A DNA stretch of 64,000 bases. Source: Ketogulonicigenium robustum (GTDB lineage Bacteria; Pseudomonadota; Alphaproteobacteria; Rhodobacterales; Rhodobacteraceae). Each line of letters begins with the position of its first letter. Position 1 is the stretch's first letter. This document shows positions 1-64,000 of the stretch, one piece after another. The position numbers and the translations under genes are program-made. Below the pieces are notes generated by a model. The model saw only the letters and a list, made by a program, of their open reading frames with translations, was not told the DNA's origin and did no database searches. Location of the stretch: the NCBI RefSeq assembly GCF_002117445.1, contig NZ_CP019937.1:1365501-1429500 (forward strand), read 5' to 3'.

Positions 1-1
1 A

Positions 2-166
2 GATGGCAGCGCGACCATCGTCATGCTGTGCGCCCGCACGCCCGAAGCCCCCGCCACCCTGACACGCGATGTCGCCAGCAACATGCTGCGCGGCGAGCGT
101 TTGGAAAGCTACGGCGACGGCCTGATTGCCCAGCTGCGCGCGAATGCGGTGATCCGCGGACTATGA
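2..166 (+). CDS. surA: Periplasmic peptidyl-prolyl isomerase SurA, C-terminal end (partial)
   Basis: An open frame enters from the left edge and ends at TGA 164-166; 54 residues are visible. The last part (…LESYGDGLIAQLRANAVI) matches the usual C-terminus of SurA/PpiC-type periplasmic chaperones, and the next genes are pdxA and rsmA, the standard neighbours of surA in proteobacteria. SurA escorts outer-membrane proteins through the periplasm. The stop overlaps the pdxA start by 3 bases (ATG 163-165), so translation is probably coupled. The parvulin domains lie outside the window, so the call rests on tail similarity and gene order. Confidence 0.75.
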   Translation, partial: DGSATIVMLCARTPEAPATLTRDVASNMLRGERLESYGDGLIAQLRANAVIRGL

Positions 167-1122
167 CCATTGCGATCACTTGCGGCGAGCCCGCCGGTAT
201 TGGCCCCGAAATCGCCGTAAAGGCGTTTTCGGCGCTGCGCGGCGAGCTGCCGGTGCTGTGGATTGGCGATCCTCGCCACCTGCCAAACGGGACGGATTTC
301 GTCGTCGTTGATGACCCTACCGGCCCGATCCCGACCGATCGCTTTCCCGTGCTGGCGCAGAACTACGGCCCCGCGCCGCGACCCGGTGTTGCCGATCCGG
401 CGCTGGCGCATGGCGTAATCGCCGCGATTGAAACGGGCAGCCAGCTTGCCCTGCGAGGCGTGATCGACGGCATCTGCACTGCGCCAATCCACAAAGCCGC
501 GTTGGTGAAGGGCGCAGGTTTCCCCTACCCCGGACATACCGAATTTCTGGCGGCCCTCGGTGGGGTCGATCAGGTTGTAATGATGCTGGCCTGCGATGCC
601 CTGCGCGTCGTGCCGGTGACAATCCACATCGCCATCACCGATGTTCCGCGCCGCCTGACGCCCGAACTGCTGGCACAAACCCTGCGGATCACCCACGCGG
701 GGCTACAGCGCGATTTCGGGCTGGCGGAACCCCGCATTGCCGTGGCCGGCCTGAACCCCCACGCCGGTGAAGAAGGCCTAATGGGGCACGAGGAGATCGA
801 CATGATCCGCCCTGTGCTGGACGAGTTGCGCGGCGAGGGCTTGAACCTGATCGGCCCGCTGCCCGCAGACACGATGTTCCACGCGGGCGCGCGGCGCGGC
901 TATGATGTCGCCGTTTGCATGTACCACGACCAAGCGCTGATCCCCATCAAGACGCTGGATTTTGCAGGCGGCGTGAATGTCACGCTGGGCCTGCCGTTCA
1001 TTCGCACATCGCCAGACCATGGCACGGCCTTTGATATCGCCGGAAAAGGCATGGCCGACCCGTCGTCAATGATTGCAGCCCTGCGCATGGCGGCGCAAAT
1101 GGCGGCAGCACGAAAGGTTTAG
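163..1122 (+). CDS. pdxA: 4-hydroxythreonine-4-phosphate dehydrogenase PdxA
   Basis: A 319-residue protein that oxidises 4-phosphohydroxy-L-threonine in the DXP-dependent pyridoxal 5'-phosphate pathway, in the cytosol. Visible family motifs are GEPAGIGPE near residue 8, YPGHTEF (metal-binding His), NPHAGE, YHDQALIP and RTSPDHGTAFDIAGKG near the C-terminus. The frame is open further upstream to position 28, but the ATG at 163 gives the normal N-terminus (MTIAITCGEPAG) and overlaps the surA stop. rsmA follows after 3 bases, giving the common surA-pdxA-rsmA operon. Confidence 0.95.
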   Translation: MTIAITCGEPAGIGPEIAVKAFSALRGELPVLWIGDPRHLPNGTDFVVVDDPTGPIPTDRFPVLAQNYGPAPRPGVADPALAHGVIAAIETGSQLALRGVIDGICTAPIHKAALVKGAGFPYPGHTEFLAALGGVDQVVMMLACDALRVVPVTIHIAITDVPRRLTPELLAQTLRITHAGLQRDFGLAEPRIAVAGLNPHAGEEGLMGHEEIDMIRPVLDELRGEGLNLIGPLPADTMFHAGARRGYDVAVCMYHDQALIPIKTLDFAGGVNVTLGLPFIRTSPDHGTAFDIAGKGMADPSSMIAALRMAAQMAAARKV

Positions 1123-1125
1123 CCG

Positions 1126-1968
1126 ATGGCCGCAATCGATTCCCTCCCTCCGCTGCGCGACGTAATCGCAACGCATGAACTGTCGGCTAAAAAGGCGTTG
1201 GGGCAGAACTTTCTGCTGGACCTGAACCTGACGGCGAAAATCGCGCGGCAGGCTGGCAATCTTGCCGGATCGGACGTGCTGGAAATTGGCCCCGGCCCCG
1301 GCGGCCTGACGCGCGGCCTGCTGGCCGAGGGCGCACGCCGCGTGCTTTCGATTGAAAAGGACGACCGCTGCCTGCCTGTGCTGGATGAAATCGCCGCAGC
1401 CTATCCCGGTCGTTTCAGCTACATCCACGGCGATGCCCTGCAGGTCGACCCGCTGGCCCACCTGACGCCGCCCATCCGCGTCGCGGCCAACCTGCCCTAC
1501 AACATCGGAACCGAACTACTGATCCGCTGGCTGACGCCGCCTCAGTGGCCCCCATTCTGGGAAAGCCTGACTCTGATGTTCCAGCGCGAAGTGGCCGAGA
1601 GGATCACAGCAAAACCCGGCACAAACCATTACGGGCGCCTTGCGATCTTGGCGCAGTGGCGTGCGGATGCGAAAATCGTAATGGACCTTCCCCCGCAGGC
1701 CTTCACGCCGCCGCCCAAAGTGTCGTCAGCCGTCGTCCACCTGACGGCCCTGCCAGAACCGCGCTATCCCGCCGACCTGAAAGTGCTGGAGCGTGTCACC
1801 GCAGCCGCTTTCGGGCAACGCCGCAAAATGTTGCGCGCATCCCTTAAAAGCCTGTCGCCGCAGATCGAAGACATCCTGAACGCGGTTGGCATTCCGCCGA
1901 CGGAACGCGCTGAACAGGTGGATATTGAGCACTTCTGTGCGTTGGCCCGCGCCCTCGCGACTGCATAA
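1126..1968 (+). CDS. rsmA: 16S rRNA dimethyladenosine transferase RsmA/KsgA
   Basis: A 280-residue SAM-dependent methyltransferase that dimethylates the two adjacent adenosines in the 3' terminal helix of 16S rRNA (A1518/A1519 in E. coli numbering). Seen in the sequence: KALGQNFL near the N-terminus, the SAM-binding loop [11 protein letters not shown] near residue 55, and the catalytic NLPYNI motif near residue 125. Length and start are normal for the family. It is the last gene of the surA-pdxA-rsmA operon and is followed at once by a strong hairpin terminator. Confidence 0.96.
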
Positions 1969-1969
1969 A

Positions 1970-1994
1970 AAAACCGGCCCTAAGGCCGGTTTTT
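1970..1994. terminator. Bidirectional intrinsic terminator between rsmA and the DUF4167 gene
   Basis: A perfect 10-bp inverted repeat (AAAACCGGCC at 1970-1979, GGCCGGTTTT at 1984-1993) with a 4-base loop starts just after the rsmA stop and ends 2 bases before the stop of the convergent DUF4167 gene. A-tract and T-tract flank it, so it can work on both strands. Confidence 0.85.
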
Positions 1995-1996
1995 CA

Positions 1997-2641
1997 TTAC
2001 TCGGTCGTCTCGTGCGAGACATTGCCCGCTTCAGGCTTGCGCGTGCGGCGCGGGGCGCGCGGCTTTGCAGCAGCACCTTCGCCTTCGTCCGCACGCACAG
2101 GCGGACGGCGGCGGCGCTGGGGTGCGGGTGCGTCGGCAGCCACATCCTCGACGGGAACGGTTACAACTTCATCCGCATCGATGCTTTTTTCGGCGGCCTC
2201 GGGCACTTCGACCAGATCATCGACGAACGTCTCGTCTGACGCGAAATCGGCGACTTCAGCGGGCATGTCTTGCGCCGTCACCTCGGGGCTAACGTCATTT
2301 TGGTTGCGCTGGCGGGCCGAGCGTTCGCGGTCGCGTTCGGCTTGGCGGTCACGGTTGGCTTGTTCCATCTCTTCGCGGGCGCGGTCGACTTCGCGCTGCG
2401 CCTCGGCCAACATGCGGGTGTAATGCTCGGCATGTTGTGCAAAGTTTTCGGCATTCACGCGGTCGCCAGACAATTGGGCGTCACGGTGAAGCTGGTTGTA
2501 CTTTTCGATAATCTGCTGCGGCGTGCCGCGCACCTTACCGTCGGGGCCCGAGCTGTCAAAAACCCGGTTGATAATATTGCCACCAAACGGCCGGTTATTA
2601 CGGTTCTTATTCCCGCGCGAGCGTGATTTGGAAGATCTCAT
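1997..2641 (-). CDS. DUF4167 domain-containing protein
   Basis: A 214-residue protein. The N-terminal third (residues 1-75) is the DUF4167 region: a basic Arg/Asn/Gly-rich start (MRSSKSRSRGNKNRNN), then GTPQQIIEKYNQLHRDAQLSGDR. A charged helical stretch of Glu/Arg (about 80-115) looks like coiled coil, followed by an acidic segment and a basic Pro/Arg tail, both probably disordered. The family is confined to alphaproteobacteria and usually lies next to prmC-prfA, as here. The basic ends suggest RNA or ribosome association, but that is inference; no function is established. Confidence 0.85.
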   Translation of the reverse strand: MRSSKSRSRGNKNRNNRPFGGNIINRVFDSSGPDGKVRGTPQQIIEKYNQLHRDAQLSGDRVNAENFAQHAEHYTRMLAEAQREVDRAREEMEQANRDRQAERDRERSARQRNQNDVSPEVTAQDMPAEVADFASDETFVDDLVEVPEAAEKSIDADEVVTVPVEDVAADAPAPQRRRRPPVRADEGEGAAAKPRAPRRTRKPEAGNVSHETTE

Positions 2642-2756
2642 TGGGCTTTGATCCAGCCTATTGATTGCTATTGCAAATGCACCCCCTACCCGACCCTACG
2701 CCGCCAAGCAGTTTGGCGATCATGCAGAAGGTCGAAATGGGCGGGCGTTCAGCGCG

Positions 2757-2775
2757 GGAAGGTTATCTACCTTCC
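2757..2775. other. Short perfect hairpin between the DUF4167 gene and prmC
   Basis: GGAAGGT and ACCTTCC (7 bp) flank a TATCT loop in the 211-base gap between the two minus-strand genes. No T-run follows on either strand, so it does not look like a classical terminator. It may be leader structure or an operator. The rest of the gap holds no convincing gene. Confidence 0.35.
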
Positions 2776-2852
2776 GCATCGCTGCGTGCAGGTAGCGCGT
2801 TATTCAGCCCGAAAGCAAGTAAAAACTGCGAAAAAATTGCTGCAATCACGCA

Positions 2853-3683
2853 TTAATGCGAAAAAATCAGGTTCCGGTCGCGCCCGTCCATATCTTTGCG
2901 CAAGCCGGTGCACCGCAGCCCTGCTGCCAGCCCAATCGCGCGGACGGCTTCTGCCTGTGTTGGCCCGAATTCAACGATAATGCGGCCCTGCGGTGCTAAC
3001 AGGCGCGGCGCATCGGCCAGTATCGCGCGGTAGGCCGCCAGCCCATCGCCGCCATCGGTCAGCGCCATGTCCGGCTCCCACGCGGTGACATCAGGGGCGA
3101 GGGTCGGCATTTCGTCCAGCGCGATGTAGGGCGGGTTCGAGACGATCAAATCGAACGGGCCAACAACTGCCGCGCCCCAGTCCGACAGGATGAACTGCGC
3201 GCGCGCCTGCAGGCCCAGCTGCACGGCGTTATCCTGCGCTACGGCCAAAGCGGCGGGCGACAGATCAACCCCCACGCCTGTGGCGCTGGGTTGTTCGGAC
3301 AGCAAGGTCAGCAAGATACAGCCCGATCCGGTCCCGATATCCAGCACGCGGGTGAACGGTGCCTCTAGCGCGGCGGCGACCAACTCCTCGGTCTCGGGGC
3401 GCGGGTCCAGCACATCGCGCGTGACGCGAAAGCTACGCCCGTAAAACAACCGCCGCCCGAGGATTTGCGCCATCGGCTGGCGGGCCGCACGCTGATCGAC
3501 AAAGCCTTGAAACCGCGCGGCAGTGTCTACCGTCACGGGATCGGGCAAGACCAAGGTCAGGCGTGCCGCGGCGATGCCCAACGCTTCGGCCAGCAATAGG
3601 CGCGCATCGCGGGGCGCATCCTCGACCCCTGCCGCGCGCAACTGCAGCACAGCCGCGCGGATCAGGTCGTTGCCGCTTGTCAC
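2853..3683 (-). CDS. prmC: Release factor glutamine methyltransferase PrmC/HemK
   Basis: A 276-residue methyltransferase that N5-methylates the glutamine of the GGQ motif in release factors RF1 and RF2. Visible motifs are [10 protein letters not shown] near residue 93, the SAM loop [11 protein letters not shown] near residue 115, and the catalytic NPPYIALDE near residue 183. The start is GTG at 3683. It overlaps the prfA stop by 4 bases, so it is translationally coupled to its own substrate's gene, as in many bacteria. Confidence 0.95.
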
Positions 3684-4738
3684 AGCTGCGCCATCTCGGC
3701 CAGCAAGGTGGCCTGCGCATCCGCGACCAGCGCGTCGACGATCTCGTCCAGATCGCCCTGCAGGATCTGGTCCAGCCGATACAGCGTCAGGTTGATGCGG
3801 TGGTCAGTCATACGGCCTTGAGGGAAGTTGTAGGTGCGAATGCGTTCACTGCGATCACCCGAGCCTACCTGCGCCTTGCGGTCAGCCGAACGCGCGCCAT
3901 CGACGCGGCTGCGCTCCAAATCATAAAGGCGCGCGCGCAGCACATCCATCGCCAGCTCGCGGTTGCGGTGCTGCGATTTTTGCGAGCTGGTCACGATAAT
4001 GCCGGTGGGAATGTGCGTGATGCGCACCGCCGAATCCGTCGTATTGACGTGCTGCCCCCCCGCACCCGAGGCGCGCATCGTATCAATACGAATATCTTGC
4101 GGGCTGATTTCGATGTCGACGGCTTCAGCCTCGGGCAGCACGGCCACTGTTGCAGCCGATGTATGGATGCGCCCGCCACTTTCGGTTTCGGGCACACGCT
4201 GCACGCGGTGCACGCCAGATTCGTACTTCATGCGGGCAAAGACGCCCTCGCCCTCGATCCGCACGACGACTTCTTTGATGCCGCCCAGCTCGGTCGTCTG
4301 CTCCTCGATGATCTCAAACCGCCAACCTTTGGCTTCGGAATAACGTTGATACATCCGCAGCAGGTCGGCGGCGAACAGCGATGCTTCGTCGCCGCCGGTT
4401 CCGGGGCGGATTTCCAGCATCGCGGGGCGTGCGTCGGCCGCGTCACGTGGCAGCAGCGCCTTTTGCATCGCCAGCTCGGCCTCGGCAAAGGCGCTGCGCA
4501 GTTGCGGCAGCTCTTCCTCGGCCAGTGCCCGCATGTCCGGGTCGGTCAGCCATTCCTCGGCACTGGCCAGATCCGCCTCGAGCTGGCGGTAATGGTTCAG
4601 GGTTTCGACCACGGGCTTCAGCTCGGAATATTCGCGGCCAAGGCTGGCAATTTCCGCGCCCGACAGGCCGGATTGCATCTTGGCCTCCAGAAACTGGAAG
4701 CGATCGGTCAGTTGGGCAAGTTTTTCCGCAGGTATCAT
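3680..4738 (-). CDS. prfA: Peptide chain release factor 1
   Basis: A 352-residue class I release factor that reads UAA/UAG stop codons. The catalytic GGQ is in the segment [16 protein letters not shown] near residue 230. The tripeptide anticodon region reads VPETESGGR: the usual PxT pattern is kept with Glu in the middle, where E. coli has Ala. Length is normal and the start is ATG at 4738. It is the first gene of the prfA-prmC unit, and the P-loop gene at 4842 diverges from it across 103 bases. Confidence 0.96.
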
Positions 4739-4841
4739 GGCGCTTCAATGCCCGTAGCCACGGGGCGGGTCAAGCGTGCGCAGACTTGACGCGCTGCTGC
4801 GGGGGCGGCACACCTGAACCACAACGCCCGAGGGAGCCGCC

Positions 4842-5702
4842 ATGATCTATGATTCCGCCCAAAGCTGGCGCGATGCGCCGCAAAAGCGCGTGTTGTTCTT
4901 TGGCATGTCAGGCCTTGGCAAAACGCATGTCAGCCAAATCCTGCGCGATCAGGGCGACTGGTTCCACTACTCGATCGATTATCGCATCGGTACACGTTAT
5001 CTGGGCGAGGAAATCGCCGATAACGCCAAGCGCGAGGCGATGAAAAACCCCTACCTGCGCGAGTTGTTGATGAGCGATTCGATCTATATCGCCTCGAACA
5101 TCACCTTTGCGAACCTGAAGCCGGTTTCGATGTGGCTGGGAAAGCCTGGCGACGTGACCAAAGGCGGCCTGCCCTTCGCCGAATACCAACGCCGCCAGAC
5201 CATGTTCCGGCGGGCCGAGGAAGCCGCCCTGCTGGATACGCCCCATTTTATTGATCGCGCGCACGCCATATACGGCTATCCTCATTTCATCTGCGATACC
5301 GGCGGTTCGATCTGCGAATGGGTTGACCCGAATGACCCGGACGACCCCGTGCTGACCGCCCTGTCGCGCAACACGTTGATGGTCTGGATCAAGGGCAGCG
5401 ACGCGCACACCGCCGAACTGGTGCGGCGCTTTGACCGCGCGCCGAAGCCCATGGCCTATCAGCCCGCGTTTTTGGCCCGCAAATGGGATGAATATCTGGC
5501 CTTGCGCGCCATTGCGCCCGATGCCGTCGACCCCGACGATTTCATCCGCTGGACTTATGCCCAAGCGCTGGCGCACCGGCAGCCTTTGTATCAGGCAATG
5601 GCCGACAACTGGGGCGTGACCGTCACCGCCGAAGATATCGCCGCCGTGCGCAGCGCCGCCGATTTCGATGATCTGATCGCAGCAGTGCTTGACGCGCGTT
5701 AA
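4842..5702 (+). CDS. P-loop NTP-binding protein of unknown function
   Basis: A 286-residue soluble protein with a clear Walker A motif, GMSGLGKT (residues 21-28), right after a hydrophobic beta strand (RVLFFG). A strong Shine-Dalgarno (AGGGAG) supports the ATG at 4842. Other features are the segment [15 protein letters not shown] in mid-protein, which could hold a Walker B-like strand, and a C-terminal helical part with many Asp and Ala. There is no signal peptide or membrane segment. The fold may be kinase-like or dephospho-CoA-kinase-like, but I do not recognise a named family. It sits upstream of metA in the same direction, 86 bases apart; any link to methionine synthesis is unproven. Confidence 0.7.
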
Positions 5703-5788
5703 CAGGCAGGGGGTGCGGCATTCGCTGCCCCTTGCCCTGCGGCAGCCAGCGGCATACATCAGCGGCCTACGTTAAAAGGTTCCGCCCC

Positions 5789-6715
5789 ATGCCGATCAAA
5801 CTGCCAGAAAACCTGCCCGCCTACGACGTCCTCTCGCGCGAGGGCGTGATGGTCATGTCGGAATCGCGCGCGGGGCGGCAGGACATTCGCCCCCTGCGGA
5901 TCGGGCTGCTGAACCTGATGCCGAAAAAGATCCAGACCGAGAACCAGTTCGCCCGTCTTATCGGTGCGACGCCCCTGCAGATCGAGCTGTCGCTGATCCG
6001 CATGAGCGAGCACCAGACCAAGAACACCGCCGCCGAGCATATGGAAGAATTCTACCGTCCGTTTTCCGACATCAAAGCCAGCGGCGAGAAGTTCGACGGC
6101 CTAATCATCACCGGCGCGCCGATCGAGCACCTGCCCTATGAGGAGGTGAGCTATTGGGACGAGCTGCGCCAGATTTTCGACTGGACGCAAGACAACGTCT
6201 ATTCGACCTTCGGTGTGTGCTGGGGCGCAATGGCGATGGCCTATCACTTCCACGACATCCCGAAATATGACCTGCCGCACAAAGCCTTTGGCTGCTTCCC
6301 CCACCCTGTCGAGCGGGCAGGATCGCACATCTTGCGCGGTTTGTCGGACGAGGTCTATGTGCCCGTGTCGCGCTGGACGGAACTGCGCGCCGATGACATT
6401 CGCAACGCGCCTGGGATGGACATTCTGATCTCGTCCCCGGAAACCGGCCCGTGTCTTATCGAAGAACCGGCGCAGCGCCGTCTTTATGTGTTCAACCATT
6501 TCGAATACGATAACGACACGTTGAAGCAGGAATACGATCGGGACGTGGCCAACGGCACGCCGATAAACGTGCCCACGCATTACTACCCCCAAAACGACCC
6601 CGCCCAGACCCCGAAAAATCTGTGGCGTGGCAGCGCGCACCTGATTTACGGTAACTGGATCAACGAGATCTATCAGGGCACCCCCTACGATCTGGCGACT
6701 CTGACCCGCCCCTAG
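5789..6715 (+). CDS. metA: Homoserine O-acyltransferase, MetA family
   Basis: A 308-residue enzyme of the MetA (glutamine-amidotransferase-like) family. It acylates L-homoserine with succinyl-CoA or acetyl-CoA, the first committed step of methionine synthesis. Visible: [13 protein letters not shown] at the start, [13 protein letters not shown], the catalytic Cys in FGVCWGAMA, and [18 protein letters not shown] with the His/Glu of the active site. The frame is open upstream to 5732, but ATG 5789 gives the family N-terminus. The acyl donor cannot be fixed by eye; many alphaproteobacterial MetA enzymes use acetyl-CoA. The next gene starts 12 bases after the stop. Confidence 0.93.
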
Positions 6716-6727
6716 GAAAGCAACGGC

Positions 6728-7297
6728 ATGGCCAAAACCGGCTACCACCACGGCAACCTGCGCGCGGCACTGCTGGATGCGGCGCTAGCGTTGGTGGCCG
6801 AACGGGGCCCGAACGGCTTTACCCTTTCCGAGGCGGCGCGCCATGCTGGCGTCACCCCCGCAGCCATTTACCGCCATTTCGCTGGCCGCAAAGACGTGCT
6901 TGTAGCAGCGGCTGATCATGGCTTTGCCATGCTGGCGGCTGACCTGCAAAAGATTACCCCCGCGGCAGGCCCCGGCCCGTTGCGCGCGGCGGCACAGACG
7001 TTTCTGGCCTTCGCACGGCGGCAGCCAGGCCATTACATCGCGATGTTCGAAAGCGGCCTGTTGGCCGACCCTGTGCTGTCCGATGCGATTGACCGTACTT
7101 TTCATGTGATGGACGCCCTTGCTGCGCCGATGCAGATCACCGCAATCCCCCCGCGCGCTATCACGGCGCAGCTGTTGGCTATCTGCCATGGCACGGTCGA
7201 GCTTTACGCTCGTTCCGAAAAAACAGACGCCGCCCAGCTGCTGGACGGCGCTGTGTCGATTTACCTGCGTGGGCTGACGGTCAATCCTTCAGAATGA
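6728..7297 (+). CDS. TetR/AcrR-family transcriptional regulator
   Basis: A 189-residue one-domain repressor type. The N-terminal helix-turn-helix is clear (TLSEAARHAGVTPAAIYRHFAGRKD split over residues 33-57), followed by a helical ligand-binding domain of the kind with a WHG/TetR_C-like pattern. Its Shine-Dalgarno (AGGAAAG) overlaps the metA stop codon, so it is probably co-transcribed with metA. Its 3' end overlaps the convergent PotA-like gene by 17 bases. Target and ligand are unknown; metA, itself, or the facing transporter are the nearest candidates. Confidence 0.88.
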   Translation: MAKTGYHHGNLRAALLDAALALVAERGPNGFTLSEAARHAGVTPAAIYRHFAGRKDVLVAAADHGFAMLAADLQKITPAAGPGPLRAAAQTFLAFARRQPGHYIAMFESGLLADPVLSDAIDRTFHVMDALAAPMQITAIPPRAITAQLLAICHGTVELYARSEKTDAAQLLDGAVSIYLRGLTVNPSE

Positions 7298-8372
7298 CCA
7301 AAGCGCGTTCTTCCCATGCGACGCGGGTTTTTTCGCCCACGTTCAGCACGGGGCGGCTGATCAAGTTCTTCATCGAGATCGTCAGCGGCTTTTCCACCCC
7401 CGCGATACGCACGTCGTAATAGGTCATATCGCCATAATAGACGACCTCGTCCACGACACCCTCCACGACGCGGCGATCAGTCTGCTCGCCCTCGTACAGG
7501 ATCGTCAGCGTCTCGGGGCGGATGCCCACGATCGTCTCGCCAAACTCGCAGCCGCCCGGGGCTTGCTCGGGCGGGACAGTCGCCGCACCAAGGCCCACGA
7601 CATCCAGTTGAATGCTGCCCTCGGCAACCTCGAGGACTTTTGCGCTGAAGAAGTTCATCTTGCCGATGAACGATGCCACGCGCTTGCTGACGGGGCGGCG
7701 ATACAGCGTTTCGGGGTCGGCCAGCTGGCCGATCTGGCCTTCAAACATCACGGCGATGCGGTCGGACATGACCAGCGCTTCCTCTTGGTCGTGGGTGACC
7801 AGAATGAAGGTGATGCCGACCTGACGCTGCAGCTTGATCAACTCGACCTGCATATGCTCGCGCATGTTCTTGTCGAGGGCCGAGAGAGGTTCGTCCAGCA
7901 GCAGAACCTTGGGCTTCAAGATCAGCGCCCGCGCCAATGCCACACGCTGGCGCTGGCCACCCGAAAGCGCATGGGCCGAACGGCTGCCGTAGCCACCCAG
8001 ACCAACCATTTCCAAGGCCTCAGCGACCGCCTTGGCCTTTTCATCCTTGCTGCGGCTGTCTTTGCGCAGCCCGAAAGCCACGTTCTGCGCGACGCTGAGG
8101 TGCGGGAAAATCGCGTAAGACTGGAACACCATATTCGTCGGACGTTCGTTCGCGGGCACGCGGCGCATGTCTTTGCCGTCGATCAGCATGACGCCTTCGC
8201 CGATTTCCTCGAACCCAGCGATGGTGCGCAGCAGCGTGGTTTTACCGCAGCCCGACGGGCCCAGAAGCGAGAAAAATTCGCCCCGCCCGATCGTTAGGTC
8301 AACCTCGCGCAGGGCGTGGTAATCGCCGTACCATTTATGGATACCGCGCAGCGTAATCAGTTCTTCTCTCAC
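7281..8372 (-). CDS. ABC transporter ATP-binding protein, PotA-like (polyamine/Fe/other small cation type)
   Basis: A 363-residue ATPase of the CUT1/MOI-like subfamily, which energises uptake through the two permeases encoded upstream. Walker A is GPSGCGKTT near residue 38, the Q-loop is in VFQSYAIFPHL, the signature is LSGGQRQRVALARAL, Walker B is VLLLDEPLSALD, and the H-loop is LVTHDQEEAL. A C-terminal TOBE domain covers about residues 280-363. The start is GTG at 8372, overlapping the permease stop by 4 bases. PotA, putrescine PotG and similar importers share this layout, so the substrate is a guess. Confidence 0.92.
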   Translation of the reverse strand: MREELITLRGIHKWYGDYHALREVDLTIGRGEFFSLLGPSGCGKTTLLRTIAGFEEIGEGVMLIDGKDMRRVPANERPTNMVFQSYAIFPHLSVAQNVAFGLRKDSRSKDEKAKAVAEALEMVGLGGYGSRSAHALSGGQRQRVALARALILKPKVLLLDEPLSALDKNMREHMQVELIKLQRQVGITFILVTHDQEEALVMSDRIAVMFEGQIGQLADPETLYRRPVSKRVASFIGKMNFFSAKVLEVAEGSIQLDVVGLGAATVPPEQAPGGCEFGETIVGIRPETLTILYEGEQTDRRVVEGVVDEVVYYGDMTYYDVRIAGVEKPLTISMKNLISRPVLNVGEKTRVAWEERALVILKD

Positions 8373-9178
8373 AAGAAGCCCCCCCGGTCTTTGACGCCGG
8401 CCCGGGCCAAGCCGCGGCGACGGAAAAATTCAGCAATAACCAAAAGCAGGATCGAGAGCCCTACCAAGATCGTCCCCAGCGGCATCACAACCGGCAGTTG
8501 GTCGATCTTGCGCGTCAGGCCCCAGATATAAACCGGCATCGTCGGGCTGGAGCCCGTCAGGAACGACGCGATAATGTATTCATCCAAGCTAATCGTGAAC
8601 GAGATCAGCAGCGACGACACGATCCCGGGCGTAATCAGCGGTAGCGTCACGCGGACAAAAGCCGACCATTCGGTTTCCCCCAGATCCAGCGCCGCTTCCT
8701 CGAGCGAGGGGTCGATGTTGGCGAAAGCCCCGTTCAGGATAGCGATGGTAAACGGCATGGTGATCAACGTGTGCGCCGCGATCAGAATCCACACGTTCAG
8801 CGTCAATTGCAGGATCTGCACACTGACGACAAGCAAGGCGACCGCCATGATAATCTCGGGCAACACCAAAGGCGCCATGATCAGCCCCATGATGCCCGCC
8901 TTGAACGGAAAGCGGTACAGCGTCCCGGCCCGCGCTGCGGCCATGCCGAGCACGGTCGAGAAAATCGCCGACATCATGGCCACGAAAAGCGAGTTCTTCA
9001 CCGCGACGTGCAGCACACGGTTGTCCCACAAGGCCTCGAACCAGCGGGTCGAGAAGCCTTGAAGCGGGAATGCGATGATCGTGCCGGAATTGAACGCAAA
9101 CAACGGCAGCAGGGCAATCGGCGCGTACAGGAAGATCAAGTACAACACCGCATAGGTTTTCAGGCCCCAGGATTTCAT
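8369..9178 (-). CDS. ABC transporter permease, PotC-like
   Basis: A 269-residue inner-membrane protein with about six hydrophobic segments. The EAA loop (EEAALDLGETEWSAFVRVTLP) marks the docking site for the ATPase. The ATG at 9178 is chosen over the upstream 9205 start because it gives a 4-base ATGA overlap with the preceding permease and a normal N-terminus (MKSWGLKTY). It belongs to the three-gene transporter unit read on the minus strand. Confidence 0.9.
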   Translation of the reverse strand: MKSWGLKTYAVLYLIFLYAPIALLPLFAFNSGTIIAFPLQGFSTRWFEALWDNRVLHVAVKNSLFVAMMSAIFSTVLGMAAARAGTLYRFPFKAGIMGLIMAPLVLPEIIMAVALLVVSVQILQLTLNVWILIAAHTLITMPFTIAILNGAFANIDPSLEEAALDLGETEWSAFVRVTLPLITPGIVSSLLISFTISLDEYIIASFLTGSSPTMPVYIWGLTRKIDQLPVVMPLGTILVGLSILLLVIAEFFRRRGLARAGVKDRGGFL

Positions 9179-10050
9179 TGTCGGCCCCCCATCCAGCGAC
9201 TGCACAGCACCACGAAGATCAGGCTGACCACCGCAACCGACAGCATCGAGATCACCGCGAGCGCCGCCCCCAAGGTCGGCTTGTTGATACCGAGGAACAT
9301 GCTTTGGATCATGTTGGCCATCAGCTTGCCGCCCGGCCCGCCCAGCAGTTCAGGCGTCACGAAATCACCCACCGTCGGGATAAAGACGATCAGCACCGCC
9401 GCGACGATCCCCGTCACAGACAGCGGCAGGGTCACACGCAGGAAGGTGGAAATCTTGTTCTCGCCCAAATCCTGCGAGGCCTCGAGCAGCGAGCGGTCGA
9501 TTTTTTCCAGCGCAACGAAGATCGGCAAGATCGCAAAAGGCGCATAGGAATGCGCCAGCGTCACGATCACAGCGCCCATGTTATAGTTGATCGCTTGCAG
9601 CGGCTGGTCGATCACGCCCAGCCACAGCAGGGCCGAGTTGATGACGCCGTTATAGCCAAGGATCACTTTCCACAGCACAACGCGGATCAGATAGGACGTC
9701 CAGAACGGAATGGTGATCAGCAGCAGCCACAGCGACTTGCGGCTGGGATCGACCTTGAATGACACGAAATAAGCGATCGGATAGGCCAGCAGCACCGTGA
9801 CCAACGTCACTGCCGCCGAAACCATCAGCGACCGCCCTAGCAGCAAGCGGTAAAGCGGGTGGCTCAGCGCCTCTTGGTAGTTGGCCAAGGTGGGCGTCAT
9901 GTCGTAGCCCACCGTCTGTTTGCTCCAGAAGCTGAGCAGCACAACCGCGCCCAGCGGTATGGCCAGCATCACCAACGCGTAAAAGAACGGCGGGGACACC
10001 AGTAGCAGGCCCTTGCGGGCGCCGGGGTCACTTAGCATGCCTTTTGCCAT
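9175..10050 (-). CDS. ABC transporter permease, PotB-like
   Basis: A 291-residue inner-membrane protein, first gene of the PotBCA-like unit. It has about six membrane segments and the EAA loop (EASQDLGENKISTFLRVTLP). The frame stays open to 10269, but that extension is Arg/Ala-rich and runs through the rpsI terminator, so ATG 10050 (MAKGMLSDPGARKG) is preferred. No periplasmic binding protein gene lies next to it; rpsI is upstream. The binding protein must be elsewhere in the genome. Confidence 0.9.
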   Translation of the reverse strand: MAKGMLSDPGARKGLLLVSPPFFYALVMLAIPLGAVVLLSFWSKQTVGYDMTPTLANYQEALSHPLYRLLLGRSLMVSAAVTLVTVLLAYPIAYFVSFKVDPSRKSLWLLLITIPFWTSYLIRVVLWKVILGYNGVINSALLWLGVIDQPLQAINYNMGAVIVTLAHSYAPFAILPIFVALEKIDRSLLEASQDLGENKISTFLRVTLPLSVTGIVAAVLIVFIPTVGDFVTPELLGGPGGKLMANMIQSMFLGINKPTLGAALAVISMLSVAVVSLIFVVLCSRWMGGRQ

Positions 10051-10143
10051 TATCTCAGCACTTCTCCCGCAGAGTTCGTCCCATGGTTGGCCATTGCATG
10101 CCGCCTTGGCAACAGCTTTTCGGCCCCTTCCCCCTTTGGGGGC

Positions 10144-10180
10144 AAAAAATGCAAAAGGGCGCGCCAAACGGCACGCCCCC
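10144..10180 (-). terminator. Intrinsic terminator after rpsI
   Basis: Read on the minus strand, GGGCGTGCC-GTTT-GGCGCGCCC forms a 9-bp stem with one G-U pair (10157-10179), followed by TTTT and then a run of six T. It lies about 25 bases after the rpsI stop and separates the ribosomal operon from the PotB-like gene. Confidence 0.75.
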
Positions 10181-10204
10181 AAGCCACGGCATAAGCCGTA
10201 AAAT

Positions 10205-10693
10205 TTAGCGCTTCGAGAACTGGAAGCTGCGGCGGGCCTTGGCCTTACCGTATTTCTTACGCTCGACAACGCGGCTGTCGCGGGTCAGGAAGCCAGCAGC
10301 TTTCAGCGCCGGGCGCAGGGCCGGGTCGAACAGTTGCAGGGCCTTCGAGATACCGTGCTTGACCGCGCCGGCTTGACCCGACAGGCCACCACCGGTGACG
10401 GTTGCGAAAACGTCGAACTGGTCGACAACGCCCGCAACTTGGAAGGGCTGACGCAGGATCATTTGCAGCACGGGGCGTGCAAAGTAGACCGGCATTTCCT
10501 TACCGTTGACGGTGACCTTGCCCGTGCCCGGCTTGATCCAGACGCGAGCGACAGCGTCTTTACGCTTGCCGGTTGCGTACGACCGGCCCAGCGAGTCGCG
10601 AACGGGTTCGCGCGGGGCAGCAACAGCGACGACGACAGCCGATTCACCAGCAGCAGCGGCCAGTTGATCGAGCGATTTGATCTGATCGGCCAT
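10205..10693 (-). CDS. rpsI: 30S ribosomal protein S9
   Basis: A 162-residue S9 protein with the family core ([30 protein letters not shown]) and the basic C-terminal tail ending in FSKR that reaches the P-site tRNA. An N-terminal extension of about 30 residues, rich in Ala and Val, precedes the core, as is common in alphaproteobacteria. The ATG at 10693 ([10 protein letters not shown]) is chosen because the longer frame would run into rplM. It lies 2 bases after the rplM stop, forming the universal rplM-rpsI operon. Confidence 0.96.
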
Positions 10694-10695
10694 GA

Positions 10696-11157
10696 TTATG
10701 CAGTCCTCGTGTTCTTCTTGTTCCACGAAGCAACGTCCAGAACCTCGGGGTTTTGGGCTTCATGGGTGTGGGCCGAGCCAGCGAAGACGCGCAGGTGGGT
10801 CATTTGCTGACGGCTCAGACGGTTGCCGGGAAGCATGCGCTTGACGGCTTGCATGATCACACGCTCGGGGTATTTGCCCTCGAGGATCTCGCCCGTGGTG
10901 CGCGACTTGATGCCGCCCGGGTGACCGGTGTGCCAGTAGTTCGGCTTTTCGCGCTTGTCGCCAGTCACTTGCACTTTTTCAGCGTTGATGACGATGACGT
11001 TGTCGCCCATGTCCATGTGGGGGGTGAACGACGGCTTGTGCTTGCCGCGCAAGCGCATGGCGATGATCGAGGCGAGACGGCCCAGAACAACGCCTTCAGC
11101 GTCGATCACGACCCACTTCTTCTCGATATCCGCCGGAGTAGCGGTAAAGGTTTTCAT
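10696..11157 (-). CDS. rplM: 50S ribosomal protein L13
   Basis: A 153-residue L13 protein with the family start [20 protein letters not shown], the segment [17 protein letters not shown], and the conserved [21 protein letters not shown]. It binds 23S rRNA early in large-subunit assembly. It is the first gene of rplM-rpsI and is driven by a clear sigma-70-type promoter 55 bases upstream. Confidence 0.97.
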
Positions 11158-11211
11158 TGTCTTTTCCAGTATACGCGGACACCCGTGGGTGCCCCTAATT
11201 GGGATGGGTGG

Positions 11212-11239
11212 CTTATAGGCGGTTAAACGCGCCAGTCAA
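11212..11239 (-). promoter_or_regulatory. Sigma-70-type promoter for rplM-rpsI
   Basis: On the minus strand, TTGACT (11234-11239) and TATAAG (11212-11217) are separated by 16 bases. A leader of about 50 bases follows before the rplM ATG. It holds a GC-rich inverted repeat (GGCACCC/GGGTGTC) that could form a small stem, but I do not recognise a known ribosomal-protein leader. Confidence 0.7.
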
Positions 11240-11255
11240 GCCACCCACACCTGAT

Positions 11256-11290
11256 AAAACCGTTTATAAACAGTGCGTTACAAAAACGGT
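11256..11290 (-). terminator. Possible weak terminator after the M32 carboxypeptidase gene
   Basis: ACCGTTT (11259-11265) and AAACGGT (11284-11290) can pair, and on the minus strand the stem is followed by TTTATC. The loop is long (18 bases) and the stem AT-rich, so it is a weak candidate. It lies between the M32 stop at 11305 and the rplM promoter. Confidence 0.35.
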
Positions 11291-11304
11291 ATTATTTTAC
11301 CCCA

Positions 11305-12768
11305 TTAAAGTGCGTAAAGCGAACCGAATTTTTGCTGCAAATACGCAATCAGGGGGCCTTCGGTCGGTACGCCGCCACACGCACGGGCGATCAGGTCGGT
11401 CGGCGCGAACAGGCCGCCGTGCTGTTGCACATGGGTGCGCAGCCACGCCGTCGCGGGGCTGGGGTCGCCATTGGCCAGTGCATCGTCCAGATTGAGGATG
11501 TCGGCACGCAGGGCTGCGTGCAGGCAACCTGCGTAAACATTCCCCAAGGCGTAGGTCGGGAAATAGCCGAACAAGCCAGCGGGCCAGTGCACGTCTTGCA
11601 GCACACCTTGCGAGGGCCGCGTGACAGTCAGCCCGAAATCGGCCGCGAAACGGTCATTCCACGCCCCTTCCAGATCGGCGACAGCCAAGTCGCCTGCAAT
11701 CAGCGCCCGCTCCAGATCAAACCGCATCATGATGTGCAGGTTGTAATGCACCTCGTCCGCCTCGGTTCGGATATAGCCCGGGGCGACACGGTTGACGGTG
11801 CGGACGAAATCGCCTTCGGAAACGCCGAAATCGCCAAAGGTGTCGCGCATGCGCCCGAACAGCCAGCTACAGAACGCGGGGCTGCGCGCCAGCTGGTTTT
11901 CGTAAATCCGGCTTTGGCTTTCATGCACCCCCATCGACACGCCATTACCCAGCGGCGTCAGCGCAAAATCGGGGCGGATGTTTTGTTCGTAGGTCGCGTG
12001 CCCGACCTCGTGAATGGTCGAGAACAGGCAGTTGAATGGATCAGCCGCGTCTGTGCGCGTGGTGATGCGGACATCGGCCCCCGACCCCGACGAAAACGGA
12101 TGGACTGCTTTGTCGATCCGCCCGCGGTTCAAGTCGTAGCCGAAAGCCACGGCAAGTTCGGTCGACAGCGACATTTGCAACGCCGGATCGAAATCGCCCT
12201 GAACTTCGGCCACGGCGGGCTTTTCGGCAATCGCCGCGCGCAGCGCGACAAGGCTGGGGCGCATAGCATCGAAAATGCCCGCGATTTGCGCCGACGGCAT
12301 ATCAGGCTCGTAGCCATCCAGCAGCGCGTCATAGGCCGAACCGCCTTGTGCCAGCGCCTGCCCCTGTTCAGCTTGCAGCGCGATAACCTGCTGCAGCGTC
12401 GGCAGGAATCCGGCCAGATCCTCGGCCTTGCGGGCGGCGATCCAGCGGTGCTGCGAGATCGCGTTGACGCGTGCGATTTCTGCAGCCAGATCGGCGGGAA
12501 TGCGTGTTGCGCGGTCATAGCTACGCTGTGCCTGCGCCACCATGGCGCGCTGCACATCGTCTTGCGGGACAGCGGCCGCCAGCAGCTCGGCGAAGGCAGG
12601 CGCGGTGCGGCGCGCGTGGATCACCTCTTCCAACGCGCCGATTTCCTCGGCGCGTTGTTCGGCGGCCCCTTCGGGCATGACCGTTTCCTGATCCCAGCCA
12701 AGGCGGCCAACAATCTGCGACAGCGCCTCGGTGCGGCGCAGATAGGCGTGCAATGCGTCATACCCCAT
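11305..12768 (-). CDS. Carboxypeptidase M32 (carboxypeptidase Taq family)
   Basis: A 487-residue zinc metallocarboxypeptidase, probably cytosolic, that removes C-terminal residues from peptides. The zinc site HEVGH is at about residue 256, in STIHEVGHATYEQ, with the downstream family segments MGVHESQSRIYEN and HYNLHIMMRFDLE. Length fits the family (about 490-500). It starts 3 bases after the ctaA stop, so the two are probably one transcript, though no functional link is known. Confidence 0.94.
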   Translation of the reverse strand: MGYDALHAYLRRTEALSQIVGRLGWDQETVMPEGAAEQRAEEIGALEEVIHARRTAPAFAELLAAAVPQDDVQRAMVAQAQRSYDRATRIPADLAAEIARVNAISQHRWIAARKAEDLAGFLPTLQQVIALQAEQGQALAQGGSAYDALLDGYEPDMPSAQIAGIFDAMRPSLVALRAAIAEKPAVAEVQGDFDPALQMSLSTELAVAFGYDLNRGRIDKAVHPFSSGSGADVRITTRTDAADPFNCLFSTIHEVGHATYEQNIRPDFALTPLGNGVSMGVHESQSRIYENQLARSPAFCSWLFGRMRDTFGDFGVSEGDFVRTVNRVAPGYIRTEADEVHYNLHIMMRFDLERALIAGDLAVADLEGAWNDRFAADFGLTVTRPSQGVLQDVHWPAGLFGYFPTYALGNVYAGCLHAALRADILNLDDALANGDPSPATAWLRTHVQQHGGLFAPTDLIARACGGVPTEGPLIAYLQQKFGSLYAL

Positions 12769-12771
12769 GGC

Positions 12772-13908
12772 TTAGCCTCGCAGACTGTCGGCGACGGGAT
12801 ACCGCGCCAGATAGCGCAGGTTGATCGCGGCCATCCACAGGCCCACTGCGCCGAACTGGTGCAGAATCGCCAGTTCCAACGGCGAGGCGTGAACGACCGT
12901 GATGATGCCCAGCGCGACCTGCACCAACATCACCGCCAGCACGATATTCGCGGCAAAGCGGGTACGGCTGAAGGGCGAACGGCGGGTTTTCCACCAGACA
13001 AATAGCCCCACCACGAACAGCAGATACGCGACCGAGCGGTGGACGAACTGCACCGTCCCCTCGTTTTCAAAGAAATTCCGCCAGCCGGGGATCAGCGAGA
13101 ACGGCTCGGGCGGGAAGAAGCTGTCACCCATCAGCGGCCAAGTCGGGAAAGACCGGCCCGCATCGATACCCGCTACCAGCGCGCCCAGCAGAATTTGCAG
13201 CAGCGTCAGCGCCACCAACACCGTCGCGATGGTAAACAGCGGGCGTTCCTGCGCGCGCCCCGCGACACGCAAATCCGACCCCGTGCGCGCCAGCAGCAGG
13301 AAGAACCACCACATTACGCCGAGCGTCAGGAAGGCCAGCCCCAAGTGCGTCGCCAGACGATAGCTGGCCACCGCGACCATGCCGTCTTGCAGGCCCGAAT
13401 GAACCATCCACCAGCCGACAGCACCTTGAATACCAATCAAAACGCCAACGCTGAACAGACGCCCCGTCCAACCCGGCGGGATGCGTTTTGCGACCCAGAA
13501 ACCAATAAAGCCCAGCGCCCACACCAGCCCCAAAGCGCGGCCCAGTTGGCGGTGGCTCCATTCCCACCAAAAGATAAATTTGAAGCTATCGACAGTCATA
13601 TCCGCGTTCAGCAGGTGGAACTGCGGAATTTGCTGATACTTTGCAAACTCAGCCTCCCACGCGGCCTGTGTCATCGGGGGCAGCGCGCCAGAAAGGGGGC
13701 GCCATTCGGTGATCGACAGGCCCGAATCCGTCAGACGGGTCAGACCGCCGATGACGATCATGGCCATGACCATGAAGAACATAAGTGTCAGCCAAATGCG
13801 GATAGCCTGACGCGCGGGCTTGCGGCCGCCGTCAATACCGCCGGGTGCAGGGGCAGTCTTTGCCCCCTCGCCGACATCCTCAAAAAGCTTGCGGGGTTGC
13901 GTTGCCAT
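12772..13908 (-). CDS. ctaA: Heme A synthase (CtaA/COX15)
   Basis: A 378-residue inner-membrane protein that oxidises the C8 methyl group of heme O to make heme A for aa3-type cytochrome oxidase. About eight membrane segments are visible. Candidate heme-ligand histidines lie in EWSHRQLGR, THLGLAFL, VHRSVAYL and LHQFGAVG, the four-His pattern of the COX15 type. The ATG at 13908 has a good GGAGG site; the longer frame to 13980 is rejected because it lacks one and overlaps trmJ. A 55-residue cytosolic N-terminal stretch precedes the first membrane helix. Confidence 0.94.
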   Translation of the reverse strand: MATQPRKLFEDVGEGAKTAPAPGGIDGGRKPARQAIRIWLTLMFFMVMAMIVIGGLTRLTDSGLSITEWRPLSGALPPMTQAAWEAEFAKYQQIPQFHLLNADMTVDSFKFIFWWEWSHRQLGRALGLVWALGFIGFWVAKRIPPGWTGRLFSVGVLIGIQGAVGWWMVHSGLQDGMVAVASYRLATHLGLAFLTLGVMWWFFLLLARTGSDLRVAGRAQERPLFTIATVLVALTLLQILLGALVAGIDAGRSFPTWPLMGDSFFPPEPFSLIPGWRNFFENEGTVQFVHRSVAYLLFVVGLFVWWKTRRSPFSRTRFAANIVLAVMLVQVALGIITVVHASPLELAILHQFGAVGLWMAAINLRYLARYPVADSLRG

Positions 13909-13921
13909 CGTTTCCTCCAGC

Positions 13922-14659
13922 TTAGCCGCGCGGGCGCAATAATTGGCGTAGCATGCCATGCAACGTAGCCACATCGGCACGTGTGAAGGGCATACGACTC
14001 CAAAGGTTGCGCAGGTTCAGTTTCATGCTCGCCGCCTTGTGGTCGGGGAAGAAGAAACCAGCTTGATCCAGTTCTTGCTCGAAATGCGTAGCAAGGGCTT
14101 CGACATCGCCGGTGGTCGCCCATTCGGCGCCGGCCATCTCGATCCGCTCGGCCGCAACGGCCTCGGTCGCGCGGCGCCACTCATAGGCGCTCAGCAGCAC
14201 GCATTGCGCCAGATTGAGCGAGGGAAAATCGGGGTTCACCGGCACCGTGATAATCACGTTCGCGCGGGCGATGTCGTCGTTTTCCATGCCGGCACGCTCG
14301 GGGCCGAACATGATGGCGACTTTCTCGCCCCGCGCGGTGCGGGCGGCGGCGTCGGCCAAGGCGGCCTCGGGCGACATGACGGGTTTCGTCAGGCCGCGCG
14401 GGCGCGCGGTGGTGGCGTACACAAATGTGCAGTCCGCCAGCGCATCGGCGGTCGTGTCGTACAGCTGCGCCTCGTCCAGCAGGCGCCCCGCGCCCGATGC
14501 CATGGCAACCGCCTTTTCATTCGGCCAGCCATCGCGCGGCGCGATGACACGCATCCGGTCGAGGCCGAAATTCCACATCGCCCGCGCGGCCGCGCCGATA
14601 TTCTCGCCCATTTGCGGGCGGATCAAAACAAAGGCGGGTTGAGGCGTTCCAGTGGGCAT
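13922..14659 (-). CDS. trmJ: tRNA (Cm32/Um32) methyltransferase, TrmJ-like SPOUT protein
   Basis: A 245-residue SpoU-family (SPOUT) methyltransferase, likely acting on the 2'-O of tRNA position 32. Visible: FVLIRPQMGENIGAAARAM with the N-G-A-A-R motif, GPERAGMEND (motif 2), and PVNPDFPSLNLAQC (motif 3), the SAM-binding knot. The C-terminal helical region is as in TrmJ. ATG 14659 is chosen because it gives the family N-terminus; the frame continues open to 15010 antisense to thiE. The exact nucleotide target is inferred from family. Confidence 0.85.
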   Translation of the reverse strand: MPTGTPQPAFVLIRPQMGENIGAAARAMWNFGLDRMRVIAPRDGWPNEKAVAMASGAGRLLDEAQLYDTTADALADCTFVYATTARPRGLTKPVMSPEAALADAAARTARGEKVAIMFGPERAGMENDDIARANVIITVPVNPDFPSLNLAQCVLLSAYEWRRATEAVAAERIEMAGAEWATTGDVEALATHFEQELDQAGFFFPDHKAASMKLNLRNLWSRMPFTRADVATLHGMLRQLLRPRG

Positions 14660-14785
14660 GCGGGCGTCCAAGCGTTGTTTTGCGAAGCCCTTAGCCCCCC
14701 CGTCCCCACAAGACAAGCGCAACCACTGGCCGTGCGCCCCGTTCCGCGCTATAGCCTGCAGCAACTTAAGTTGATGAGACCCGCC

Positions 14786-15412
14786 ATGACCGATACCGCT
14801 GATGATCTGCCGCAGATCTACCTGATCTCGCCGCCGGCCTTTGACCTTGATGTGTTCCCCGCCCTGCTGGCCGGTTGCCTTGATCGGGTCGAAACCGCCT
14901 GCGTGCGCCTTGCCCTTGCATCGCAAGACGAAGACACGATCCAACGCGCCGCCGACGCGCTGCGGCAAGTGACCCATGATCGCGACATCGCGCTGGTGAT
15001 CGAAAACCACGCGCTACTGGTCGAACGGCTGGGGCTGGATGGCGTGCACCTGACGGATTCGGCGCGATCTGTTCACAAAATGCGGCGCGATTTGGGCGAA
15101 GACGCCATCGTTGGCGCGTTCTGCGGCGCATCGCGCCACGACGGGCTGACTGCAGGCGAGATGGGGGCCGACTATGTCAGCCTCGGGCCGGTGGGCAACA
15201 GCCTGCTGGGCACCGGCACCCACGCCACGCTAGAGCTGTTCCAGTGGTGGAGCGAAATGGTCGAGGTTCCGGTTGTCGCCGAAGGCGGCCTGACGCCCGA
15301 ACTGGTGCGCCAACTGACCCCGCACACAGACTTTTTCGGCATCGGTGCCGAGATCTGGGAAGCCGAAGCCCCGGCAGAAGCCTTGGCCCTACTGGCCGCG
15401 GCCCGCAGCTAA
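14786..15412 (+). CDS. Thiamine phosphate synthase-like protein (ThiE/TenI family)
   Basis: A 208-residue TIM-barrel protein. The C-terminal half has the ThiE/TenI pattern: DGVHLTDSARSVHKMR, VGAFCGASRHDGLTAGE, GADYVSLGPVGNS, and EGGLTPELV. The canonical ThiE signature is loosened: the residues that bind the pyrimidine diphosphate in true ThiE are not obvious (for example, no clear QLR/K-D motif at the N-terminus). It may be a bona fide enzyme of thiamine synthesis or a TenI-like relative. The alternative ATG at 14774 adds four residues. It diverges from trmJ; no thiamine riboswitch is visible upstream. Confidence 0.75.
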   Translation: MTDTADDLPQIYLISPPAFDLDVFPALLAGCLDRVETACVRLALASQDEDTIQRAADALRQVTHDRDIALVIENHALLVERLGLDGVHLTDSARSVHKMRRDLGEDAIVGAFCGASRHDGLTAGEMGADYVSLGPVGNSLLGTGTHATLELFQWWSEMVEVPVVAEGGLTPELVRQLTPHTDFFGIGAEIWEAEAPAEALALLAAARS

Positions 15413-15418
15413 CGACGA

Positions 15419-15868
15419 TCAGGCCGCGCCGTAAAGATCGGCGGCGCGGCGTTCGAATGCGGCAACGATCTGGCGCATCGCCTCGTGAAAAAACAGGCCA
15501 GCCGCGCCTTGCAACAGCTTGTTGCGAAAAGCAAAATCGACATCAAAGCTAACCTCGCATCCCGCATCGGTATCGCGGAACTGCCAGCGGCTTTCCATAT
15601 GCTCGAACGGCCCGTCGATATAGCTGGTGTCAATGCGCAGATCATCGGGCCACAGCACGACGCGGCTGCCGAACTTTTCGCGGAACAGTTTGAACGAGAC
15701 GATCAGATCGGCCAGCATCACCTGATGGTCGCCCATATCGTCCACCTTGCGCACGCGCGCGCCTGCGACCCACGGCAAGAACTGGCCATAGGCCGCCACA
15801 TCGGCAACCAGATCGTAAACCTGACGCCCATTATAGGGCAGCTGGCGCGTTTCGTGGTGGCTGGTCAT
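15419..15868 (-). CDS. RatA/COQ10-like SRPBCC (START-fold) protein
   Basis: A 149-residue protein of the polyketide cyclase/START fold. Family segments are YNGRQVYDLVADVAAYGQFLPW at the N-terminus (shown here in part) and FRNKLLQGAAGLFF near the C-terminus. Homologues are COQ10, which binds ubiquinone in mitochondria, and bacterial RatA, first described as a ribosome-association toxin. In aerobic alphaproteobacteria a quinone-binding role is the more likely reading, but this is inference. Its stop is 6 bases from the convergent ThiE-like gene. Confidence 0.85.
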   Translation of the reverse strand: MTSHHETRQLPYNGRQVYDLVADVAAYGQFLPWVAGARVRKVDDMGDHQVMLADLIVSFKLFREKFGSRVVLWPDDLRIDTSYIDGPFEHMESRWQFRDTDAGCEVSFDVDFAFRNKLLQGAAGLFFHEAMRQIVAAFERRAADLYGAA

Positions 15869-15980
15869 TTTCTGTCCGACTTACCAATACTTGGTGGATA
15901 CGCGATCACATCGCAAACCGTCTGGGGCAAAGTGGCCGCAAGTTCAACCCGCAACTTGCCCGCTGACGCGCCCAAAGCCC

Positions 15981-16010
15981 TTGCCAAACCTGCACCCACG
16001 GCGCGATAAG
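15981..16010 (+). promoter_or_regulatory. Candidate promoter for hpt
   Basis: TTGCCA (15981-15986) and GATAAG (16005-16010) are 18 bases apart and lie 39 bases before the hpt ATG. The match to consensus is partial, so it is only a candidate. Confidence 0.3.
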
Positions 16011-16048
16011 CCCCCTGCCTTAGCCACATCCCCCAAAGGATCGCCCAT

Positions 16049-16594
16049 ATGACCGCGCTCAAACCCTATGTCATTGACCAGATGATCTCGGCCAAAGCGA
16101 TTGCCGCCCGGATCGAGGAACTGGCGCGCACGATTGCAACCGAATTTGCCGACACTGACAAGCTGGTTGTGGTGGGGCTGCTGCGCGGATCGTTTGTTTT
16201 CATCGCCGACCTCGTCCGCGAGATTGAACTGCCGATCGAGGTCGATTTCATCGAGGCATCGTCCTATGGCGATGCGATGGAAAGCTCGCGCGAGGTACGT
16301 ATTCTCAAGGACTTGCGCGGGAAGATTGAGGGCCGTGACGTGCTGCTGGTCGAAGATATTGTCGATACCGGTCACACGCTGCACTATGTCACGCGGATTT
16401 TGAACGAACGCGGCCCCCGCCGCCTGCGCACTATCGCGCTGCTCGACAAGCCCTCGCGCCGTGAGGCTGATTTTCACGCCGATTGGATCGGTTTTTCGAT
16501 CCCCGACGAATTTGTTGTCGGCTACGGGATCGATTTTGCACAACGCAACCGTAATCTGCCCTATATTGGCAAGGTGCGTTTCCTCGAGGAGTGA
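16049..16594 (+). CDS. hpt: Hypoxanthine phosphoribosyltransferase
   Basis: A 181-residue type I phosphoribosyltransferase that salvages hypoxanthine (and probably guanine) to nucleotide monophosphates with PRPP. The PRPP-binding loop [14 protein letters not shown] is at about residues 105-118, the family segment [14 protein letters not shown] is near residue 47, and [16 protein letters not shown] with the base-binding region follows. Length is normal. A small membrane-protein gene starts 3 bases after the stop, probably in the same transcript. Confidence 0.95.
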
Positions 16595-16597
16595 TCC

Positions 16598-16771
16598 ATG
16601 GACATGCGATGGCTGATGCGTGCGAAACGCTGGGCGCAAAACCCGCCCAGCGCGAAGCAGGTGCGATTCGTTTTTATCGTAATCGCAATCTGCCTGGCCA
16701 TCGCGCTGGTGGCGCATGTGTTGGGGGCTGACAGTAAACCCCAATCGATGCGACTACCCCCCATCCGGTAG
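16598..16771 (+). CDS. Small single-pass membrane protein, hpt-linked
   Basis: A 57-residue protein starting at ATG 16598, 3 bases after the hpt stop, and ending at TAG 16769-16771. A basic N-terminus (MDMRWLMRAKRWAQNPPSAK) is followed by one strong membrane helix (about residues 24-43) and a short Pro-containing tail, suggesting N-in orientation. Similar short proteins starting MRWLMRAKRWAQNPPS next to hpt occur in related Rhodobacteraceae, from memory, which supports a real gene. Function is unknown. Its stop touches the convergent DUF6456 stop. Confidence 0.75.
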   Translation: MDMRWLMRAKRWAQNPPSAKQVRFVFIVIAICLAIALVAHVLGADSKPQSMRLPPIR

Positions 16772-17857
16772 TCAGCCGACTTTCGGGGCGAACGCCCCGA
16801 ACGCGTCGCGATAATGCGCGGCCAGCCGCTCCAACGCGATTTTCAGCACGACTTTTCCTGACCGTGCAGCCCATCCGTTGCGGCGCTCGATCACCTCGAT
16901 CCCTTCAAGATGGCAGCAACATTGCAGCGCCACATCGCCCAGGCCCGGCCCCAGCGCGCGCAGTGCGGCCGTCAAGCGGCGGCGTGCGTCGATGGCCGCA
17001 ATAGGCCCGCCTGCGGCAAACACACGGCTGTCGGCGGGCCCTGTCAAGAAACGCGCCCAATCCTGCGCGCCGCCGGGGCCCATATTCGCCAGCTCAAAAT
17101 CTTCACGCAATCTCTCACCTATGCTTATCAAATCTTTGGAAAGATATGGATTTCCGTCATAGTCTTTCCGACGTCCCAGTGCAGCCAGCGGGCTTGCCCC
17201 CATGACGCTGCGAAAGTGGCTCAGGCGCGGGGCACCGTCCTCCAGTTCGGGCAAAGGCGCGCGTCCCGCAGCCTTCAACTGCCGCAAATGCGCCTTCCCC
17301 GTGGTCGAAATACGATAGCGCGCGACGCGCGCGGCGGGGGCGTCACTGGTAATCCAGTTTTGCAGCACCAACCGTTCAGCCACCGCGCGCGGCACCACGG
17401 CAATGCGTGTGGGCGATTGGCCTGCCGCACTCTCGCGCACCAGAATGCCTTTCTCCATCTCGGCGGCCAGCGCCAGCGCCACGCCTGATTCCGCCATACG
17501 GTTCAAAATCCGCATGGTTTCAGCATCGTGAAAGCTGCCCTCGGCGGCCGCGGCGCGCGTTTTAGGGGGGGCCGCGCGCGTCTTACGCACCAACCCCGCC
17601 GCAACGGCTGCGGGGTCGCGCGCGAGGCTGCGCAGCGCTGTGTCGATCAGCGGGTCGTCGCGCTCCATCTCGACCTTGCGGATCTGACGCAGAATGGTCG
17701 AGGGGTGCACCTGCGCCTCGCGGGCGATTTCGCGGATGGGTTTGCCGTCCTCGGTATGTGCCAGATAATGCCGCGCCGCAGTGGGCAGCCACAGAGGCCA
17801 GACGGCCTCGTCCTCATGGCCATGCTCTGCGTGGCGTTGCATTTCGATACTGCCCAT
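16772..17857 (-). CDS. DUF6456 domain-containing protein with N-terminal helix-turn-helix
   Basis: A 361-residue protein. An N-terminal HTH is visible (GKPIREIAREAQVHPSTILR, about residues 38-57), of the kind that reads DNA. A middle segment with IAVVPRAVAERLVLQNWI resembles a second winged-helix-like part. The C-terminal half (LSHFRSVMGASPLAALGRRK onward) is the DUF6456 domain, which has an RLREDFELANMGP segment. The ATG at 17857 is preceded by GGAAGGG and is preferred to 17896. It diverges from DUF6477-guaA across a 230-base region with repeats that may be its operator. A regulator is likely but unproven. Confidence 0.85.
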   Translation of the reverse strand: MGSIEMQRHAEHGHEDEAVWPLWLPTAARHYLAHTEDGKPIREIAREAQVHPSTILRQIRKVEMERDDPLIDTALRSLARDPAAVAAGLVRKTRAAPPKTRAAAAEGSFHDAETMRILNRMAESGVALALAAEMEKGILVRESAAGQSPTRIAVVPRAVAERLVLQNWITSDAPAARVARYRISTTGKAHLRQLKAAGRAPLPELEDGAPRLSHFRSVMGASPLAALGRRKDYDGNPYLSKDLISIGERLREDFELANMGPGGAQDWARFLTGPADSRVFAAGGPIAAIDARRRLTAALRALGPGLGDVALQCCCHLEGIEVIERRNGWAARSGKVVLKIALERLAAHYRDAFGAFAPKVG

Positions 17858-17912
17858 CGCGTTACCCTTCCGTCCGGCGTTGCGAAACCTGTTCACTGCA
17901 GGCCTTCACCAC

Positions 17913-17944
17913 AACCAAGAGGAGAATTGGTTACCTATTGGTTA
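17913..17944. promoter_or_regulatory. Operator-like repeats in the DUF6456/DUF6477 divergent promoter
   Basis: AACCAA (17913-17918) is inverted against TTGGTT (17927-17932), and the unit TTGGTTA occurs twice (17927-17933 and 17938-17944) with an 11-base period, one helical turn. The second copy overlaps the -35 region of the promoter reading toward DUF6477-guaA. This is the pattern of a repressor or activator site. The divergently encoded HTH protein is the obvious candidate ligand; that link is inference. Confidence 0.5.
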
Positions 17945-17968
17945 ATAGAAGGCACTGGATCATATAAT
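17938..17968 (+). promoter_or_regulatory. Promoter for the DUF6477-guaA unit
   Basis: A perfect TATAAT (17963-17968) sits in a markedly AT-rich stretch. Upstream, TTGGTT (17938-17943, 19-base spacer) or TGGTTA (18-base spacer) can serve as the -35. The predicted leader to the ATG at 18088 is about 110 bases, which is long and may carry structure. Confidence 0.6.
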
Positions 17969-18087
17969 TATTTCCAAATTCTAAAGACTAGCTACACAAT
18001 CGGACGTTGCATTGCGCCATCCCGCAACGGCAGCTGCATCATGGCATCTTGGGGGCAACTTGAAACCCGCTATCCCCAGGAATCCCC

Positions 18088-18444
18088 ATGTTAGACACCA
18101 CACCCGCCCCCCGCCACCCGCTGCTGACACGCGTCGCCGCGCTGCGCCGCCCCGCCCTTTTGGCCAGCGCCGCCCGCTTTGGCCGCGAGGATTACTGCCG
18201 CGCAACCCACCTGCCCCGCTTGCTGCACCGCATGACACCGCCACCCCCCGCCGTCGCACTCGCGGCGCTGATCGAGATGGAGGACGCCGCGAATACCGCT
18301 CGCCGGCAGGGCGATGCGACCTATGTGATTTCGGCCCATGTTGCCCTTTTGTCGGCGCTGGTGGCCGAGGCAGGTCAACTTACCGCAGATCTACACGCGG
18401 CAGCGGCCCAAACAGCCCTTGAAAGGCAACCGGATGCGGCCTAA
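18088..18444 (+). CDS. DUF6477 family protein
   Basis: A 118-residue helical protein, rich in Ala, Leu and Arg. The middle segment RFGREDYCRATHLPRLLHR and the following EDAANTARRQGDATY are the recognisable DUF6477 core. No signal peptide, membrane helix or catalytic motif is visible. The family is typical of Rhodobacteraceae and lies beside a DUF6456 gene here. guaA follows after 9 bases in the same direction. Function is unknown. Confidence 0.8.
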   Translation: MLDTTPAPRHPLLTRVAALRRPALLASAARFGREDYCRATHLPRLLHRMTPPPPAVALAALIEMEDAANTARRQGDATYVISAHVALLSALVAEAGQLTADLHAAAAQTALERQPDAA

Positions 18445-18453
18445 AGCCAGCCC

Positions 18454-20010
18454 ATGACACATCATGATCGCCTCCTCATCATCGACTTTGGCAGCCAGGT
18501 GACGCAGCTGATCGCGCGCCGCCTGCGCGAGTTGAATGTCTACTGCGAAATTCACCCCTACCAGAACGTCACCGACCAGTTCCTGCAGGACTTTGCACCC
18601 AAAGCGGTGATCCTGTCGGGCGGGCCCGACAGCGTGACGCGCGACGGTAGCCCCCGCGCGCCGGAAAGCCTCTGGGGCTTTGGCGTGCCTGTGCTGGGCA
18701 TCTGCTATGGCCAGCAAACCATGATGACCCAGCTGGGCGGCAAGGTTGAACGTGGCCACGGCACCGCCGAATTCGGTCGTGCCTTTGTGACGCCCGCGGC
18801 CGACCAGTTGTCGATCCTTGACGGCTGGTTTGCCGACGGCAACGAACAAGTCTGGATGAGCCACGGCGACCACGTCAGCCAGATCGCCCCGGGCTTCAAG
18901 GTTTACGGCACATCGCCGAATGCACCCTTCGCCATTACCGGCGATGTCGCGCGCAACTTCTACGCCGTGCAGTTCCACCCCGAGGTGCACCACACCCCCA
19001 AGGGCGCAAAGCTGTACGAAAACTTCGTGCGCCTTGCAGGCTTTACCGGCGATTGGACGATGGCCGGCTACCGCGAGCAAGCGATCCAGCAGATCCGCGA
19101 ACAGGTTGGCGACAAGCAGGTCATCTGCGCGCTTTCGGGCGGCGTCGACAGTTCGGTCACGGCTATTTTGATTAACGAGGCGATCGGCGACCAGCTGACC
19201 TGCGTCTTTGTCGACACCGGGCTGCTGCGCAAAAACGAGGCCGAGGAAGTCACGCGGATGTTCCGCGAAAGCTACAACCTCAACCTAATCGCGGCTGACG
19301 AAAGCGACCTGTTCCTCGGCGCGCTGGAAGGCGTGACCGACCCCGAGGTGAAGCGTAAAACGATCGGCCGCCTGTTTATCGAGGTCTTCGATAAATACGC
19401 CGCGCAAATCGACGGCGCCGAATTCCTCGCCCAAGGCACCCTCTACCCCGACGTGATCGAATCGGTCAGCTTCTCGGGCGGGCCGTCGGTGACGATCAAA
19501 TCGCACCACAACGTGGGCGGTTTGCCGGAAAAGATGGGCCTGAAACTGGTCGAGCCCCTGCGCGAGCTGTTCAAGGACGAGGTCCGCGCGCTGGGACGCG
19601 AGTTGGGCCTGCCCGAGCAGTTCATCCGCCGCCATCCCTTCCCCGGCCCCGGCCTTGCGATTCGCTGCCCCGGCGAAGTGACCCGCGAAAAGCTGGAAAT
19701 CCTGCGCAATGCCGATGCGGTCTATCTGGACCAAATCCGCAAGCACGGCCTGTACGACGAAATCTGGCAAGCATTCGTTGCGATCCTGCCGGTGCGTACG
19801 GTCGGGGTCATGGGCGATGGCCGCACATACGACTACGCCTGCGCGCTGCGCGCGGTGACATCTGTCGACGGCATGACCGCCGACTACTACCCCTACACGC
19901 ACGAATTCTTGGGCGAGACGGCGACCCGCATCATCAACGAAGTGCAGGGCATCAACCGCGTCACATACGACATCACGTCGAAGCCCCCCGGCACGATCGA
20001 GTGGGAATAA
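18454..20010 (+). CDS. guaA: GMP synthase (glutamine-hydrolysing)
   Basis: A 518-residue two-domain enzyme that converts XMP to GMP. The N-terminal class I amidotransferase has its catalytic Cys in GICYGQQTM (near residue 88) and the His-Glu in FHPEVHHTP. The ATP pyrophosphatase domain has the P-loop LSGGVDSS near residue 230. The C-terminal dimerisation domain ends in KPPGTIEWE, as in the family. Length is normal. A perfect 13-bp hairpin terminator follows directly. Confidence 0.97.
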
Positions 20011-20013
20011 ACA

Positions 20014-20051
20014 AAAAGCCGCGCAGGGTCACTCTGCGCGGCTTTTTTTTT
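20014..20051 (+). terminator. Intrinsic terminator after guaA
   Basis: A perfect 13-bp stem (AAAAGCCGCGCAG at 20014-20026, CTGCGCGGCTTTT at 20034-20046) with a 7-base loop is followed by a long T run. It starts 3 bases after the guaA stop. Confidence 0.92.
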
Positions 20052-20075
20052 GTAATCTACTGCAAGCCTGCCTTC

Positions 20076-20261
20076 TTAGGGCTGCGGTGGGGTCGGCGTG
20101 ATACTTTCGGCGGCCTCAACTGCGGGCGGGCGAGTCATCTGTGCAGGCATCACTACCGTGTAAAGCAGCGCAACAGCAACAGCGACCGCGATGGACAGCA
20201 GTGCAATCGCCCCCCATCCAGCAGTGCGCGGTGCCGGCGGGCTGTAGGTCGGTTCGGACAT
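20076..20261 (-). CDS. Small membrane-anchored hypothetical protein
   Basis: A 61-residue protein (MSEPTYSPPAPRTAGWGAI at its start) with one long hydrophobic helix of about 23 residues rich in Ala and Val, followed by a Pro/Glu-rich tail ending in ITPTPPQP. The ATG at 20261 has a purine-rich site (GGAAGAGGGG) about 6 bases upstream, and is preferred to the 20417 start, whose extra part is not membrane-like. It would be a single-pass inner-membrane protein. I do not recognise a family. It diverges from ccmI across 170 bases. Confidence 0.6.
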   Translation of the reverse strand: MSEPTYSPPAPRTAGWGAIALLSIAVAVAVALLYTVVMPAQMTRPPAVEAAESITPTPPQP

Positions 20262-20431
20262 CGGCGTCCCCTCTTCCAAATCATGAGCCTTAGTGCCGAT
20301 TGTCGCGGCCCCGCCCCACACTGTCAATCGACCGATTGTGAACCCCGACAGCGCGATCTGCCGCAACAACCCTTTCGCTAAGCCCCCCGGGCCGTTAGAG
20401 AGGGGCAAGCCCGGCATTTGGAGGCCAAGTC

Positions 20432-21637
20432 ATGATGTTCTGGATCGTTGCACTGCTGATGGTGCTGATTGTCACCGCAGGAATGGTCGCGCCCCTGCTG
20501 CGCCGTGTCCCGGGCGCAGCCCACAGCGATGCGGAAGACATCACGATCTATCGCCAGCAACTGTCCGAAGTCGACCGCGATCTGGCCCGAGGCACGCTGC
20601 TTCCCGAAGAGGCTGAACGCACCCGGACCGAGATTTCTCGCCGTATTCTCGCCGCTGACGTCGCCCGCGCGCGCCCCATCGGCAGCGCCCCGCGCAGTGC
20701 AAACGCCATCGCGGCGGTGGCGACGCTTGCCGTGCTGCTGGGTGGCACCGCACTGGTCTATTTCGATATCGGCAGCCCCGACCGTGGCGATCAACCCTTC
20801 GCCACGCGCATCAACGCCGCCGAGGATCTGCGCGCGAACTTGCCCAGCCAAGCCACGCTAGAATCTGAGGCCCCCGCATTTGTGGCCCCCGCCGATGCGC
20901 CTGCAAACTATGAAACGCTGCAGGCCAACCTGCTGGCCGCCGCGCAAGACAACCCCGATGTTGTCGAAAACTGGCAAATCCTTGCGCTGTTCCAATATCG
21001 CTTGGGTGCCTTCGCGCAAGCCGCAGATGCGATGGAAAAAATCATCGAGGTCAAGGGCGGCGATGCGACGCTGGATGACCGTCTGGCGCTGCTGGAAACC
21101 ATGATTTCTGCAGCCGGCGGCCACGCCTCGGCAGAGGTGCGCGATATGGTCACCAGCATGCTGGCCAGCAACCCTGACCAACCTGGCCCGATTTTCTATC
21201 AAGGTCTGGTCGATGTCGATGTTGGCCGCGCGGACCTGACGTTCGCGGCTTGGCGCGCCTATATTGAGGGCAACCCGCTGCCAAGCGCCTACACCGAACA
21301 AATGCGCAGCCAGTTGCCCATGGTCGCCGAACTGGCAGGCGTGCGCTACACCCCGCCCGAACTGGTCGCCCCCACAGCCGCCGACATTATGGCCATGTCG
21401 CCCGAACAGCAGCGCGTCGCCATTGAAAACATGGTGGATTCGCTGGGGCAGCGCCTTGCTAACGCGGGTGGCCCGCCTGACGAATGGGCACAGCTGGTGC
21501 GCGCCTTGCGCACGCTTGGCCGCACGCAGCAAGCAGCGAACATCGTGGCAGAAGCCCGCCGCACGTTCACCGACGACCCCGACGCTGTGGCCATCATTGA
21601 AGAGGCGGGCGAAGCTCCGGTTGGCCAGCTGCCGTGA
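20432..21637 (+). CDS. ccmI: c-type cytochrome biogenesis protein CcmI
   Basis: A 401-residue inner-membrane protein that helps present apocytochrome c to the heme-ligation machinery. The N-terminus has one membrane helix (MMFWIVALLMVLIVTAGMV), the typical segment DITIYRQQLSEVDRDLARG, and a second helix near residues 93-108. The periplasmic part from residue 160 has tetratricopeptide-like helices (QPGPIFYQGLVDVDVGR, AWRAYIEG). No other ccm gene is adjacent, which is common in alphaproteobacteria. It overlaps ruvX by 4 bases. Confidence 0.9.
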   Translation: MMFWIVALLMVLIVTAGMVAPLLRRVPGAAHSDAEDITIYRQQLSEVDRDLARGTLLPEEAERTRTEISRRILAADVARARPIGSAPRSANAIAAVATLAVLLGGTALVYFDIGSPDRGDQPFATRINAAEDLRANLPSQATLESEAPAFVAPADAPANYETLQANLLAAAQDNPDVVENWQILALFQYRLGAFAQAADAMEKIIEVKGGDATLDDRLALLETMISAAGGHASAEVRDMVTSMLASNPDQPGPIFYQGLVDVDVGRADLTFAAWRAYIEGNPLPSAYTEQMRSQLPMVAELAGVRYTPPELVAPTAADIMAMSPEQQRVAIENMVDSLGQRLANAGGPPDEWAQLVRALRTLGRTQQAANIVAEARRTFTDDPDAVAIIEEAGEAPVGQLP

Positions 21638-22104
21638 TCTGCGACACCGTTGAGGATTTTGCCGCGGCATTGCCCACCACGCGCGCGATCTGCGGGCTCG
21701 ACTTGGGCACCGTCACGATTGGTGTCGCCGTGTCAGACGGGATGCGGCGCGTTGCCTCTCCGCTCGAGACGATCAAACGCAAGAAGTTTACACTGGATGT
21801 GGCGCGGCTGTTGGAAATCGTCGCCGCCCGTAATATCGCCGGAATCGTCTTGGGCTTGCCGCTGAATATGGACGGATCAGAGGGGCCGCGCGCGCAGTCG
21901 ACCCGCGCCTTCGCCCGCAACCTGTCGCGGCTGACGGACCTGCCCATCACCTATTGGGACGAGCGCCTGTCGACCGTCGCCGCCGAGCGCGCGCTGCTAG
22001 AGGCCGACACATCGCGCAAGCGCCGCGACGAGGTGATCGACCACGTCGCCGCAGGGATTATCTTGCAAGGCGCGCTGGACCGGCTGGAATATCTAAGCCG
22101 CTAA
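21634..22104 (+). CDS. ruvX: Putative pre-16S rRNA nuclease / Holliday junction resolvase, RuvX (YqgF)
   Basis: A 156-residue RNase H-fold protein. The first Asp motif is GLDLGTVTIGVAVSD near residue 20, the Glu region is in ITYWDERLSTVAAERAL, and the last Asp is in RDEVIDHVAAGIIL. The family matures the 5' end of 16S rRNA and was earlier proposed as a resolvase. The start is GTG at 21634, overlapping the ccmI stop, so it is translationally coupled. Its 3' end overlaps the convergent dusA by 12 bases. Confidence 0.93.
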   Translation: MICDTVEDFAAALPTTRAICGLDLGTVTIGVAVSDGMRRVASPLETIKRKKFTLDVARLLEIVAARNIAGIVLGLPLNMDGSEGPRAQSTRAFARNLSRLTDLPITYWDERLSTVAAERALLEADTSRKRRDEVIDHVAAGIILQGALDRLEYLSR

Positions 22105-23097
22105 GCTGATGACGGCGGCCAGCGCCCGTTCGACCGTGGCAACGCCCGCATCATCGCGCGTGCCTTCCTCGGACAGAATCCGCCGCCAGTGACGCGCGCC
22201 GGGGCGCCCTGCAAACGCCCCCAGCATATGCCGCGTAATCTGGTGAAGCCGCCCGCCCTGCTGAATGTGATCTTCGATGATGGGGAACATCGCAACGACG
22301 GCGTCTTCGGCGGTCGTCGTGGTGCCAGCCCCCCAAATCGTCGCATCGGCCGCACCCAAGATGTCGGCCGGTTCATGGTAAGCGGCGCGGCCGATCATGA
22401 CACCGTCAAGCCCACGATCCAGTAATTCACGCGCTGCGGCCAGTGATTTAACCCCACCATTCAAGCTGATGTGCAACTGCGGAAACGCCGCTTTCATGGC
22501 GAAGACCAGATCATAATCCAACGGCGGCACATCGCGGTTTTCTTTGGGCGACAGCCCCTGCAGCCACGCCTTGCGCGCATGGATAGTGACTCGGCGCACA
22601 CCGGCGGCAGCGATCTTTTCCAAAAACGCGGGCAAAACCTCCTGCGGATCCTGATCGTCCACCCCGATGCGGCATTTCACCGTTACCTCAACGGGGCTCG
22701 CCGCCATCATCTCGGACACGCAGGCCGCGACCAGATCAGGCTGGCGCATCAGCACAGCGCCGAAGCTACCCGACTGCACGCGGTCGGACGGGCAACCGCA
22801 GTTCAAATTAATCTCATCATACCCCCACGGGGCCGCGATGCGCACAGCCTCGCGCAGTTGCGCGGGGTCCGAGCCGCCAAGCTGCAGCGCGACAGGGTGT
22901 TCAGCCGCGCGAAAATCCAGCAGCCGCGTGCGCATTCCGTGAACAATCGCCGGCGCCGTCACCATCTCGGTATACAGCAACGTGTTTTTGCTGAACTGGC
23001 GGTGAAACACACGGCAGGCGCTATCCGTCCAGTCCAGCATCGGCGCGACGGAGAGGCGGCTTTTCTCGGTAACGGTCTGCGGGGCGGTCGGGGACAT
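22093..23097 (-). CDS. dusA: tRNA-dihydrouridine(20/20a) synthase DusA
   Basis: A 334-residue FMN-dependent enzyme that reduces uridines in the D-loop of tRNA. Visible: SVAPMLDWTDSACR at the start, NLNCGCPSDRVQSGSFGA with the catalytic Cys near residue 101, VTVKCRIGVDDQD, and SLNGGVKS plus DGVMIGRAAYHEP for FMN phosphate binding. The pattern matches DusA, not DusB or DusC. ATG start at 23097. Confidence 0.95.
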   Translation of the reverse strand: MSPTAPQTVTEKSRLSVAPMLDWTDSACRVFHRQFSKNTLLYTEMVTAPAIVHGMRTRLLDFRAAEHPVALQLGGSDPAQLREAVRIAAPWGYDEINLNCGCPSDRVQSGSFGAVLMRQPDLVAACVSEMMAASPVEVTVKCRIGVDDQDPQEVLPAFLEKIAAAGVRRVTIHARKAWLQGLSPKENRDVPPLDYDLVFAMKAAFPQLHISLNGGVKSLAAARELLDRGLDGVMIGRAAYHEPADILGAADATIWGAGTTTTAEDAVVAMFPIIEDHIQQGGRLHQITRHMLGAFAGRPGARHWRRILSEEGTRDDAGVATVERALAAVISLAA

Positions 23098-23161
23098 CGG
23101 GGGCTCATCTAACGGGGGTTGGCCGCGCTATAGCGCAAAGGATGCCAGATGACGAGACGCG

Positions 23162-23188
23162 AAAGGCCCCGCGATGTGCGGGGCCTTT
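23162..23188. terminator. Hairpin terminator between dusA and the RND pump
   Basis: A perfect 11-bp stem (AAAGGCCCCGC at 23162-23172, GCGGGGCCTTT at 23178-23188) with a 5-base loop. It lies 4 bases after the stop of the RND permease (minus strand). The trailing T run is short on that strand, so termination may be partial. Confidence 0.7.
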
Positions 23189-23192
23189 GGGT

Positions 23193-26100
23193 TTAGTGGC
23201 CTGCCTCGGCCCCGTGGTCGGGGGCAGTCGGGAAGAACTTGCGTGCCCATTTACCAAATGTGTCGATAAACGTCAGCACCACGGGCACCACCACCAGCGT
23301 AAGAATGGTCGAGGAAATCAGTCCCCCGATCACGGCATGCGCCATGGGTGCGTTCTGCCCCGATCCGCCCTGAATGTTCAGCGCCATTGGCAGCATACCG
23401 AAGATCATCGCAAGCGTGGTCATGATGATCGGGCGGAACCGCGTAAAGCCCGCCTCGATCAGCGCATCATACAGGTTCATGCCGCCGCGCACGTGTTGGT
23501 TGGCGTTATCGACCAGCAAGATGGCGTTCTTCACCACCAGCCCCATCAACATGATGAACCCGATCGCCGAATAGATATTCAGCGTCGACCCGCCAATCAA
23601 CAACCCCACAATCACCCCAATCAGCGACAAGGGCAGCGCCATCATGATCGCGAAGGGTTGCAGCAGGCTGCCGAATTGCGACGCCAACACCAGATAGATT
23701 GCGATCACGGCCAGCAGCAGCGCCTGCATCGCCGACGATCCGGCATCGCCCAAATCTTCAGCCTCGCCGCCCATCGACGCGCGGTAGCCCGTCGGCAGGT
23801 TCAGGCTGTCGATAGCGGCTTGGGTGGCCTGCATAGCGGTGCTGAACCCCTCGCCCGCAAGGTTGGCTTCGACCAGAACCGTGCGCATCTGGTTGTACCG
23901 GTTGATTTCCGATGCGCCGAGGGATTCGGTGATGTCGGCCACCTGATCCAGCCGGATCAGCGTGCCGTCGCTACCTGCCCCCACAGGCAGCTTGCCCAGT
24001 TCGGCGGGATTCGTCCGCACGGCACGCGGCAGTTGTACATAAACGGCGTAGCTGTTGTCGTCGCTATCGTTCCAGTCCCCGACATCGGCCCCGGCCATCA
24101 TCGGCTGCAGCGCCGCGCCGATCGACGACATCGAAAGCCCCAAATCACTGGCCGCATCGCGGTTCACCCGCACGCCGATCACCGGCTGCGCAATCGACAT
24201 GCTTGAGTTTACATCGGCCAGCCCCTCAATCTGCTGCAGCTTGCCTACAAGTTCGCTGCTGATCTGGCCCAGAACATCCAGCGACTCGCCCTGAATGCGC
24301 ACCTGTATGGGGGCCTGGTTCATGCCCATGCCGCTGGCGGCCATGACTTTCACATCCACCCCCGGCAGCGCGCGCAATGCATCGCGGACGGGCAAGGTGA
24401 TTTCGGTGGGCGTGATACTGCGTTGGTCTTTGTCGACCATACTGACATTGATCGTCGCTGTCGTGGTACCATCAACCGAACTGCCCGAGGCGACGGTCGC
24501 ATACGTCCGCTCGATCTGCGGGAAGCTGTGCAGGATGTCGTTCGCCTGACGAATTTTCAGCGCGGTATAATCCAACGACGATCCGGCGGGCGTCTCCAAC
24601 GTCACCGTGAATTCGCCGTTGTCGCCCGCAGGCGCAAATTCGGCACCCACGCGCGGCAGCAGCGCGAACGACCCAACGAGCGCCAGCAGCGCGAGCAGCA
24701 GCGTGGTATAGCGGTGGCGCAGCGCGCCGCGCAGCACGCTACGGTAGCCATGCGACAGCGCCTCGAAAAAGCGGTCAAAATGGTTGATTGTGCGCCAAAC
24801 TGGGCCTTTTTTGGTGTTTTTATCGGCAGCCGGATCATACCAGATCGACGACAACATCGGGTCGAGTGTAAAGGCCACGAACATCGAAATCATAACCGAA
24901 ATCGCGACGGTGACGCCGAACTGCAGGAAGAATCGCCCCATGATCCCTTCCATGAAGGCGACGGGCAGAAACACCGCGACGATCGACAGCGTGGTGGCCA
25001 GAACCGCCAAGCCGATTTCGTTCGTCCCGTCGAGGGCCGCCTGAATATGCGATTTGCCCATGTGCAGGTGGCGCATGATGTTTTCGCGCACCACGATAGC
25101 ATCGTCGATCAACAACCCGACCGCCAACGACAGCGCCATCAGCGTCATCACGTTCAGCGTAAAGCCCAGCGCCAGCAGCGCCGTCATCGTCCCGATCAAC
25201 GAGATCGGCAGCGTCAGCCCCGTAATAACCGTCGATCGCCACGAATTGAGGAATAGGAACACGATCAACGTCGCTAGAACCGCCCCTTCGATAATCATGT
25301 CGCGGACAGTGTGGTAGCTTTCTTCGACCGATGTCGAACCGTCGACCACCACCTCGACCCGCACATTGTCGGGCAGGTCACGTTCCATCAACTGGGCGAC
25401 GGTGTGGCGGATATCCTCGGCGACGCCTACGGTATTGGCGCCCTGCTGCTTCACCACATCAATCGCAAGCGCCGTCTGCCCATCCAGCAGCGCCAACGAC
25501 GACACCTCGGCCGTGCCCAGATCGACATGGGCCACCTCGCCCAGCCGCACGGGCTGGCCGCCGCGCCGCGCGACGATAATGTCCATAAAGTCCTGTGCGC
25601 GCGCGATCTTGCCTTCGATCTGAACCGATTGCACCTCGACGCCATCGTCGAACTCACCCGCCGAAATATCGACGTTCTCGGCGCGGACGGCCGACAGAAC
25701 CTCGGTCGCGGTGACACCGAAAGCGTTCATCCGGTCGGGGTCGAGCGAGATGTTCACCTGCCGGTCCAGTCCGCCCACCACCGACGCACTACCCACGCCG
25801 TTGATCATCGACAAGCGCGGCACGATAGTATCTTCGGCGAGTTGGGTCAGGTCCTCGGGGGCCATGTCATCCGAGCTGATAGCAAGTGAAATCAGTGCCA
25901 TAGCCGATGGATCGAACCGCAAAATCACCGGATCGTTTGCCGCATCGGGGAAGTTCGCCGAAATCTGGCTAAGCTTTTCGCGCACGTCTTGCACGGCGTC
26001 GCTGCTTTGCACATCCAGATTGAAGGTCATAATGACCATCGCGCGCGAGGTTTGCGCGATGGACTCAATCGTGTCGATCCCCGCGATGGTATTCACCGCA

Positions 26101-26306
26101 TCCTCGATCGGCTTGATGAGGTCACTCTCGACCGCTTCGGGTGATGCGCCCTGATAGGTCACCACGGTCGCGACAACAGGGAAGTCGATGTCGGGGAATT
26201 GCTCGACCGCCAAGCGGTTGAACGAAAAAGCCCCGAGGACCATGATCCCGATCATCACCATCGCGGCGAAGACGGGCTGATTGACGCTGATGCGTGTCAG
26301 AAACAT
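23193..26306 (-). CDS. RND efflux transporter permease (AcrB/MexB-like, HAE family)
   Basis: A 1037-residue inner-membrane proton antiporter with the classic two-repeat layout: one N-terminal helix ([18 protein letters not shown]), a large periplasmic domain (to about 330), six helices, a second periplasmic domain, and six more helices. The proton-relay Asp pair is seen in [13 protein letters not shown] (near residue 405). Length fits HAE-1/HAE-2-type pumps. It starts 2 bases after the adaptor's stop and lies in the same operon. No TolC-like outer-membrane factor is adjacent, so it probably shares one. Substrate unknown. Confidence 0.94.
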
Positions 26307-26308
26307 GC

Positions 26309-27583
26309 TTAATCCTCGACGAAGGTGACAAGGTCGCCCGCGGCCAAGCCCGACAGCGGCAGCGAAATCACACGGTCACCCGCCGCAAGGCCGGTCAACA
26401 CTTGCACCTGTTCACGCGACCAGTCGGTGTTCAGCGTCACATCGCGACGTTCGACTTTGTCGTCAACGACCACCAGCACGTAGTTCGTGCCCCCCTCGGT
26501 CCGGATGGCGCCGACCGGCAGCACCAGCGCATCGGCTTCCTCTTGTGTGACAACCTGACCAATGGCGAACATGCCGCCGCGCAGGAAGCCGTCGGCGTTA
26601 TCAATCATAATGCTGACCGGAATCGTGCGGCTGCCGGTAGTTGCAACAGGGCTGATACGTTCGACCACCCCTTCGAATGTGCGGCCCGCGATGCCGTCGA
26701 CGGTGATGGTCGCCTTTTGGCCTACGGCCAGCTGCACGCTATCTGTGACGGCGGCGTTGGCCTGCATTTCCATGCGCGACATATCGACGATGGTCAGCAG
26801 CTGGCTGCCAATCGACACGAAGGCCCCAGGGTCTGTATTGCGTTCGGACACGACGCCATCGAACGGCGCGCGCAGGGTCGCTTTCGACAAGCTCAATTCG
26901 GCCGAGCGGATCTGGTCTTGCATCGCCGACAGGTTCGCGCGCTGCGCCTCGACGTTGGTGCGCGTCTCGTCCAGCGTGGAGTTGGTCGAAACCCCGCGCC
27001 CAACCAGTTCCTGCACGCGCGCCAGTTGCGCCTCGGCCAGTTCCAGTTGCACCCGCGTGGCATCCGCGTTCGAGCGCGCCAGATTAAGCTGCAGCGTCAG
27101 CGCCTCGACATTGACCTGCACCAGCACATCACCAGCCTTCACCTGATCGCCAACGCGCACGGAGACGCTTTCGACGACGCCGCTGGCCTCGCTGGAAAAG
27201 GCGACGCTATTGGCCGGCGCCACCGCACCCGTAACCTTGACCTGCCGCTGCAACAGCGTGGGTGCCATTACGACATTTTCGGCGGCATTCACCTGCAGGC
27301 GGGGGGCATCGGCTGGCACGGCTTGTGTAGCGGCGGCGGCTTGCTGCGCGTCCGCAGCGGCGGTGCGCTGTTGGTAGACAATCGCGCCGCCACCGGCCAA
27401 CACCACAATGCCCAGAACAATCCATGGCCATTTGCGCCGCTTGGGCGGCAGCCCTTCGCGCGCGCGACGCGCGTTTTCGAATTCGCGCCGCGACATGGCC
27501 CATTCGGGCTTGGCCATATCGGCGGCGGGTGTCGGTGTTGTCGCAGGCTTGGCGGACGATTCGGTGCCTTGAGTGTTCGCCAT
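26309..27583 (-). CDS. RND efflux periplasmic adaptor (membrane fusion protein)
   Basis: A 424-residue HlyD/AcrA-type adaptor. A hydrophobic N-terminal helix (PWIVLGIVVLAGGGAIVY, about residues 52-69) anchors it in the inner membrane after a 50-residue cytoplasmic stretch. The lipoyl half-motifs flank a coiled-coil hairpin (residues about 150-235: LNLARSNADATRVQLELAEA…), followed by beta-barrel and membrane-proximal domains. ATG 27583 is chosen (GAGGT site); the longer frame to 27646 lacks one. It is the first gene of the pump operon. Confidence 0.92.
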   Translation of the reverse strand: MANTQGTESSAKPATTPTPAADMAKPEWAMSRREFENARRAREGLPPKRRKWPWIVLGIVVLAGGGAIVYQQRTAAADAQQAAAATQAVPADAPRLQVNAAENVVMAPTLLQRQVKVTGAVAPANSVAFSSEASGVVESVSVRVGDQVKAGDVLVQVNVEALTLQLNLARSNADATRVQLELAEAQLARVQELVGRGVSTNSTLDETRTNVEAQRANLSAMQDQIRSAELSLSKATLRAPFDGVVSERNTDPGAFVSIGSQLLTIVDMSRMEMQANAAVTDSVQLAVGQKATITVDGIAGRTFEGVVERISPVATTGSRTIPVSIMIDNADGFLRGGMFAIGQVVTQEEADALVLPVGAIRTEGGTNYVLVVVDDKVERRDVTLNTDWSREQVQVLTGLAAGDRVISLPLSGLAAGDLVTFVED

Positions 27584-27921
27584 ACGTGACCTCTTGTAAA
27601 ACGTGCGGCTGCGCGGGGCTCGCGCCATCGTGTCGTTTGCATGCATAATTACGGTAAGCGCGCGAAATATCCGAGAGTTATTACGAACACCCTAGTTAAG
27701 AGATGCAATAAATCAGGGCTTTGTTGCTGAAATTTCGCAAAAAGTTTTACCTTTTGAAAAAAACCGCCGTTTTTCGTGCAGAAGAGTTGAGAAAACGGCA
27801 TGCAACGTGCAAGTTTGTCGCACCCAGCCAACCCGTACGTCATTTCCAGTAATTGTTTTACGACAGCCAACGTTTTGTAGTCCGGAGCGGGTAAGATACA
27901 CACCAAGATCGGAGACGACCT
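27584..27921. other. 338-base divergent region between the RND adaptor and the peptide-binding protein
   Basis: This is the longest gene-free stretch in the window and clearly more AT-rich than its neighbours. It must hold two divergent promoters. One candidate for the adaptor, on the minus strand, is TTGCAT (27703-27708) and GTAATA (27679-27684) with an 18-base spacer. An AT-only small inverted repeat lies near 27760 (AAAAAC-CGCC-GTTTTT). No regulator gene, known riboswitch or small ORF could be supported. Confidence 0.5.
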
Positions 27922-29502
27922 ATGTCAAAGACCTTTCTGCGCATCACGGCCGCACTGCTTGCCAGCACAATGCTGGTCACGGGTGCCTCGGCAGAAACCA
28001 TCCGTTGGGCACGCTCCAGCGACGCTCTGACCCTCGACCCGCATTCGCAAAATCAGGGTGTCACCCACAATTTTGCGCACCACATCTACGAGACGCTTGT
28101 CGATCGCGGGATCGACGGCGCGCTGGTGCCCCGTCTCGCCACCGAATGGAATATCAAGGAAGACGACCCCAACGTTTGGGTCTTCAAGCTGCGCGAAGGC
28201 GTGGTTTTCCATGACGGCAACCCGTTCACCGCCGAAGACGTCGTCTTCTCGCTGGACCGTGCCCGTTCGGAAAAATCGAACATGCGCCAGCTGCACGTCG
28301 GCATCGCCGAGGTTGTCGCCGTTGACGACCACACGGTCGAAGTGCACATGACTGGCCCCTCGCCGCTTTATCCCAACAACCTGACCAACACGTTCATCAT
28401 GGACAAAGACTGGTCCGAGGCGAACAACGTCGTCGAGGTGCAGGATTTTGCCGCCGGCGAAGAAAACTATGCCGTGCGCAACACCAACGGCACAGGCCCC
28501 TACACGCTGGTCGAGCGCGACCCCGATGTGCGCTCGCGCCTTGTCGCCTTCGATGGCCACTGGGCCGAGAAGCCGCAGATCGACGAAATCATCTACCTGC
28601 CCATCACCGAAAACGCGACGCGTATTGCCGCGCTGCTGTCGGGCGAGGTTGATTTCGTGCAGGACGTTCCGGTGCAAGACATCGAACGGTTGCAGTCCAG
28701 CGATGGCATCAACGTCACCACCGGCCCTGAAAACCGCAGCATCTATTTTGCCTATCGCATGGATGATGCGCCGCTGAAGTCGTCGAATGTGACCGATGCG
28801 AACCCGTTTGCAAACCCGCTGGTGCGCGAGGCGATCCACCTGGCGGTTGACCGCGACGCGATCCAACGCGTTGTCATGCGCGGCCAGTCGGTTCCGACCG
28901 GCATCGTCGTACCGCCGTTCGTGAACGGCTGGACCGAAGAACTGGACGCCTACCCCGCACCCGACGTCGCCCGCGCCCGCGAGCTGATGACCGAGGCGGG
29001 CTACCCAGACGGCTTCACCGTTACGCTGGACACGCCCAACAACCGCTATGTCAACGACGAAGCTATTTCGTTGGCCATGGTCAACTTCCTGGGGCAAATC
29101 GGCATCCAAGCGACGCTGGCATCGCGCCCCGTCGCGCAGCACTCGCCGCTGATCACCGCGAACGAGACCGACTTCTACCTGCTGGGCTGGGGTGTTCCGA
29201 CCTTCGATTCGGAATACAACTTCAACGACCTGATCCACACGAAAGAAGGGTCGTACGGCGCCTATAACGGCGGCCTCTATTCGAACCCCGAAGTCGATGC
29301 CATGATCGAAACCCTTGGCACCGAAGTCGATCTGGACAAACGCAACGCGACCATCGCCGCCATCTGGGACATCGTGCAAGCAGAACGTATGCTGCTGCCG
29401 ATCCACAATCAGGTGCTGGCCTATGCCTCGCGCGGCAACCTCGAGATCCCCGTCCACCCCGAAAACACCGTGCTGATGCACAGTGTGACGCTGTCGGAAT
29501 AA
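27922..29502 (+). CDS. ABC transporter substrate-binding protein, peptide/nickel family 5
   Basis: A 526-residue periplasmic binding protein of the DppA/OppA class. A signal peptide is clear (MSKTFLRITAALLASTMLVTG…ASA, cleavage near residue 25). The family segments TLDPHSQNQGVTHNF, VVFHDGNPFTAEDVVFSLDR and NTNGTGPYTLVER are visible. It is the first gene of a full transporter operon (two permeases and a fused ATPase). The likely substrate is a di/oligopeptide, but nickel, opine or glutathione binding is not excluded. Confidence 0.94.
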   Translation: MSKTFLRITAALLASTMLVTGASAETIRWARSSDALTLDPHSQNQGVTHNFAHHIYETLVDRGIDGALVPRLATEWNIKEDDPNVWVFKLREGVVFHDGNPFTAEDVVFSLDRARSEKSNMRQLHVGIAEVVAVDDHTVEVHMTGPSPLYPNNLTNTFIMDKDWSEANNVVEVQDFAAGEENYAVRNTNGTGPYTLVERDPDVRSRLVAFDGHWAEKPQIDEIIYLPITENATRIAALLSGEVDFVQDVPVQDIERLQSSDGINVTTGPENRSIYFAYRMDDAPLKSSNVTDANPFANPLVREAIHLAVDRDAIQRVVMRGQSVPTGIVVPPFVNGWTEELDAYPAPDVARARELMTEAGYPDGFTVTLDTPNNRYVNDEAISLAMVNFLGQIGIQATLASRPVAQHSPLITANETDFYLLGWGVPTFDSEYNFNDLIHTKEGSYGAYNGGLYSNPEVDAMIETLGTEVDLDKRNATIAAIWDIVQAERMLLPIHNQVLAYASRGNLEIPVHPENTVLMHSVTLSE

Positions 29503-29511
29503 TCGGCTGAT

Positions 29512-29542
29512 CCCGCCGGGCCTGCTGTAGTGATACGGCGGG
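29512..29542 (+). terminator. Intercistronic hairpin after the binding-protein gene (likely attenuator)
   Basis: CCCGCCG (29512-29518) and CGGCGGG (29536-29542) form a 7-bp GC stem with a 17-base loop, followed by CCTTTCTC. It lies 10 bases after the binding-protein stop. Such stems often make partial termination, or protect the upstream message, so that the binding protein is made in excess over the permeases. Confidence 0.5.
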
Positions 29543-29550
29543 CCTTTCTC

Positions 29551-29574
29551 GGCTTACCCCTTGCGCGGTAAGCC
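29551..29574 (+). other. Second intercistronic hairpin before the permease gene
   Basis: GGCTTACC (29551-29558) and GGTAAGCC (29567-29574) form a perfect 8-bp stem with an 8-base loop, 25 bases before the permease ATG. Together with the preceding hairpin it forms a tandem pair in the 96-base gap. No T-run follows. Confidence 0.5.
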
Positions 29575-29598
29575 ACCAGATCAAGAAAGTTTCACCAC

Positions 29599-30582
29599 AT
29601 GTTGGTTTTCGTTCTGCGCCGACTTGCGCAGTCTGTGGTGGTCATGCTGGCGGTCTCGCTGATCTCCTTCATGATCTTCCGCTATGTTGGCGATCCTGTG
29701 GCCTCGATGGTGGGCCAAGACACCCGGATCGAGGATATGGAGCGGCTTCGGCAATCCTTGGGCCTGAATGACCCGTTCTACGTCCAGTTCTGGACCTTCG
29801 TCACCAATGCGCTTCAGGGCAATTTCGGAATTTCCTACCGGCTGCAACTGCCGGTCACACAGCTGATCTTTGAAAGGCTGCCGGCAACGCTGGAACTTGC
29901 GTTCGTCTCGGTCGTGCTGGCACTTGTCATCGGGGTCGGCCTTGGCATTTTCACCGCGCTCAAGCGCCGCTCGTTCTGGGCGGGGTTAATCATGTCGCTG
30001 TCGCTGGTGGGGGTGTCGCTGCCGACGTTCCTGATCGGCACGGGGCTGATGAACCTTTTCGCAGTCGAATTGCAATGGCTCCCCTCGTTCGGACGGGGCG
30101 AGACGGTCGAGGTTACCCCGTGGTGGCGCACCGGGTTCTTGACGCAATCGGGCCTGCGGTCGCTGATTTTACCCGCGATCACGCTGTCGCTGTTCCAAAT
30201 GACGCTGATCATGCGGCTTGTGCGATCCGAGATGCTGGAAGTGCTGCGCCAAGACTACATCCGTTTTGCACGCGCCCGCGGCTTGCCCGAACGCGTCATC
30301 AACTTCCGTCACGCGCTGAAAAACACGCTGGTGCCGGTGATCACCATCACGGGTCTGCAGCTGGGGTCTATCATCGCGTTTTCGGTGGTCACCGAGTCGG
30401 TCTTTCAATGGCCGGGGGTCGGATCGCTGTTCATCAATTCGGTTGCGACGGTCGATGTACCTGTGATGGCCGCCTACCTGATGTTCATCGCGTTGGTCTT
30501 CGTCGTGATCAATCTGGCCGTCGATATTCTGTATTATCTGGTTGATCCACGCCTACGGATCAGCGCACGTGCGGGGGCGTAA
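29599..30582 (+). CDS. ABC transporter permease, DppB/OppB-like
   Basis: A 327-residue inner-membrane protein with about six helices. The N-terminal MLVFVLRRLAQSVVVMLAVS is the usual DppB start. The EAA-type loop (FARARGLPERVINFRHALKNT) is near residues 230-250. It forms the membrane channel with the next permease. The gap to that gene is one base. Confidence 0.94.
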   Translation: MLVFVLRRLAQSVVVMLAVSLISFMIFRYVGDPVASMVGQDTRIEDMERLRQSLGLNDPFYVQFWTFVTNALQGNFGISYRLQLPVTQLIFERLPATLELAFVSVVLALVIGVGLGIFTALKRRSFWAGLIMSLSLVGVSLPTFLIGTGLMNLFAVELQWLPSFGRGETVEVTPWWRTGFLTQSGLRSLILPAITLSLFQMTLIMRLVRSEMLEVLRQDYIRFARARGLPERVINFRHALKNTLVPVITITGLQLGSIIAFSVVTESVFQWPGVGSLFINSVATVDVPVMAAYLMFIALVFVVINLAVDILYYLVDPRLRISARAGA

Positions 30583-30583
30583 G

Positions 30584-31519
30584 ATGAGCGAAACCCAAAC
30601 CAACCCGACCCGCCTACAGCGGTTTTTCAACAGCGATATCTGGTGGTCGTTCCGCCGCTCGCCAGTGGTGATCGTCGCGGCGATTGTCGCCTTCGCGCTG
30701 ATCGCAATGGCCGTATTCGCGCCGTGGATCGCCCCTTACACCCCCTTCAACCCGTCCTCGAACAACCTGATGGATGGCTTCACCCCGCCGGGCGGCCAAG
30801 GCTTTTCCGGCAACACCTATCTGCTTGGCACCGATAACCAAGGCCGCGATATCCTGTCGACGCTGTTTTACGGGTCGCGCGTGTCGCTGTTCGTCGGGTT
30901 CATGGCCACCGGCCTTGCAATGCTGATTGGCATCACACTGGGCCTGATCGCGGGCTATCGCGGCGGCGCAGTCGATGCCGTCATCATGCGTATCGCCGAT
31001 GTGCAACTGTCGTTCCCTGCCATCCTGATCGCGCTGCTGATCTTTGGTGTCGCCCAAGGCATCCTGCCCGCCAGCCAACGCAATGCTATGGCCGTCTGGG
31101 TGCTGATTCTGGCCATCGGGTTATCGAACTGGGCACAATTCGCGCGTACGGTGCGCGGGTCGACCATGGTCGAAAGCCAAAAAGACTACGTCAACGCCGC
31201 GCGCCTGCTGGGGCGTAACCCGCTGGCCATTATCGTGCAGCATGTCCTGCCGAACGTGATGGGGCCGGTGCTGGTGATCGGCACCATCAGCCTTGCGCTG
31301 GCCATCATCGAGGAAGCTACCCTGTCATTCCTGGGCGTCGGAATTCCGGCAACACAACCCAGCCTTGGCACGCTGATCCGCATCGGCCGCGAATTCATGT
31401 TCTCGGGCGAGTGGTGGATCCTGGCCTTCCCCGCCCTCACGCTTGTCCTGCTTGCGCTTTCGGTCAACATTCTTGGCGACTGGCTGCGCGATGCCCTGAA
31501 CCCGAGGTTGCGTAAATGA
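30584..31519 (+). CDS. ABC transporter permease, DppC/OppC-like
   Basis: A 311-residue inner-membrane protein with an N-terminal cytoplasmic segment, a first helix (VVIVAAIVAFALIAMAVFA), and the DppC-family signature LLGTDNQGRDILSTLFYGSR followed by five helices (given here within its 20 residues). The EAA loop is in VNAARLLGRNPLAIIVQHVL. ATG 30584 is chosen over the upstream start at 30542, which overlaps the previous gene. The stop overlaps the ATPase start by 4 bases (ATGA). Confidence 0.94.
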   Translation: MSETQTNPTRLQRFFNSDIWWSFRRSPVVIVAAIVAFALIAMAVFAPWIAPYTPFNPSSNNLMDGFTPPGGQGFSGNTYLLGTDNQGRDILSTLFYGSRVSLFVGFMATGLAMLIGITLGLIAGYRGGAVDAVIMRIADVQLSFPAILIALLIFGVAQGILPASQRNAMAVWVLILAIGLSNWAQFARTVRGSTMVESQKDYVNAARLLGRNPLAIIVQHVLPNVMGPVLVIGTISLALAIIEEATLSFLGVGIPATQPSLGTLIRIGREFMFSGEWWILAFPALTLVLLALSVNILGDWLRDALNPRLRK

Positions 31520-33150
31520 CCCCTCCTGTTCTGAAAGTCGAAAATCTGGTGGTGGACTTTCCACTTCGGCGCGGCAACTTCCGCCCGCTGCGGGGCGTCA
31601 GCTTTGAAATCGCCGCGGGCGAAGTTCTGGGCGTTGTGGGCGAGTCTGGCGCGGGCAAGTCGATGACGGGCGCCGCTGTCATCCAACTGATCGAACCGCC
31701 CGGGCGCATCACCGGCGGCGCGGTGTATTTGTCGGGCACCCGTATCGACAACCTGCCCGAGGCCGAGATGGCCACGCTGCGCGGCAAGCGCATCGGCCTT
31801 GTCACCCAAGACCCGCTGACGTCGCTGAACCCGCTGTTCACCATAGGTGACCAGTTGGTCGAGACGATCCGCCAGCACATGGATCTGACCGCCGAAAAAG
31901 CGCGCGAGCGGGCCATTTCCCTGTTGACCGAGGCGGGGATTCCCGACGCCGCCGGCCGGATTGACGCCTATCCGCACCAGTTTTCGGGCGGCATGCGCCA
32001 ACGTGTGGTCATAGCCCTCGCCATCGCGGCCGAACCCGAACTGGTCATCGCGGACGAGCCCACATCGGCGCTGGATGTGTCGGTGCAGGCGCAGATCATT
32101 CAGGTTTTGAAAGACCTGTGTGCACGGCGCGGCACGGCCATCATGCTGATCACGCACGATATGGGCGTCATCGCCCAGATCGCCGACCGCGTGATGGTGA
32201 TGAACCAAGGCGAGGTTGTCGAGACAGGCCCCGTCGGCCAGATCATCCGCAATCCGCAGGCGGATTACACGCAGAAGCTGATTGCCTCGATTCCGACGAT
32301 CCGGCGCGGGGTGGTGACGCAAGCGGCTGTGGTCGCGCGGCCTGAAACGCATGTGCAGGTTGAAAATCTGGTCTGCGATTTCAATGCAGGCGGCGGGCTG
32401 ATCGCACGCATGCTGGGCAAGTCGCCATCGGTGTTTCGTGCGGTCAACGATGTCAGCTTCAGCATCCCCAAAGGCAAAACCTATGGGTTGGTCGGCGAAT
32501 CGGGCTCGGGCAAGTCAACTTGCGCGCGGATGATCGCCGGGCTGATCCGCCCGACGGCGGGCCGCGTGTTGGTCGGGGGCAAAGACGTCTGGGCCGATCG
32601 AGAAGGCGCCGAACAGCGCCGCCGTAACGTGCAGATGATCTTCCAAGACCCTTATGCCAGCCTCAATCCGCGCTGGCGGGTCAAGGACATCATCGCCGAA
32701 CCGCTGAAGGCCCTCGGGCTTGCATCGGGCGGGTCCGAGGTGACCGACCGCGTCGCGGGGCTGCTGCGCGAAGTGCGCCTTGATCCGTCGGCGATGGAAA
32801 AGTTCCCGCACGAGTTCTCGGGCGGGCAACGCCAGCGGATCGCCATCGCCCGGGCACTGTCCAGCCAGCCGGCGTTCATCGTCTGCGACGAGCCGACATC
32901 GGCGCTCGACGTCTCGGTGCAGGCCCAGGTGCTGGATTTGATGGCACGCCTGCAAGAAGAATACGGCCTGACCTATCTGCTGATCAGCCACAATCTGGCT
33001 GTCATCCGCCAGATGGCGCTGGATGTCGGCGTTCTGCACCGCGGTGTGTTGGTTGAAAGCGGGCCAGTCGATCAGATCTTCGACAACCCGCAGGCTGACT
33101 ATACCAAGATGCTGCTGGATGCCGTGCCGGATTTGGCGGCAGTAGCCTAG
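31516..33150 (+). CDS. Dipeptide-type ABC transporter ATP-binding protein, fused DppD-DppF
   Basis: A 544-residue protein with two full ATPase modules in one chain. Module 1 has Walker A GESGAGKS near residue 42 and signature FSGGMRQRV; module 2 has Walker [10 protein letters not shown] near residue 328 and signature FSGGQRQRI. Both have Walker B ([21 protein letters not shown]). In many bacteria these are separate dppD and dppF genes; fusions are common in alphaproteobacteria. A strong terminator follows. Confidence 0.95.
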
Positions 33151-33166
33151 GCATATGCGCAAAAGG

Positions 33167-33197
33167 AAAGGCCGGGGGAATCCCCGGCCTTTTTTTA
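33167..33197. terminator. Bidirectional terminator between the peptide transporter and rlmE
   Basis: A perfect 11-bp stem (AAAGGCCGGGG at 33167-33177, CCCCGGCCTTT at 33182-33192) with a 4-base loop is followed by T-rich sequence on the plus strand and preceded by A's. It ends at the stop of the convergent rlmE gene. Confidence 0.88.
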
Positions 33198-33929
33198 TCC
33201 CCGAAAGCCCGTCGCGACGACGAACTTTTCCGAACTATCCGACCGCGACGACGGTGGCTTCACGTTTTCGACCTTGGTGAATTTCTGTTTCAGGATTTTC
33301 TGCAGATCACCTTCGGCCCCGCCAGCCAAAACCTTGCAAATAAACGTACCGCCGGGCGAGAGGATGTCGAAAGCCAAATAGGCGGCAGCCTCGCACAGCG
33401 CGATAATACGCAGGTGGTCGGTCTGCTTGTGGCCCGACGATGCGGCGGCCATGTCCGACATGACGACATCAGCCTCGCCGCCCAGCCATTCCTTGACCTG
33501 CGCATCGGCATCATCAGCCAGAAAATCCATCTGCCGCAGCTCGGCCCCCGGAACGGGGACGACCTCTTGCAGGTCAAGGCCGATGATGCGGCCGATAGGC
33601 TTGTTCGGCCGCTCGCCCAGCGAATTGATGCGCGGCACGGCCACCTGAAGCCAGCCGCCCGGCGCGCAGCCAAGGTCAACTACACGGGCGCCTGGCTTCA
33701 GGAAGCCGAATTTGTCATCCAGTTCCATGATTTTGTAGGCCGCACGCCCACGGTAACCGTCGGCTTTGGCGCGCACGACATAGGGGTCGTTCAGCTGCCG
33801 TTCCAGCCACTTCGTCGATGACAGCTTGCGCCCCTTGGCGGTCTTGACCTTGACCGTCAAATCGCGCTGACCCCGGCCCGAGGTATTGCCCGATTTGGCG
33901 CCCGATTTCGGCGTAGGGGACTTGCTCAT
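33195..33929 (-). CDS. rlmE: 23S rRNA (uridine-2'-O)-methyltransferase RlmE (RrmJ/FtsJ)
   Basis: A 244-residue enzyme that methylates U2552 (E. coli numbering) in the A-site of 23S rRNA. The SAM loop [14 protein letters not shown] is near residue 83. The catalytic K-D-K pattern is seen in [26 protein letters not shown] and [10 protein letters not shown] basic N-terminal extension of about 40 residues (Lys/Ser/Thr-rich) is typical of alphaproteobacteria. ATG 33929 has a GAAGGA site; the frame is open to 34016 but without support. Confidence 0.95.
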
Positions 33930-34116
33930 GGGGTATCCTTCAGATCTGGCGCGACAGGTGCGGCGAAGTCGTGCTTTTATCCCCTGCCGCCATGGAAACG
34001 CAAGCGATTGACCCAAGGGCGACGACGGAATTCCTGCACCGCAACCCTATGGTGCCTTGCGAAATGTGCAAAGGGTTCTTAACTTCTGACCTAACTTGAT
34101 AAAGGAGGGCGGGAAA

Positions 34117-35226
34117 ATGCCGCCCAGGCGTCCCCAACGCGCGGGCGCATTCCCCAAGGCGGTCGAGTCGCCCGCGCAGAAGAACCATGCCCGCTCCAGG
34201 CTTTATGCCGCGTTGGATCTGGGCACCAATAGCTGTCGAATGCTGATCGCCCAACCAAGGGGTAATCAGTTGCAGGTGGTTGATAGCTTTTCAAAATCTG
34301 TCCAGTTGGGACAGGGTTTGGAAAGCACCGGCAAACTGTCGCGCGCTGCCATGCAACGCACGATTGCGGCTTTGCACGTCTGCAAGCAAAAACTGGTGCG
34401 TCACGGCGTCAAGCACATGCGGCTTGTCGCGACCGAAGCCTGCCGGCGCGCCAGCAACGGGCGGTCCTTCATCGCGCAGGTAAAGCGCGAAACCGGCCTG
34501 CAGCTGGATATAATTAGCCCCGAGGAAGAAGCCCGCCTTGCCGTAATCTCATGTGCACCATTGGTCTCGCCCAAGGCGGAGCAAGTGCTGGTCGTCGACA
34601 TCGGCGGCGGCTCGACCGAGCTTGTCTGGCTGGATCTGACCGACGTGCCCGAACGCGAACGCTCGCGCGCGATCATGCGGCTGCATGCAGGCTTCCGCCC
34701 GACGGGAACCGATAAGCCCGTCGCCAAGGTCGTCGACTGGATCTCGGTTCCCTTGGGCGTTGCGACGCTGCGCGAGCAGTTTCAGGACGTCGAGGACGAT
34801 GCTGCCCGATTCGCGTTGATGAGCTGGTATTTCGAAGAACACCTGGCCGCTTTTGCCCCATCGACCCAGCAACAGCCGCAAGAAGGCTTCCAAATTATCG
34901 GCACATCCGGCACGGTTACCACGGTTGCCGCCAGCCACCTTGGGTTAAAGCGCTACGACCGTACCAAGGTCGACGGGCTGCAAATGACCTCGTCACAGAT
35001 TGATTCCGTGATCCGCGATTATCTGACGCTTGGCCCCGAAGGGCGGCGCACAGACCCCAGAATCGGCCGCGACCGCCATGCCCTTATCATGTCGGGCGCA
35101 GCCATACTGCAAACCATGCTGCGGCTTTGGCCAACCGAGCGCCTCTCGGTTGCTGATCGCGGCTTGCGCGAGGGGCTACTCTACGCTCAAATGAGCGCTG
35201 ACGGCCTGATGTTGGAGCCCAAATGA
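34117..35226 (+). CDS. Ppx/GppA phosphatase family protein
   Basis: A 369-residue protein of the exopolyphosphatase / (p)ppGpp phosphatase family. The phosphate-binding motifs are AALDLGTNSCRMLIA near residue 40 and VVDIGGGSTELVW near residue 163. The C-terminal Ppx-like domain is shorter than in the 500-residue E. coli Ppx, as usual for alphaproteobacteria. The ATG at 34117 is supported by AAGGAGG; a TTG at 34096 lies before that site and is rejected. It diverges from rlmE and its stop overlaps the glk start by 4 bases. Whether it cleaves polyphosphate or pppGpp is not decidable by eye. Confidence 0.9.
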   Translation: MPPRRPQRAGAFPKAVESPAQKNHARSRLYAALDLGTNSCRMLIAQPRGNQLQVVDSFSKSVQLGQGLESTGKLSRAAMQRTIAALHVCKQKLVRHGVKHMRLVATEACRRASNGRSFIAQVKRETGLQLDIISPEEEARLAVISCAPLVSPKAEQVLVVDIGGGSTELVWLDLTDVPERERSRAIMRLHAGFRPTGTDKPVAKVVDWISVPLGVATLREQFQDVEDDAARFALMSWYFEEHLAAFAPSTQQQPQEGFQIIGTSGTVTTVAASHLGLKRYDRTKVDGLQMTSSQIDSVIRDYLTLGPEGRRTDPRIGRDRHALIMSGAAILQTMLRLWPTERLSVADRGLREGLLYAQMSADGLMLEPK

Positions 35227-36170
35227 CGCCTGAACTTTCCTTGGTTGCCGACATCGGCGGAACGAATACGCGCTTGGCGCTGGCTAGTGCGGGGCGCGTG
35301 CAGCACGATACGGTGCGCCGCTTTGCGAACGAGGGGCGCCAGCTGCCCGATATCTTGCAAGAGTATCTGGCCGCGGTGCTGCCCGATGGCCGACCCACAC
35401 GGGCCTGTCTTGCCTTGGCAGGGCCGATCGACGGTGACACCGGCGCTATGACCAACCTGTCGTGGACGATCCGCGCGCCGGAAATCGCGGCCTTTACCAG
35501 CGCCGGACGTTGTTTGTTGATCAATGACTTGCAGGCACAAGGGCACGCGCTGGCGGGCCTTGATTCGGCCGATCTGACAGCGATCATCGACGTTACCCCG
35601 ACCAAAAATGGCGCGCGATTGGTGATCGGCATGGGCACGGGCATGAACGCCGCTGCCGTTTTCCCGACGGCGCAGGGCGCTTTTGTGCCACCCGCCGAGG
35701 CTGGCCACGTCAACCTGCCCGCCAACACTGAAAACGGCCGCCGCGTTGTTGACTGGATGCTTGCCAACCTTGGGCAGGCGCAGGTCGAAGACGCCCTGTC
35801 CGGCACCGGCTTCGTCAAAGTCCACAACGCCCTGCATGGCGAGGCGCTGACCGCCCCCGACCTGCTGGAGTTGGTCGAGGCTGGCGACGAAAAAGCCGTG
35901 CTGACGATGGAAACCGTTGTCGCGCTGATGGGCGGCGTTGTCGGCGATCTGGCCCTGACCTTCCTGCCCCGCGGCGGCATCTACTTGACGGGCGGTTTTG
36001 CCAGCGCAATGACCCCTTGGCTGACGAAGCCCCACTATAACGCCATCTTCACGCAAGCTTTTGCGAACAAAGGAAAGATCAGCCCCGTCATGGCGGCGTT
36101 CCCCCTTTATGTCATCGGTGATGATTTCGCGGCCCTGCAAGGCTGCGCTGCCCACTTGGCCAACGGCTAA
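35223..36170 (+). CDS. glk: Glucokinase, bacterial Glk type
   Basis: A 315-residue ASKHA-fold sugar kinase that phosphorylates glucose with ATP. Visible: the phosphate-1 motif ADIGGTNTRLALA at residue 8, the catalytic Asp in INDLQAQGHAL near residue 99, GMGTGMNAAAVF for the sugar/phosphate site, and PAEAGHVNLPAN with the His-Glu sugar ligands. The ATGA overlap with the Ppx/GppA gene implies coupled translation. The downstream 105 bases hold the terminator of the tRNA unit, which also faces this gene. Confidence 0.93.
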   Translation: MTPELSLVADIGGTNTRLALASAGRVQHDTVRRFANEGRQLPDILQEYLAAVLPDGRPTRACLALAGPIDGDTGAMTNLSWTIRAPEIAAFTSAGRCLLINDLQAQGHALAGLDSADLTAIIDVTPTKNGARLVIGMGTGMNAAAVFPTAQGAFVPPAEAGHVNLPANTENGRRVVDWMLANLGQAQVEDALSGTGFVKVHNALHGEALTAPDLLELVEAGDEKAVLTMETVVALMGGVVGDLALTFLPRGGIYLTGGFASAMTPWLTKPHYNAIFTQAFANKGKISPVMAAFPLYVIGDDFAALQGCAAHLANG

Positions 36171-36214
36171 GGGGCAGCCCCCTGCCCGCGTCACAAGTGC
36201 GAAACACGGTACGA

Positions 36215-36243
36215 CAAAAACGAAAGAGCCGCTAAAAGCGGCC
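36215..36243 (-). terminator. Terminator of the tRNA-Asp transcript
   Basis: Read on the minus strand, GCCGCT-TTT-AGCGGC (36228-36242) forms a 6-bp GC-rich stem followed by TCTTTCGTTTTT. It lies about 35 bases beyond the 3' end of the second tRNA in transcription order and may also stop glk transcription from the other side. Confidence 0.7.
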
Positions 36244-36275
36244 TTCGCGTTCAAAAACATTTTCTGAAGAAAGGA

Positions 36276-36352
36276 TGGCGCGGTTGACGGGGCTCGAACC
36301 CGCGACCCCCGGCGTGACAGGCCGGTACTCTAACCGACTGAGCTACAACCGC
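36276..36352 (-). tRNA. tRNA-Asp (anticodon GTC), copy 1 of 2
   Basis: A 77-nucleotide cloverleaf. The acceptor arm is GCGGTTG/CAACCGC, the D-arm has the GTCGGTTAGA loop, the anticodon stem CCGGC/GCCGG surrounds CTGTCAC with GTC, and the T-arm holds GTTCGAGCC. The 3' CCA is encoded (36276-36278). It reads in the minus direction. It is identical to the copy at 36381-36457. Confidence 0.97.
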
Positions 36353-36380
36353 GCATCGTCCATTTCACAAAAGTCAGCAG

Positions 36381-36457
36381 TGGCGCGGTTGACGGGGCTC
36401 GAACCCGCGACCCCCGGCGTGACAGGCCGGTACTCTAACCGACTGAGCTACAACCGC
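36381..36457 (-). tRNA. tRNA-Asp (anticodon GTC), copy 2 of 2
   Basis: Identical in all 77 positions to the copy at 36276-36352, with encoded CCA. The two are separated by 28 bases, giving a 105-base repeat period. This copy is nearer the promoter and is first in the transcript, so a single precursor carrying both tRNAs is likely. Confidence 0.97.
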
Positions 36458-36493
36458 GCTTCGCTGCTAACCGGCTTGTGACCGGATGTAGGC

Positions 36494-36522
36494 CTTCTAC
36501 GCATAGCCCCCGCAGCCGTCAA
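36494..36522 (-). promoter_or_regulatory. Promoter of the tandem tRNA-Asp genes
   Basis: On the minus strand, TTGACG (36517-36522) and TAGAAG (36494-36499) are separated by exactly 17 bases. The predicted start of transcription is about 30 bases before the 5' end of the first tRNA. A GC-rich spacer between boxes fits a growth-rate-controlled stable RNA promoter. Confidence 0.6.
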
Positions 36523-36720
36523 GCGCGCAACAGCGCAAATCCGCTACGTAAACCTGCATTTACCCCCCAAAAACCGCATGACCTATCGTCAGCGCGGCCT
36601 TGGGCGCACACCTGCACATGCCCTGTGCGTGACTGCAGCGATTGGCGGGGCAATCAGATCTTTAAAAACGCACCCAGATGCACGACCTTTAGGAAAATCC
36701 ATTCAGCCCCGGAGGGGATT

Positions 36721-37740
36721 ATGAAGAAAATTGGTTTCCTGTCTTTCGGCCACTGGTCGGACACGCCCTATTCGCAAACCCGCAGTGCCGCTGACGTTCT
36801 GACTCAATCAATCGAACTGGCCGTTGCGGCCGAGGAAGTCGGTGCCGACGGCGCGTATTTCCGCGTGCACCACTTTGCCAAGCAACTTGGCTCGCCCTTC
36901 CCGCTGCTGGCCGCCGCAGGTGCGCGCACCAGCCGAATCGAACTGGGCACCGGCGTTATCGACATGCGCTACGAAAACCCGCTCTATATGGCCGAGGATG
37001 CGGGCGCTGCCGACCTGATCGCGGGCGGACGTCTGCAGCTGGGCCTCAGCCGTGGATCGCCCGAACAGGTGATTGACGGCTGGCGCTACTTCGGTTTCGC
37101 CCCGGCCGAGGGCGAGAGCGACGCTGACATGGCCCGCCGCCATACGCAGGTCTTTCTGGATGTGCTGCAGGGCAAAGGATTCGCGCAACCGAACCCGCGC
37201 CCGATGTTCCCCAACCCGCCGGGCCTGCTGCGGCTCGAGCCGCACTCGGACACTTTGCGCAAGCGCATCTGGTGGGGTGCCGGTTCCAACGCAACCGCAG
37301 TTTGGGCGGCGAAGATGGGTATGCACCTGCAAAGCTCGACCCTGAAAGACGACGAAAACGGCAAACCGTTCCATGTTCAACAGGCCGAACAAATCCGCCT
37401 GTATCGTGACGCATGGAAAGACGCCGGCCACGAGGGCACCCCGCGGACGTCGGTCAGCCGCAGCATTTTTGCGATCACCAACGACCAAGATCGCAGCTAC
37501 TTCGGCCGCGATGGCGCCAGCCGCGACCAGATTGGCTTCATTAACGAAACGCGTTCGATCTTCGGGCGTTCCTACGCGGCCGAGCCCGACCAATTGATTA
37601 AAGAGTTGGCCGAGGATGAAGCCATCGCTGAAGCAGATACGCTGCTGCTGACGATTCCGAACCAGTTGGGCGTTGAATATAACGCGCATGTATTGGACGC
37701 GATCATAAAGCACGTCGCACCGGCGCTGGGCTGGAGATAA
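36721..37740 (+). CDS. LLM-class flavin-dependent oxidoreductase (luciferase-like monooxygenase)
   Basis: A 339-residue TIM-barrel protein of the bacterial luciferase-like family, which uses reduced FMN to hydroxylate or oxidise small molecules. Visible: MKKIGFLSFGHWSD at the start, AEEVGADGAYFRVHHFA near residue 40, ELGTGVIDMRYENPLYMAEDA split over residues 78-98, and GRLQLGLSRGSPEQV. The ATG at 36721 has a GGAGGGG site; the longer frame to 36478 runs through the tRNA region and is rejected. Substrate unknown. It stands alone, followed by a large inverted repeat. Confidence 0.88.
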   Translation: MKKIGFLSFGHWSDTPYSQTRSAADVLTQSIELAVAAEEVGADGAYFRVHHFAKQLGSPFPLLAAAGARTSRIELGTGVIDMRYENPLYMAEDAGAADLIAGGRLQLGLSRGSPEQVIDGWRYFGFAPAEGESDADMARRHTQVFLDVLQGKGFAQPNPRPMFPNPPGLLRLEPHSDTLRKRIWWGAGSNATAVWAAKMGMHLQSSTLKDDENGKPFHVQQAEQIRLYRDAWKDAGHEGTPRTSVSRSIFAITNDQDRSYFGRDGASRDQIGFINETRSIFGRSYAAEPDQLIKELAEDEAIAEADTLLLTIPNQLGVEYNAHVLDAIIKHVAPALGWR

Positions 37741-37753
37741 CTTTCGTGTGATG

Positions 37754-37795
37754 GCAAATGGCCGCCGATGCCCGTACGGCACGGCGGCTATTTGC
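37754..37795. terminator. Large hairpin after the luciferase-like gene
   Basis: GCAAATGGCCGCCG (37754-37767) pairs with CGGCGGCTATTTGC (37782-37795) with one G-U, and the loop can extend the stem with TGCC/GGCA. It starts 13 bases after the stop. There is no long T run on the plus strand, so it could be a factor-assisted terminator or a message-protecting stem. Confidence 0.5.
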
Positions 37796-37962
37796 TGCTC
37801 ATGTTAACGCAAGTCGCAAATAAGCAACAAATCTTTACACCTTCACCCATTGAAACGACCCGCATTCAGGCACAGTTAAGGCCCAACGAGGCAGGGATCA
37901 TTGGTGAGGCCTGATCGTTCTTTTCGCACCACCCAAGGTGGCGCATCCTGAGGAGAAAAAAC

Positions 37963-38574
37963 ATGAAGCGCATTCTTGCTGCTACTACCGCCCTTGTTGC
38001 TTCGGCAACTGTTGCTCACGCCGGTGGCCTGGCTGCCCCGACGATTGAAGCTCCGGTCACTGCACCGGTTGCAGTCATCGTTGCTGCACCCGTCGTCGGC
38101 GCCTTCCAAGGCGGCTACGTCGGTGGCGCGCTGACCTACGGTTTCGCTAGCGACTACGCTGGTTCGACCGATGATGTCGACGGCTTCGGTGCCGCTCTGC
38201 GCGCTGGTTACGACTGGCAGTTCGGTTCGTGGGTTCTGGGCCTCGGCGCAGAATACGGCTACAGCGACGTCAAAGGCACCATCGCAGGTACCGACGTAAG
38301 CCTGGACGACACTAAGTCGGTCTTCGCTCGTGCTGGCTACGCGCTGGACACCTGGCTGCCCTACGCCACACTGGGCTACACATGGAGCGGTTACGACAAC
38401 GGCACCACTTCGGTTGACCTGGAGGGCGCAAGCTACGGTCTGGGCGTTGAAAAGCTGTTCACCGCAAACTGGTCGGGCTTTGCTGAATACACCGTCAACG
38501 ACTTTGACGATGTAAACGGCGTCAGCGACCTCGACACCCAAGCTGTCAAGCTGGGCGTGAACTACCGCTTCTAA
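37963..38574 (+). CDS. Small outer-membrane beta-barrel protein (OmpA-like porin family fold)
   Basis: A 203-residue protein with a clear signal peptide (MKRILAATTALVASATVAHA, cleavage near residue 20). After a Pro/Ala/Val-rich linker (residues 25-50), alternating aromatic strands follow, such as GGYVGGALTYGF, YDWQFGSWVLGLGAEYGY and AYATLGYTWSGY-like segments (last one approximated from LPYATLGYTWSGY). The last residue is Phe after VNYR, the usual beta-barrel signal for BamA. It is probably an 8-stranded barrel of the kind found in alphaproteobacterial Omp25/31-type proteins. Codon use is biased to favoured codons, suggesting high expression. Long leader, strong GAGGAG site, strong terminator. 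Confidence 0.88.
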   Translation: MKRILAATTALVASATVAHAGGLAAPTIEAPVTAPVAVIVAAPVVGAFQGGYVGGALTYGFASDYAGSTDDVDGFGAALRAGYDWQFGSWVLGLGAEYGYSDVKGTIAGTDVSLDDTKSVFARAGYALDTWLPYATLGYTWSGYDNGTTSVDLEGASYGLGVEKLFTANWSGFAEYTVNDFDDVNGVSDLDTQAVKLGVNYRF

Positions 38575-38583
38575 TCGAAGCAG

Positions 38584-38613
38584 AAAAGGGCACCTTCGGG
38601 TGCCCTTTTTTTT
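38584..38613. terminator. Terminator with UUCG tetraloop after the beta-barrel gene
   Basis: AAAAGGGCACC (38584-38594) and GGTGCCCTTTT (38599-38609) form a perfect stem closed by TTCG, followed by more T. It also ends 10 bases before the stop of the convergent Anbu gene, so it can serve both strands. Confidence 0.93.
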
Positions 38614-38622
38614 GCCCTGCTG

Positions 38623-39357
38623 CTATTCCGAAAGAACAGGATCCGGCAGGCTTTGAAATGCGCCGCGTAGCGCCTCGCCCCAAGAATTCGATATCATTTG
38701 ATAGTAGGCATCATCGGGCCCAATGCGCCATGCATGGCCTGCATCGAATCGGTCGCGGCGGTAGATCAGCGCGTCGAACGGCAATCCCACCGACAAATTT
38801 GCCTTCACGGTCGAGTCGAAGCTGACCATCAGCAATTTGACCGCTGCCTCGTAGCGCATCTCGGGATCGAAGGCGCGCACCAAGATAGGGCGGCCGTATT
38901 TCGTCTCGCCGATTTGCAGGAAGGGCGTATCGGCCCCCGCTTCGATAAAATTCCCTTCGGGATAGATCATGAACAGGCGCGGATCGCCCCCGCGCACCTG
39001 CCCCCCCACGATGATCGAGGCGTTGAACGTCGAATCTGCGCGTGGCCCGCCCTCGGCGTGGTTCCCGATAACATCGCGCAGCGTCTGCCCGACCATCGTC
39101 GCCACCTGAAACATCGAAGGCAAATCCAGAATCGCGGGATACCGCTCGCCCGGGGCTTTGGTGCGTTCTTCCAGCAAGCTGATGACAGCCTGCGTGGTCG
39201 CCAAATTGCCCGCCGTCATCAGCGTGATGTGCGCGTTTTCATTGCTCCATGTGAACAGCTTGCGATAGGTCGAAATGTTGTCCAAGCCCGCGTTCGTGCG
39301 GGTATCGGCCATAAAGATCAGCCCGTCCGCCATCCGCAGCGCGCAGCAATACGTCAT
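38623..39357 (-). CDS. Anbu-type proteasome-like protease (ancestral beta subunit)
   Basis: A 244-residue Ntn-hydrolase of the proteasome beta/HslV superfamily, in the branch called Anbu (COG3484). Removal of Met1 would expose Thr1 (MTYCCALRMADGLIF), with the supporting Asp17 in FMADTRTN and Lys32 in YRKLF, the catalytic triad positions of the fold. There is no propeptide, as in Anbu. Studied Anbu proteins assemble into helical or open-ring structures, unlike the closed proteasome. It is the last gene of a four-gene operon with ATP-grasp, alpha-E and transglutaminase genes. Substrate unknown. Confidence 0.93.
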   Translation of the reverse strand: MTYCCALRMADGLIFMADTRTNAGLDNISTYRKLFTWSNENAHITLMTAGNLATTQAVISLLEERTKAPGERYPAILDLPSMFQVATMVGQTLRDVIGNHAEGGPRADSTFNASIIVGGQVRGGDPRLFMIYPEGNFIEAGADTPFLQIGETKYGRPILVRAFDPEMRYEAAVKLLMVSFDSTVKANLSVGLPFDALIYRRDRFDAGHAWRIGPDDAYYQMISNSWGEALRGAFQSLPDPVLSE

Positions 39358-39366
39358 GTCATGCCC

Positions 39367-40179
39367 CTATTGTTGTTGCACGACGACATTTACAGAAAGA
39401 TGTTCCTGCGCGGGGCCGTGCCGCGTCCCAGATACAGGCGCAGCCTCGGCGTAGTCCAGCCCCGTTGCCACGCGCACATAGCGGGCATCGGGACAAATAC
39501 CGTTTGCGGGGTCGAACCCCAGCCACCCCAAGTCGGGCAGATAGACCTCGGCCCAGGCATGGGCGGCCTCGGTCGCGCTGCCATCCTCGGTCGACAGGTA
39601 GCCAGACACATAGCGCGCGGGGTGCCCCATATGGCGCGCGGCGGCGATGAACACATGGGCGTGATCTTGGCAAACGCCCTGCCCGATGGCCAGCGCTTCC
39701 TCGGCTGTGGTGCGCGCGTCGGTCTGGCCGGTTTTGTAGGCGACGGTTTCGCCTACGGCGGCCATCAGCGCGTGCAACGCATCCAGCGGCGGGCGCCCCC
39801 GTCCAAGCCCGCTGACCAGCGCCCTCACCCGCGGCCCGATGGCGGTGCGCGGCGTCGCGTGCTGGTACAGCCAAAGCGGCACAAACCCTTGATGCGGCCC
39901 GACCACACCTGCAGCATCGGTCACTTCGACGACGCCGGTGCTGATGATCGACAGTTGCGTCGTACCCGGGTCGAACGCCAGCAGGGCAACGCCATTGCCG
40001 TGCTGATCGTCGAACTGCAACTGCAACCGCCCCCCCTCGACCGTGCTGTCCCATGATAGCACGCGCTGGTTCTGGCTGTCGCGCGGGGTCATCCGCAGTT
40101 GCAGCAGGCCATAGGGCACCGGCCCGTCATAGTCATAAGTGGTCACGTGGCGAATGTTCAGGCGCATGGGGTCACTCAT
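39367..40179 (-). CDS. Transglutaminase-like cysteine protease-fold protein of the Anbu operon
   Basis: A 270-residue protein (COG1305 type). The N-terminal half is a beta-rich domain (MRLNIRHVTTYDYDGPVPYG…), and the second half holds the transglutaminase core: Cys in GQGVCQDHAHVF, His in EAAHAWAEVYLP, Asp in WLGFDPANG. It has no signal peptide and should be cytosolic. The start is uncertain: ATG 40179 (MSDPMRLN) overlaps the alpha-E stop by 8 bases; ATG 40167 (MRLNIRH) is also possible. Together with its neighbours it may attach or remove a peptide or amide. Confidence 0.9.
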   Translation of the reverse strand: MSDPMRLNIRHVTTYDYDGPVPYGLLQLRMTPRDSQNQRVLSWDSTVEGGRLQLQFDDQHGNGVALLAFDPGTTQLSIISTGVVEVTDAAGVVGPHQGFVPLWLYQHATPRTAIGPRVRALVSGLGRGRPPLDALHALMAAVGETVAYKTGQTDARTTAEEALAIGQGVCQDHAHVFIAAARHMGHPARYVSGYLSTEDGSATEAAHAWAEVYLPDLGWLGFDPANGICPDARYVRVATGLDYAEAAPVSGTRHGPAQEHLSVNVVVQQQ

Positions 40180-41113
40180 AGAACCGGTAATCCACTTCGA
40201 TCTGGGCGCTGATTTCGGCCATGAAGCCCATGAAATCTTGCAGATATTCATGCAACCCTATTTCGAAAATCGCATCCACCTCGCGCGAGAGGTGCGTGAC
40301 GCAAAGGGCCTCGATCAGGGCGTGGCAGTGCATGCGCTGGCCATAGTCGCGCGCCAAATGCTGCATGTTCGCATTCAGCACGCCGCCGCAATAGGCCAGT
40401 GATCGCGGCATGCGGCGATCCAATATCAGGAACTGCGCAATCTCGCGCGGGCGCGGGTCTTGGCCATAGGTCATGCGGTAGCCCCCCTCGCCCGAGACCG
40501 TGCGCAAGATGCCGTCCCACTGCACGTTATCAAGGCTGCTGCCCACGGCAGACGCGGTCGGCAGCAGGACAAAATACTTCACGTCCAAAATGCGCGCGGT
40601 GTTATCGGCCCGCTCGATAAACGTGCCGAGGCGGATGAAGTTGTGGATGTCGTTGCGCAGCATTGTCCCCGAAACAGCACCGCGCACATAGGCCGACTGC
40701 TGGCGGATTACCTGCAGCACGGCCGGTAGTTCGCTTTCTTTGACCTGCGTTTTCAGCATGTCGCGCAGCAGCATCCACGTCTGGTTCACGGCCTCCCAGA
40801 CCTCGCGGGTCAGGGCGGTGCGCACAAGGCGGGCGTTATTGCGGGCCCCTTCGATCACCCTGATGACCGAGGACGGGTTTTCACCGTCGCGCAGCATCCA
40901 GTCGACCGCCTGCGCACGCGTGACGGTGGTGCCGTATTTTTGGCGATATCCCCAATCCATCGCGGCGGCCTGCAGAATCGAGGACCATTCCTCGTCGCCC
41001 TCAGCGCTGGTCAAGGCAATACGCATTCCTGCGGCGATCATGCGGGCCGTGTTTTCCGACCGCTCCAGATAGCGGAACATCCAGTATAGGCCGCCGGCTG
41101 TCTTTCCTAGCAT
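40172..41113 (-). CDS. Alpha-E domain-containing protein (COG2307)
   Basis: A 313-residue, nearly all-helical protein. Characteristic segments are [31 protein letters not shown] near the start, the Trp-rich middle ([13 protein letters not shown]), [15 protein letters not shown], and [13 protein letters not shown]. The repeated E-R-x-E-N-T-A-R element is typical of the fold. Iyer and Aravind's comparative work places this family with COG2308 ATP-grasp and transglutaminase-like proteins as a predicted peptide or amide-forming system. The start is 1 base beyond the ATP-grasp stop. Confidence 0.92.
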
Positions 41114-41114
41114 G

Positions 41115-42539
41115 TCAGTCCTCCAGCACCCACGTGTCCTTGGTGCCGCCCCCCTGCGAGGAATTCACCACAAGACTGCCCTTTTTCAACGCCACACGGG
41201 TCAGACCGCCGGGGGTGATCTTCACCCCCTCGGGCGAGACCAGCACATAGGGCCGCAAATCGACGTGGCGCGGCGCAAGACCGGCGTTGGTAAAGATAGG
41301 CACGGTCGACAGGCTCAGCGTCGGCTGCGCGATGTAGTTTGCAGGCTTGGCTTTCAACTTGTCGCGGAAGGCGGCGATTTCCTTTTTGCTGGCGGTCGGG
41401 CCGACCAGCATGCCGTAGCCGCCCGATCCGTGCACTTCCTTCACTACCAATTCGGGCAAATGCTCCAACACATAGGCCAAAGAATCTGCTTCGGAACAGC
41501 GCCACGTGGGCACGTTCTGCAAGATCGGCTTCTCGCCTGTGTAGAACTGCACGATGTCGGGCATGTAGGAATAGATCGCCTTGTCATCGGCAATCCCTGT
41601 GCCGGGGGCGTTGGCGATGGTGATGCCCCCAGCCCTATACACATCCATGATGCCTGGCACGCCCAGCGCCGAATCCGGGTTGAAGTTCAGCGGGTCCAGA
41701 TATTCGTCGTCCACGCGGCGATAGAGGACGTCAATCGCCTTATACCCCTCGGTCGTGCGCATCGCGACGCGGCCATCGATGACGCGCAGGTCGTGCCCCT
41801 CGACCAGTTCGACGCCCATCTTGTCGGCAAGAAAGCTGTGTTCGTAATAAGCCGAATTGAAAATCCCCGGCGTCAGCACCGCGACAACGGGGTTGCCGTT
41901 GCACGCTGCGGGCGCGCTGGCTGCCAGCGACCGGTGCAGGTTTTTGGGGTAATTCGACACCGACTGTACGCGGTGCTTCATGAAAAGTTCGGGGAACATG
42001 TGCAGCATCGTCTCGCGGTTTTCCAGCATATAGCTGACCCCCGAGGGCGTGCGCGCGTTATCCTCCAGCACATAAAACTCGTCCTCGCCGGTGCGCACCA
42101 AATCGATCCCGACGATGTGCGTGTAAACGCCGCCTGCGGGCTTCACCCCAATCATTTGCGGCAGAAAGGCGGCGTTTTTTGCTATCATTTCGGCCGGAAT
42201 ACGGCCCGCGCGGACAATCTCCTGTCGGTGATAAATGTCGTGCAAAAAGGCGTTGATCGCCCGCACCCGCTGTTCGATCCCGCGCGACAGGCGCGTCCAT
42301 TCGCGCCCCGAGATAATGCGCGGAATAATATCAAAGGGGATCAGGCGCTCGGCAGCCTCTTGCTGACCATAGACGTTGAAGGTGATCCCAGTCAGGCGGA
42401 AGACGTCCTCGGCTTCGCGCTGCTTCTTGCGCAGTCGAGCCAAGCTTTCGCCCTCGAACCATTGCTGGAAGGTTGCATAGGGGGACCGCAGCTCCCGGCT
42501 GGTGCCCCACATTTCATCAAAGGTCGGACGCGTGTTCAT
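41115..42539 (-). CDS. Circularly permuted type 2 ATP-grasp protein (COG2308)
   Basis: A 474-residue enzyme of the circularly permuted ATP-grasp family (older names DUF404/DUF407). Visible: [20 protein letters not shown] near residue 158, [17 protein letters not shown] with the ATP-binding loop, [14 protein letters not shown] near residue 366 (glycine-rich lid), [10 protein letters not shown], and a C-terminal [15 protein letters not shown]. The fold activates a carboxylate as acyl-phosphate and couples it to an amine, so peptide or amide bond formation is the expected chemistry. It is the first gene of the Anbu operon and diverges from murD. Confidence 0.93.
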
Positions 42540-42710
42540 ACCTTAACCTTAATCGGGCAAATGCAACCCGCAATGGGCAGCCGCAGACGGGCTGTCCCTA
42601 AACTGATCAGACGATTAAAAACCGTGCAAATCAAGCTTCACGCGCGACGCTTGCAACCGGTGCACGCCTGCGCCTATCTGTCCCCAACAACAAATGCGGA
42701 GTCGCGCGCG

Positions 42711-44111
42711 ATGATTGCGGTCAAAGGATATGATGGACAGAAGGTCGCTGTTCTGGGGCTGGGACGATCGGGGCGTGCGACGGCGCATGCGCTGCGTGCA
42801 GGCGGGGCCGAGGTTATCGTCTGGGACGACGGCGCCCCTGCGCGCGAGGCTGCCGCGGCTGACGGGTTCGACATCGTCGATCTGACCCGCACCGACGCTT
42901 GGGATGGCGTACGTTTGCTGGTGACATCGCCCGGCATTGCGCATCTTTACCCCGCGCCCCACCCCGTCATCGCGGCTGCATGGGCGGCTTTCGTACCGGT
43001 CGATAACGACATCGGCTTGTTTTTCCGGTCATACGCCGACCATACTTGGGACGATTTCGACACCCGCCCGCGTGTTGTCGCTGTCACCGGATCGAACGGC
43101 AAATCGACCACGTCGGCGCTGATCCATCACGTGCTGGAAGAATGCGGCCGTCCCGCCCAGCTGGCGGGTAACATCGGGCGCGGCGTGCTAGATCTGCCCC
43201 CTGCCCGTGATGGCGAGGTGGTGGTGCTGGAACTGTCGTCCTACCAGACCGATCTGGCGCGAGCGCTGACCCCTGATATTGCCGTGCTGACCAACATGTC
43301 GCCCGACCACCTTGACCGCCACGGCGGCATGGGCGGCTACTTTGCCGCCAAGCGCCGCCTGTTTGCCGAAGGCGGCCCCGACCGCGCCGTGATTGGCGTG
43401 GACGAGAACGAGGGGCGCTATCTAGCCAACCAGATGATCGAAGGCCCCGGTGATGACCGCGTGATTTTCACCTCGGCCGGCCAAAAGCTGGAAAGCGCGG
43501 CTTGGGCGGTTTTCGCGCGCAAGGGTTTTCTGACTGAATGGCGCAAGGGCCGGCAGATGGCCTCGATCGACCTGCGCGAGGTTAAGGGGCTGCCCGGCGC
43601 GCATAACCACCAGAACGCCTGCAATGCCTATGCCGTCGCCCGCAGCCTTGGCCTAGGCCCCAAAGCAATCGAAGCCGCGCTGCACAGCTATCCCGGCCTG
43701 CCCCATCGCAGCCAGCGCATCGCCGAGAAAGACGGCGTCGTCTATGTGAACGATTCCAAAGCCACCAATGTCGACAGCGCCGCCAAAGCCCTGCAAGCGT
43801 TCAAGAATATCCGCTGGATCTGCGGCGGGTTGGAAAAAGAAGGCGGGCTGGGCGGATTGCTGCCTTATGTCGGTGCGGTCAAAAAGGCTTATGTCATTGG
43901 CCGCGATGCGCCCCATTTCGCCCTGCAACTGACCGGTGTCGAGGTGGAAATCTGCACGACGATGGAAGCCGCCGTCGCCCACGCCCATGCCGACGCGGAA
44001 TCGGGCGATGTCGTACTGCTGGCCCCCGCTACCGCCAGCTTTGACCAATACGACAGTTACGAACGCCGCGGCGAAGATTTCATCCAGCAGGTGAAGCGCA
44101 TCATTTCGTGA
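42711..44111 (+). CDS. murD: UDP-N-acetylmuramoyl-L-alanine--D-glutamate ligase
   Basis: A 466-residue cytosolic Mur ligase that adds D-Glu to UDP-MurNAc-L-Ala. The N-terminal UDP-binding domain has [17 protein letters not shown], the P-loop is [13 protein letters not shown] near residue 125, the central domain has [18 protein letters not shown] and [11 protein letters not shown], and the C-terminal domain has [18 protein letters not shown]. The frame is open for another 530 codons upstream only because it is antisense to the ATP-grasp gene; ATG 42711 gives the family N-terminus. The usual dcw-cluster neighbours (mraY, ftsW, murG) are not adjacent. Confidence 0.93.
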
Positions 44112-44152
44112 TGCCGCTTGCGCCACGCCAGACACAGGATTAGCTAAGGGCC

Positions 44153-45172
44153 ATGGATACGTTGGACCTGCGCCATACGCCGCTGATCGACCCTTTCGCC
44201 CGGCAGATCAGTTACCTTCGCCTGTCGGTCACCGACAGGTGTGATTTTCGCTGCGTGTATTGCATGTCGGAAAACATGACATTCTTGCCCAAACGCGACC
44301 TGCTGTCGCTGGAGGAGTTGGACACGCTGTCCAGCGCGTTCATCAGCATGGGTATCCGCAAGCTGCGCATCACCGGCGGCGAGCCGTTGGTGCGCCGTGA
44401 TATCATGCAATTTTTCCGCGCGATGTCCCGCCACCTCGACAGCGGCGCGCTGGACGAGATTTGCGTAACCACGAACGGCAGCCAGCTGGAAAAACACGCG
44501 GCCGATTTGGCAGCAGCCGGTGTGAAGCGACTGAATGTCTCGCTCGATACGCTGGACCCGCAGAAGTTCGCCGAAATCACCCGTTGGGGCCGCCTTGACC
44601 AAGTGTTGCGCGGGATTGATGCCGCCCAAAACGCAGGGCTGCGCGTTAAAATCAACGCCGTCGCACTGAAACACGGGAATGATGACGAGCTGTTCAATCT
44701 GGTCACATGGTGCAACAGCCGCGACCTCGACCTGACGTTTATCGAGGTGATGCCGATGGGCGACATCGGCAACGAAGACCGGCTGGACCAATACTGGCCG
44801 CTGACCGACCTGCGCGCCAAACTGGCAGAACAATACACGCTGGAAGATTTGCCGCTGAACACGGGCGGCCCTGCGCGCTATGTGCGCGTCGCAGAAACCG
44901 GCCAGCGCATCGGTTTCATCCAGCCGATGACCCATAATTTCTGCGAAAGCTGCAACCGCGTGCGGGTCACCTGCACTGGTACGATTCACACTTGCCTTGG
45001 CCAAGAGGGCAGCATGGACCTGCGCGAGGCCCTGCGCAGCGATGCTCCGCTGGCGCTGGAACGGGCCATCCGCACCGCCATCGGGCAAAAGCCCAAGGGG
45101 CATGATTTCGATTATTCGCGCGGCATCGTGGCTGGCCAGATCAGCCGCCACATGAGCCATACCGGCGGCTGA
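44153..45172 (+). CDS. moaA: GTP 3',8-cyclase MoaA
   Basis: A 339-residue radical-SAM enzyme that starts molybdenum cofactor synthesis. The radical-SAM cysteines are C30, C34 and C37 in [12 protein letters not shown]. The second cluster motif CxxC-x13-C is seen in [18 protein letters not shown], and the C-terminal GG needed for activity is present (…SHTGG). Length is normal. ATG 44153 is 41 bases after the murD stop. Its stop overlaps the waaA start by one base (TGATG). Confidence 0.96.
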
Positions 45173-46452
45173 TGTCGGGCCCGACCATTCCGCTACGCCT
45201 ATACGGCTGGCTCGCCCCACGCCTAATTGCCCGCCGCCTGCCCGCGCTGCAAGAACGTATGGCCGGCGCAGGCCTTGCCCCCCGCGCGCCAGAACGCGAG
45301 GGCATCACCACTATACCCCGCCCCGCAGGACGCACGGTTTGGCTTCACGGCGCGTCGGTCGGTGAAGGCTTGGCGCTGCTCGATCTGGCAAAAGGGTTGC
45401 GCGACGCTGCGCCCGACCTGACCTGCGTGCTGACCACCGGCACCATCGGCGGGGCCGAAGTCATCGCGCCGCGGCTGACGACGGGCATCATCCACCAATT
45501 CGCCCCACTGGACGACCCTCGCTTCGTCACGCGGTTTCTGGACCACTGGCAGCCCAGCCTCTGCGTGCTGACGGAAAGTGAAATCTGGCCCAACACCCTG
45601 CAGGCCCTGCGTGCGCGCGGTATATCGGCCGCACTGGTGAATGCCCGCCTGTCGGAAAAGTCACTGAAGCTGTGGGCGCGGCTACCCAAGACCGCCGCGC
45701 AGCTGTTTGGCACCTTCGCGTTCATTCACTGCCAAGACGACAACACACGCCAAGCCCTGCACGCGCTGGCGCCCACAGTACCACTGCGCGTTGGCCAGAA
45801 CCTGAAAGCCGCCGCCGCGCCCCTGCCCGCCGACCCTGCCCGCCTGCAAAGCCTGCGCGATGCCATCGGCACGCGGCCGGTGTGGATCGCTGCCTCGACC
45901 CACGCGGGCGAGGACGAGGTGCTGCTGGACGCGCACCGCACCTTGCTGCAAACCGACCCCGATCTACTCATGATCCTTGCCCCGCGCCACCCCGAGCGTG
46001 CGCCGCAGATTCTGCCGCTGATGGCCGACCTGCGCATCGCGCAGCGCAGTACCGGCGCATTGCCCACCTCCGACACGCAGGTCTATCTGGCCGATACCTT
46101 CGGCGAGACCGGCCTGTGGTATCGCCTCGCCGACGTTGGCTTTCTGGCCGGGTCGCTGCTCCCCCAGATCGGCGGCCACAACCCGTGGGAGGGTGCGGCC
46201 CTCGGACTGCCACAGCTATCCGGCCCCTATGTGCAAAACGCAGCCGCCGACTATGCCGCCTTGACGGCTGCGGGCGCGCTTTGGCAGGTTCAGGGTGATA
46301 TTGCGCCGCATCTGTCCCGCCTGCTGGGTGATGCCGACGCCCGCGCGCAGGCCAGCGCTGCCGCCCTTGCCGCCGCCGCCAGCCAGGGGACACAGCGCGC
46401 AGATGTGTTGCACGACCTGCTCGCCCTTCTGCCCGAGAGGAATGCCGCGTGA
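45172..46452 (+). CDS. waaA: 3-deoxy-D-manno-octulosonic acid (Kdo) transferase
   Basis: A 426-residue GT30 glycosyltransferase that adds Kdo to lipid A precursor at the cytoplasmic face of the inner membrane. Visible: WLHGASVGEGLALLDLAKGL near residue 60, TESEIWPNTLQAL, HCQDDNTRQAL, the nucleotide-sugar segment IAASTHAGEDEVLL, and GSLLPQIGGHNPWEGAALG. The start overlaps the moaA stop and its stop overlaps the next gene's GTG, so moaA-waaA-glycosyltransferase are tightly coupled. Confidence 0.94.
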   Translation: MSGPTIPLRLYGWLAPRLIARRLPALQERMAGAGLAPRAPEREGITTIPRPAGRTVWLHGASVGEGLALLDLAKGLRDAAPDLTCVLTTGTIGGAEVIAPRLTTGIIHQFAPLDDPRFVTRFLDHWQPSLCVLTESEIWPNTLQALRARGISAALVNARLSEKSLKLWARLPKTAAQLFGTFAFIHCQDDNTRQALHALAPTVPLRVGQNLKAAAAPLPADPARLQSLRDAIGTRPVWIAASTHAGEDEVLLDAHRTLLQTDPDLLMILAPRHPERAPQILPLMADLRIAQRSTGALPTSDTQVYLADTFGETGLWYRLADVGFLAGSLLPQIGGHNPWEGAALGLPQLSGPYVQNAAADYAALTAAGALWQVQGDIAPHLSRLLGDADARAQASAAALAAAASQGTQRADVLHDLLALLPERNAA

Positions 46453-47504
46453 AAAAAACCGTCGCTACCCTTGATGTGATCGCACCTAACCTGAAAAAGC
46501 GGGTCTCGGGCGTGACATCGACCATCATGCGGCTGGTGCCGCTGCAGGCCCGCAGCATTGCGATTGCAACCACCGGCCCCGCCATTCCCGCCGACGTTCC
46601 GCATGTGCCACTGGGCGATGTCGTCACCATGTCGCGCCGTGGCCCCCATGGCAGGCGCGTCTGGCACGCCCGCCGCAATAACGAGATGCTGGCAGGCCTC
46701 GCGCTGAAATACCTGCTGGGCAAGAAGCTGGCGCTTGTATTCACCTCGGCCTCGCAGCGCGAACACAGTGGCTATACACGCTGGCTGATCCGCCAAATGG
46801 ACGAGGTCGTGGCCGTCTCGACACGCAGCGCGCAGTACCTGCAGCGCCCCAGCACGGTGATCTACCATGGGATTGACACCGACACATTCGCCCCGACTGC
46901 GGATAAAGCGGCACTGCGCCGCGCGCTGGGGCTGCCCGTCGACGGGCGGCTGATCGGCTGCTATGGCCGCGTGCGCGCCCAAAAGGGTGTTGATGTTTTC
47001 GTCGACGCCATGATCGCCACCCTGCCCGCGCACCCCGACGCGCATGGGATTGTCATGGGCGGCACGACTGCCCAGCACCAAGACTTTCTTGCCGCGCAGC
47101 AAGCCAAAGTCGCAGCTGCTGGCCTGCAAGGGCGCATCCACTTCCTACCCGAAGTCCAGCCGTTGGACATGCCGCGTTGGTTTCAGGCGCTTGATCTGTA
47201 TATCGCCCCGCAGCGCTGGGAAGGGTTCGGCCTGACGCCGCTGGAATCAATGGCCTGCGGCGTGCCCGTGATCGCCACGCGCGTGGGCGCGTTCGAAGAA
47301 CTGATCCTACCCGATGTCACAGGCCGCCTTGTCACCCCCGGCGACATCCCTGAAATGACTGCGGAAATCGCGGCGATTCTGGACGACCCCGCCAAGCTGC
47401 TGCGTTGGTCGGCTGCCTGCCGCCCCCATGTGCTGGATCATTTCCGCATCGAAACCGAGGCCGAAAAGCTGATCGCGATCTATCGCCGCCTGCTAGACGC
47501 CTAA
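46449..47504 (+). CDS. Family 4 glycosyltransferase, LpcC-like (lipopolysaccharide core)
   Basis: A 351-residue GT-B enzyme. The C-terminal half shows GRVRAQKGVDVFVDAM and the family E-x7-E pattern in WEGFGLTPLESMACGVPVI. It resembles lipopolysaccharide core mannosyltransferases such as LpcC, and its place after waaA supports a core-sugar role; the exact sugar is unknown. The start is GTG at 46449, overlapping the waaA stop by 4 bases. It ends in a 4-base convergent overlap with the FAD oxidoreductase gene. Confidence 0.88.
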   Translation: MKKTVATLDVIAPNLKKRVSGVTSTIMRLVPLQARSIAIATTGPAIPADVPHVPLGDVVTMSRRGPHGRRVWHARRNNEMLAGLALKYLLGKKLALVFTSASQREHSGYTRWLIRQMDEVVAVSTRSAQYLQRPSTVIYHGIDTDTFAPTADKAALRRALGLPVDGRLIGCYGRVRAQKGVDVFVDAMIATLPAHPDAHGIVMGGTTAQHQDFLAAQQAKVAAAGLQGRIHFLPEVQPLDMPRWFQALDLYIAPQRWEGFGLTPLESMACGVPVIATRVGAFEELILPDVTGRLVTPGDIPEMTAEIAAILDDPAKLLRWSAACRPHVLDHFRIETEAEKLIAIYRRLLDA

Positions 47505-48850
47505 AGCGCGCTGCCAAAATCCACGCGCGATCCATCGGAAAACCGCGACAGGCAGAACCGCGACAGGTCGTGGCGCGGCGCGTTATTCAGCACCAGATCA
47601 GCGGTAACGCGCCCCACGCCCGGCCCGATGCCAAACCCGTGGCCACACATGCCGGTCGCAATCGTCAGCCCTGGCAGGCTGACCGCGCGGTCAATCACCG
47701 GCACCACGTCGGGCATCGTGTCGATCATCCCCGCCCATGCCTGTTCGATCCGTATCGGTGCAGCAGCAGGGAACATCGCATTCAAGCGATCCAATGCGGC
47801 GTTCAGATAGGACATGTTCGGCGCGGGGTTCAAAACCCGCGTGACTTCAAACGGGCTGACATCGTCCGCAGACCAGTTACGCTTTTGCGTCCAGCTGTCG
47901 GGGTAATGCGCGGGGCCCCATGGCACCAGTTTGGTCGATTTGAAGTCGCGCCGCAGTTGCGGCAGATAGGCCCGGAAATTGCGGAAAGCCGCCGGGCCGA
48001 TGTAGAAGTCGTGAACGTCGGACGGTGCGAGCGTCACACCGCCGTCCAAGCGGCGACGGAATGCGAACAGCCCTGTCGAGGCCTGTCCCGCAGGCGCCTG
48101 AAACGCCGATGTGCGCGCAACTGACGATCGCACAGCCAGCTGCGGAATATGCACCCCAACGCGCCGCAACAGCAGCGACGACCATGCACCGCCAGCAACC
48201 GCAACCTCGGACGCGGCGATCCGGCCACGCTCGGTCACAACGCCCGCGATGCGGCCGCCTGCCACATCTAAGTCGCGCACAGCGCAGTTTTCAACGATTT
48301 GCACCCCGCGGGCTACAGCCGCGCGGGCGAGCGCGGGCACGGCGATGTGCGGCTCGGCCTTCATATCGCTTGGGGTGTAAAGGCCGCCGACACCGCAGTC
48401 GGCAGCGCCGGGCAGCAGCGACTGCACCTCGGCGGGGGTGACAATACGACTATCCAGCCGCCATGCGCGGGCGTGGCGCAGCCAGTCCTCGTACCTCCCC
48501 AGCGCGCGCCCGCTGCGCGCAACGTACAGCGTCCCCTCTTGTCGCAGGCCAATGTCGGTATCCAGCTGCGGCGCAATCTCGGCCCAGATCCGGTGCGATT
48601 CCGCCATGATCGGAATTTCGCCCGCATCGCGCCCTTGGTTGCGGATCCAGCCCCAGTTGCGCGACGACTGCTCGCCCGCGACCCGCCCCTTTTCCAGCAC
48701 CACGACCGATTGGCCCGCTTCGGCAATAAACCACGCCGTCATCAGCCCGATGATACCACCGCCCACCACGACAACATCGGCGGACGCGGGAATCATCGTG
48801 TTATGCACAATAGGCGCGGCTTCGGTGACAGGAAAAGGGCGGTCGGACAT
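47501..48850 (-). CDS. FAD-dependent amine/amino-acid oxidoreductase (DAO family)
   Basis: A 449-residue protein with the FAD-binding Rossmann motif VVVVGGGIIGLMTAWFIAEA at about residue 26, the DAO-family segment SRNWGWIRNQGRDAGEIP, and C-terminal ATGMCGHGFGIGPGVGR. ATG 48850 is chosen (GAGG upstream) over 48910. The family includes D-amino-acid dehydrogenase, sarcosine oxidase and gamma-glutamylputrescine oxidoreductase; the substrate cannot be set by eye. It is next to a decarboxylase that makes polyamines, which is suggestive only. Confidence 0.88.
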   Translation of the reverse strand: MSDRPFPVTEAAPIVHNTMIPASADVVVVGGGIIGLMTAWFIAEAGQSVVVLEKGRVAGEQSSRNWGWIRNQGRDAGEIPIMAESHRIWAEIAPQLDTDIGLRQEGTLYVARSGRALGRYEDWLRHARAWRLDSRIVTPAEVQSLLPGAADCGVGGLYTPSDMKAEPHIAVPALARAAVARGVQIVENCAVRDLDVAGGRIAGVVTERGRIAASEVAVAGGAWSSLLLRRVGVHIPQLAVRSSVARTSAFQAPAGQASTGLFAFRRRLDGGVTLAPSDVHDFYIGPAAFRNFRAYLPQLRRDFKSTKLVPWGPAHYPDSWTQKRNWSADDVSPFEVTRVLNPAPNMSYLNAALDRLNAMFPAAAPIRIEQAWAGMIDTMPDVVPVIDRAVSLPGLTIATGMCGHGFGIGPGVGRVTADLVLNNAPRHDLSRFCLSRFSDGSRVDFGSAL

Positions 48851-48916
48851 GTCGTGGCCTCGGGGCGGTTTTAGCAGACCTATGCCTAAACCCGTAACGG
48901 CCCCAGCCACAACAAA

Positions 48917-48945
48917 AAACGGCGCGAGATATCCCCGCGCCGTTT
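48917..48945 (-). terminator. Terminator after the ornithine/lysine decarboxylase gene
   Basis: AAACGGCGCG (48917-48926) and CGCGCCGTTT (48936-48945) form a perfect 10-bp stem. On the minus strand it is followed by a T-rich run (GTTTTTTGTTG). It lies 10 bases after the decarboxylase stop. Confidence 0.85.
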
Positions 48946-48955
48946 GAATTCAAGA

Positions 48956-50128
48956 TCAGATGGCCACGACATCCAGCGGAGGGAAGCCGTTGAAACACAC
49001 CGAAGAATAGGTCGATGTGTAGGCGCCCGTGTTGCGGATCAGCACTTTGTCACCCGACTTCAGCGCTAGCGGCAGGTTCATCGGGCGCTTTTCATACAGC
49101 ACGTCAGCCGAATCGCAGCTGGGGCCAGCAACGATGCAGGGGCCGACAGCCTCGCCATCGTGGGGCGTGACGAACTGGTAGCGGATCGCCTCGCCCTCGG
49201 TTTCGGCCAACCCCGAGAAGCGGCCAATCGACAGATAGACCCAGCGGTGCATATCGCGGTCGGACTTGCGGCTGGTCAGGACGACCTCGGCCACGATCAT
49301 ACCAGCTTCGGCAACCATGCCACGGCCAGGCTCGGCCATCACGCGATCGACATGGCCGAAACGCTCGGTCACCAGCGACATGACGTTCGAGGCGTAGCGC
49401 GTCGGGCCTTCGATATCCTCGCCGTAGAAGGCGGGAAATCCACCGCCGATGTTCAGCAGCGACAGGTTGTGGCCGCGCGCCTCGGCTTCGTGCCACACGC
49501 CTGCAAACGCGTCCAGCGCGGGGATCCAGAACTCGGCCCGGCGGGTTTGCGAGCCGACGTGGAACGAAAAGCCCAGCGGCTCGAGGCCCAGTTCAACCGC
49601 GCGATCCAGCAGCGCCAGCGCCATATCGGCGTCGCAGCCGAACTTGCGCGACAGCGGCCAATCGGCTTGGCTGGCTTCGACGATCAGGCGGATGTAAACC
49701 TGCGATCCCGGTGCGTTTTCGGCGATTTTCACCAGCTCTTCTTCGGCGTCCGCAGCAAACAGCGTCACACCTACCGAGGCGGCGAAAGCGATGTCGCGGG
49801 CACGCTTGATGGTGTTGCCGTAGGAAATGGTTTCGGGGCGCGCGCCCAGTGCCAGGCACATCTCGATCTCGCCACGCGAGGCGCAATCAAAGTGCGACCC
49901 CAGATGCACAAGGCGTTCCAGCACATCACGGTGCGGGTTGGCTTTTACGGCATAGTGGATATCGGCATGGCCAAGGCCGGCTTTCAGCGCGCGGTACTGG
50001 TCTTCGACACGGTCGATATCCAGCACAAGCGTCGGCTTGTCGAAATCAGCCGAAGCGCAGAAGTTTTCCAGTCGGTTTGCAGCAGCCGAACGGGCAGGCG
50101 CAATAGCGCCAGCAACAAAAGCAGTCAT
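48956..50128 (-). CDS. Type III PLP-dependent decarboxylase, ornithine/lysine type
   Basis: A 390-residue protein of the alanine-racemase-fold decarboxylases (eukaryotic ODC-like). The PLP Lys is in HYAVKANPH near residue 58, the glycine-rich phosphate loop is NIGGGFPAFYGED, the E-P-GRG segment is MAEPGRGMV, and the catalytic Cys/Asp are in GPSCDSADVLYE. It makes putrescine from ornithine and possibly cadaverine from lysine. ATG 50128 is chosen because GGAG sits at proper distance; the ATG at 50134 is too close to it. It stands alone on the minus strand. The absence of an antizyme-like gene is normal for bacteria. Confidence 0.93.
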   Translation of the reverse strand: MTAFVAGAIAPARSAAANRLENFCASADFDKPTLVLDIDRVEDQYRALKAGLGHADIHYAVKANPHRDVLERLVHLGSHFDCASRGEIEMCLALGARPETISYGNTIKRARDIAFAASVGVTLFAADAEEELVKIAENAPGSQVYIRLIVEASQADWPLSRKFGCDADMALALLDRAVELGLEPLGFSFHVGSQTRRAEFWIPALDAFAGVWHEAEARGHNLSLLNIGGGFPAFYGEDIEGPTRYASNVMSLVTERFGHVDRVMAEPGRGMVAEAGMIVAEVVLTSRKSDRDMHRWVYLSIGRFSGLAETEGEAIRYQFVTPHDGEAVGPCIVAGPSCDSADVLYEKRPMNLPLALKSGDKVLIRNTGAYTSTYSSVCFNGFPPLDVVAI

Positions 50129-50375
50129 TTGCATCTCCACAAGACCGGGCCCGACGATACGGGGGGCCATTCAGTTCAAAAGGAGACGTTACCGTCGCTG
50201 CATAAACACGGTCTGCGTGACTGCTTGCGGCCAGAGGCGCGTGCGTTGGCGTCTTGAGGGGGCATTTGGGGCAAAATGTGATTCATTGCAAGACCTGATT
50301 TTCAAGAAAATCCCAATGCGAAAAAAAACGCCGATTGTCCCATGTTCCTATAGGGTTGCCTGACCGGATGGAAAA

Positions 50376-50410
50376 GAAAAGCCCCGCGCAGCCAAGTGGT
50401 TGCGCGGGGC
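50376..50410 (-). terminator. Terminator after pntB
   Basis: GCCCCGCGCAGCC (50381-50393) pairs with GGTTGCGCGGGGC (50398-50410), 13 bp with one G-U. On the minus strand it is followed by TTTTCTTTTCC. It lies 23 bases after the pntB stop. Confidence 0.9.
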
Positions 50411-50433
50411 CGATTTTTACGCCGAGAACAGGC

Positions 50434-51858
50434 TTAGTTGATCTTCGGCAGCAGCTCGTCCAGCGACTTTTTGGCGTCGCCGTAGAACATGCGGGTGTTG
50501 TCTTTGTAGAACAGCGGATTCTCGATACCCGAGTAACCGGTGCCCTGCCCGCGCTTCGACACGAAGACCTGCTTGGCCTTCCACACTTCCAGCACAGGCA
50601 TGCCGGCGATCGGGCTGTTCGGGTCTTCCTGCGCCGCAGGGTTCACGATGTCGTTCGAGCCGATGACGATCACAACATCCGTATTGGGGAAGTCGTCGTT
50701 GATCTCGTCCATCTCCATCACGATGTCATAGGGCACTTTGGCTTCGGCCAGCAGCACGTTCATGTGGCCCGGCAAACGGCCCGCAACGGGGTGAATGGCG
50801 AAGCGCACTTCTTTGCCGGCTGCGCGCAGCTTGCGCGTCAGTTCGGACACCGACTGTTGGGCCTGCGCCACCGCCATACCGTAACCCGGCACGATGATGA
50901 TGCTGTCGGCATCGTTCAGCGCACTGGCGACACCGTCGGCATCAATCGCGATTTGCTCGCCCGTCACTTCCATCGCGGGACCTTTGGCCGCACCGAAGCC
51001 GCCCAAGATAACCGAGACGAACGACCGGTTCATAGCCTTGCACATGATGTACGACAGGATGGCACCCGACGAGCCCACCAGCGCACCAGTGACGATCAGC
51101 AGGTCGTTGCCAAGGCTGAAGCCGATGGCCGATGCAGCCCAGCCCGAATAGCTGTTCAACATGGACACAACGACGGGCATATCCGCACCGCCGATGCCCA
51201 TGATCAGGTGGTAACCGATGAACAGCGCCAGCACCGTCATCAGCAACAGCGCCCAAGCGCCGGCACCGTTCAGATACGCGACCAGCAGAATCAGCGACAG
51301 AACAGCCGCACCAGCGTTCAGCCAGTGGCCGCCCGGCAGCTTGGTCGCCTTACCCGTGATTTTGCCCGACAGTTTTCCAAAGGCGATAATCGACCCCGTA
51401 AAGGTCACCGCGCCGATAAACACGCCAAGGAAGGTTTCAACTTTCAGGATGTTCACCTCGACCGGCGTTTTATGCGCGATCAGCGCGGCAAAACCGGTCA
51501 GCGTGCTGTGGTCAACATGCGCGACGCCCGACAGGACGATATGCGTGTTGATACCAATGAAAACGGCAGCCAGACCGACGAAGCTGTGCAGCGCGGCAAC
51601 CAGCTGCGGCATCGCGGTCATCTCGACCGTCTTTGCCAGCCACCAGCCCAATACGCCGCCGATGATAATGGCAAGACCGACCAGCCAGTAGAAACCGACC
51701 GAATCCCCCATCAGGGTTGCCAGCACGGCCACAGCCATACCGGCGATACCATACCAGACCGCACGCTTCGCGCTTTCTTGCCCCGACAGACCGCCAAGGC
51801 AGAGGATGAACAGGATGGCCGAAGCAATATAGGCCGCTGAAACAAGAGCGTAAGACAT
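50434..51858 (-). CDS. pntB: NAD(P) transhydrogenase subunit beta
   Basis: A 474-residue inner-membrane protein. It has about nine membrane helices in the first 270 residues, then the NADP(H)-binding domain with [15 protein letters not shown] near residue 320 and the Gly-rich/Asp segments [14 protein letters not shown] and [19 protein letters not shown]. With PntA it couples proton flow to NADH-to-NADPH hydride transfer. It starts 15 bases after the pntA stop. Confidence 0.95.
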
Positions 51859-51873
51859 TTACCCTGCCCTTCC

Positions 51874-53460
51874 TTACGACTTTTGGAACATGGCGAGCAT
51901 CCGCCGTGTGACAAGGAAACCGCCCACAATATTGATCGAGGCAACGAGGATCGAGATCGCCGACAAAATAACGATCAGCCACCCGCCCGAGACCTCGGCG
52001 CCAGCACCGATCTGCAGCAGCGATCCCAGAATGATGATGCCCGAAACCGCATTGGTCACGGCCATCAGCGGGGTGTGCAGGCTGTGGCTGACGTTCCAGA
52101 TCACTTGGAAGCCCACGAAACACGCCAGCACGAACACGACGAAGTGCGCCATGAAGCTCTCGGGCGCGACCGAGCCGACCAGCAGCAGCAGCAGTGTGCC
52201 GATCACCAGCATGCCGACCTGCGTGACGGTCTGTTTTTTGAACGTGGCGGCCTCGGCAGCCTTCTTTTCTTCGTGGGTCAGCTCTTTCGGCTTGGCGGAG
52301 GGCTTGGCCGCTGCAATTGCCTGAACCTTCAGGGGGGGCGGCGGGAAGGTGATCGCGCCGTCGTTCGTCACGGTCGACGAACGGATCACGTCGTCTTCCA
52401 TGTTCTGCACCAGCACGCCATCTTTCGCGGGCGTCAGGTCGGCGATCATGTGGCGAATGTTGTTCGCATACAGCGTCGAGGATTGCGCAGCCATCCGCGA
52501 GGGGAAGTCGGTGTAGCCCACAATCGTGACGCCGTTGTCCGAGACGACCTTTTGGTCGGCCACGGTCAGGTCACAGTTGCCGCCACGCTCGGCGGCCAGA
52601 TCGACCACGACCGAGCCGGGCTTCATCGCCTCGACCATGTCTTTGGTCCACAGCTTGGGCGCAGGGCGGTTCGGGATCAGCGCGGTGGTGATCACGATAT
52701 CCATATCGGGCGCCAGCGCGCGGAACTTCTCCAACTGCTTGGCGGCGAATTCGGGGCTCGACGGTTTGGCATAGCCACCCGTCTCGGCACCGTCTTGGTT
52801 GTCGGCGAAGTCGAGGAAGACAAACTCGGCCCCCATCGATTCAATCTGCTCGGCCACTTCGGGGCGCACGTCGAACGCATAGACAATCGCGCCCAACGAG
52901 GTTGCAGCACCAATCGCGGCCAGACCCGCAACGCCCGCACCGACGACCAGAACCTTAGCCGGCGGCACTTTACCCGCAGCGGTCACTTGCCCCGTCAGGA
53001 AGCGCGGGAAGTTGTTCGCCGCCTCGATCACCGCGCGGTAGCCCGCAAGGTTGGCCATCGACGACAAGGCATCCATCTTTTGCGCGCGCGAGATGCGCGG
53101 CACCATTTCCATGGCGATGACGGTTGCGCCGGCAGCCTTCGCGGCCTCCATCCCTTCGGCGTTCGCCGCGGGGTTAAAGAAGCTGATCAGCGTCTGATCC
53201 TTGCGCAGCAAGGCGTTTTCAGCCGCGGTCGGCTGGCGAACCTTGACGACAACATCGGCCTCGGCCCACAACGCGGCGGCGCTGGGAACCACGGTCACGC
53301 CAGCGGCCTGATAGGCTGCATCGCTGAAGCCCGCGCCAATACCGGCGCCGGTCTCGATCAGGCAGCTATGCCCCAGCTTCTGCAAATCCTTGGCCGAAGC
53401 GGGGGTCATCGCGACCCGGGCTTCGCCCTCATAAATCTCTCTCGGTGCACCGATTTTCAC
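51874..53460 (-). CDS. pntA: NAD(P) transhydrogenase subunit alpha (undivided)
   Basis: A 528-residue protein with the full alanine-dehydrogenase-like NAD-binding domain ([39 protein letters not shown]) followed by a Lys/Ala-rich linker and a C-terminal part with about four membrane helices. In some alphaproteobacteria this subunit is split in two (PntAA/PntAB); here it is one chain. The start is GTG at 53460. The upstream 236-base gap to the PuuD-like gene holds the promoter but no gene. Confidence 0.95.
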
Positions 53461-53696
53461 GGGCCTTCTCCCCCTTCGTTCACGTCAGGTGGCTGACAAC
53501 ATGCGCTGCGGGCGTACCGCAACCTATTCCGCAAAAGGACTGCCCCTCGCAAGAATATTTCACAAAGCCACAGTTTCACCTTCAGGAAAGAATTGATGGC
53601 GCAATTCATTCCCATCTACAATGGCTCTATAGCATAAAAAATCGCGCGCCGCACTTTAACGCACGATGACGGGCGGCGCCGGGCGACGAATAGGCC

Positions 53697-54482
53697 TTAG
53701 GCCGGAACCATCGTTGCCTTTTGCGTATCGGCCCAGCGCGTTACGGCATCCCCGAACGACGAAAACAGCGCGTGCGAAACAGGATCTTGCGTCGCGCGCC
53801 ATTCTGGGTGCCATTGCACCGACATGGTGAACCCTGGGGCGCCATCGACATAGATCGCCTCGGGCGTGCCGTCATCGGCCAAGCCGTCAACGCGAATGCG
53901 CGCGCCGGGGGTCTTGATGCCCTGCCCGTGCAGAGTGTTGGTCATCACTTCCTCGGCCCCCAGCATCTGCGCAAAAAGCCCGCCCTTGGACAAAGTCACG
54001 CGGTGGCGCAGCGCGTAGCGTTCCTCCAGGGTGCCTTCGGGGGGCATGCGGTGGTTCATGCGGCCCGGCAGATCGCGGATTTCAGGGTAAAGCGTGCCGC
54101 CCATGGCGACGTTCACTTCCTGAAAACCGCGGCAGATCCCCAGGAACGGCTGCCCACGCTGCACGCAGGCGCGGATCAGCGGCAGCACCACAGCATCGCG
54201 GTTCCGGTCGAAATCGCCGTGGGCGGGGGTCGGCTCCTCGCCATATTCTTCGGGGTGCACGTTCGGGCGGCCGCCGGTCAGAATGAAGCCGTCGCAGGTC
54301 TCTAGCAGGTCGTTCAGCGTGACCATGGCCGGATTGGGCGGCACGATCAGCGGCATCGCGTTCATAATCTGCGCGACGGCCGTCGCCTCCATCTGGCCCG
54401 CAGCCATTACCGGGAAACGTTCGTTCAGCAGGTAATTATTGGCGATGATTCCGATGACGGGGCGGCGCGACGGGCGTGACAT
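53697..54482 (-). CDS. Class I glutamine amidotransferase, gamma-glutamyl-GABA hydrolase (PuuD) type
   Basis: A 261-residue protein of the C26 peptidase group. The catalytic Cys is in FLGICRGFQEVN near residue 118, the oxyanion pattern GGTLYPEI follows, and the His-x-Glu is in VQWHPEWRATQD. It likely cleaves gamma-glutamyl amides such as gamma-glutamyl-GABA in putrescine breakdown, or a related compound; no other puu genes are adjacent. It reads in the same direction as glcB upstream but is separated by 93 bases with a hairpin. Confidence 0.88.
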   Translation of the reverse strand: MSRPSRRPVIGIIANNYLLNERFPVMAAGQMEATAVAQIMNAMPLIVPPNPAMVTLNDLLETCDGFILTGGRPNVHPEEYGEEPTPAHGDFDRNRDAVVLPLIRACVQRGQPFLGICRGFQEVNVAMGGTLYPEIRDLPGRMNHRMPPEGTLEERYALRHRVTLSKGGLFAQMLGAEEVMTNTLHGQGIKTPGARIRVDGLADDGTPEAIYVDGAPGFTMSVQWHPEWRATQDPVSHALFSSFGDAVTRWADTQKATMVPA

Positions 54483-54506
54483 AGACCTCTACTCGATCAG
54501 CTGGGC

Positions 54507-54530
54507 GCCCGCGCGGCAAAGGGCGCGGGC
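54507..54530. other. GC-rich hairpin between glcB and the amidotransferase gene
   Basis: GCCCGCGC (54507-54514) and GCGCGGGC (54523-54530) form a perfect 8-bp stem with an 8-base loop. It lies 46 bases after the glcB stop on the minus strand with no T run, so it may be a weak terminator or leader structure for the next gene. Confidence 0.4.
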
Positions 54531-54575
54531 TGTGGCAATTGATTGAGTGTTGCCCACCCCGCGCCCTTCGGCAAG

Positions 54576-56705
54576 TCACATCTGGGCTTTTCGTTGCAGT
54601 CGCCGCTGGTGCAGCACCGGTTCGGTGTATCCCGATGGCTGTTCGCGCCCCAAAAAGACCAAATCGCAGGCAGCTTGAAAAGCCAGCCCATCATATGCGG
54701 GCGCCATCGGCACATAGGCGGGATCGCCCGCGTTCTGGCGATCAACAACAGCGGCCATCTTGCGGAATGCCTCGGTCAGCTGCGCGGGGGTGATAACGCC
54801 ATGGTGCAACCAGTTCGCCAACGCCTGCGCGGAAATGCGGCAGGTGGCGCGATCCTCCATCAATCCAACGTCGTTGATATCGGGCACCTTGGAACAGCCA
54901 ATACCTTGGTCGATCCAGCGCACCACATAGCCCAGAATACCCTGCACGTTATTGTCCAGCTCGCGCGCGACATCCTCGGGGGTGAAGTTGCGGCCGGTGG
55001 CGACCGGCACCGTCAGCAGCGCGTCCAGCGTGCCGCGCGGCCCGCCCGCGGCGATTTGCGCCTGACGCGCGGCGACGTCGATCAGGTGGTAATGCAAAGC
55101 GTGCAGTGTGGCGGCAGTGGGTGATGGCACCCACGCGCAATTCGCGCCAGCCTCGGGGTGCGCGACCTTTTGGGCCATCATATCAGCCATCCGGTCGGGC
55201 ATCGCCCACATCCCCTTGCCGATCTGCGCCTTGCCACGCAGCCCGCATGCAAGGCCGATGTCGACGTTGCGCGCTTCATACGACTGGATCCACGGCTGAG
55301 ACTTCATCTCGCCCTTGGGCAGCATCGGCCCCGCTTCCATCGCGGTATGTATTTCGTCACCCGTGCGGTCGAGGAAGCCGGTATTGATGAACGCCACCCG
55401 CGACTTCGCCGCGCGGATACATTCCTTCAGGTTCACCGAGGTGCGGCGTTCTTCGTCCATGATACCCAGCTTGACCGTGTCACGCGGCAGGCCCAGCAGA
55501 TCCTCGACAAAGGCAAAAACCTCGGCGGCGAAGGCGACCTCGGCGGGGCCGTGCATCTTGGGCTTCACCACATAAACCGTGCCCGTGGCGGAATTGCGCG
55601 GCCCGTGGCGGCGCAAATCATGCAGCGCGATTAGCACCGTCACCGCTGCATCGACCAGCCCCTCGAACGCGTCCTGCCCTGCGGCGTCTTTGATAAACGG
55701 GTTGGTGGTCAAATGGCCGACGTTGCGCACCAACATCAGGCTGCGCTGGCGGACGGTAAATTCGGCGCCGTCCGGCGCGGTGAAGGTGCGATCTGCGGCG
55801 ATCTGGCGGGTGATGGTCTGGCCGGCTTTATCGAACGTCTCGACCAGATCGCCGCGCATTAGCCCCAGCCAGTTACGATAGGCCAGCGTCTTATCCGCCG
55901 CATCGACCGTCGCGACGGAATCCTCGCAATCCATGATGGTGGTCAACGCGGATTCAACGCGCACGTCAGCAATACCCGACGGATCGCCCTGCGCGTTCGC
56001 ATCTTCAGGATCAACTTTAATCTCAATACCCAACCCGTTCACTTTGAACAGGAAAGATGAATCAGTTGATCCAACAAACTGACGGGGGTCTTTCAGCCCG
56101 ACGCCCCCGACAGTCAAAGCACCATCGGTGACGGCCAAAGTGCCAGCGCCCTGCCAGCTTCCCGTGGCCAGCGGCACAACCTTGTCCAAATGCGTGCGAA
56201 CCCAGCCGATGACGGCTTTAGCACGGGCGGGGTCAACCTCCCCCTTTGGCGGCAGGCTTCCCAGCGCATCGGTGCCGTAGAGCGCGTCGTAAAGCGAGCC
56301 CCAGCGCGCATTCACCGCATTCAGCGCAAACCGTGCATTGGTGATAGGCACCACCAGTTGCGGCCCCGCAAGCGAGGCGAATTCAGGGTCGGTATCGCGG
56401 GTTTCAATGGCGAAATCGGGGCCCTCGGGCTCGATATATCCGATCTCCTCCAGAAAAGCGCGATAGGCGGCGACGTCAAACGCCTGACCGCGATGGGCGA
56501 TGTGCCAGTCATCGATCTGGCTTTGCAGATCGGCGCGGCGCTGCAGCAGCGCGGCATTGCGCGGGCCAAAGTCGTTGACCAGCGTGGCAAGGCCACCCCA
56601 GAACACTTCGGGTGCAACACCCGTACCCGGCAAGGCCTCGTCCTCGATGAACTGCGCCAAGGCCTGCGCGACGCTAATACCGCCACGCGCAACATAATCC
56701 TGCAT
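54576..56705 (-). CDS. glcB: Malate synthase G
   Basis: A 709-residue single-chain malate synthase that condenses glyoxylate with acetyl-CoA. Length fits isoform G (about 720). Visible: [18 protein letters not shown] near residue 270 (catalytic Asp/Glu region), [19 protein letters not shown] near residue 450, and [20 protein letters not shown] 56705 is preceded by GGAGGAG and is preferred to 56792. An aceA (isocitrate lyase) gene is not in the window, so it may serve glycolate/glyoxylate use or a glyoxylate shunt elsewhere. It diverges from pepN. Confidence 0.96.
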
Positions 56706-56899
56706 TTCGCCCTCCTCCGACGATCGGTTACCCCAGCGGTAGAACAAAGACAGCGTCGGGGCAAGAATTGGCTGTTGCCGTTGGGTTTTCACGCGATAAG
56801 AACTTGCTGCAACGCGCCTTCGCGCCTAGGTCTGGCGCGACACCGGCGTGGCCGCTGCAACACCATGCAGCCCCCGCCGGACAAAGCAGGGAGGCTTTG

Positions 56900-59464
56900 A
56901 TGCCAGCGAACCAGACGTCCGTCGTGCAGCCCCAGAAGATCTATCTGGCCGATTACACCCCCCCGACCTATCTGGTCGAGCACGTCGACCTCACCTTTCG
57001 CCTTGCCCCCAAAAACACCCGCGTTCTGGCGCGCATCCGCTTTGTCCCGAACCCGGCCGCGACCAGCCGCGATTTCTTTTTGCATGGCGAATTGCTGACG
57101 CTGATCAACGCCAGCATTGACGGGACGCCCGTCACCCCGACGCTGGTCGAGGGTGGCTTGAGCTGCGATGTACCCGACGCGCCTTTCACTTGGGAATCCG
57201 AGGTCGAGATCGCGCCGATCGAAAATACCGCGCTTGATGGCCTCTATATGTCAGACGGCATGTATTGCACCCAATGCGAGGCCGAGGGCTTCCGCCGCAT
57301 CACATACTACCCTGACCGCCCCGATGTGATGGCCCCCTTCACCGTGCGCATCGAAAGCGATCTGCCGGTGCTGCTGTCGAACGGCAACCCCGCCGATCGC
57401 GGGGCCGACTTTGCCGTCTGGCACGACCCTTGGCCGAAACCCAGCTACTTGTTCGCATTGGTGGCGGGTAATCTGGTGGCCAAGCGCGGCAGCTTCGACA
57501 CCATGTCGGGCAAGCACGTCGACCTTGCCGTCTGGACGCGCCCCGCAGACGCCGCAAAAGCCGACTTTGCCGTGGGCGCCCTTCAGCGCGCCATGAAGTG
57601 GGACGAAGACGTCTATGGCCGCGAATACGATCTGGACGTGTTCAACATTGTGGCGGTGTCCGACTTCAATTCCGGTGCGATGGAAAACAAGGGGTTGAAC
57701 ATTTTTAATACCGCCGCCGTTCTGGCCAGCCCCGACACGGCAACCGACCTCGACTACGAGCGGGTCGAAGGCGTCATCGCGCACGAATATTTCCACAACT
57801 GGACGGGCAACCGCATCACCTGCCGCGATTGGTTCCAGTTGTCGCTGAAAGAGGGGCTGACAGTCTTCCGCGACCAACAGTTCACGGGCGATCTGCACGG
57901 CCACGCGACCAAGCGCATCCGCGATGTCATCAAGTTGCGCGCGCGGCAGTTCCGTGAAGATAACGGCCCCCTCGCCCATAACGTGCGCCCCGAAAGCTTT
58001 GTCGAGATCAGCAATTTCTACACCGGAACCATCTATGAAAAAGGGGCCGAGGTCATCCGCATGCTGCGCACGCTGGTTGGGCCCGAGGCCTATGCCAAGG
58101 CGCTGGATCTGTATTTCGCCCGTCATGACGGCCAAGCTGCCACGATTGAAGATTGGCTACAGGTGTTCGTCGATGCGACCGGCCGCGACCTGACGCAGTT
58201 CAAGCGTTGGTATAGCCAAGCAGGCACCCCGCGCGTCGCCGTGACCGAAGACTATACCGACGGCACCTTGACCCTGACCTTGCGCCAGACGACCCCACCT
58301 ACCCCCGGTCAGACGGACAAACAACCGCTGGTCATTCCGGTCGCAGTGGGCCTGCTGAACCCCAACGGCGACGAAGTCGTGCCGACGACGGTGCTGGAAC
58401 TGACGGGTGCCGAACAAACCTTCACCTTTAGCGGGTTGGCCAGCCGGCCAGTGGCGTCGGTTCTGCGGGGCTTCTCGGCGCCTGTCATTTTGCAGCGCGA
58501 ACAATCGGCCGAGGAACTGGCGTTTCTGATGGCACATGACACCGATTCCTTTGTACGGTGGGATTCGGGGCGTGCGCTAGCCTGCCAAGTGCTGGTCAGC
58601 ATGGTGCGCGATCACGCCGCACCCCTGCCCGCCTATCTGGATGCCATCGCAGCGACGCTGGCCGACGAAACGCTAGACCCCGCGCTGCGCGCTTTCGTCC
58701 TTGATCTGCCGTCCGAGGAAAGCACCGCCCAGACCCTGTTTGATCTGGGCGCCACCCCCGAACCCGACGCGATTCATGATGCGCACGAGGCTTTGAAAAA
58801 TCATCTGGCCGAGCATATGGTCACGCTGCTGCCGCAAGTCTACGCCGCGTGCCAGATCAACGAAGCCTACACGCCCGATGCGGCGCAGGCCGGCAAGCGG
58901 GCGCTGGCGAATGCAGTGCTGAACCTGATCTCGCGCAACGATGGCGGCGCGACCGCCGAGATGCAGTTTACGGCCAGCAACAATATGACCCTGTCGCTAG
59001 GCGCCCTGCACAGCCTGTTGGACGTCGGCCAAGGGCGCGCCGAGCTTGCCGCGTTTGCGCAGCGTTGGGCCGACGACCGGCTGGTGATCGACAAATGGTT
59101 CAGCCTGCAGGTCTCGCTGGCCGCGCCGCGCCGCTTGTTGGCGGTTTTGACCGATTTGACCGGGCTGGAAAGCTTTGACTGGAAAAACCCGAACCGATTC
59201 CGCGCGGTGTTTGGGGCCATCACCAGCAACCCCGCAGGCTTCCATCAGGCCGACGGCAGCGTCTACCGCCTGATGGCCGACTGGCTAATCCGCCTCGATT
59301 CGGCGAATCCTTGGACAGCCTCGCGCCTGTCGGCCGCCTTCGATGGCTGGCGTCGGTATGACAAGGCGCGCCAAGGGCTGATGCGCGCGCAAATCGAGCG
59401 CATTGCGAAAACCCCAGCCATCTCGCGCGAGATGGCGGAAATGGTGGGCCGGATGTTGGGCTGA
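56900..59464 (+). CDS. pepN: Aminopeptidase N (M1 family)
   Basis: An 854-residue zinc metalloaminopeptidase. The substrate-anchoring motif GAMEN is near residue 259, and the zinc site HEYFHNWTGNR (HExxH) near residue 294 with the second Glu in LKEGLTVFRDQQF. The C-terminal helical domain is complete. ATG 56900 gives the normal start; the frame upstream to 56768 overlaps the glcB promoter region. It is followed by a strong terminator. Confidence 0.95.
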   Translation: MPANQTSVVQPQKIYLADYTPPTYLVEHVDLTFRLAPKNTRVLARIRFVPNPAATSRDFFLHGELLTLINASIDGTPVTPTLVEGGLSCDVPDAPFTWESEVEIAPIENTALDGLYMSDGMYCTQCEAEGFRRITYYPDRPDVMAPFTVRIESDLPVLLSNGNPADRGADFAVWHDPWPKPSYLFALVAGNLVAKRGSFDTMSGKHVDLAVWTRPADAAKADFAVGALQRAMKWDEDVYGREYDLDVFNIVAVSDFNSGAMENKGLNIFNTAAVLASPDTATDLDYERVEGVIAHEYFHNWTGNRITCRDWFQLSLKEGLTVFRDQQFTGDLHGHATKRIRDVIKLRARQFREDNGPLAHNVRPESFVEISNFYTGTIYEKGAEVIRMLRTLVGPEAYAKALDLYFARHDGQAATIEDWLQVFVDATGRDLTQFKRWYSQAGTPRVAVTEDYTDGTLTLTLRQTTPPTPGQTDKQPLVIPVAVGLLNPNGDEVVPTTVLELTGAEQTFTFSGLASRPVASVLRGFSAPVILQREQSAEELAFLMAHDTDSFVRWDSGRALACQVLVSMVRDHAAPLPAYLDAIAATLADETLDPALRAFVLDLPSEESTAQTLFDLGATPEPDAIHDAHEALKNHLAEHMVTLLPQVYAACQINEAYTPDAAQAGKRALANAVLNLISRNDGGATAEMQFTASNNMTLSLGALHSLLDVGQGRAELAAFAQRWADDRLVIDKWFSLQVSLAAPRRLLAVLTDLTGLESFDWKNPNRFRAVFGAITSNPAGFHQADGSVYRLMADWLIRLDSANPWTASRLSAAFDGWRRYDKARQGLMRAQIERIAKTPAISREMAEMVGRMLG

Positions 59465-59487
59465 CGATGCCCGACTATCGCCAAATC

Positions 59488-59517
59488 AAAAGGCCGGACG
59501 CTATGTCCGGCCTTTTT
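59488..59517. terminator. Bidirectional terminator after pepN
   Basis: A perfect 12-bp stem (AAAAGGCCGGAC at 59488-59499, GTCCGGCCTTTT at 59505-59516) with a 5-base loop, T-rich on the plus side and A-rich on the other. It lies between the pepN stop and the convergent lysozyme-like gene. Confidence 0.92.
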
Positions 59518-59518
59518 A

Positions 59519-60127
59519 TCAACCTGCGCAGTAAGGTTGCGCCGAGACCCAGCGCGCCATCTGCGCGCGTTTCTCGGGGTTGGTAAACGGCCCCCAGTCG
59601 GCAGCAAGGCCGCCGCGACCGGTCGCCACAACGCCATCGCGCGTTACGGCGCTGGTGGCGATGCGGACCGCGCATTCCAAATTCGATGTACCATCTTGCA
59701 GCGCGGTGCCTGATTTTGCATCGCATCCATGGCCTTGCGCGGTTGCAGGTGCGATCTGAACCAACCCGAACCAACGCCCGCCGCCGCCAACAGCCTGCGG
59801 GTTCCAAGTGCTTTCGTGCCGCGCAAGGGCCGAAAAAAGCCCCGCCCAGAAGGCCGCGCGGTCATCCTCGGACGCAGTTGCGTAGCCGGGGCACCATGTC
59901 GAGATGTCGCTGGGAACTTCGGACAGCAGCGGCGCGCCTTCGGTGCGCAGGGCGTCAAGCGTGGCTTCTGTCCATTGGGGGGCCTCGGCGCGGTGATCCC
60001 ACTGCATAATGGGCAGTGCAGCTGGTACGGTGGCTTCGGTACTCACACAGGCCGATAGTGGCACTATTGCCGCAGCAGCAAGGCCCAAAGCCAGCCATCT
60101 GCGGATCGATAGGGTTACGGTCGACAA
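59519..60127 (-). CDS. Lipoprotein with lysozyme/SLT-like fold (predicted lytic transglycosylase)
   Basis: A 202-residue protein. The N-terminus is a lipoprotein signal (lipobox LSAC, acylated Cys near residue 27), so it should sit in a membrane facing the periplasm. The catalytic Glu lies in ALARHESTWNPQAVG near residue 101, followed by GLVQIAPATAQG, the SLT pattern. The C-terminal CAVRIATSAVTRDG fits. The only in-frame start is TTG at 60127, with a weak ribosome-binding site, so expression may be low or the start mis-set. Confidence 0.82.
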   Translation of the reverse strand: MSTVTLSIRRWLALGLAAAAIVPLSACVSTEATVPAALPIMQWDHRAEAPQWTEATLDALRTEGAPLLSEVPSDISTWCPGYATASEDDRAAFWAGLFSALARHESTWNPQAVGGGGRWFGLVQIAPATAQGHGCDAKSGTALQDGTSNLECAVRIATSAVTRDGVVATGRGGLAADWGPFTNPEKRAQMARWVSAQPYCAG

Positions 60128-60227
60128 TTGTCCCGGTCTTTCGACTGTTTCATCGGGCCGAACAATTGCTACGAAACGACAGGCTGTCTACCCACCCAAA
60201 TCGTGATCGGCAGAAACCCGCGCACCC

Positions 60228-60266
60228 CCTGCCGCCCCGCCAAGGCTTGAAGCGGGGCGCGGCAGG
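60228..60266. other. Long GC-rich hairpin in the gatB leader
   Basis: CCTGCCG (60228-60234) pairs with CGGCAGG (60260-60266) and CCCCGC (60235-60240) with GCGGGG (60252-60257), leaving a CG bulge and an 11-base loop. It sits 36 bases before the gatB ATG. There is no T run, and transcription would have to run through it, so it may shape the message or mark an upstream terminator. Confidence 0.5.
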
Positions 60267-60301
60267 CCTTACAGAACGTGCGAAACCAGAGGAATGTGAC
60301 A

Positions 60302-61813
60302 ATGCTGGATCTGACTTACGATGCACCAAAGCCCAAGGTAATCGCCGGGGCGAAATATGACTGGGAACTGGTCATCGGCCTGGAAGTGCATGCGCAGGTC
60401 GCCACCAATGCCAAGCTTTTCTCGGGCGCATCGACCGGCTTTGGGGCCGAACCCAACAGCCACGTCGCCTTTGTGGACGCGGGCATGCCCGGTATGCTGC
60501 CTGTCATCAACGAAGAATGCATTGCCCAAGCCGTCCGCACCGGGCTGGGCCTGAAGGCGCAGATCAACCTGCGCTCGGCGTTTGACCGCAAGAATTATTT
60601 CTACCCCGATCTGCCGCAAGGCTATCAAATCTCGCAGCTTTACCACCCCATCGTGGGCGAAGGCGAAGTGCTGGTCGAAATGGGCCCCGGCATTGCCCGC
60701 CGCGTCCGGATCGAGCGTATCCATCTGGAACAAGACGCTGGTAAGTCGATCCACGATATGGACCCGCACATGTCCTTCGTCGATCTGAACCGCACTGGCG
60801 TTGCGCTGATGGAAATCGTCAGCCGCCCCGACATTCGCGGCCCCGAGGAAGCCGCCGCCTATGTTGGCAAGCTGCGCCAGATCATGCGCTACTTGGGCAC
60901 CTGCGACGGCAACATGCAAAACGGCAACCTGCGCGCCGATGTGAACGTGTCGGTCTGCCGCCCCGGCGCCTATGAAAAATTCATGGAAACCGGTGACTTC
61001 GGCTACCTTGGCACACGGTGCGAGCTGAAGAACATGAACTCGATGCGCTTCATCCAGCAAGGCATCGAATATGAGGCCCGTCGCCAGATCGCTATTTTGG
61101 AAGACGGCGGCACGATCGATCAAGAAACCCGCCTGTACGACCCCGAAAAGGGTGAAACGCGCAGCATGCGGTCCAAGGAAGAGGCGCACGATTACCGCTA
61201 CTTCCCCGACCCCGACCTGTTGCCGCTAGAGATCGAGCAAGCGTGGGTTGACGACATCGCCGGCAAGCTGCCTGAACTGCCAGACGCCAAAAAAGCGCGC
61301 TTCATGGCCGCCTTCGGTCTGACCGAATATGACGCCAGCGTGCTGACGGCAGAATCGGAAAACGCGGTCTACTTCGAGGAAGTCGCCCAAGGCCGCGACG
61401 GGAAGCTGTCGGCCAACTGGGTCATCAACGAACTGTTCGGCCGCCTGAAGAAGGACAACCGCGAGATTAAAGACAGCCCCGTATCGCCTGCCCAACTAGG
61501 CGGCATCGTGGCGCTGATCTCCTCAGGCGACATTTCGGGCAAGATCGCCAAAGACCTATTCGAGATCGTCTACACCGAAGGCGGCGATCCGGCCGAGATC
61601 GTCGAATCGCGCGGTATGCGTCAGGTCACCGATTTTGGCGCGATCGAAACAGCAGTCGATGAAGTCATCGCTGCCAACCCCGCACAGGTTGAAAAAGCCA
61701 AAGCCAACCCCAAATTGGCAGGGTGGTTCGTGGGTCAGGTCATGAAGACGACTGGCGGCAAGGCGAACCCGGCGGCTGTGAACGACATCGTCGCGCGCAA
61801 GCTGGGTCTTTAA
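60302..61813 (+). CDS. gatB: Asp-tRNA(Asn)/Glu-tRNA(Gln) amidotransferase subunit B
   Basis: A 503-residue subunit of GatCAB, which converts mischarged Glu-tRNA(Gln) or Asp-tRNA(Asn) to Gln- or Asn-tRNA. Visible: [19 protein letters not shown] at residue 19, [35 protein letters not shown], and [18 protein letters not shown]. The C-terminal YqeY-like helical domain ends in [13 protein letters not shown] 60302 is chosen over 60278 (GAGG site). gatA and gatC are not adjacent. Confidence 0.96.
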
Positions 61814-61837
61814 CGCCCTCGGCAAAGGAGCAAGGCC

Positions 61838-62272
61838 ATGACTTTTGAATATCGCGTCGTCGCAGCCCCACGCCGTGCAGAAAAGCACCGTGGCGCTAAA
61901 TCGACCGAGGACCGCTTCACCCGCACCCTGGAAGTGCTGATGAACGAGATGGCCGCCGACGGCTGGGATTACCAGCGCGCCGAAAGCCTACCTTGCGAAG
62001 AACGCCATGGCCTGACGGGGCGCACGACGGTGTATCAAAGTGTGCTGGTTTTCCGCCGGCCGGTCGCCGCGCCGCAGCAGGCGCCAGCTATCGCACCCAC
62101 CGCCCCCGCAAGCGCGGTACCTGCGCCCACGATCGCCGCGCCCAAAGTGGCGGATGCGCCAGCGGCCCAGCCCCGCGTTACCCCTTCGTTGGGGGGTGCG
62201 GCACTGGGCGGCGCAACCGCAGATGAGCCGCCGCTTAAATCGGCTATTATTCCGCCTCTGAAAGCGGACTAG
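61838..62272 (+). CDS. DUF4177 domain-containing protein with Pro/Ala-rich tail
   Basis: A 144-residue protein. Residues 1-70 match DUF4177 (FEYRVVAAPRRAEKHRG, LNEMAADGWDYQRAE-like: EMAADGWDYQRAESLPC, and TTVYQSVLVFRR). The remaining half is low-complexity Pro/Ala/Val, probably disordered. No signal peptide. It follows gatB by 24 bases with a GGAG site and is probably co-transcribed. Function unknown. Confidence 0.8.
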   Translation: MTFEYRVVAAPRRAEKHRGAKSTEDRFTRTLEVLMNEMAADGWDYQRAESLPCEERHGLTGRTTVYQSVLVFRRPVAAPQQAPAIAPTAPASAVPAPTIAAPKVADAPAAQPRVTPSLGGAALGGATADEPPLKSAIIPPLKAD

Positions 62273-62284
62273 CCCGCACAGCAC

Positions 62285-62539
62285 TTAATCGAGGTTGAGC
62301 GAAAGCGCGTGGATTTTGCCCATAATATCTGCGCCCAGCGCAGTGTGAATCGCGCGGTGTCGTTCGATTCGGGTCATCGGCGCCAGGCTTTCGGCGCGCA
62401 TGTCCACGATCCAATGCGACTCGCCGCCCTCGGTATAACCCGCATGGCCACGGTGACGTTCGCTATCGTCGGTCACGTTCAGGTGCTGGGGTTCAAAGGC
62501 AGCGGTCAGGCGCGCGCGGATTTGTTCGGCCATCGTCAT
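62285..62539 (-). CDS. BolA family protein
   Basis: An 84-residue protein. The BolA core is clear: IRARLTAAFEPQHLNVTDDS, HRGHAGYTEGGESHWIV, and SLAPMTRIERHRAIHTALG. BolA proteins pair with monothiol glutaredoxins in iron-sulfur cluster handling and regulation. ATG 62539 is preferred to a TTG at 62548. It diverges from the J-domain gene, a usual neighbour in Rhodobacteraceae. Which BolA subtype it is (BolA versus IbaG) was not resolved. Confidence 0.93.
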   Translation of the reverse strand: MTMAEQIRARLTAAFEPQHLNVTDDSERHRGHAGYTEGGESHWIVDMRAESLAPMTRIERHRAIHTALGADIMGKIHALSLNLD

Positions 62540-62631
62540 ATTTTTCAACCATCCTCTTCAATTCTCTGACGCTTCATCTAAACTCTCGCCCTCGAGTCGG
62601 GAAGGCAGGCAGTGTCGGAAAGGCAGTCACG

Positions 62632-63267
62632 ATGAAAAGCGACCCCTTCGGTTTTGATATATCCGTATCAACCGCAAAAAAGAAAAACCCGCGCGCAAGA
62701 CGCGGAATGTCGGGTGCGGTCGAAACATCGAACCGCAACTGCGACAAGCCGGGCTGCGAGGCACACGGCCAATTCCGTGCGCCCAAATCGCCCGATACGC
62801 TGGATGATTTCTGGTGGTTCTGCAAAGACCACGTGCGCGAATACAATCTGAAGTGGAACTTTTTCGAGGGCGTGCCCGAGACCGAGTTGCAAGACCAGAT
62901 CGACAGGGAAAAGGCCTGGGGCCCGACCAAGCCCTTTGGCAAGCGCACGGACGAGCAACGCGCTTGGGCGCGCCTTGGCGTTGATGACGCGCATGAAGTG
63001 CTGGGCGAGAATGCTACCCGCAACCACGGCCGCGCGGGCCCCGAAGGCGCCCGCCGCCGCCTGCCCCCCACCGAACGGCGCGCCGTCGAGATTCTGGAAG
63101 TCGCCGAAACCGCGACCAAGGTCGAGATCCGCAAGGCCTACAAGGCGCTGATCAAGATGCTGCACCCCGACATGAACGGCGGCGACCGCAGCCAGGAAGA
63201 ACAACTGCAGCAAGTCGTTTGGGCGTGGGAACAGGTCAAGGAAAGCCGCAGTTTCCGCGACGAATAG
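62632..63267 (+). CDS. J-domain (DnaJ-like) protein
   Basis: A 211-residue protein with the J domain at its C-terminus (about residues 142-205: ILEVAETATKVEIRKAYKAL, then HPD in MLHPDMNGGDRS). The N-terminal part holds two Cys (NCDKPGCEAHG) and a Cys-His pair (WFCKDH) about 30 residues later, which could bind a metal. It lacks the Gly/Phe-rich and zinc-finger regions of true DnaJ. It presumably recruits DnaK to a partner. It lies between bolA and cobS, 94 bases before cobS. Confidence 0.9.
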   Translation: MKSDPFGFDISVSTAKKKNPRARRGMSGAVETSNRNCDKPGCEAHGQFRAPKSPDTLDDFWWFCKDHVREYNLKWNFFEGVPETELQDQIDREKAWGPTKPFGKRTDEQRAWARLGVDDAHEVLGENATRNHGRAGPEGARRRLPPTERRAVEILEVAETATKVEIRKAYKALIKMLHPDMNGGDRSQEEQLQQVVWAWEQVKESRSFRDE

Positions 63268-63361
63268 CGCTGGCTGCCCAAAGCTGCGGCAAGCGCGCCT
63301 GACTGGCTTGCACATCACACGCGGATCATCCACTAGTCAGGAAAAGCATTTGGGGAAGATC

Positions 63362-64000
63362 ATGGCGACAGACAACGTCAAACCGACCGAGGATGTCTCG
63401 GTCCGCGAGGTTTTCGGTATCGACACCGACATGCACGTAAAGGGTTTTGCCGAGGCAAGCGACCGCGTGCCCGCGATCGACCCGACGTACAAGTTCGATC
63501 CCGACACGACCTTGGCAATTCTGGCCGGGTTCGCCTACAACCGCCGCGTGATGATCCAAGGGTATCACGGCACAGGTAAATCGACCCACATTGAGCAGGT
63601 CGCTGCGCGTCTGAACTGGCCGACCGTTCGCGTGAACCTTGATAGCCACATCAGCCGTATCGACCTGATCGGTAAGGACGCGATCAAGCTGAAAGACGGC
63701 GTGCAAGTGACCGAGTTTCAGGAAGGCATTCTGCCTTGGGCCCTGCGCAACCCCGTCGCCATTGTGTTTGACGAATACGACGCAGGCCGTCCTGATGTAA
63801 TGTTCGTCATCCAACGCATATTGGAAACCGATGGCAAGCTGACCCTGCTGGACCAGAATCAGATCATCGACCCCCACCCCTTCTTCCGCATTTTTGCGAC
63901 GGCCAACACTGTGGGTCTGGGCGATACGACGGGCCTTTACCACGGCACGCAGCAGATCAACCAAGCCCAGATGGACCGTTGGTCGCTGGTGGCCACGCTG
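63362..64000 (+). CDS. cobS: Cobaltochelatase subunit CobS (partial, 5' end)
   Basis: The frame starts at ATG 63362 (GGGGAAG upstream) and runs off the right edge; 213 codons are visible. It is an AAA+ ATPase of the CobNST aerobic cobaltochelatase, which inserts cobalt into hydrogenobyrinic acid a,c-diamide. Seen: VREVFGIDTDMHVKGF near residue 14, Walker A GYHGTGKSTH near residue 68, and Walker B in VAIVFDEYDAG. cobT should follow outside the window. Confidence 0.93.
   Translation, partial: MATDNVKPTEDVSVREVFGIDTDMHVKGFAEASDRVPAIDPTYKFDPDTTLAILAGFAYNRRVMIQGYHGTGKSTHIEQVAARLNWPTVRVNLDSHISRIDLIGKDAIKLKDGVQVTEFQEGILPWALRNPVAIVFDEYDAGRPDVMFVIQRILETDGKLTLLDQNQIIDPHPFFRIFATANTVGLGDTTGLYHGTQQINQAQMDRWSLVATL

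Follow-up and report, generated by a model that had tools for sequence, protein, structure and literature searches.

Short repeats placed between two divergent genes raise the question of which regulator reads them and toward which gene, and such a case is found in the genome of Ketogulonicigenium robustum (contig NZ_CP019937.1), between the gene of a DUF6456 protein and a DUF6477 gene that is followed by guaA. The locus was analysed within a stretch of 64,000 nucleotides, hereafter the window. The original prediction had described a regulatory divergent promoter with an AACCAA/TTGGTT inverted repeat, a second TTGGTTA and a TATAAT hexamer, from which the DUF6456 protein might control itself and the purine gene guaA. 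All of these letters are present, with AACCAA at 17913-17918, TTGGTTA at 17927-17933 and again, with a period of 11, at 17938-17944, and TATAAT at 17963-17968, 19 bases past the TTGGTT of 17938-17943. The observation itself was confirmed and the regulatory character of the region is supported; the interpretation as a whole is partly supported. The genes and the central site are the following:

16772 to 17857, minus strand: gafA, gene of a DUF6456 protein, homologue of the activator of gene transfer agents (GTA), 361 aa from the ATG at 17857 (PF20057, 174.4 bits, cut-off 26.3)
17930 to 17945, minus strand: CtrA box TTAACCAATAGGTAAC (TTAAC-N6-GTAAC), with the pattern of the EMSA-tested R. capsulatus gafA box (PMC6363796)
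18088 to 18444, plus strand: DUF6477 gene, 118 aa, family of R. capsulatus rcc01866 (PF20083, 95.4 bits)
18454 to 20010, plus strand: guaA, GMP synthase (NF000848, 771.5 bits)

Reading the minus strand from 17945 to 17930 gives TTAAC-CAATAG-GTAAC, in which both TTGGTTA copies form the two halves of one site. Judged by its letters, the repeat pair is one CtrA box upstream of gafA, with the same pattern as the box of R. capsulatus. At the gafA promoter of the latter, CtrA is reported to bind TTAAC-N6-GTAAC with a Kd of 55 nM, half-site mutants show gene transfer at 10-22% of wild type, and the distance between box and gafA start codon is usually 65-71 bases (Fogg, 2019; PMC6363796). The window promoter resembles that of R. 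capsulatus gafA (rcc01865; PMC6363796) in the gene itself, the TTAAC-N6-GTAAC pattern, a nearly identical start distance (72 nt from the box to the ATG at 17857) and a divergent neighbour, and it adds another example of a CtrA site already known and characterised by experiment. Translation from a GTG in the same reading frame, at 17896 and thus 39 nt before the ATG, would give a protein of 374 aa; this codon is ATG in the congener (G001, L134), where the stretch between both codons is largely conserved. Thus, the gafA start codon may be this GTG, in which case the box would lie at 33 nt and outside the published range.

The letters are not rare in themselves. Single TTGGTTA copies are no rarity in the window (4 against 2.24 expected, a count reached by 19 of 100 shuffles), and the box pattern with at most one mismatch occurs once against 0.59 expected, which 45 of 100 shuffles equal, so that the box is not significant from the window alone. 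The 2.71-Mb genome as a whole contains no second exact copy; 30 sites lie within one mismatch and 72 match the reversed control pattern, and the CtrA motif is therefore not enriched genome-wide. The case for the box rests on its conservation at the gafA locus among relatives.

This conservation was assessed in 111 loci, comprising the window, the 30 best DUF6477 matches in the family and the best 80 of at least 555 gafA relatives from one scan, which are not a random sample. With these best 80 of at least 555 included, the box was exact in 81 loci and carried one mismatch in 24, two in 3 and three or more in 3, i.e., at most one mismatch in 105 of the 111 gafA upstream regions; at four of these loci (L037, L048, L090 and L095) gafA was present and no box was recognisable in place. 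Shuffled upstream regions of the 80 gafA-found loci (best 80 of at least 555), scored for exact matches only, yielded the box in 0 of 1600 cases. Furthermore, an open search of the 30 DUF6477-found loci, allowing T or G first in each half on both strands, returned 21 sites, all of them TTAAC-N6-GTAAC directed toward gafA. The expected conservation of the repeats was thus borne out for the TTGGTTA pair, present as an exact box in 81 of the 111 loci (including the best 80 of at least 555), but not for the AACCAA/TTGGTT inverted repeat, which as such is not conserved in the 82 thinned promoters described below. The repeats had also been assigned to the -35 zone of a promoter toward DUF6477-guaA, an assignment that finds no support, as the box is directed toward gafA and its spacing to that gene is maintained.

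The DUF6456 gene is, from its sequence, gafA, the activator of gene transfer agents. Its N-terminal HTH_38 domain scored 26.8 bits, just below the cut-off of 27, this N-terminal region is conserved in an alignment of 8 proteins, and the protein is approximately 40-53% identical to the DUF6456 proteins of relatives, with one partial match at 58%. BLAST matches of GafA have been reported as annotated DUF6456 or helix-turn-helix (PMC9638019). The same genome (G000) harbors an RcGTA-type cluster with terminase, portal, prohead protease and GTA_TIM, as well as a response-regulator ORF of 238 aa, named CtrA-like by similarity only, which is 52% identical to the DNA-binding part of a phage CtrA-like protein. 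The proposed restriction of DUF6456 to Rhodobacteraceae does not hold, as the family was found in 6 of 24 genomes from other families of the class and in one of 14 control genomes (Caulobacter), and gafA has been reported in 196 of 208 alphaproteobacterial genomes (PMC9765227). One scan of viral contigs gave no gafA relatives.

For DUF6477, the search covered the family plus 14 control genomes, with the gene in 174 of 198 and 0 of 14, respectively; a roseophage gene also matches. DUF6477 lies divergent to gafA in 78 of the 80 gafA-found loci (best 80 of at least 555) and in all 30 DUF6477-found loci. Among 36 family genomes (G000, G002-G036), 29 carried both genes, 2 gafA only, none DUF6477 only and 5 neither (Fisher p 5.6e-5, with relatedness not corrected for); the two gafA-only genomes are assemblies of 390 and 450 contigs. 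In R. capsulatus, rcc01866 is adjacent and divergent to gafA, and its mutant produced immature particles with lysis not detectable; its authors reported that they could predict no function (PMC9638019). Homologues of gafA and rcc01866 with a CtrA-like gene between them have been described in roseophage RDJL Phi 1 (Fogg, PMC6363796), where we found gp38 (DUF6456), gp37 (Trans_reg_C) and gp36 (DUF6477; 30.5 bits to PF20083, above the cut-off of 25) in a row at 2983-4977 (L135). This cassette is like the window in bringing DUF6456, CtrA-like and DUF6477 functions side by side, and unlike it in that all three genes run in the same direction with ctrA between. Because DUF6477 is the divergent neighbour of gafA and the phage gene in the place of the rcc01866 homologue matches PF20083, DUF6477 was taken as the rcc01866 family, an assignment made through gene position and the phage gene and not through the R. 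capsulatus sequence. Its structure comprises five helices (mean pLDDT 89.5), and neither a solved structure (E value of at most 0.001) nor a PHROG matched it; lacking such a structural match, the fold gives no function, and the literature searched held no paper on DUF6477 by name.

The position of guaA, directly behind DUF6477 here, is unusual when compared with the R. capsulatus gafA locus. The gap from the DUF6477 stop to the guaA ATG is 9 nt in the window (18444-18454) and in the congener G001, and in 75 of the 76 gafA-found loci with both genes (best 80 of at least 555) guaA begins approximately 1.7-5 kb after the DUF6477 match ends, the remaining one being L108 with 229 nt. In the 30 DUF6477-found loci, which reach 1.5 kb past DUF6477, guaA was close in one (L014); in L057 it stands near gafA with the DUF6477 match absent, and in L031 a long ORF of the opposite strand separates DUF6477 from guaA. 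Since guaA was seen close by only in the window, the congener, L108 and L014, a connection to purine synthesis is not a feature that this promoter has conserved; guaA is, on this comparison, incidental to it, and the claim that guaA is a target finds no support. In the window itself, an effect on guaA by read-through from the DUF6477 side could occur, and this essential purine gene may be exposed in this genome to a GTA-linked promoter. An Rfam scan of the window at gathering thresholds gave only two tRNAs, so that no listed riboswitch explains the guaA leader; these tRNA genes stand in tandem on the minus strand at 36279-36457, with identical Rfam scores of 69.8 bits each.

These data also bear on the proposal that the TTGGTTA repeats are an operator of the DUF6456 protein, through which it would regulate itself and DUF6477-guaA. 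The self-regulatory part has a counterpart in R. capsulatus, where GafA binds its own promoter region and gafA is autoregulated (PMC6363796, PMC9638019), but the repeats match a CtrA box, bound by CtrA in that species (PMC6363796), and not a known DUF6456 site. Of three 50-bp fragments taken from the region ahead of the start codon, GafA-C was moreover reported to bind the third (PMC9638019); because three such fragments cover 150 bases, we read fragment 3 as lying 100-150 nt upstream and beyond the box. With guaA seldom a close neighbour as well, we regard this operator as highly improbable.

The reading that we hold with high confidence is that the window contains the gafA promoter of a GTA-bearing genome, in which the repeats are one CtrA box and CtrA, together with feedback from GafA, would turn on gafA and in turn the GTA head-tail genes. 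The identity of the box and its conservation, the gene families, the ctrA-like gene and the GTA cluster were obtained here; CtrA binding and control in this organism are inferred from R. capsulatus. By this analogy, which gives it good support, CtrA would open gafA through the minus-strand box, GafA feedback would join CtrA in turning on gafA, and GafA would then switch on the GTA head-tail genes. An otherwise anonymous promoter would in this way be tied to the switch of gene transfer agents, through which these bacteria exchange genes.

The region between gafA and DUF6477 contains further elements, which were located relative to the box:

17910 to 17918, minus strand: TTGGTTGTG (family consensus TAGGTTGTG), likely gafA -10 at fixed spacing to the box, including the AACCAA arm
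17967 to 17987, minus strand: diverged palindromic block TCTTTAGAATTTGGAAATAAT, 16 of 21 to the consensus TGTTTATCTTTTGGAAACAAT, a conserved island between window and congener
18001 to 18006, no strand assigned: CGNNCG, here CGGACG, a palindromic core in 71 of 82 promoters and a candidate target for the C-terminal DUF6456 domain of GafA
18023 to 18033, plus strand: CGCAACGGCAG (consensus CGCAACACCCG, with GTTGCG in gafA orientation), a second candidate site for GafA, with conserved GTTGC

To obtain these, 107 loci were registered on the box, leaving out the four loci with no box in place, and were thinned to 82 promoters whose ungapped identity over 200 nt stays below 70%. As the register uses the box, its conservation in the resulting profile is by construction, and that of the other blocks is not. 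Downstream of the box, columns 40 to 109 counted from its start had a mean information of 0.086 bits and a maximum of 0.405, a value exceeded by 62 of the 170 columns from -130 to 39, box included. The window and its congener share islands at GTTGC, CGNNCG, the palindrome, the CtrA box and the gafA-strand TAGGTTGTG.

On the gafA strand, TAGGTTGTG with at most two mismatches was found in 57 of the 82 thinned promoters (1-6 of 82 in control windows), and 60 of the 69 promoters having it at up to three mismatches carry a copy at +27 from the box start. The AACCAA arm aligns with this block, which reads TAGGTT in most relatives; the window has TTGGTTG, a version of the TAGGTT element, with A in place of T in 72 of 82 promoters. 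TAGGTT retains the T, A and T of a -10 and would set the box at about -39 to -24. The conserved TTGGTTGTG, 11 nt downstream of the box, is therefore likely the gafA -10, its position being inferred; if so, the box would stand near -35, where activating CtrA sites are located in Caulobacter, as stated in PMC6180460. From RNA-seq in R. capsulatus, gafA transcription was reported to begin on the box, about 87 nt before the start codon (PMC6363796), which does not fit a -10 downstream of the box; alignments of the 82 thinned promoters showed no conserved -10 just upstream of it. A second copy of TAGGTTGTG, on the DUF6477 strand near -90, was present with at most two mismatches in 51 of 82 promoters (control windows 1-6 of 82), and the element thus faces outward on both strands in most of the 82, this copy being degenerate in the window itself.

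That degenerate copy favours another possibility, in which TATAAT (17963-17968) and the TTGGTT at 17938 form a housekeeping promoter toward DUF6477-guaA in this genus. Such a promoter would have a perfect -10 hexamer and would serve guaA, which needs a promoter somewhere with only 9 nt between it and DUF6477, but its spacer to a poor -35 is 19 bases long, and TATAAT, which overlaps the edge of the palindromic block by two bases, is not conserved in the 82 thinned promoters and reads CATAAT in the congener. We consider it unlikely. Slightly less doubtful, and still improbable in our view, is that the single CtrA box works both ways and activates DUF6477 as well. CtrA boxes in short divergent regions are known from the fla2 promoters of R. 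sphaeroides, where one box serves both fliF2 and fliL2 and two boxes stand at flgB2/fliI2 (PMC6180460), and in D. shibae predicted CtrA sites have been listed for both gafA and Dshi_1585, the rcc01866 homologue (PMC6473078). Unlike the fla2 arrangements, the window has one box that points toward gafA; this single polarity, and the distance of approximately 90 nt between the box and the likely DUF6477 -10 (TAGGTTGTG), with other blocks in between, argue against a two-way box.

Three blocks occupy this interval. In 78 of the 82 thinned promoters, the start of the best match to TGTTTATCTTTTGGAAACAAT falls between -43 and -40 relative to the box. CGNNCG was found at -68 to -50, in gafA orientation, in 71 of 82, against 0-14 in windows away from there, and GTTGC near -83 in all 82, against 0-4 in controls, extended to GTGTTGC in 63. 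The distance from GTTGC to CGNNCG was 22 nt in 61 of the 71 promoters, counting the copy nearest this spacing when several CGNNCG occur. In R. capsulatus, the flanks of the box have been called otherwise divergent, from an alignment with 14 other species (Fogg, PMC6363796), and the further blocks in the 82 promoters set our results apart from that description. This set of additional blocks, of which two return in GTA promoters, appears to be new with respect to the published text.

For the recurrence, 51 GTA upstream regions were compared, with 2 left out as too short. TTGAC-N4-CGNNCG occurred in 30 of the 51, and every other spacing from 0 to 20 in at most 5; one of the 30 matches (L185) lies inside the terminase reading frame, which leaves 29 candidate promoters. 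As background, CGNNCG stood at that offset in 1 of 48 promoter-like TTGAC-N16..18-TA sequences of the gafA-found loci. Of the 30 GTA matches, 14 had GTTGCG or CGCAAC in the stretch from 45 to 10 nt ahead of CGNNCG, against 0-3 of 30 in ten control windows; its distance there is variable. In 21 of 28 GTA promoters CGNNCG lies 76-125 nt upstream of the first-ORF ATG, with the ORF called by a crude rule, and this is the interval reported as bound by GafA in R. capsulatus. The GTA promoter of this genome (L115/L166) has CGCACG 2 nt after TTGCC, unlike the N4 spacing after TTGAC. Genome-wide, TTGAC-N4-CGNNCG-ST-N6-TA gave 12 matches in 9 of 21 genomes, 7 of them at 430-890 nt before the GTA terminase and one at tRNA-Leu. 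This tRNA-Leu promoter (L255/L262, genome G002) was found by the pattern itself, and since it shares the TTGAC-N4-CGNNCG arrangement, the latter is not exclusive to GTA genes. The composite GGTGTTGC-N17-CGNNCG, tried as a regulon finder, gave 75 matches in 37 genomes against 47 for the reversed control, many of them recurrent, and is thus of little use alone.

A joint reading of these elements, to which we give an even chance, is that the gafA-DUF6477 region would be a compact switch, combining the CtrA box with a two-part GafA operator (CGNNCG/GTTGCG), and that DUF6477 would be a direct target of GafA, because GafA would act on the region through these two motifs. The operator would consist of CGNNCG and GTTGCG 22 nt apart here and with looser spacing in the GTA head-tail promoters; the DUF6456 domain of GafA would sit on CGNNCG and its N-terminal domain perhaps on GTTGCG, and GafA so bound would both act back on its own gene and drive DUF6477 directly. 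If fragment 3 of the R. capsulatus EMSA is the stretch from 100 to 150 nt before the start codon, it is expected from the conserved spacing to contain the palindrome with CGNNCG at its edge, and GTTGCG to fall outside all three fragments. The Caulobacter GafZ binding element (ZBE) offers a comparison, under the assumption that DUF6456 is the part of GafA that resembles GafZ: like it, CGNNCG is placed between the -35 and -10 of many Rhodobacteraceae GTA promoters, and unlike it, the sequence of CGNNCG differs from the GCGCCCG-CTGGCGC of the ZBE (Tran and Le, 2024; PMC11150451). CGNNCG between gafA and DUF6477 also lies outside the inferred -35/-10 of either gene, 35 nt upstream of the likely DUF6477 -10 and not in its spacer, and the arrangement there is therefore unlike that of a GTA promoter.

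The blocks beyond the box might instead be sites of other regulators, such as the quorum regulator GtaR, IHF or another protein, a possibility that we rate as appreciable and on balance doubtful. GtaR has been reported to bind the R. capsulatus gafA promoter, at a site not recognised there (PMC6363796), IHF is reported to co-activate gafYZ in Caulobacter, and both the tRNA-Leu promoter and the palindrome, which is missing from most GTA promoters, fit such regulators; GafA is favoured by the reappearance of CGNNCG, and less often of GTTGCG, in GTA promoters, within the stretch to which it binds in R. capsulatus. The palindrome TGTTTAT-TTTT-GAAACAAT is itself a candidate site of a separate regulator of the region. 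With one mismatch it was found in 4 of 31 genomes, three times at the gafA locus. As an operator shared by GTA promoters it was rejected: a weight-matrix scan placed 3 of 13 GTA upstream regions (L119, L129 and L131) above their own shuffle 95% level, all weakly, and none approached the gafA median of 24.7, the best scoring 10.1.

The blocks assigned to the two-part GafA operator provide concrete candidate sequences for how GafA finds promoters; in the 2022 GafA paper, the authors' own predicted DNA sequence was said to need confirmation, e.g., by systematic mutagenesis (PMC9638019). The same candidates give a testable reason for the participation of rcc01866 in the GTA programme, and GafA control of DUF6477, if true, would couple the decision to produce GTA to a gene of maturation and release.

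A G+C-rich stretch followed by a T-run was seen approximately 48-80 nt after CGNNCG in L115, L116, L195 and other GTA upstream loci, with T in 22-24 of 29 aligned GTA promoters at four positions, just past the inferred start of the head-tail transcript. Such a stretch in GTA leaders, which resembles an early terminator, would be in line with the anti-termination demonstrated for GafZ in Caulobacter.
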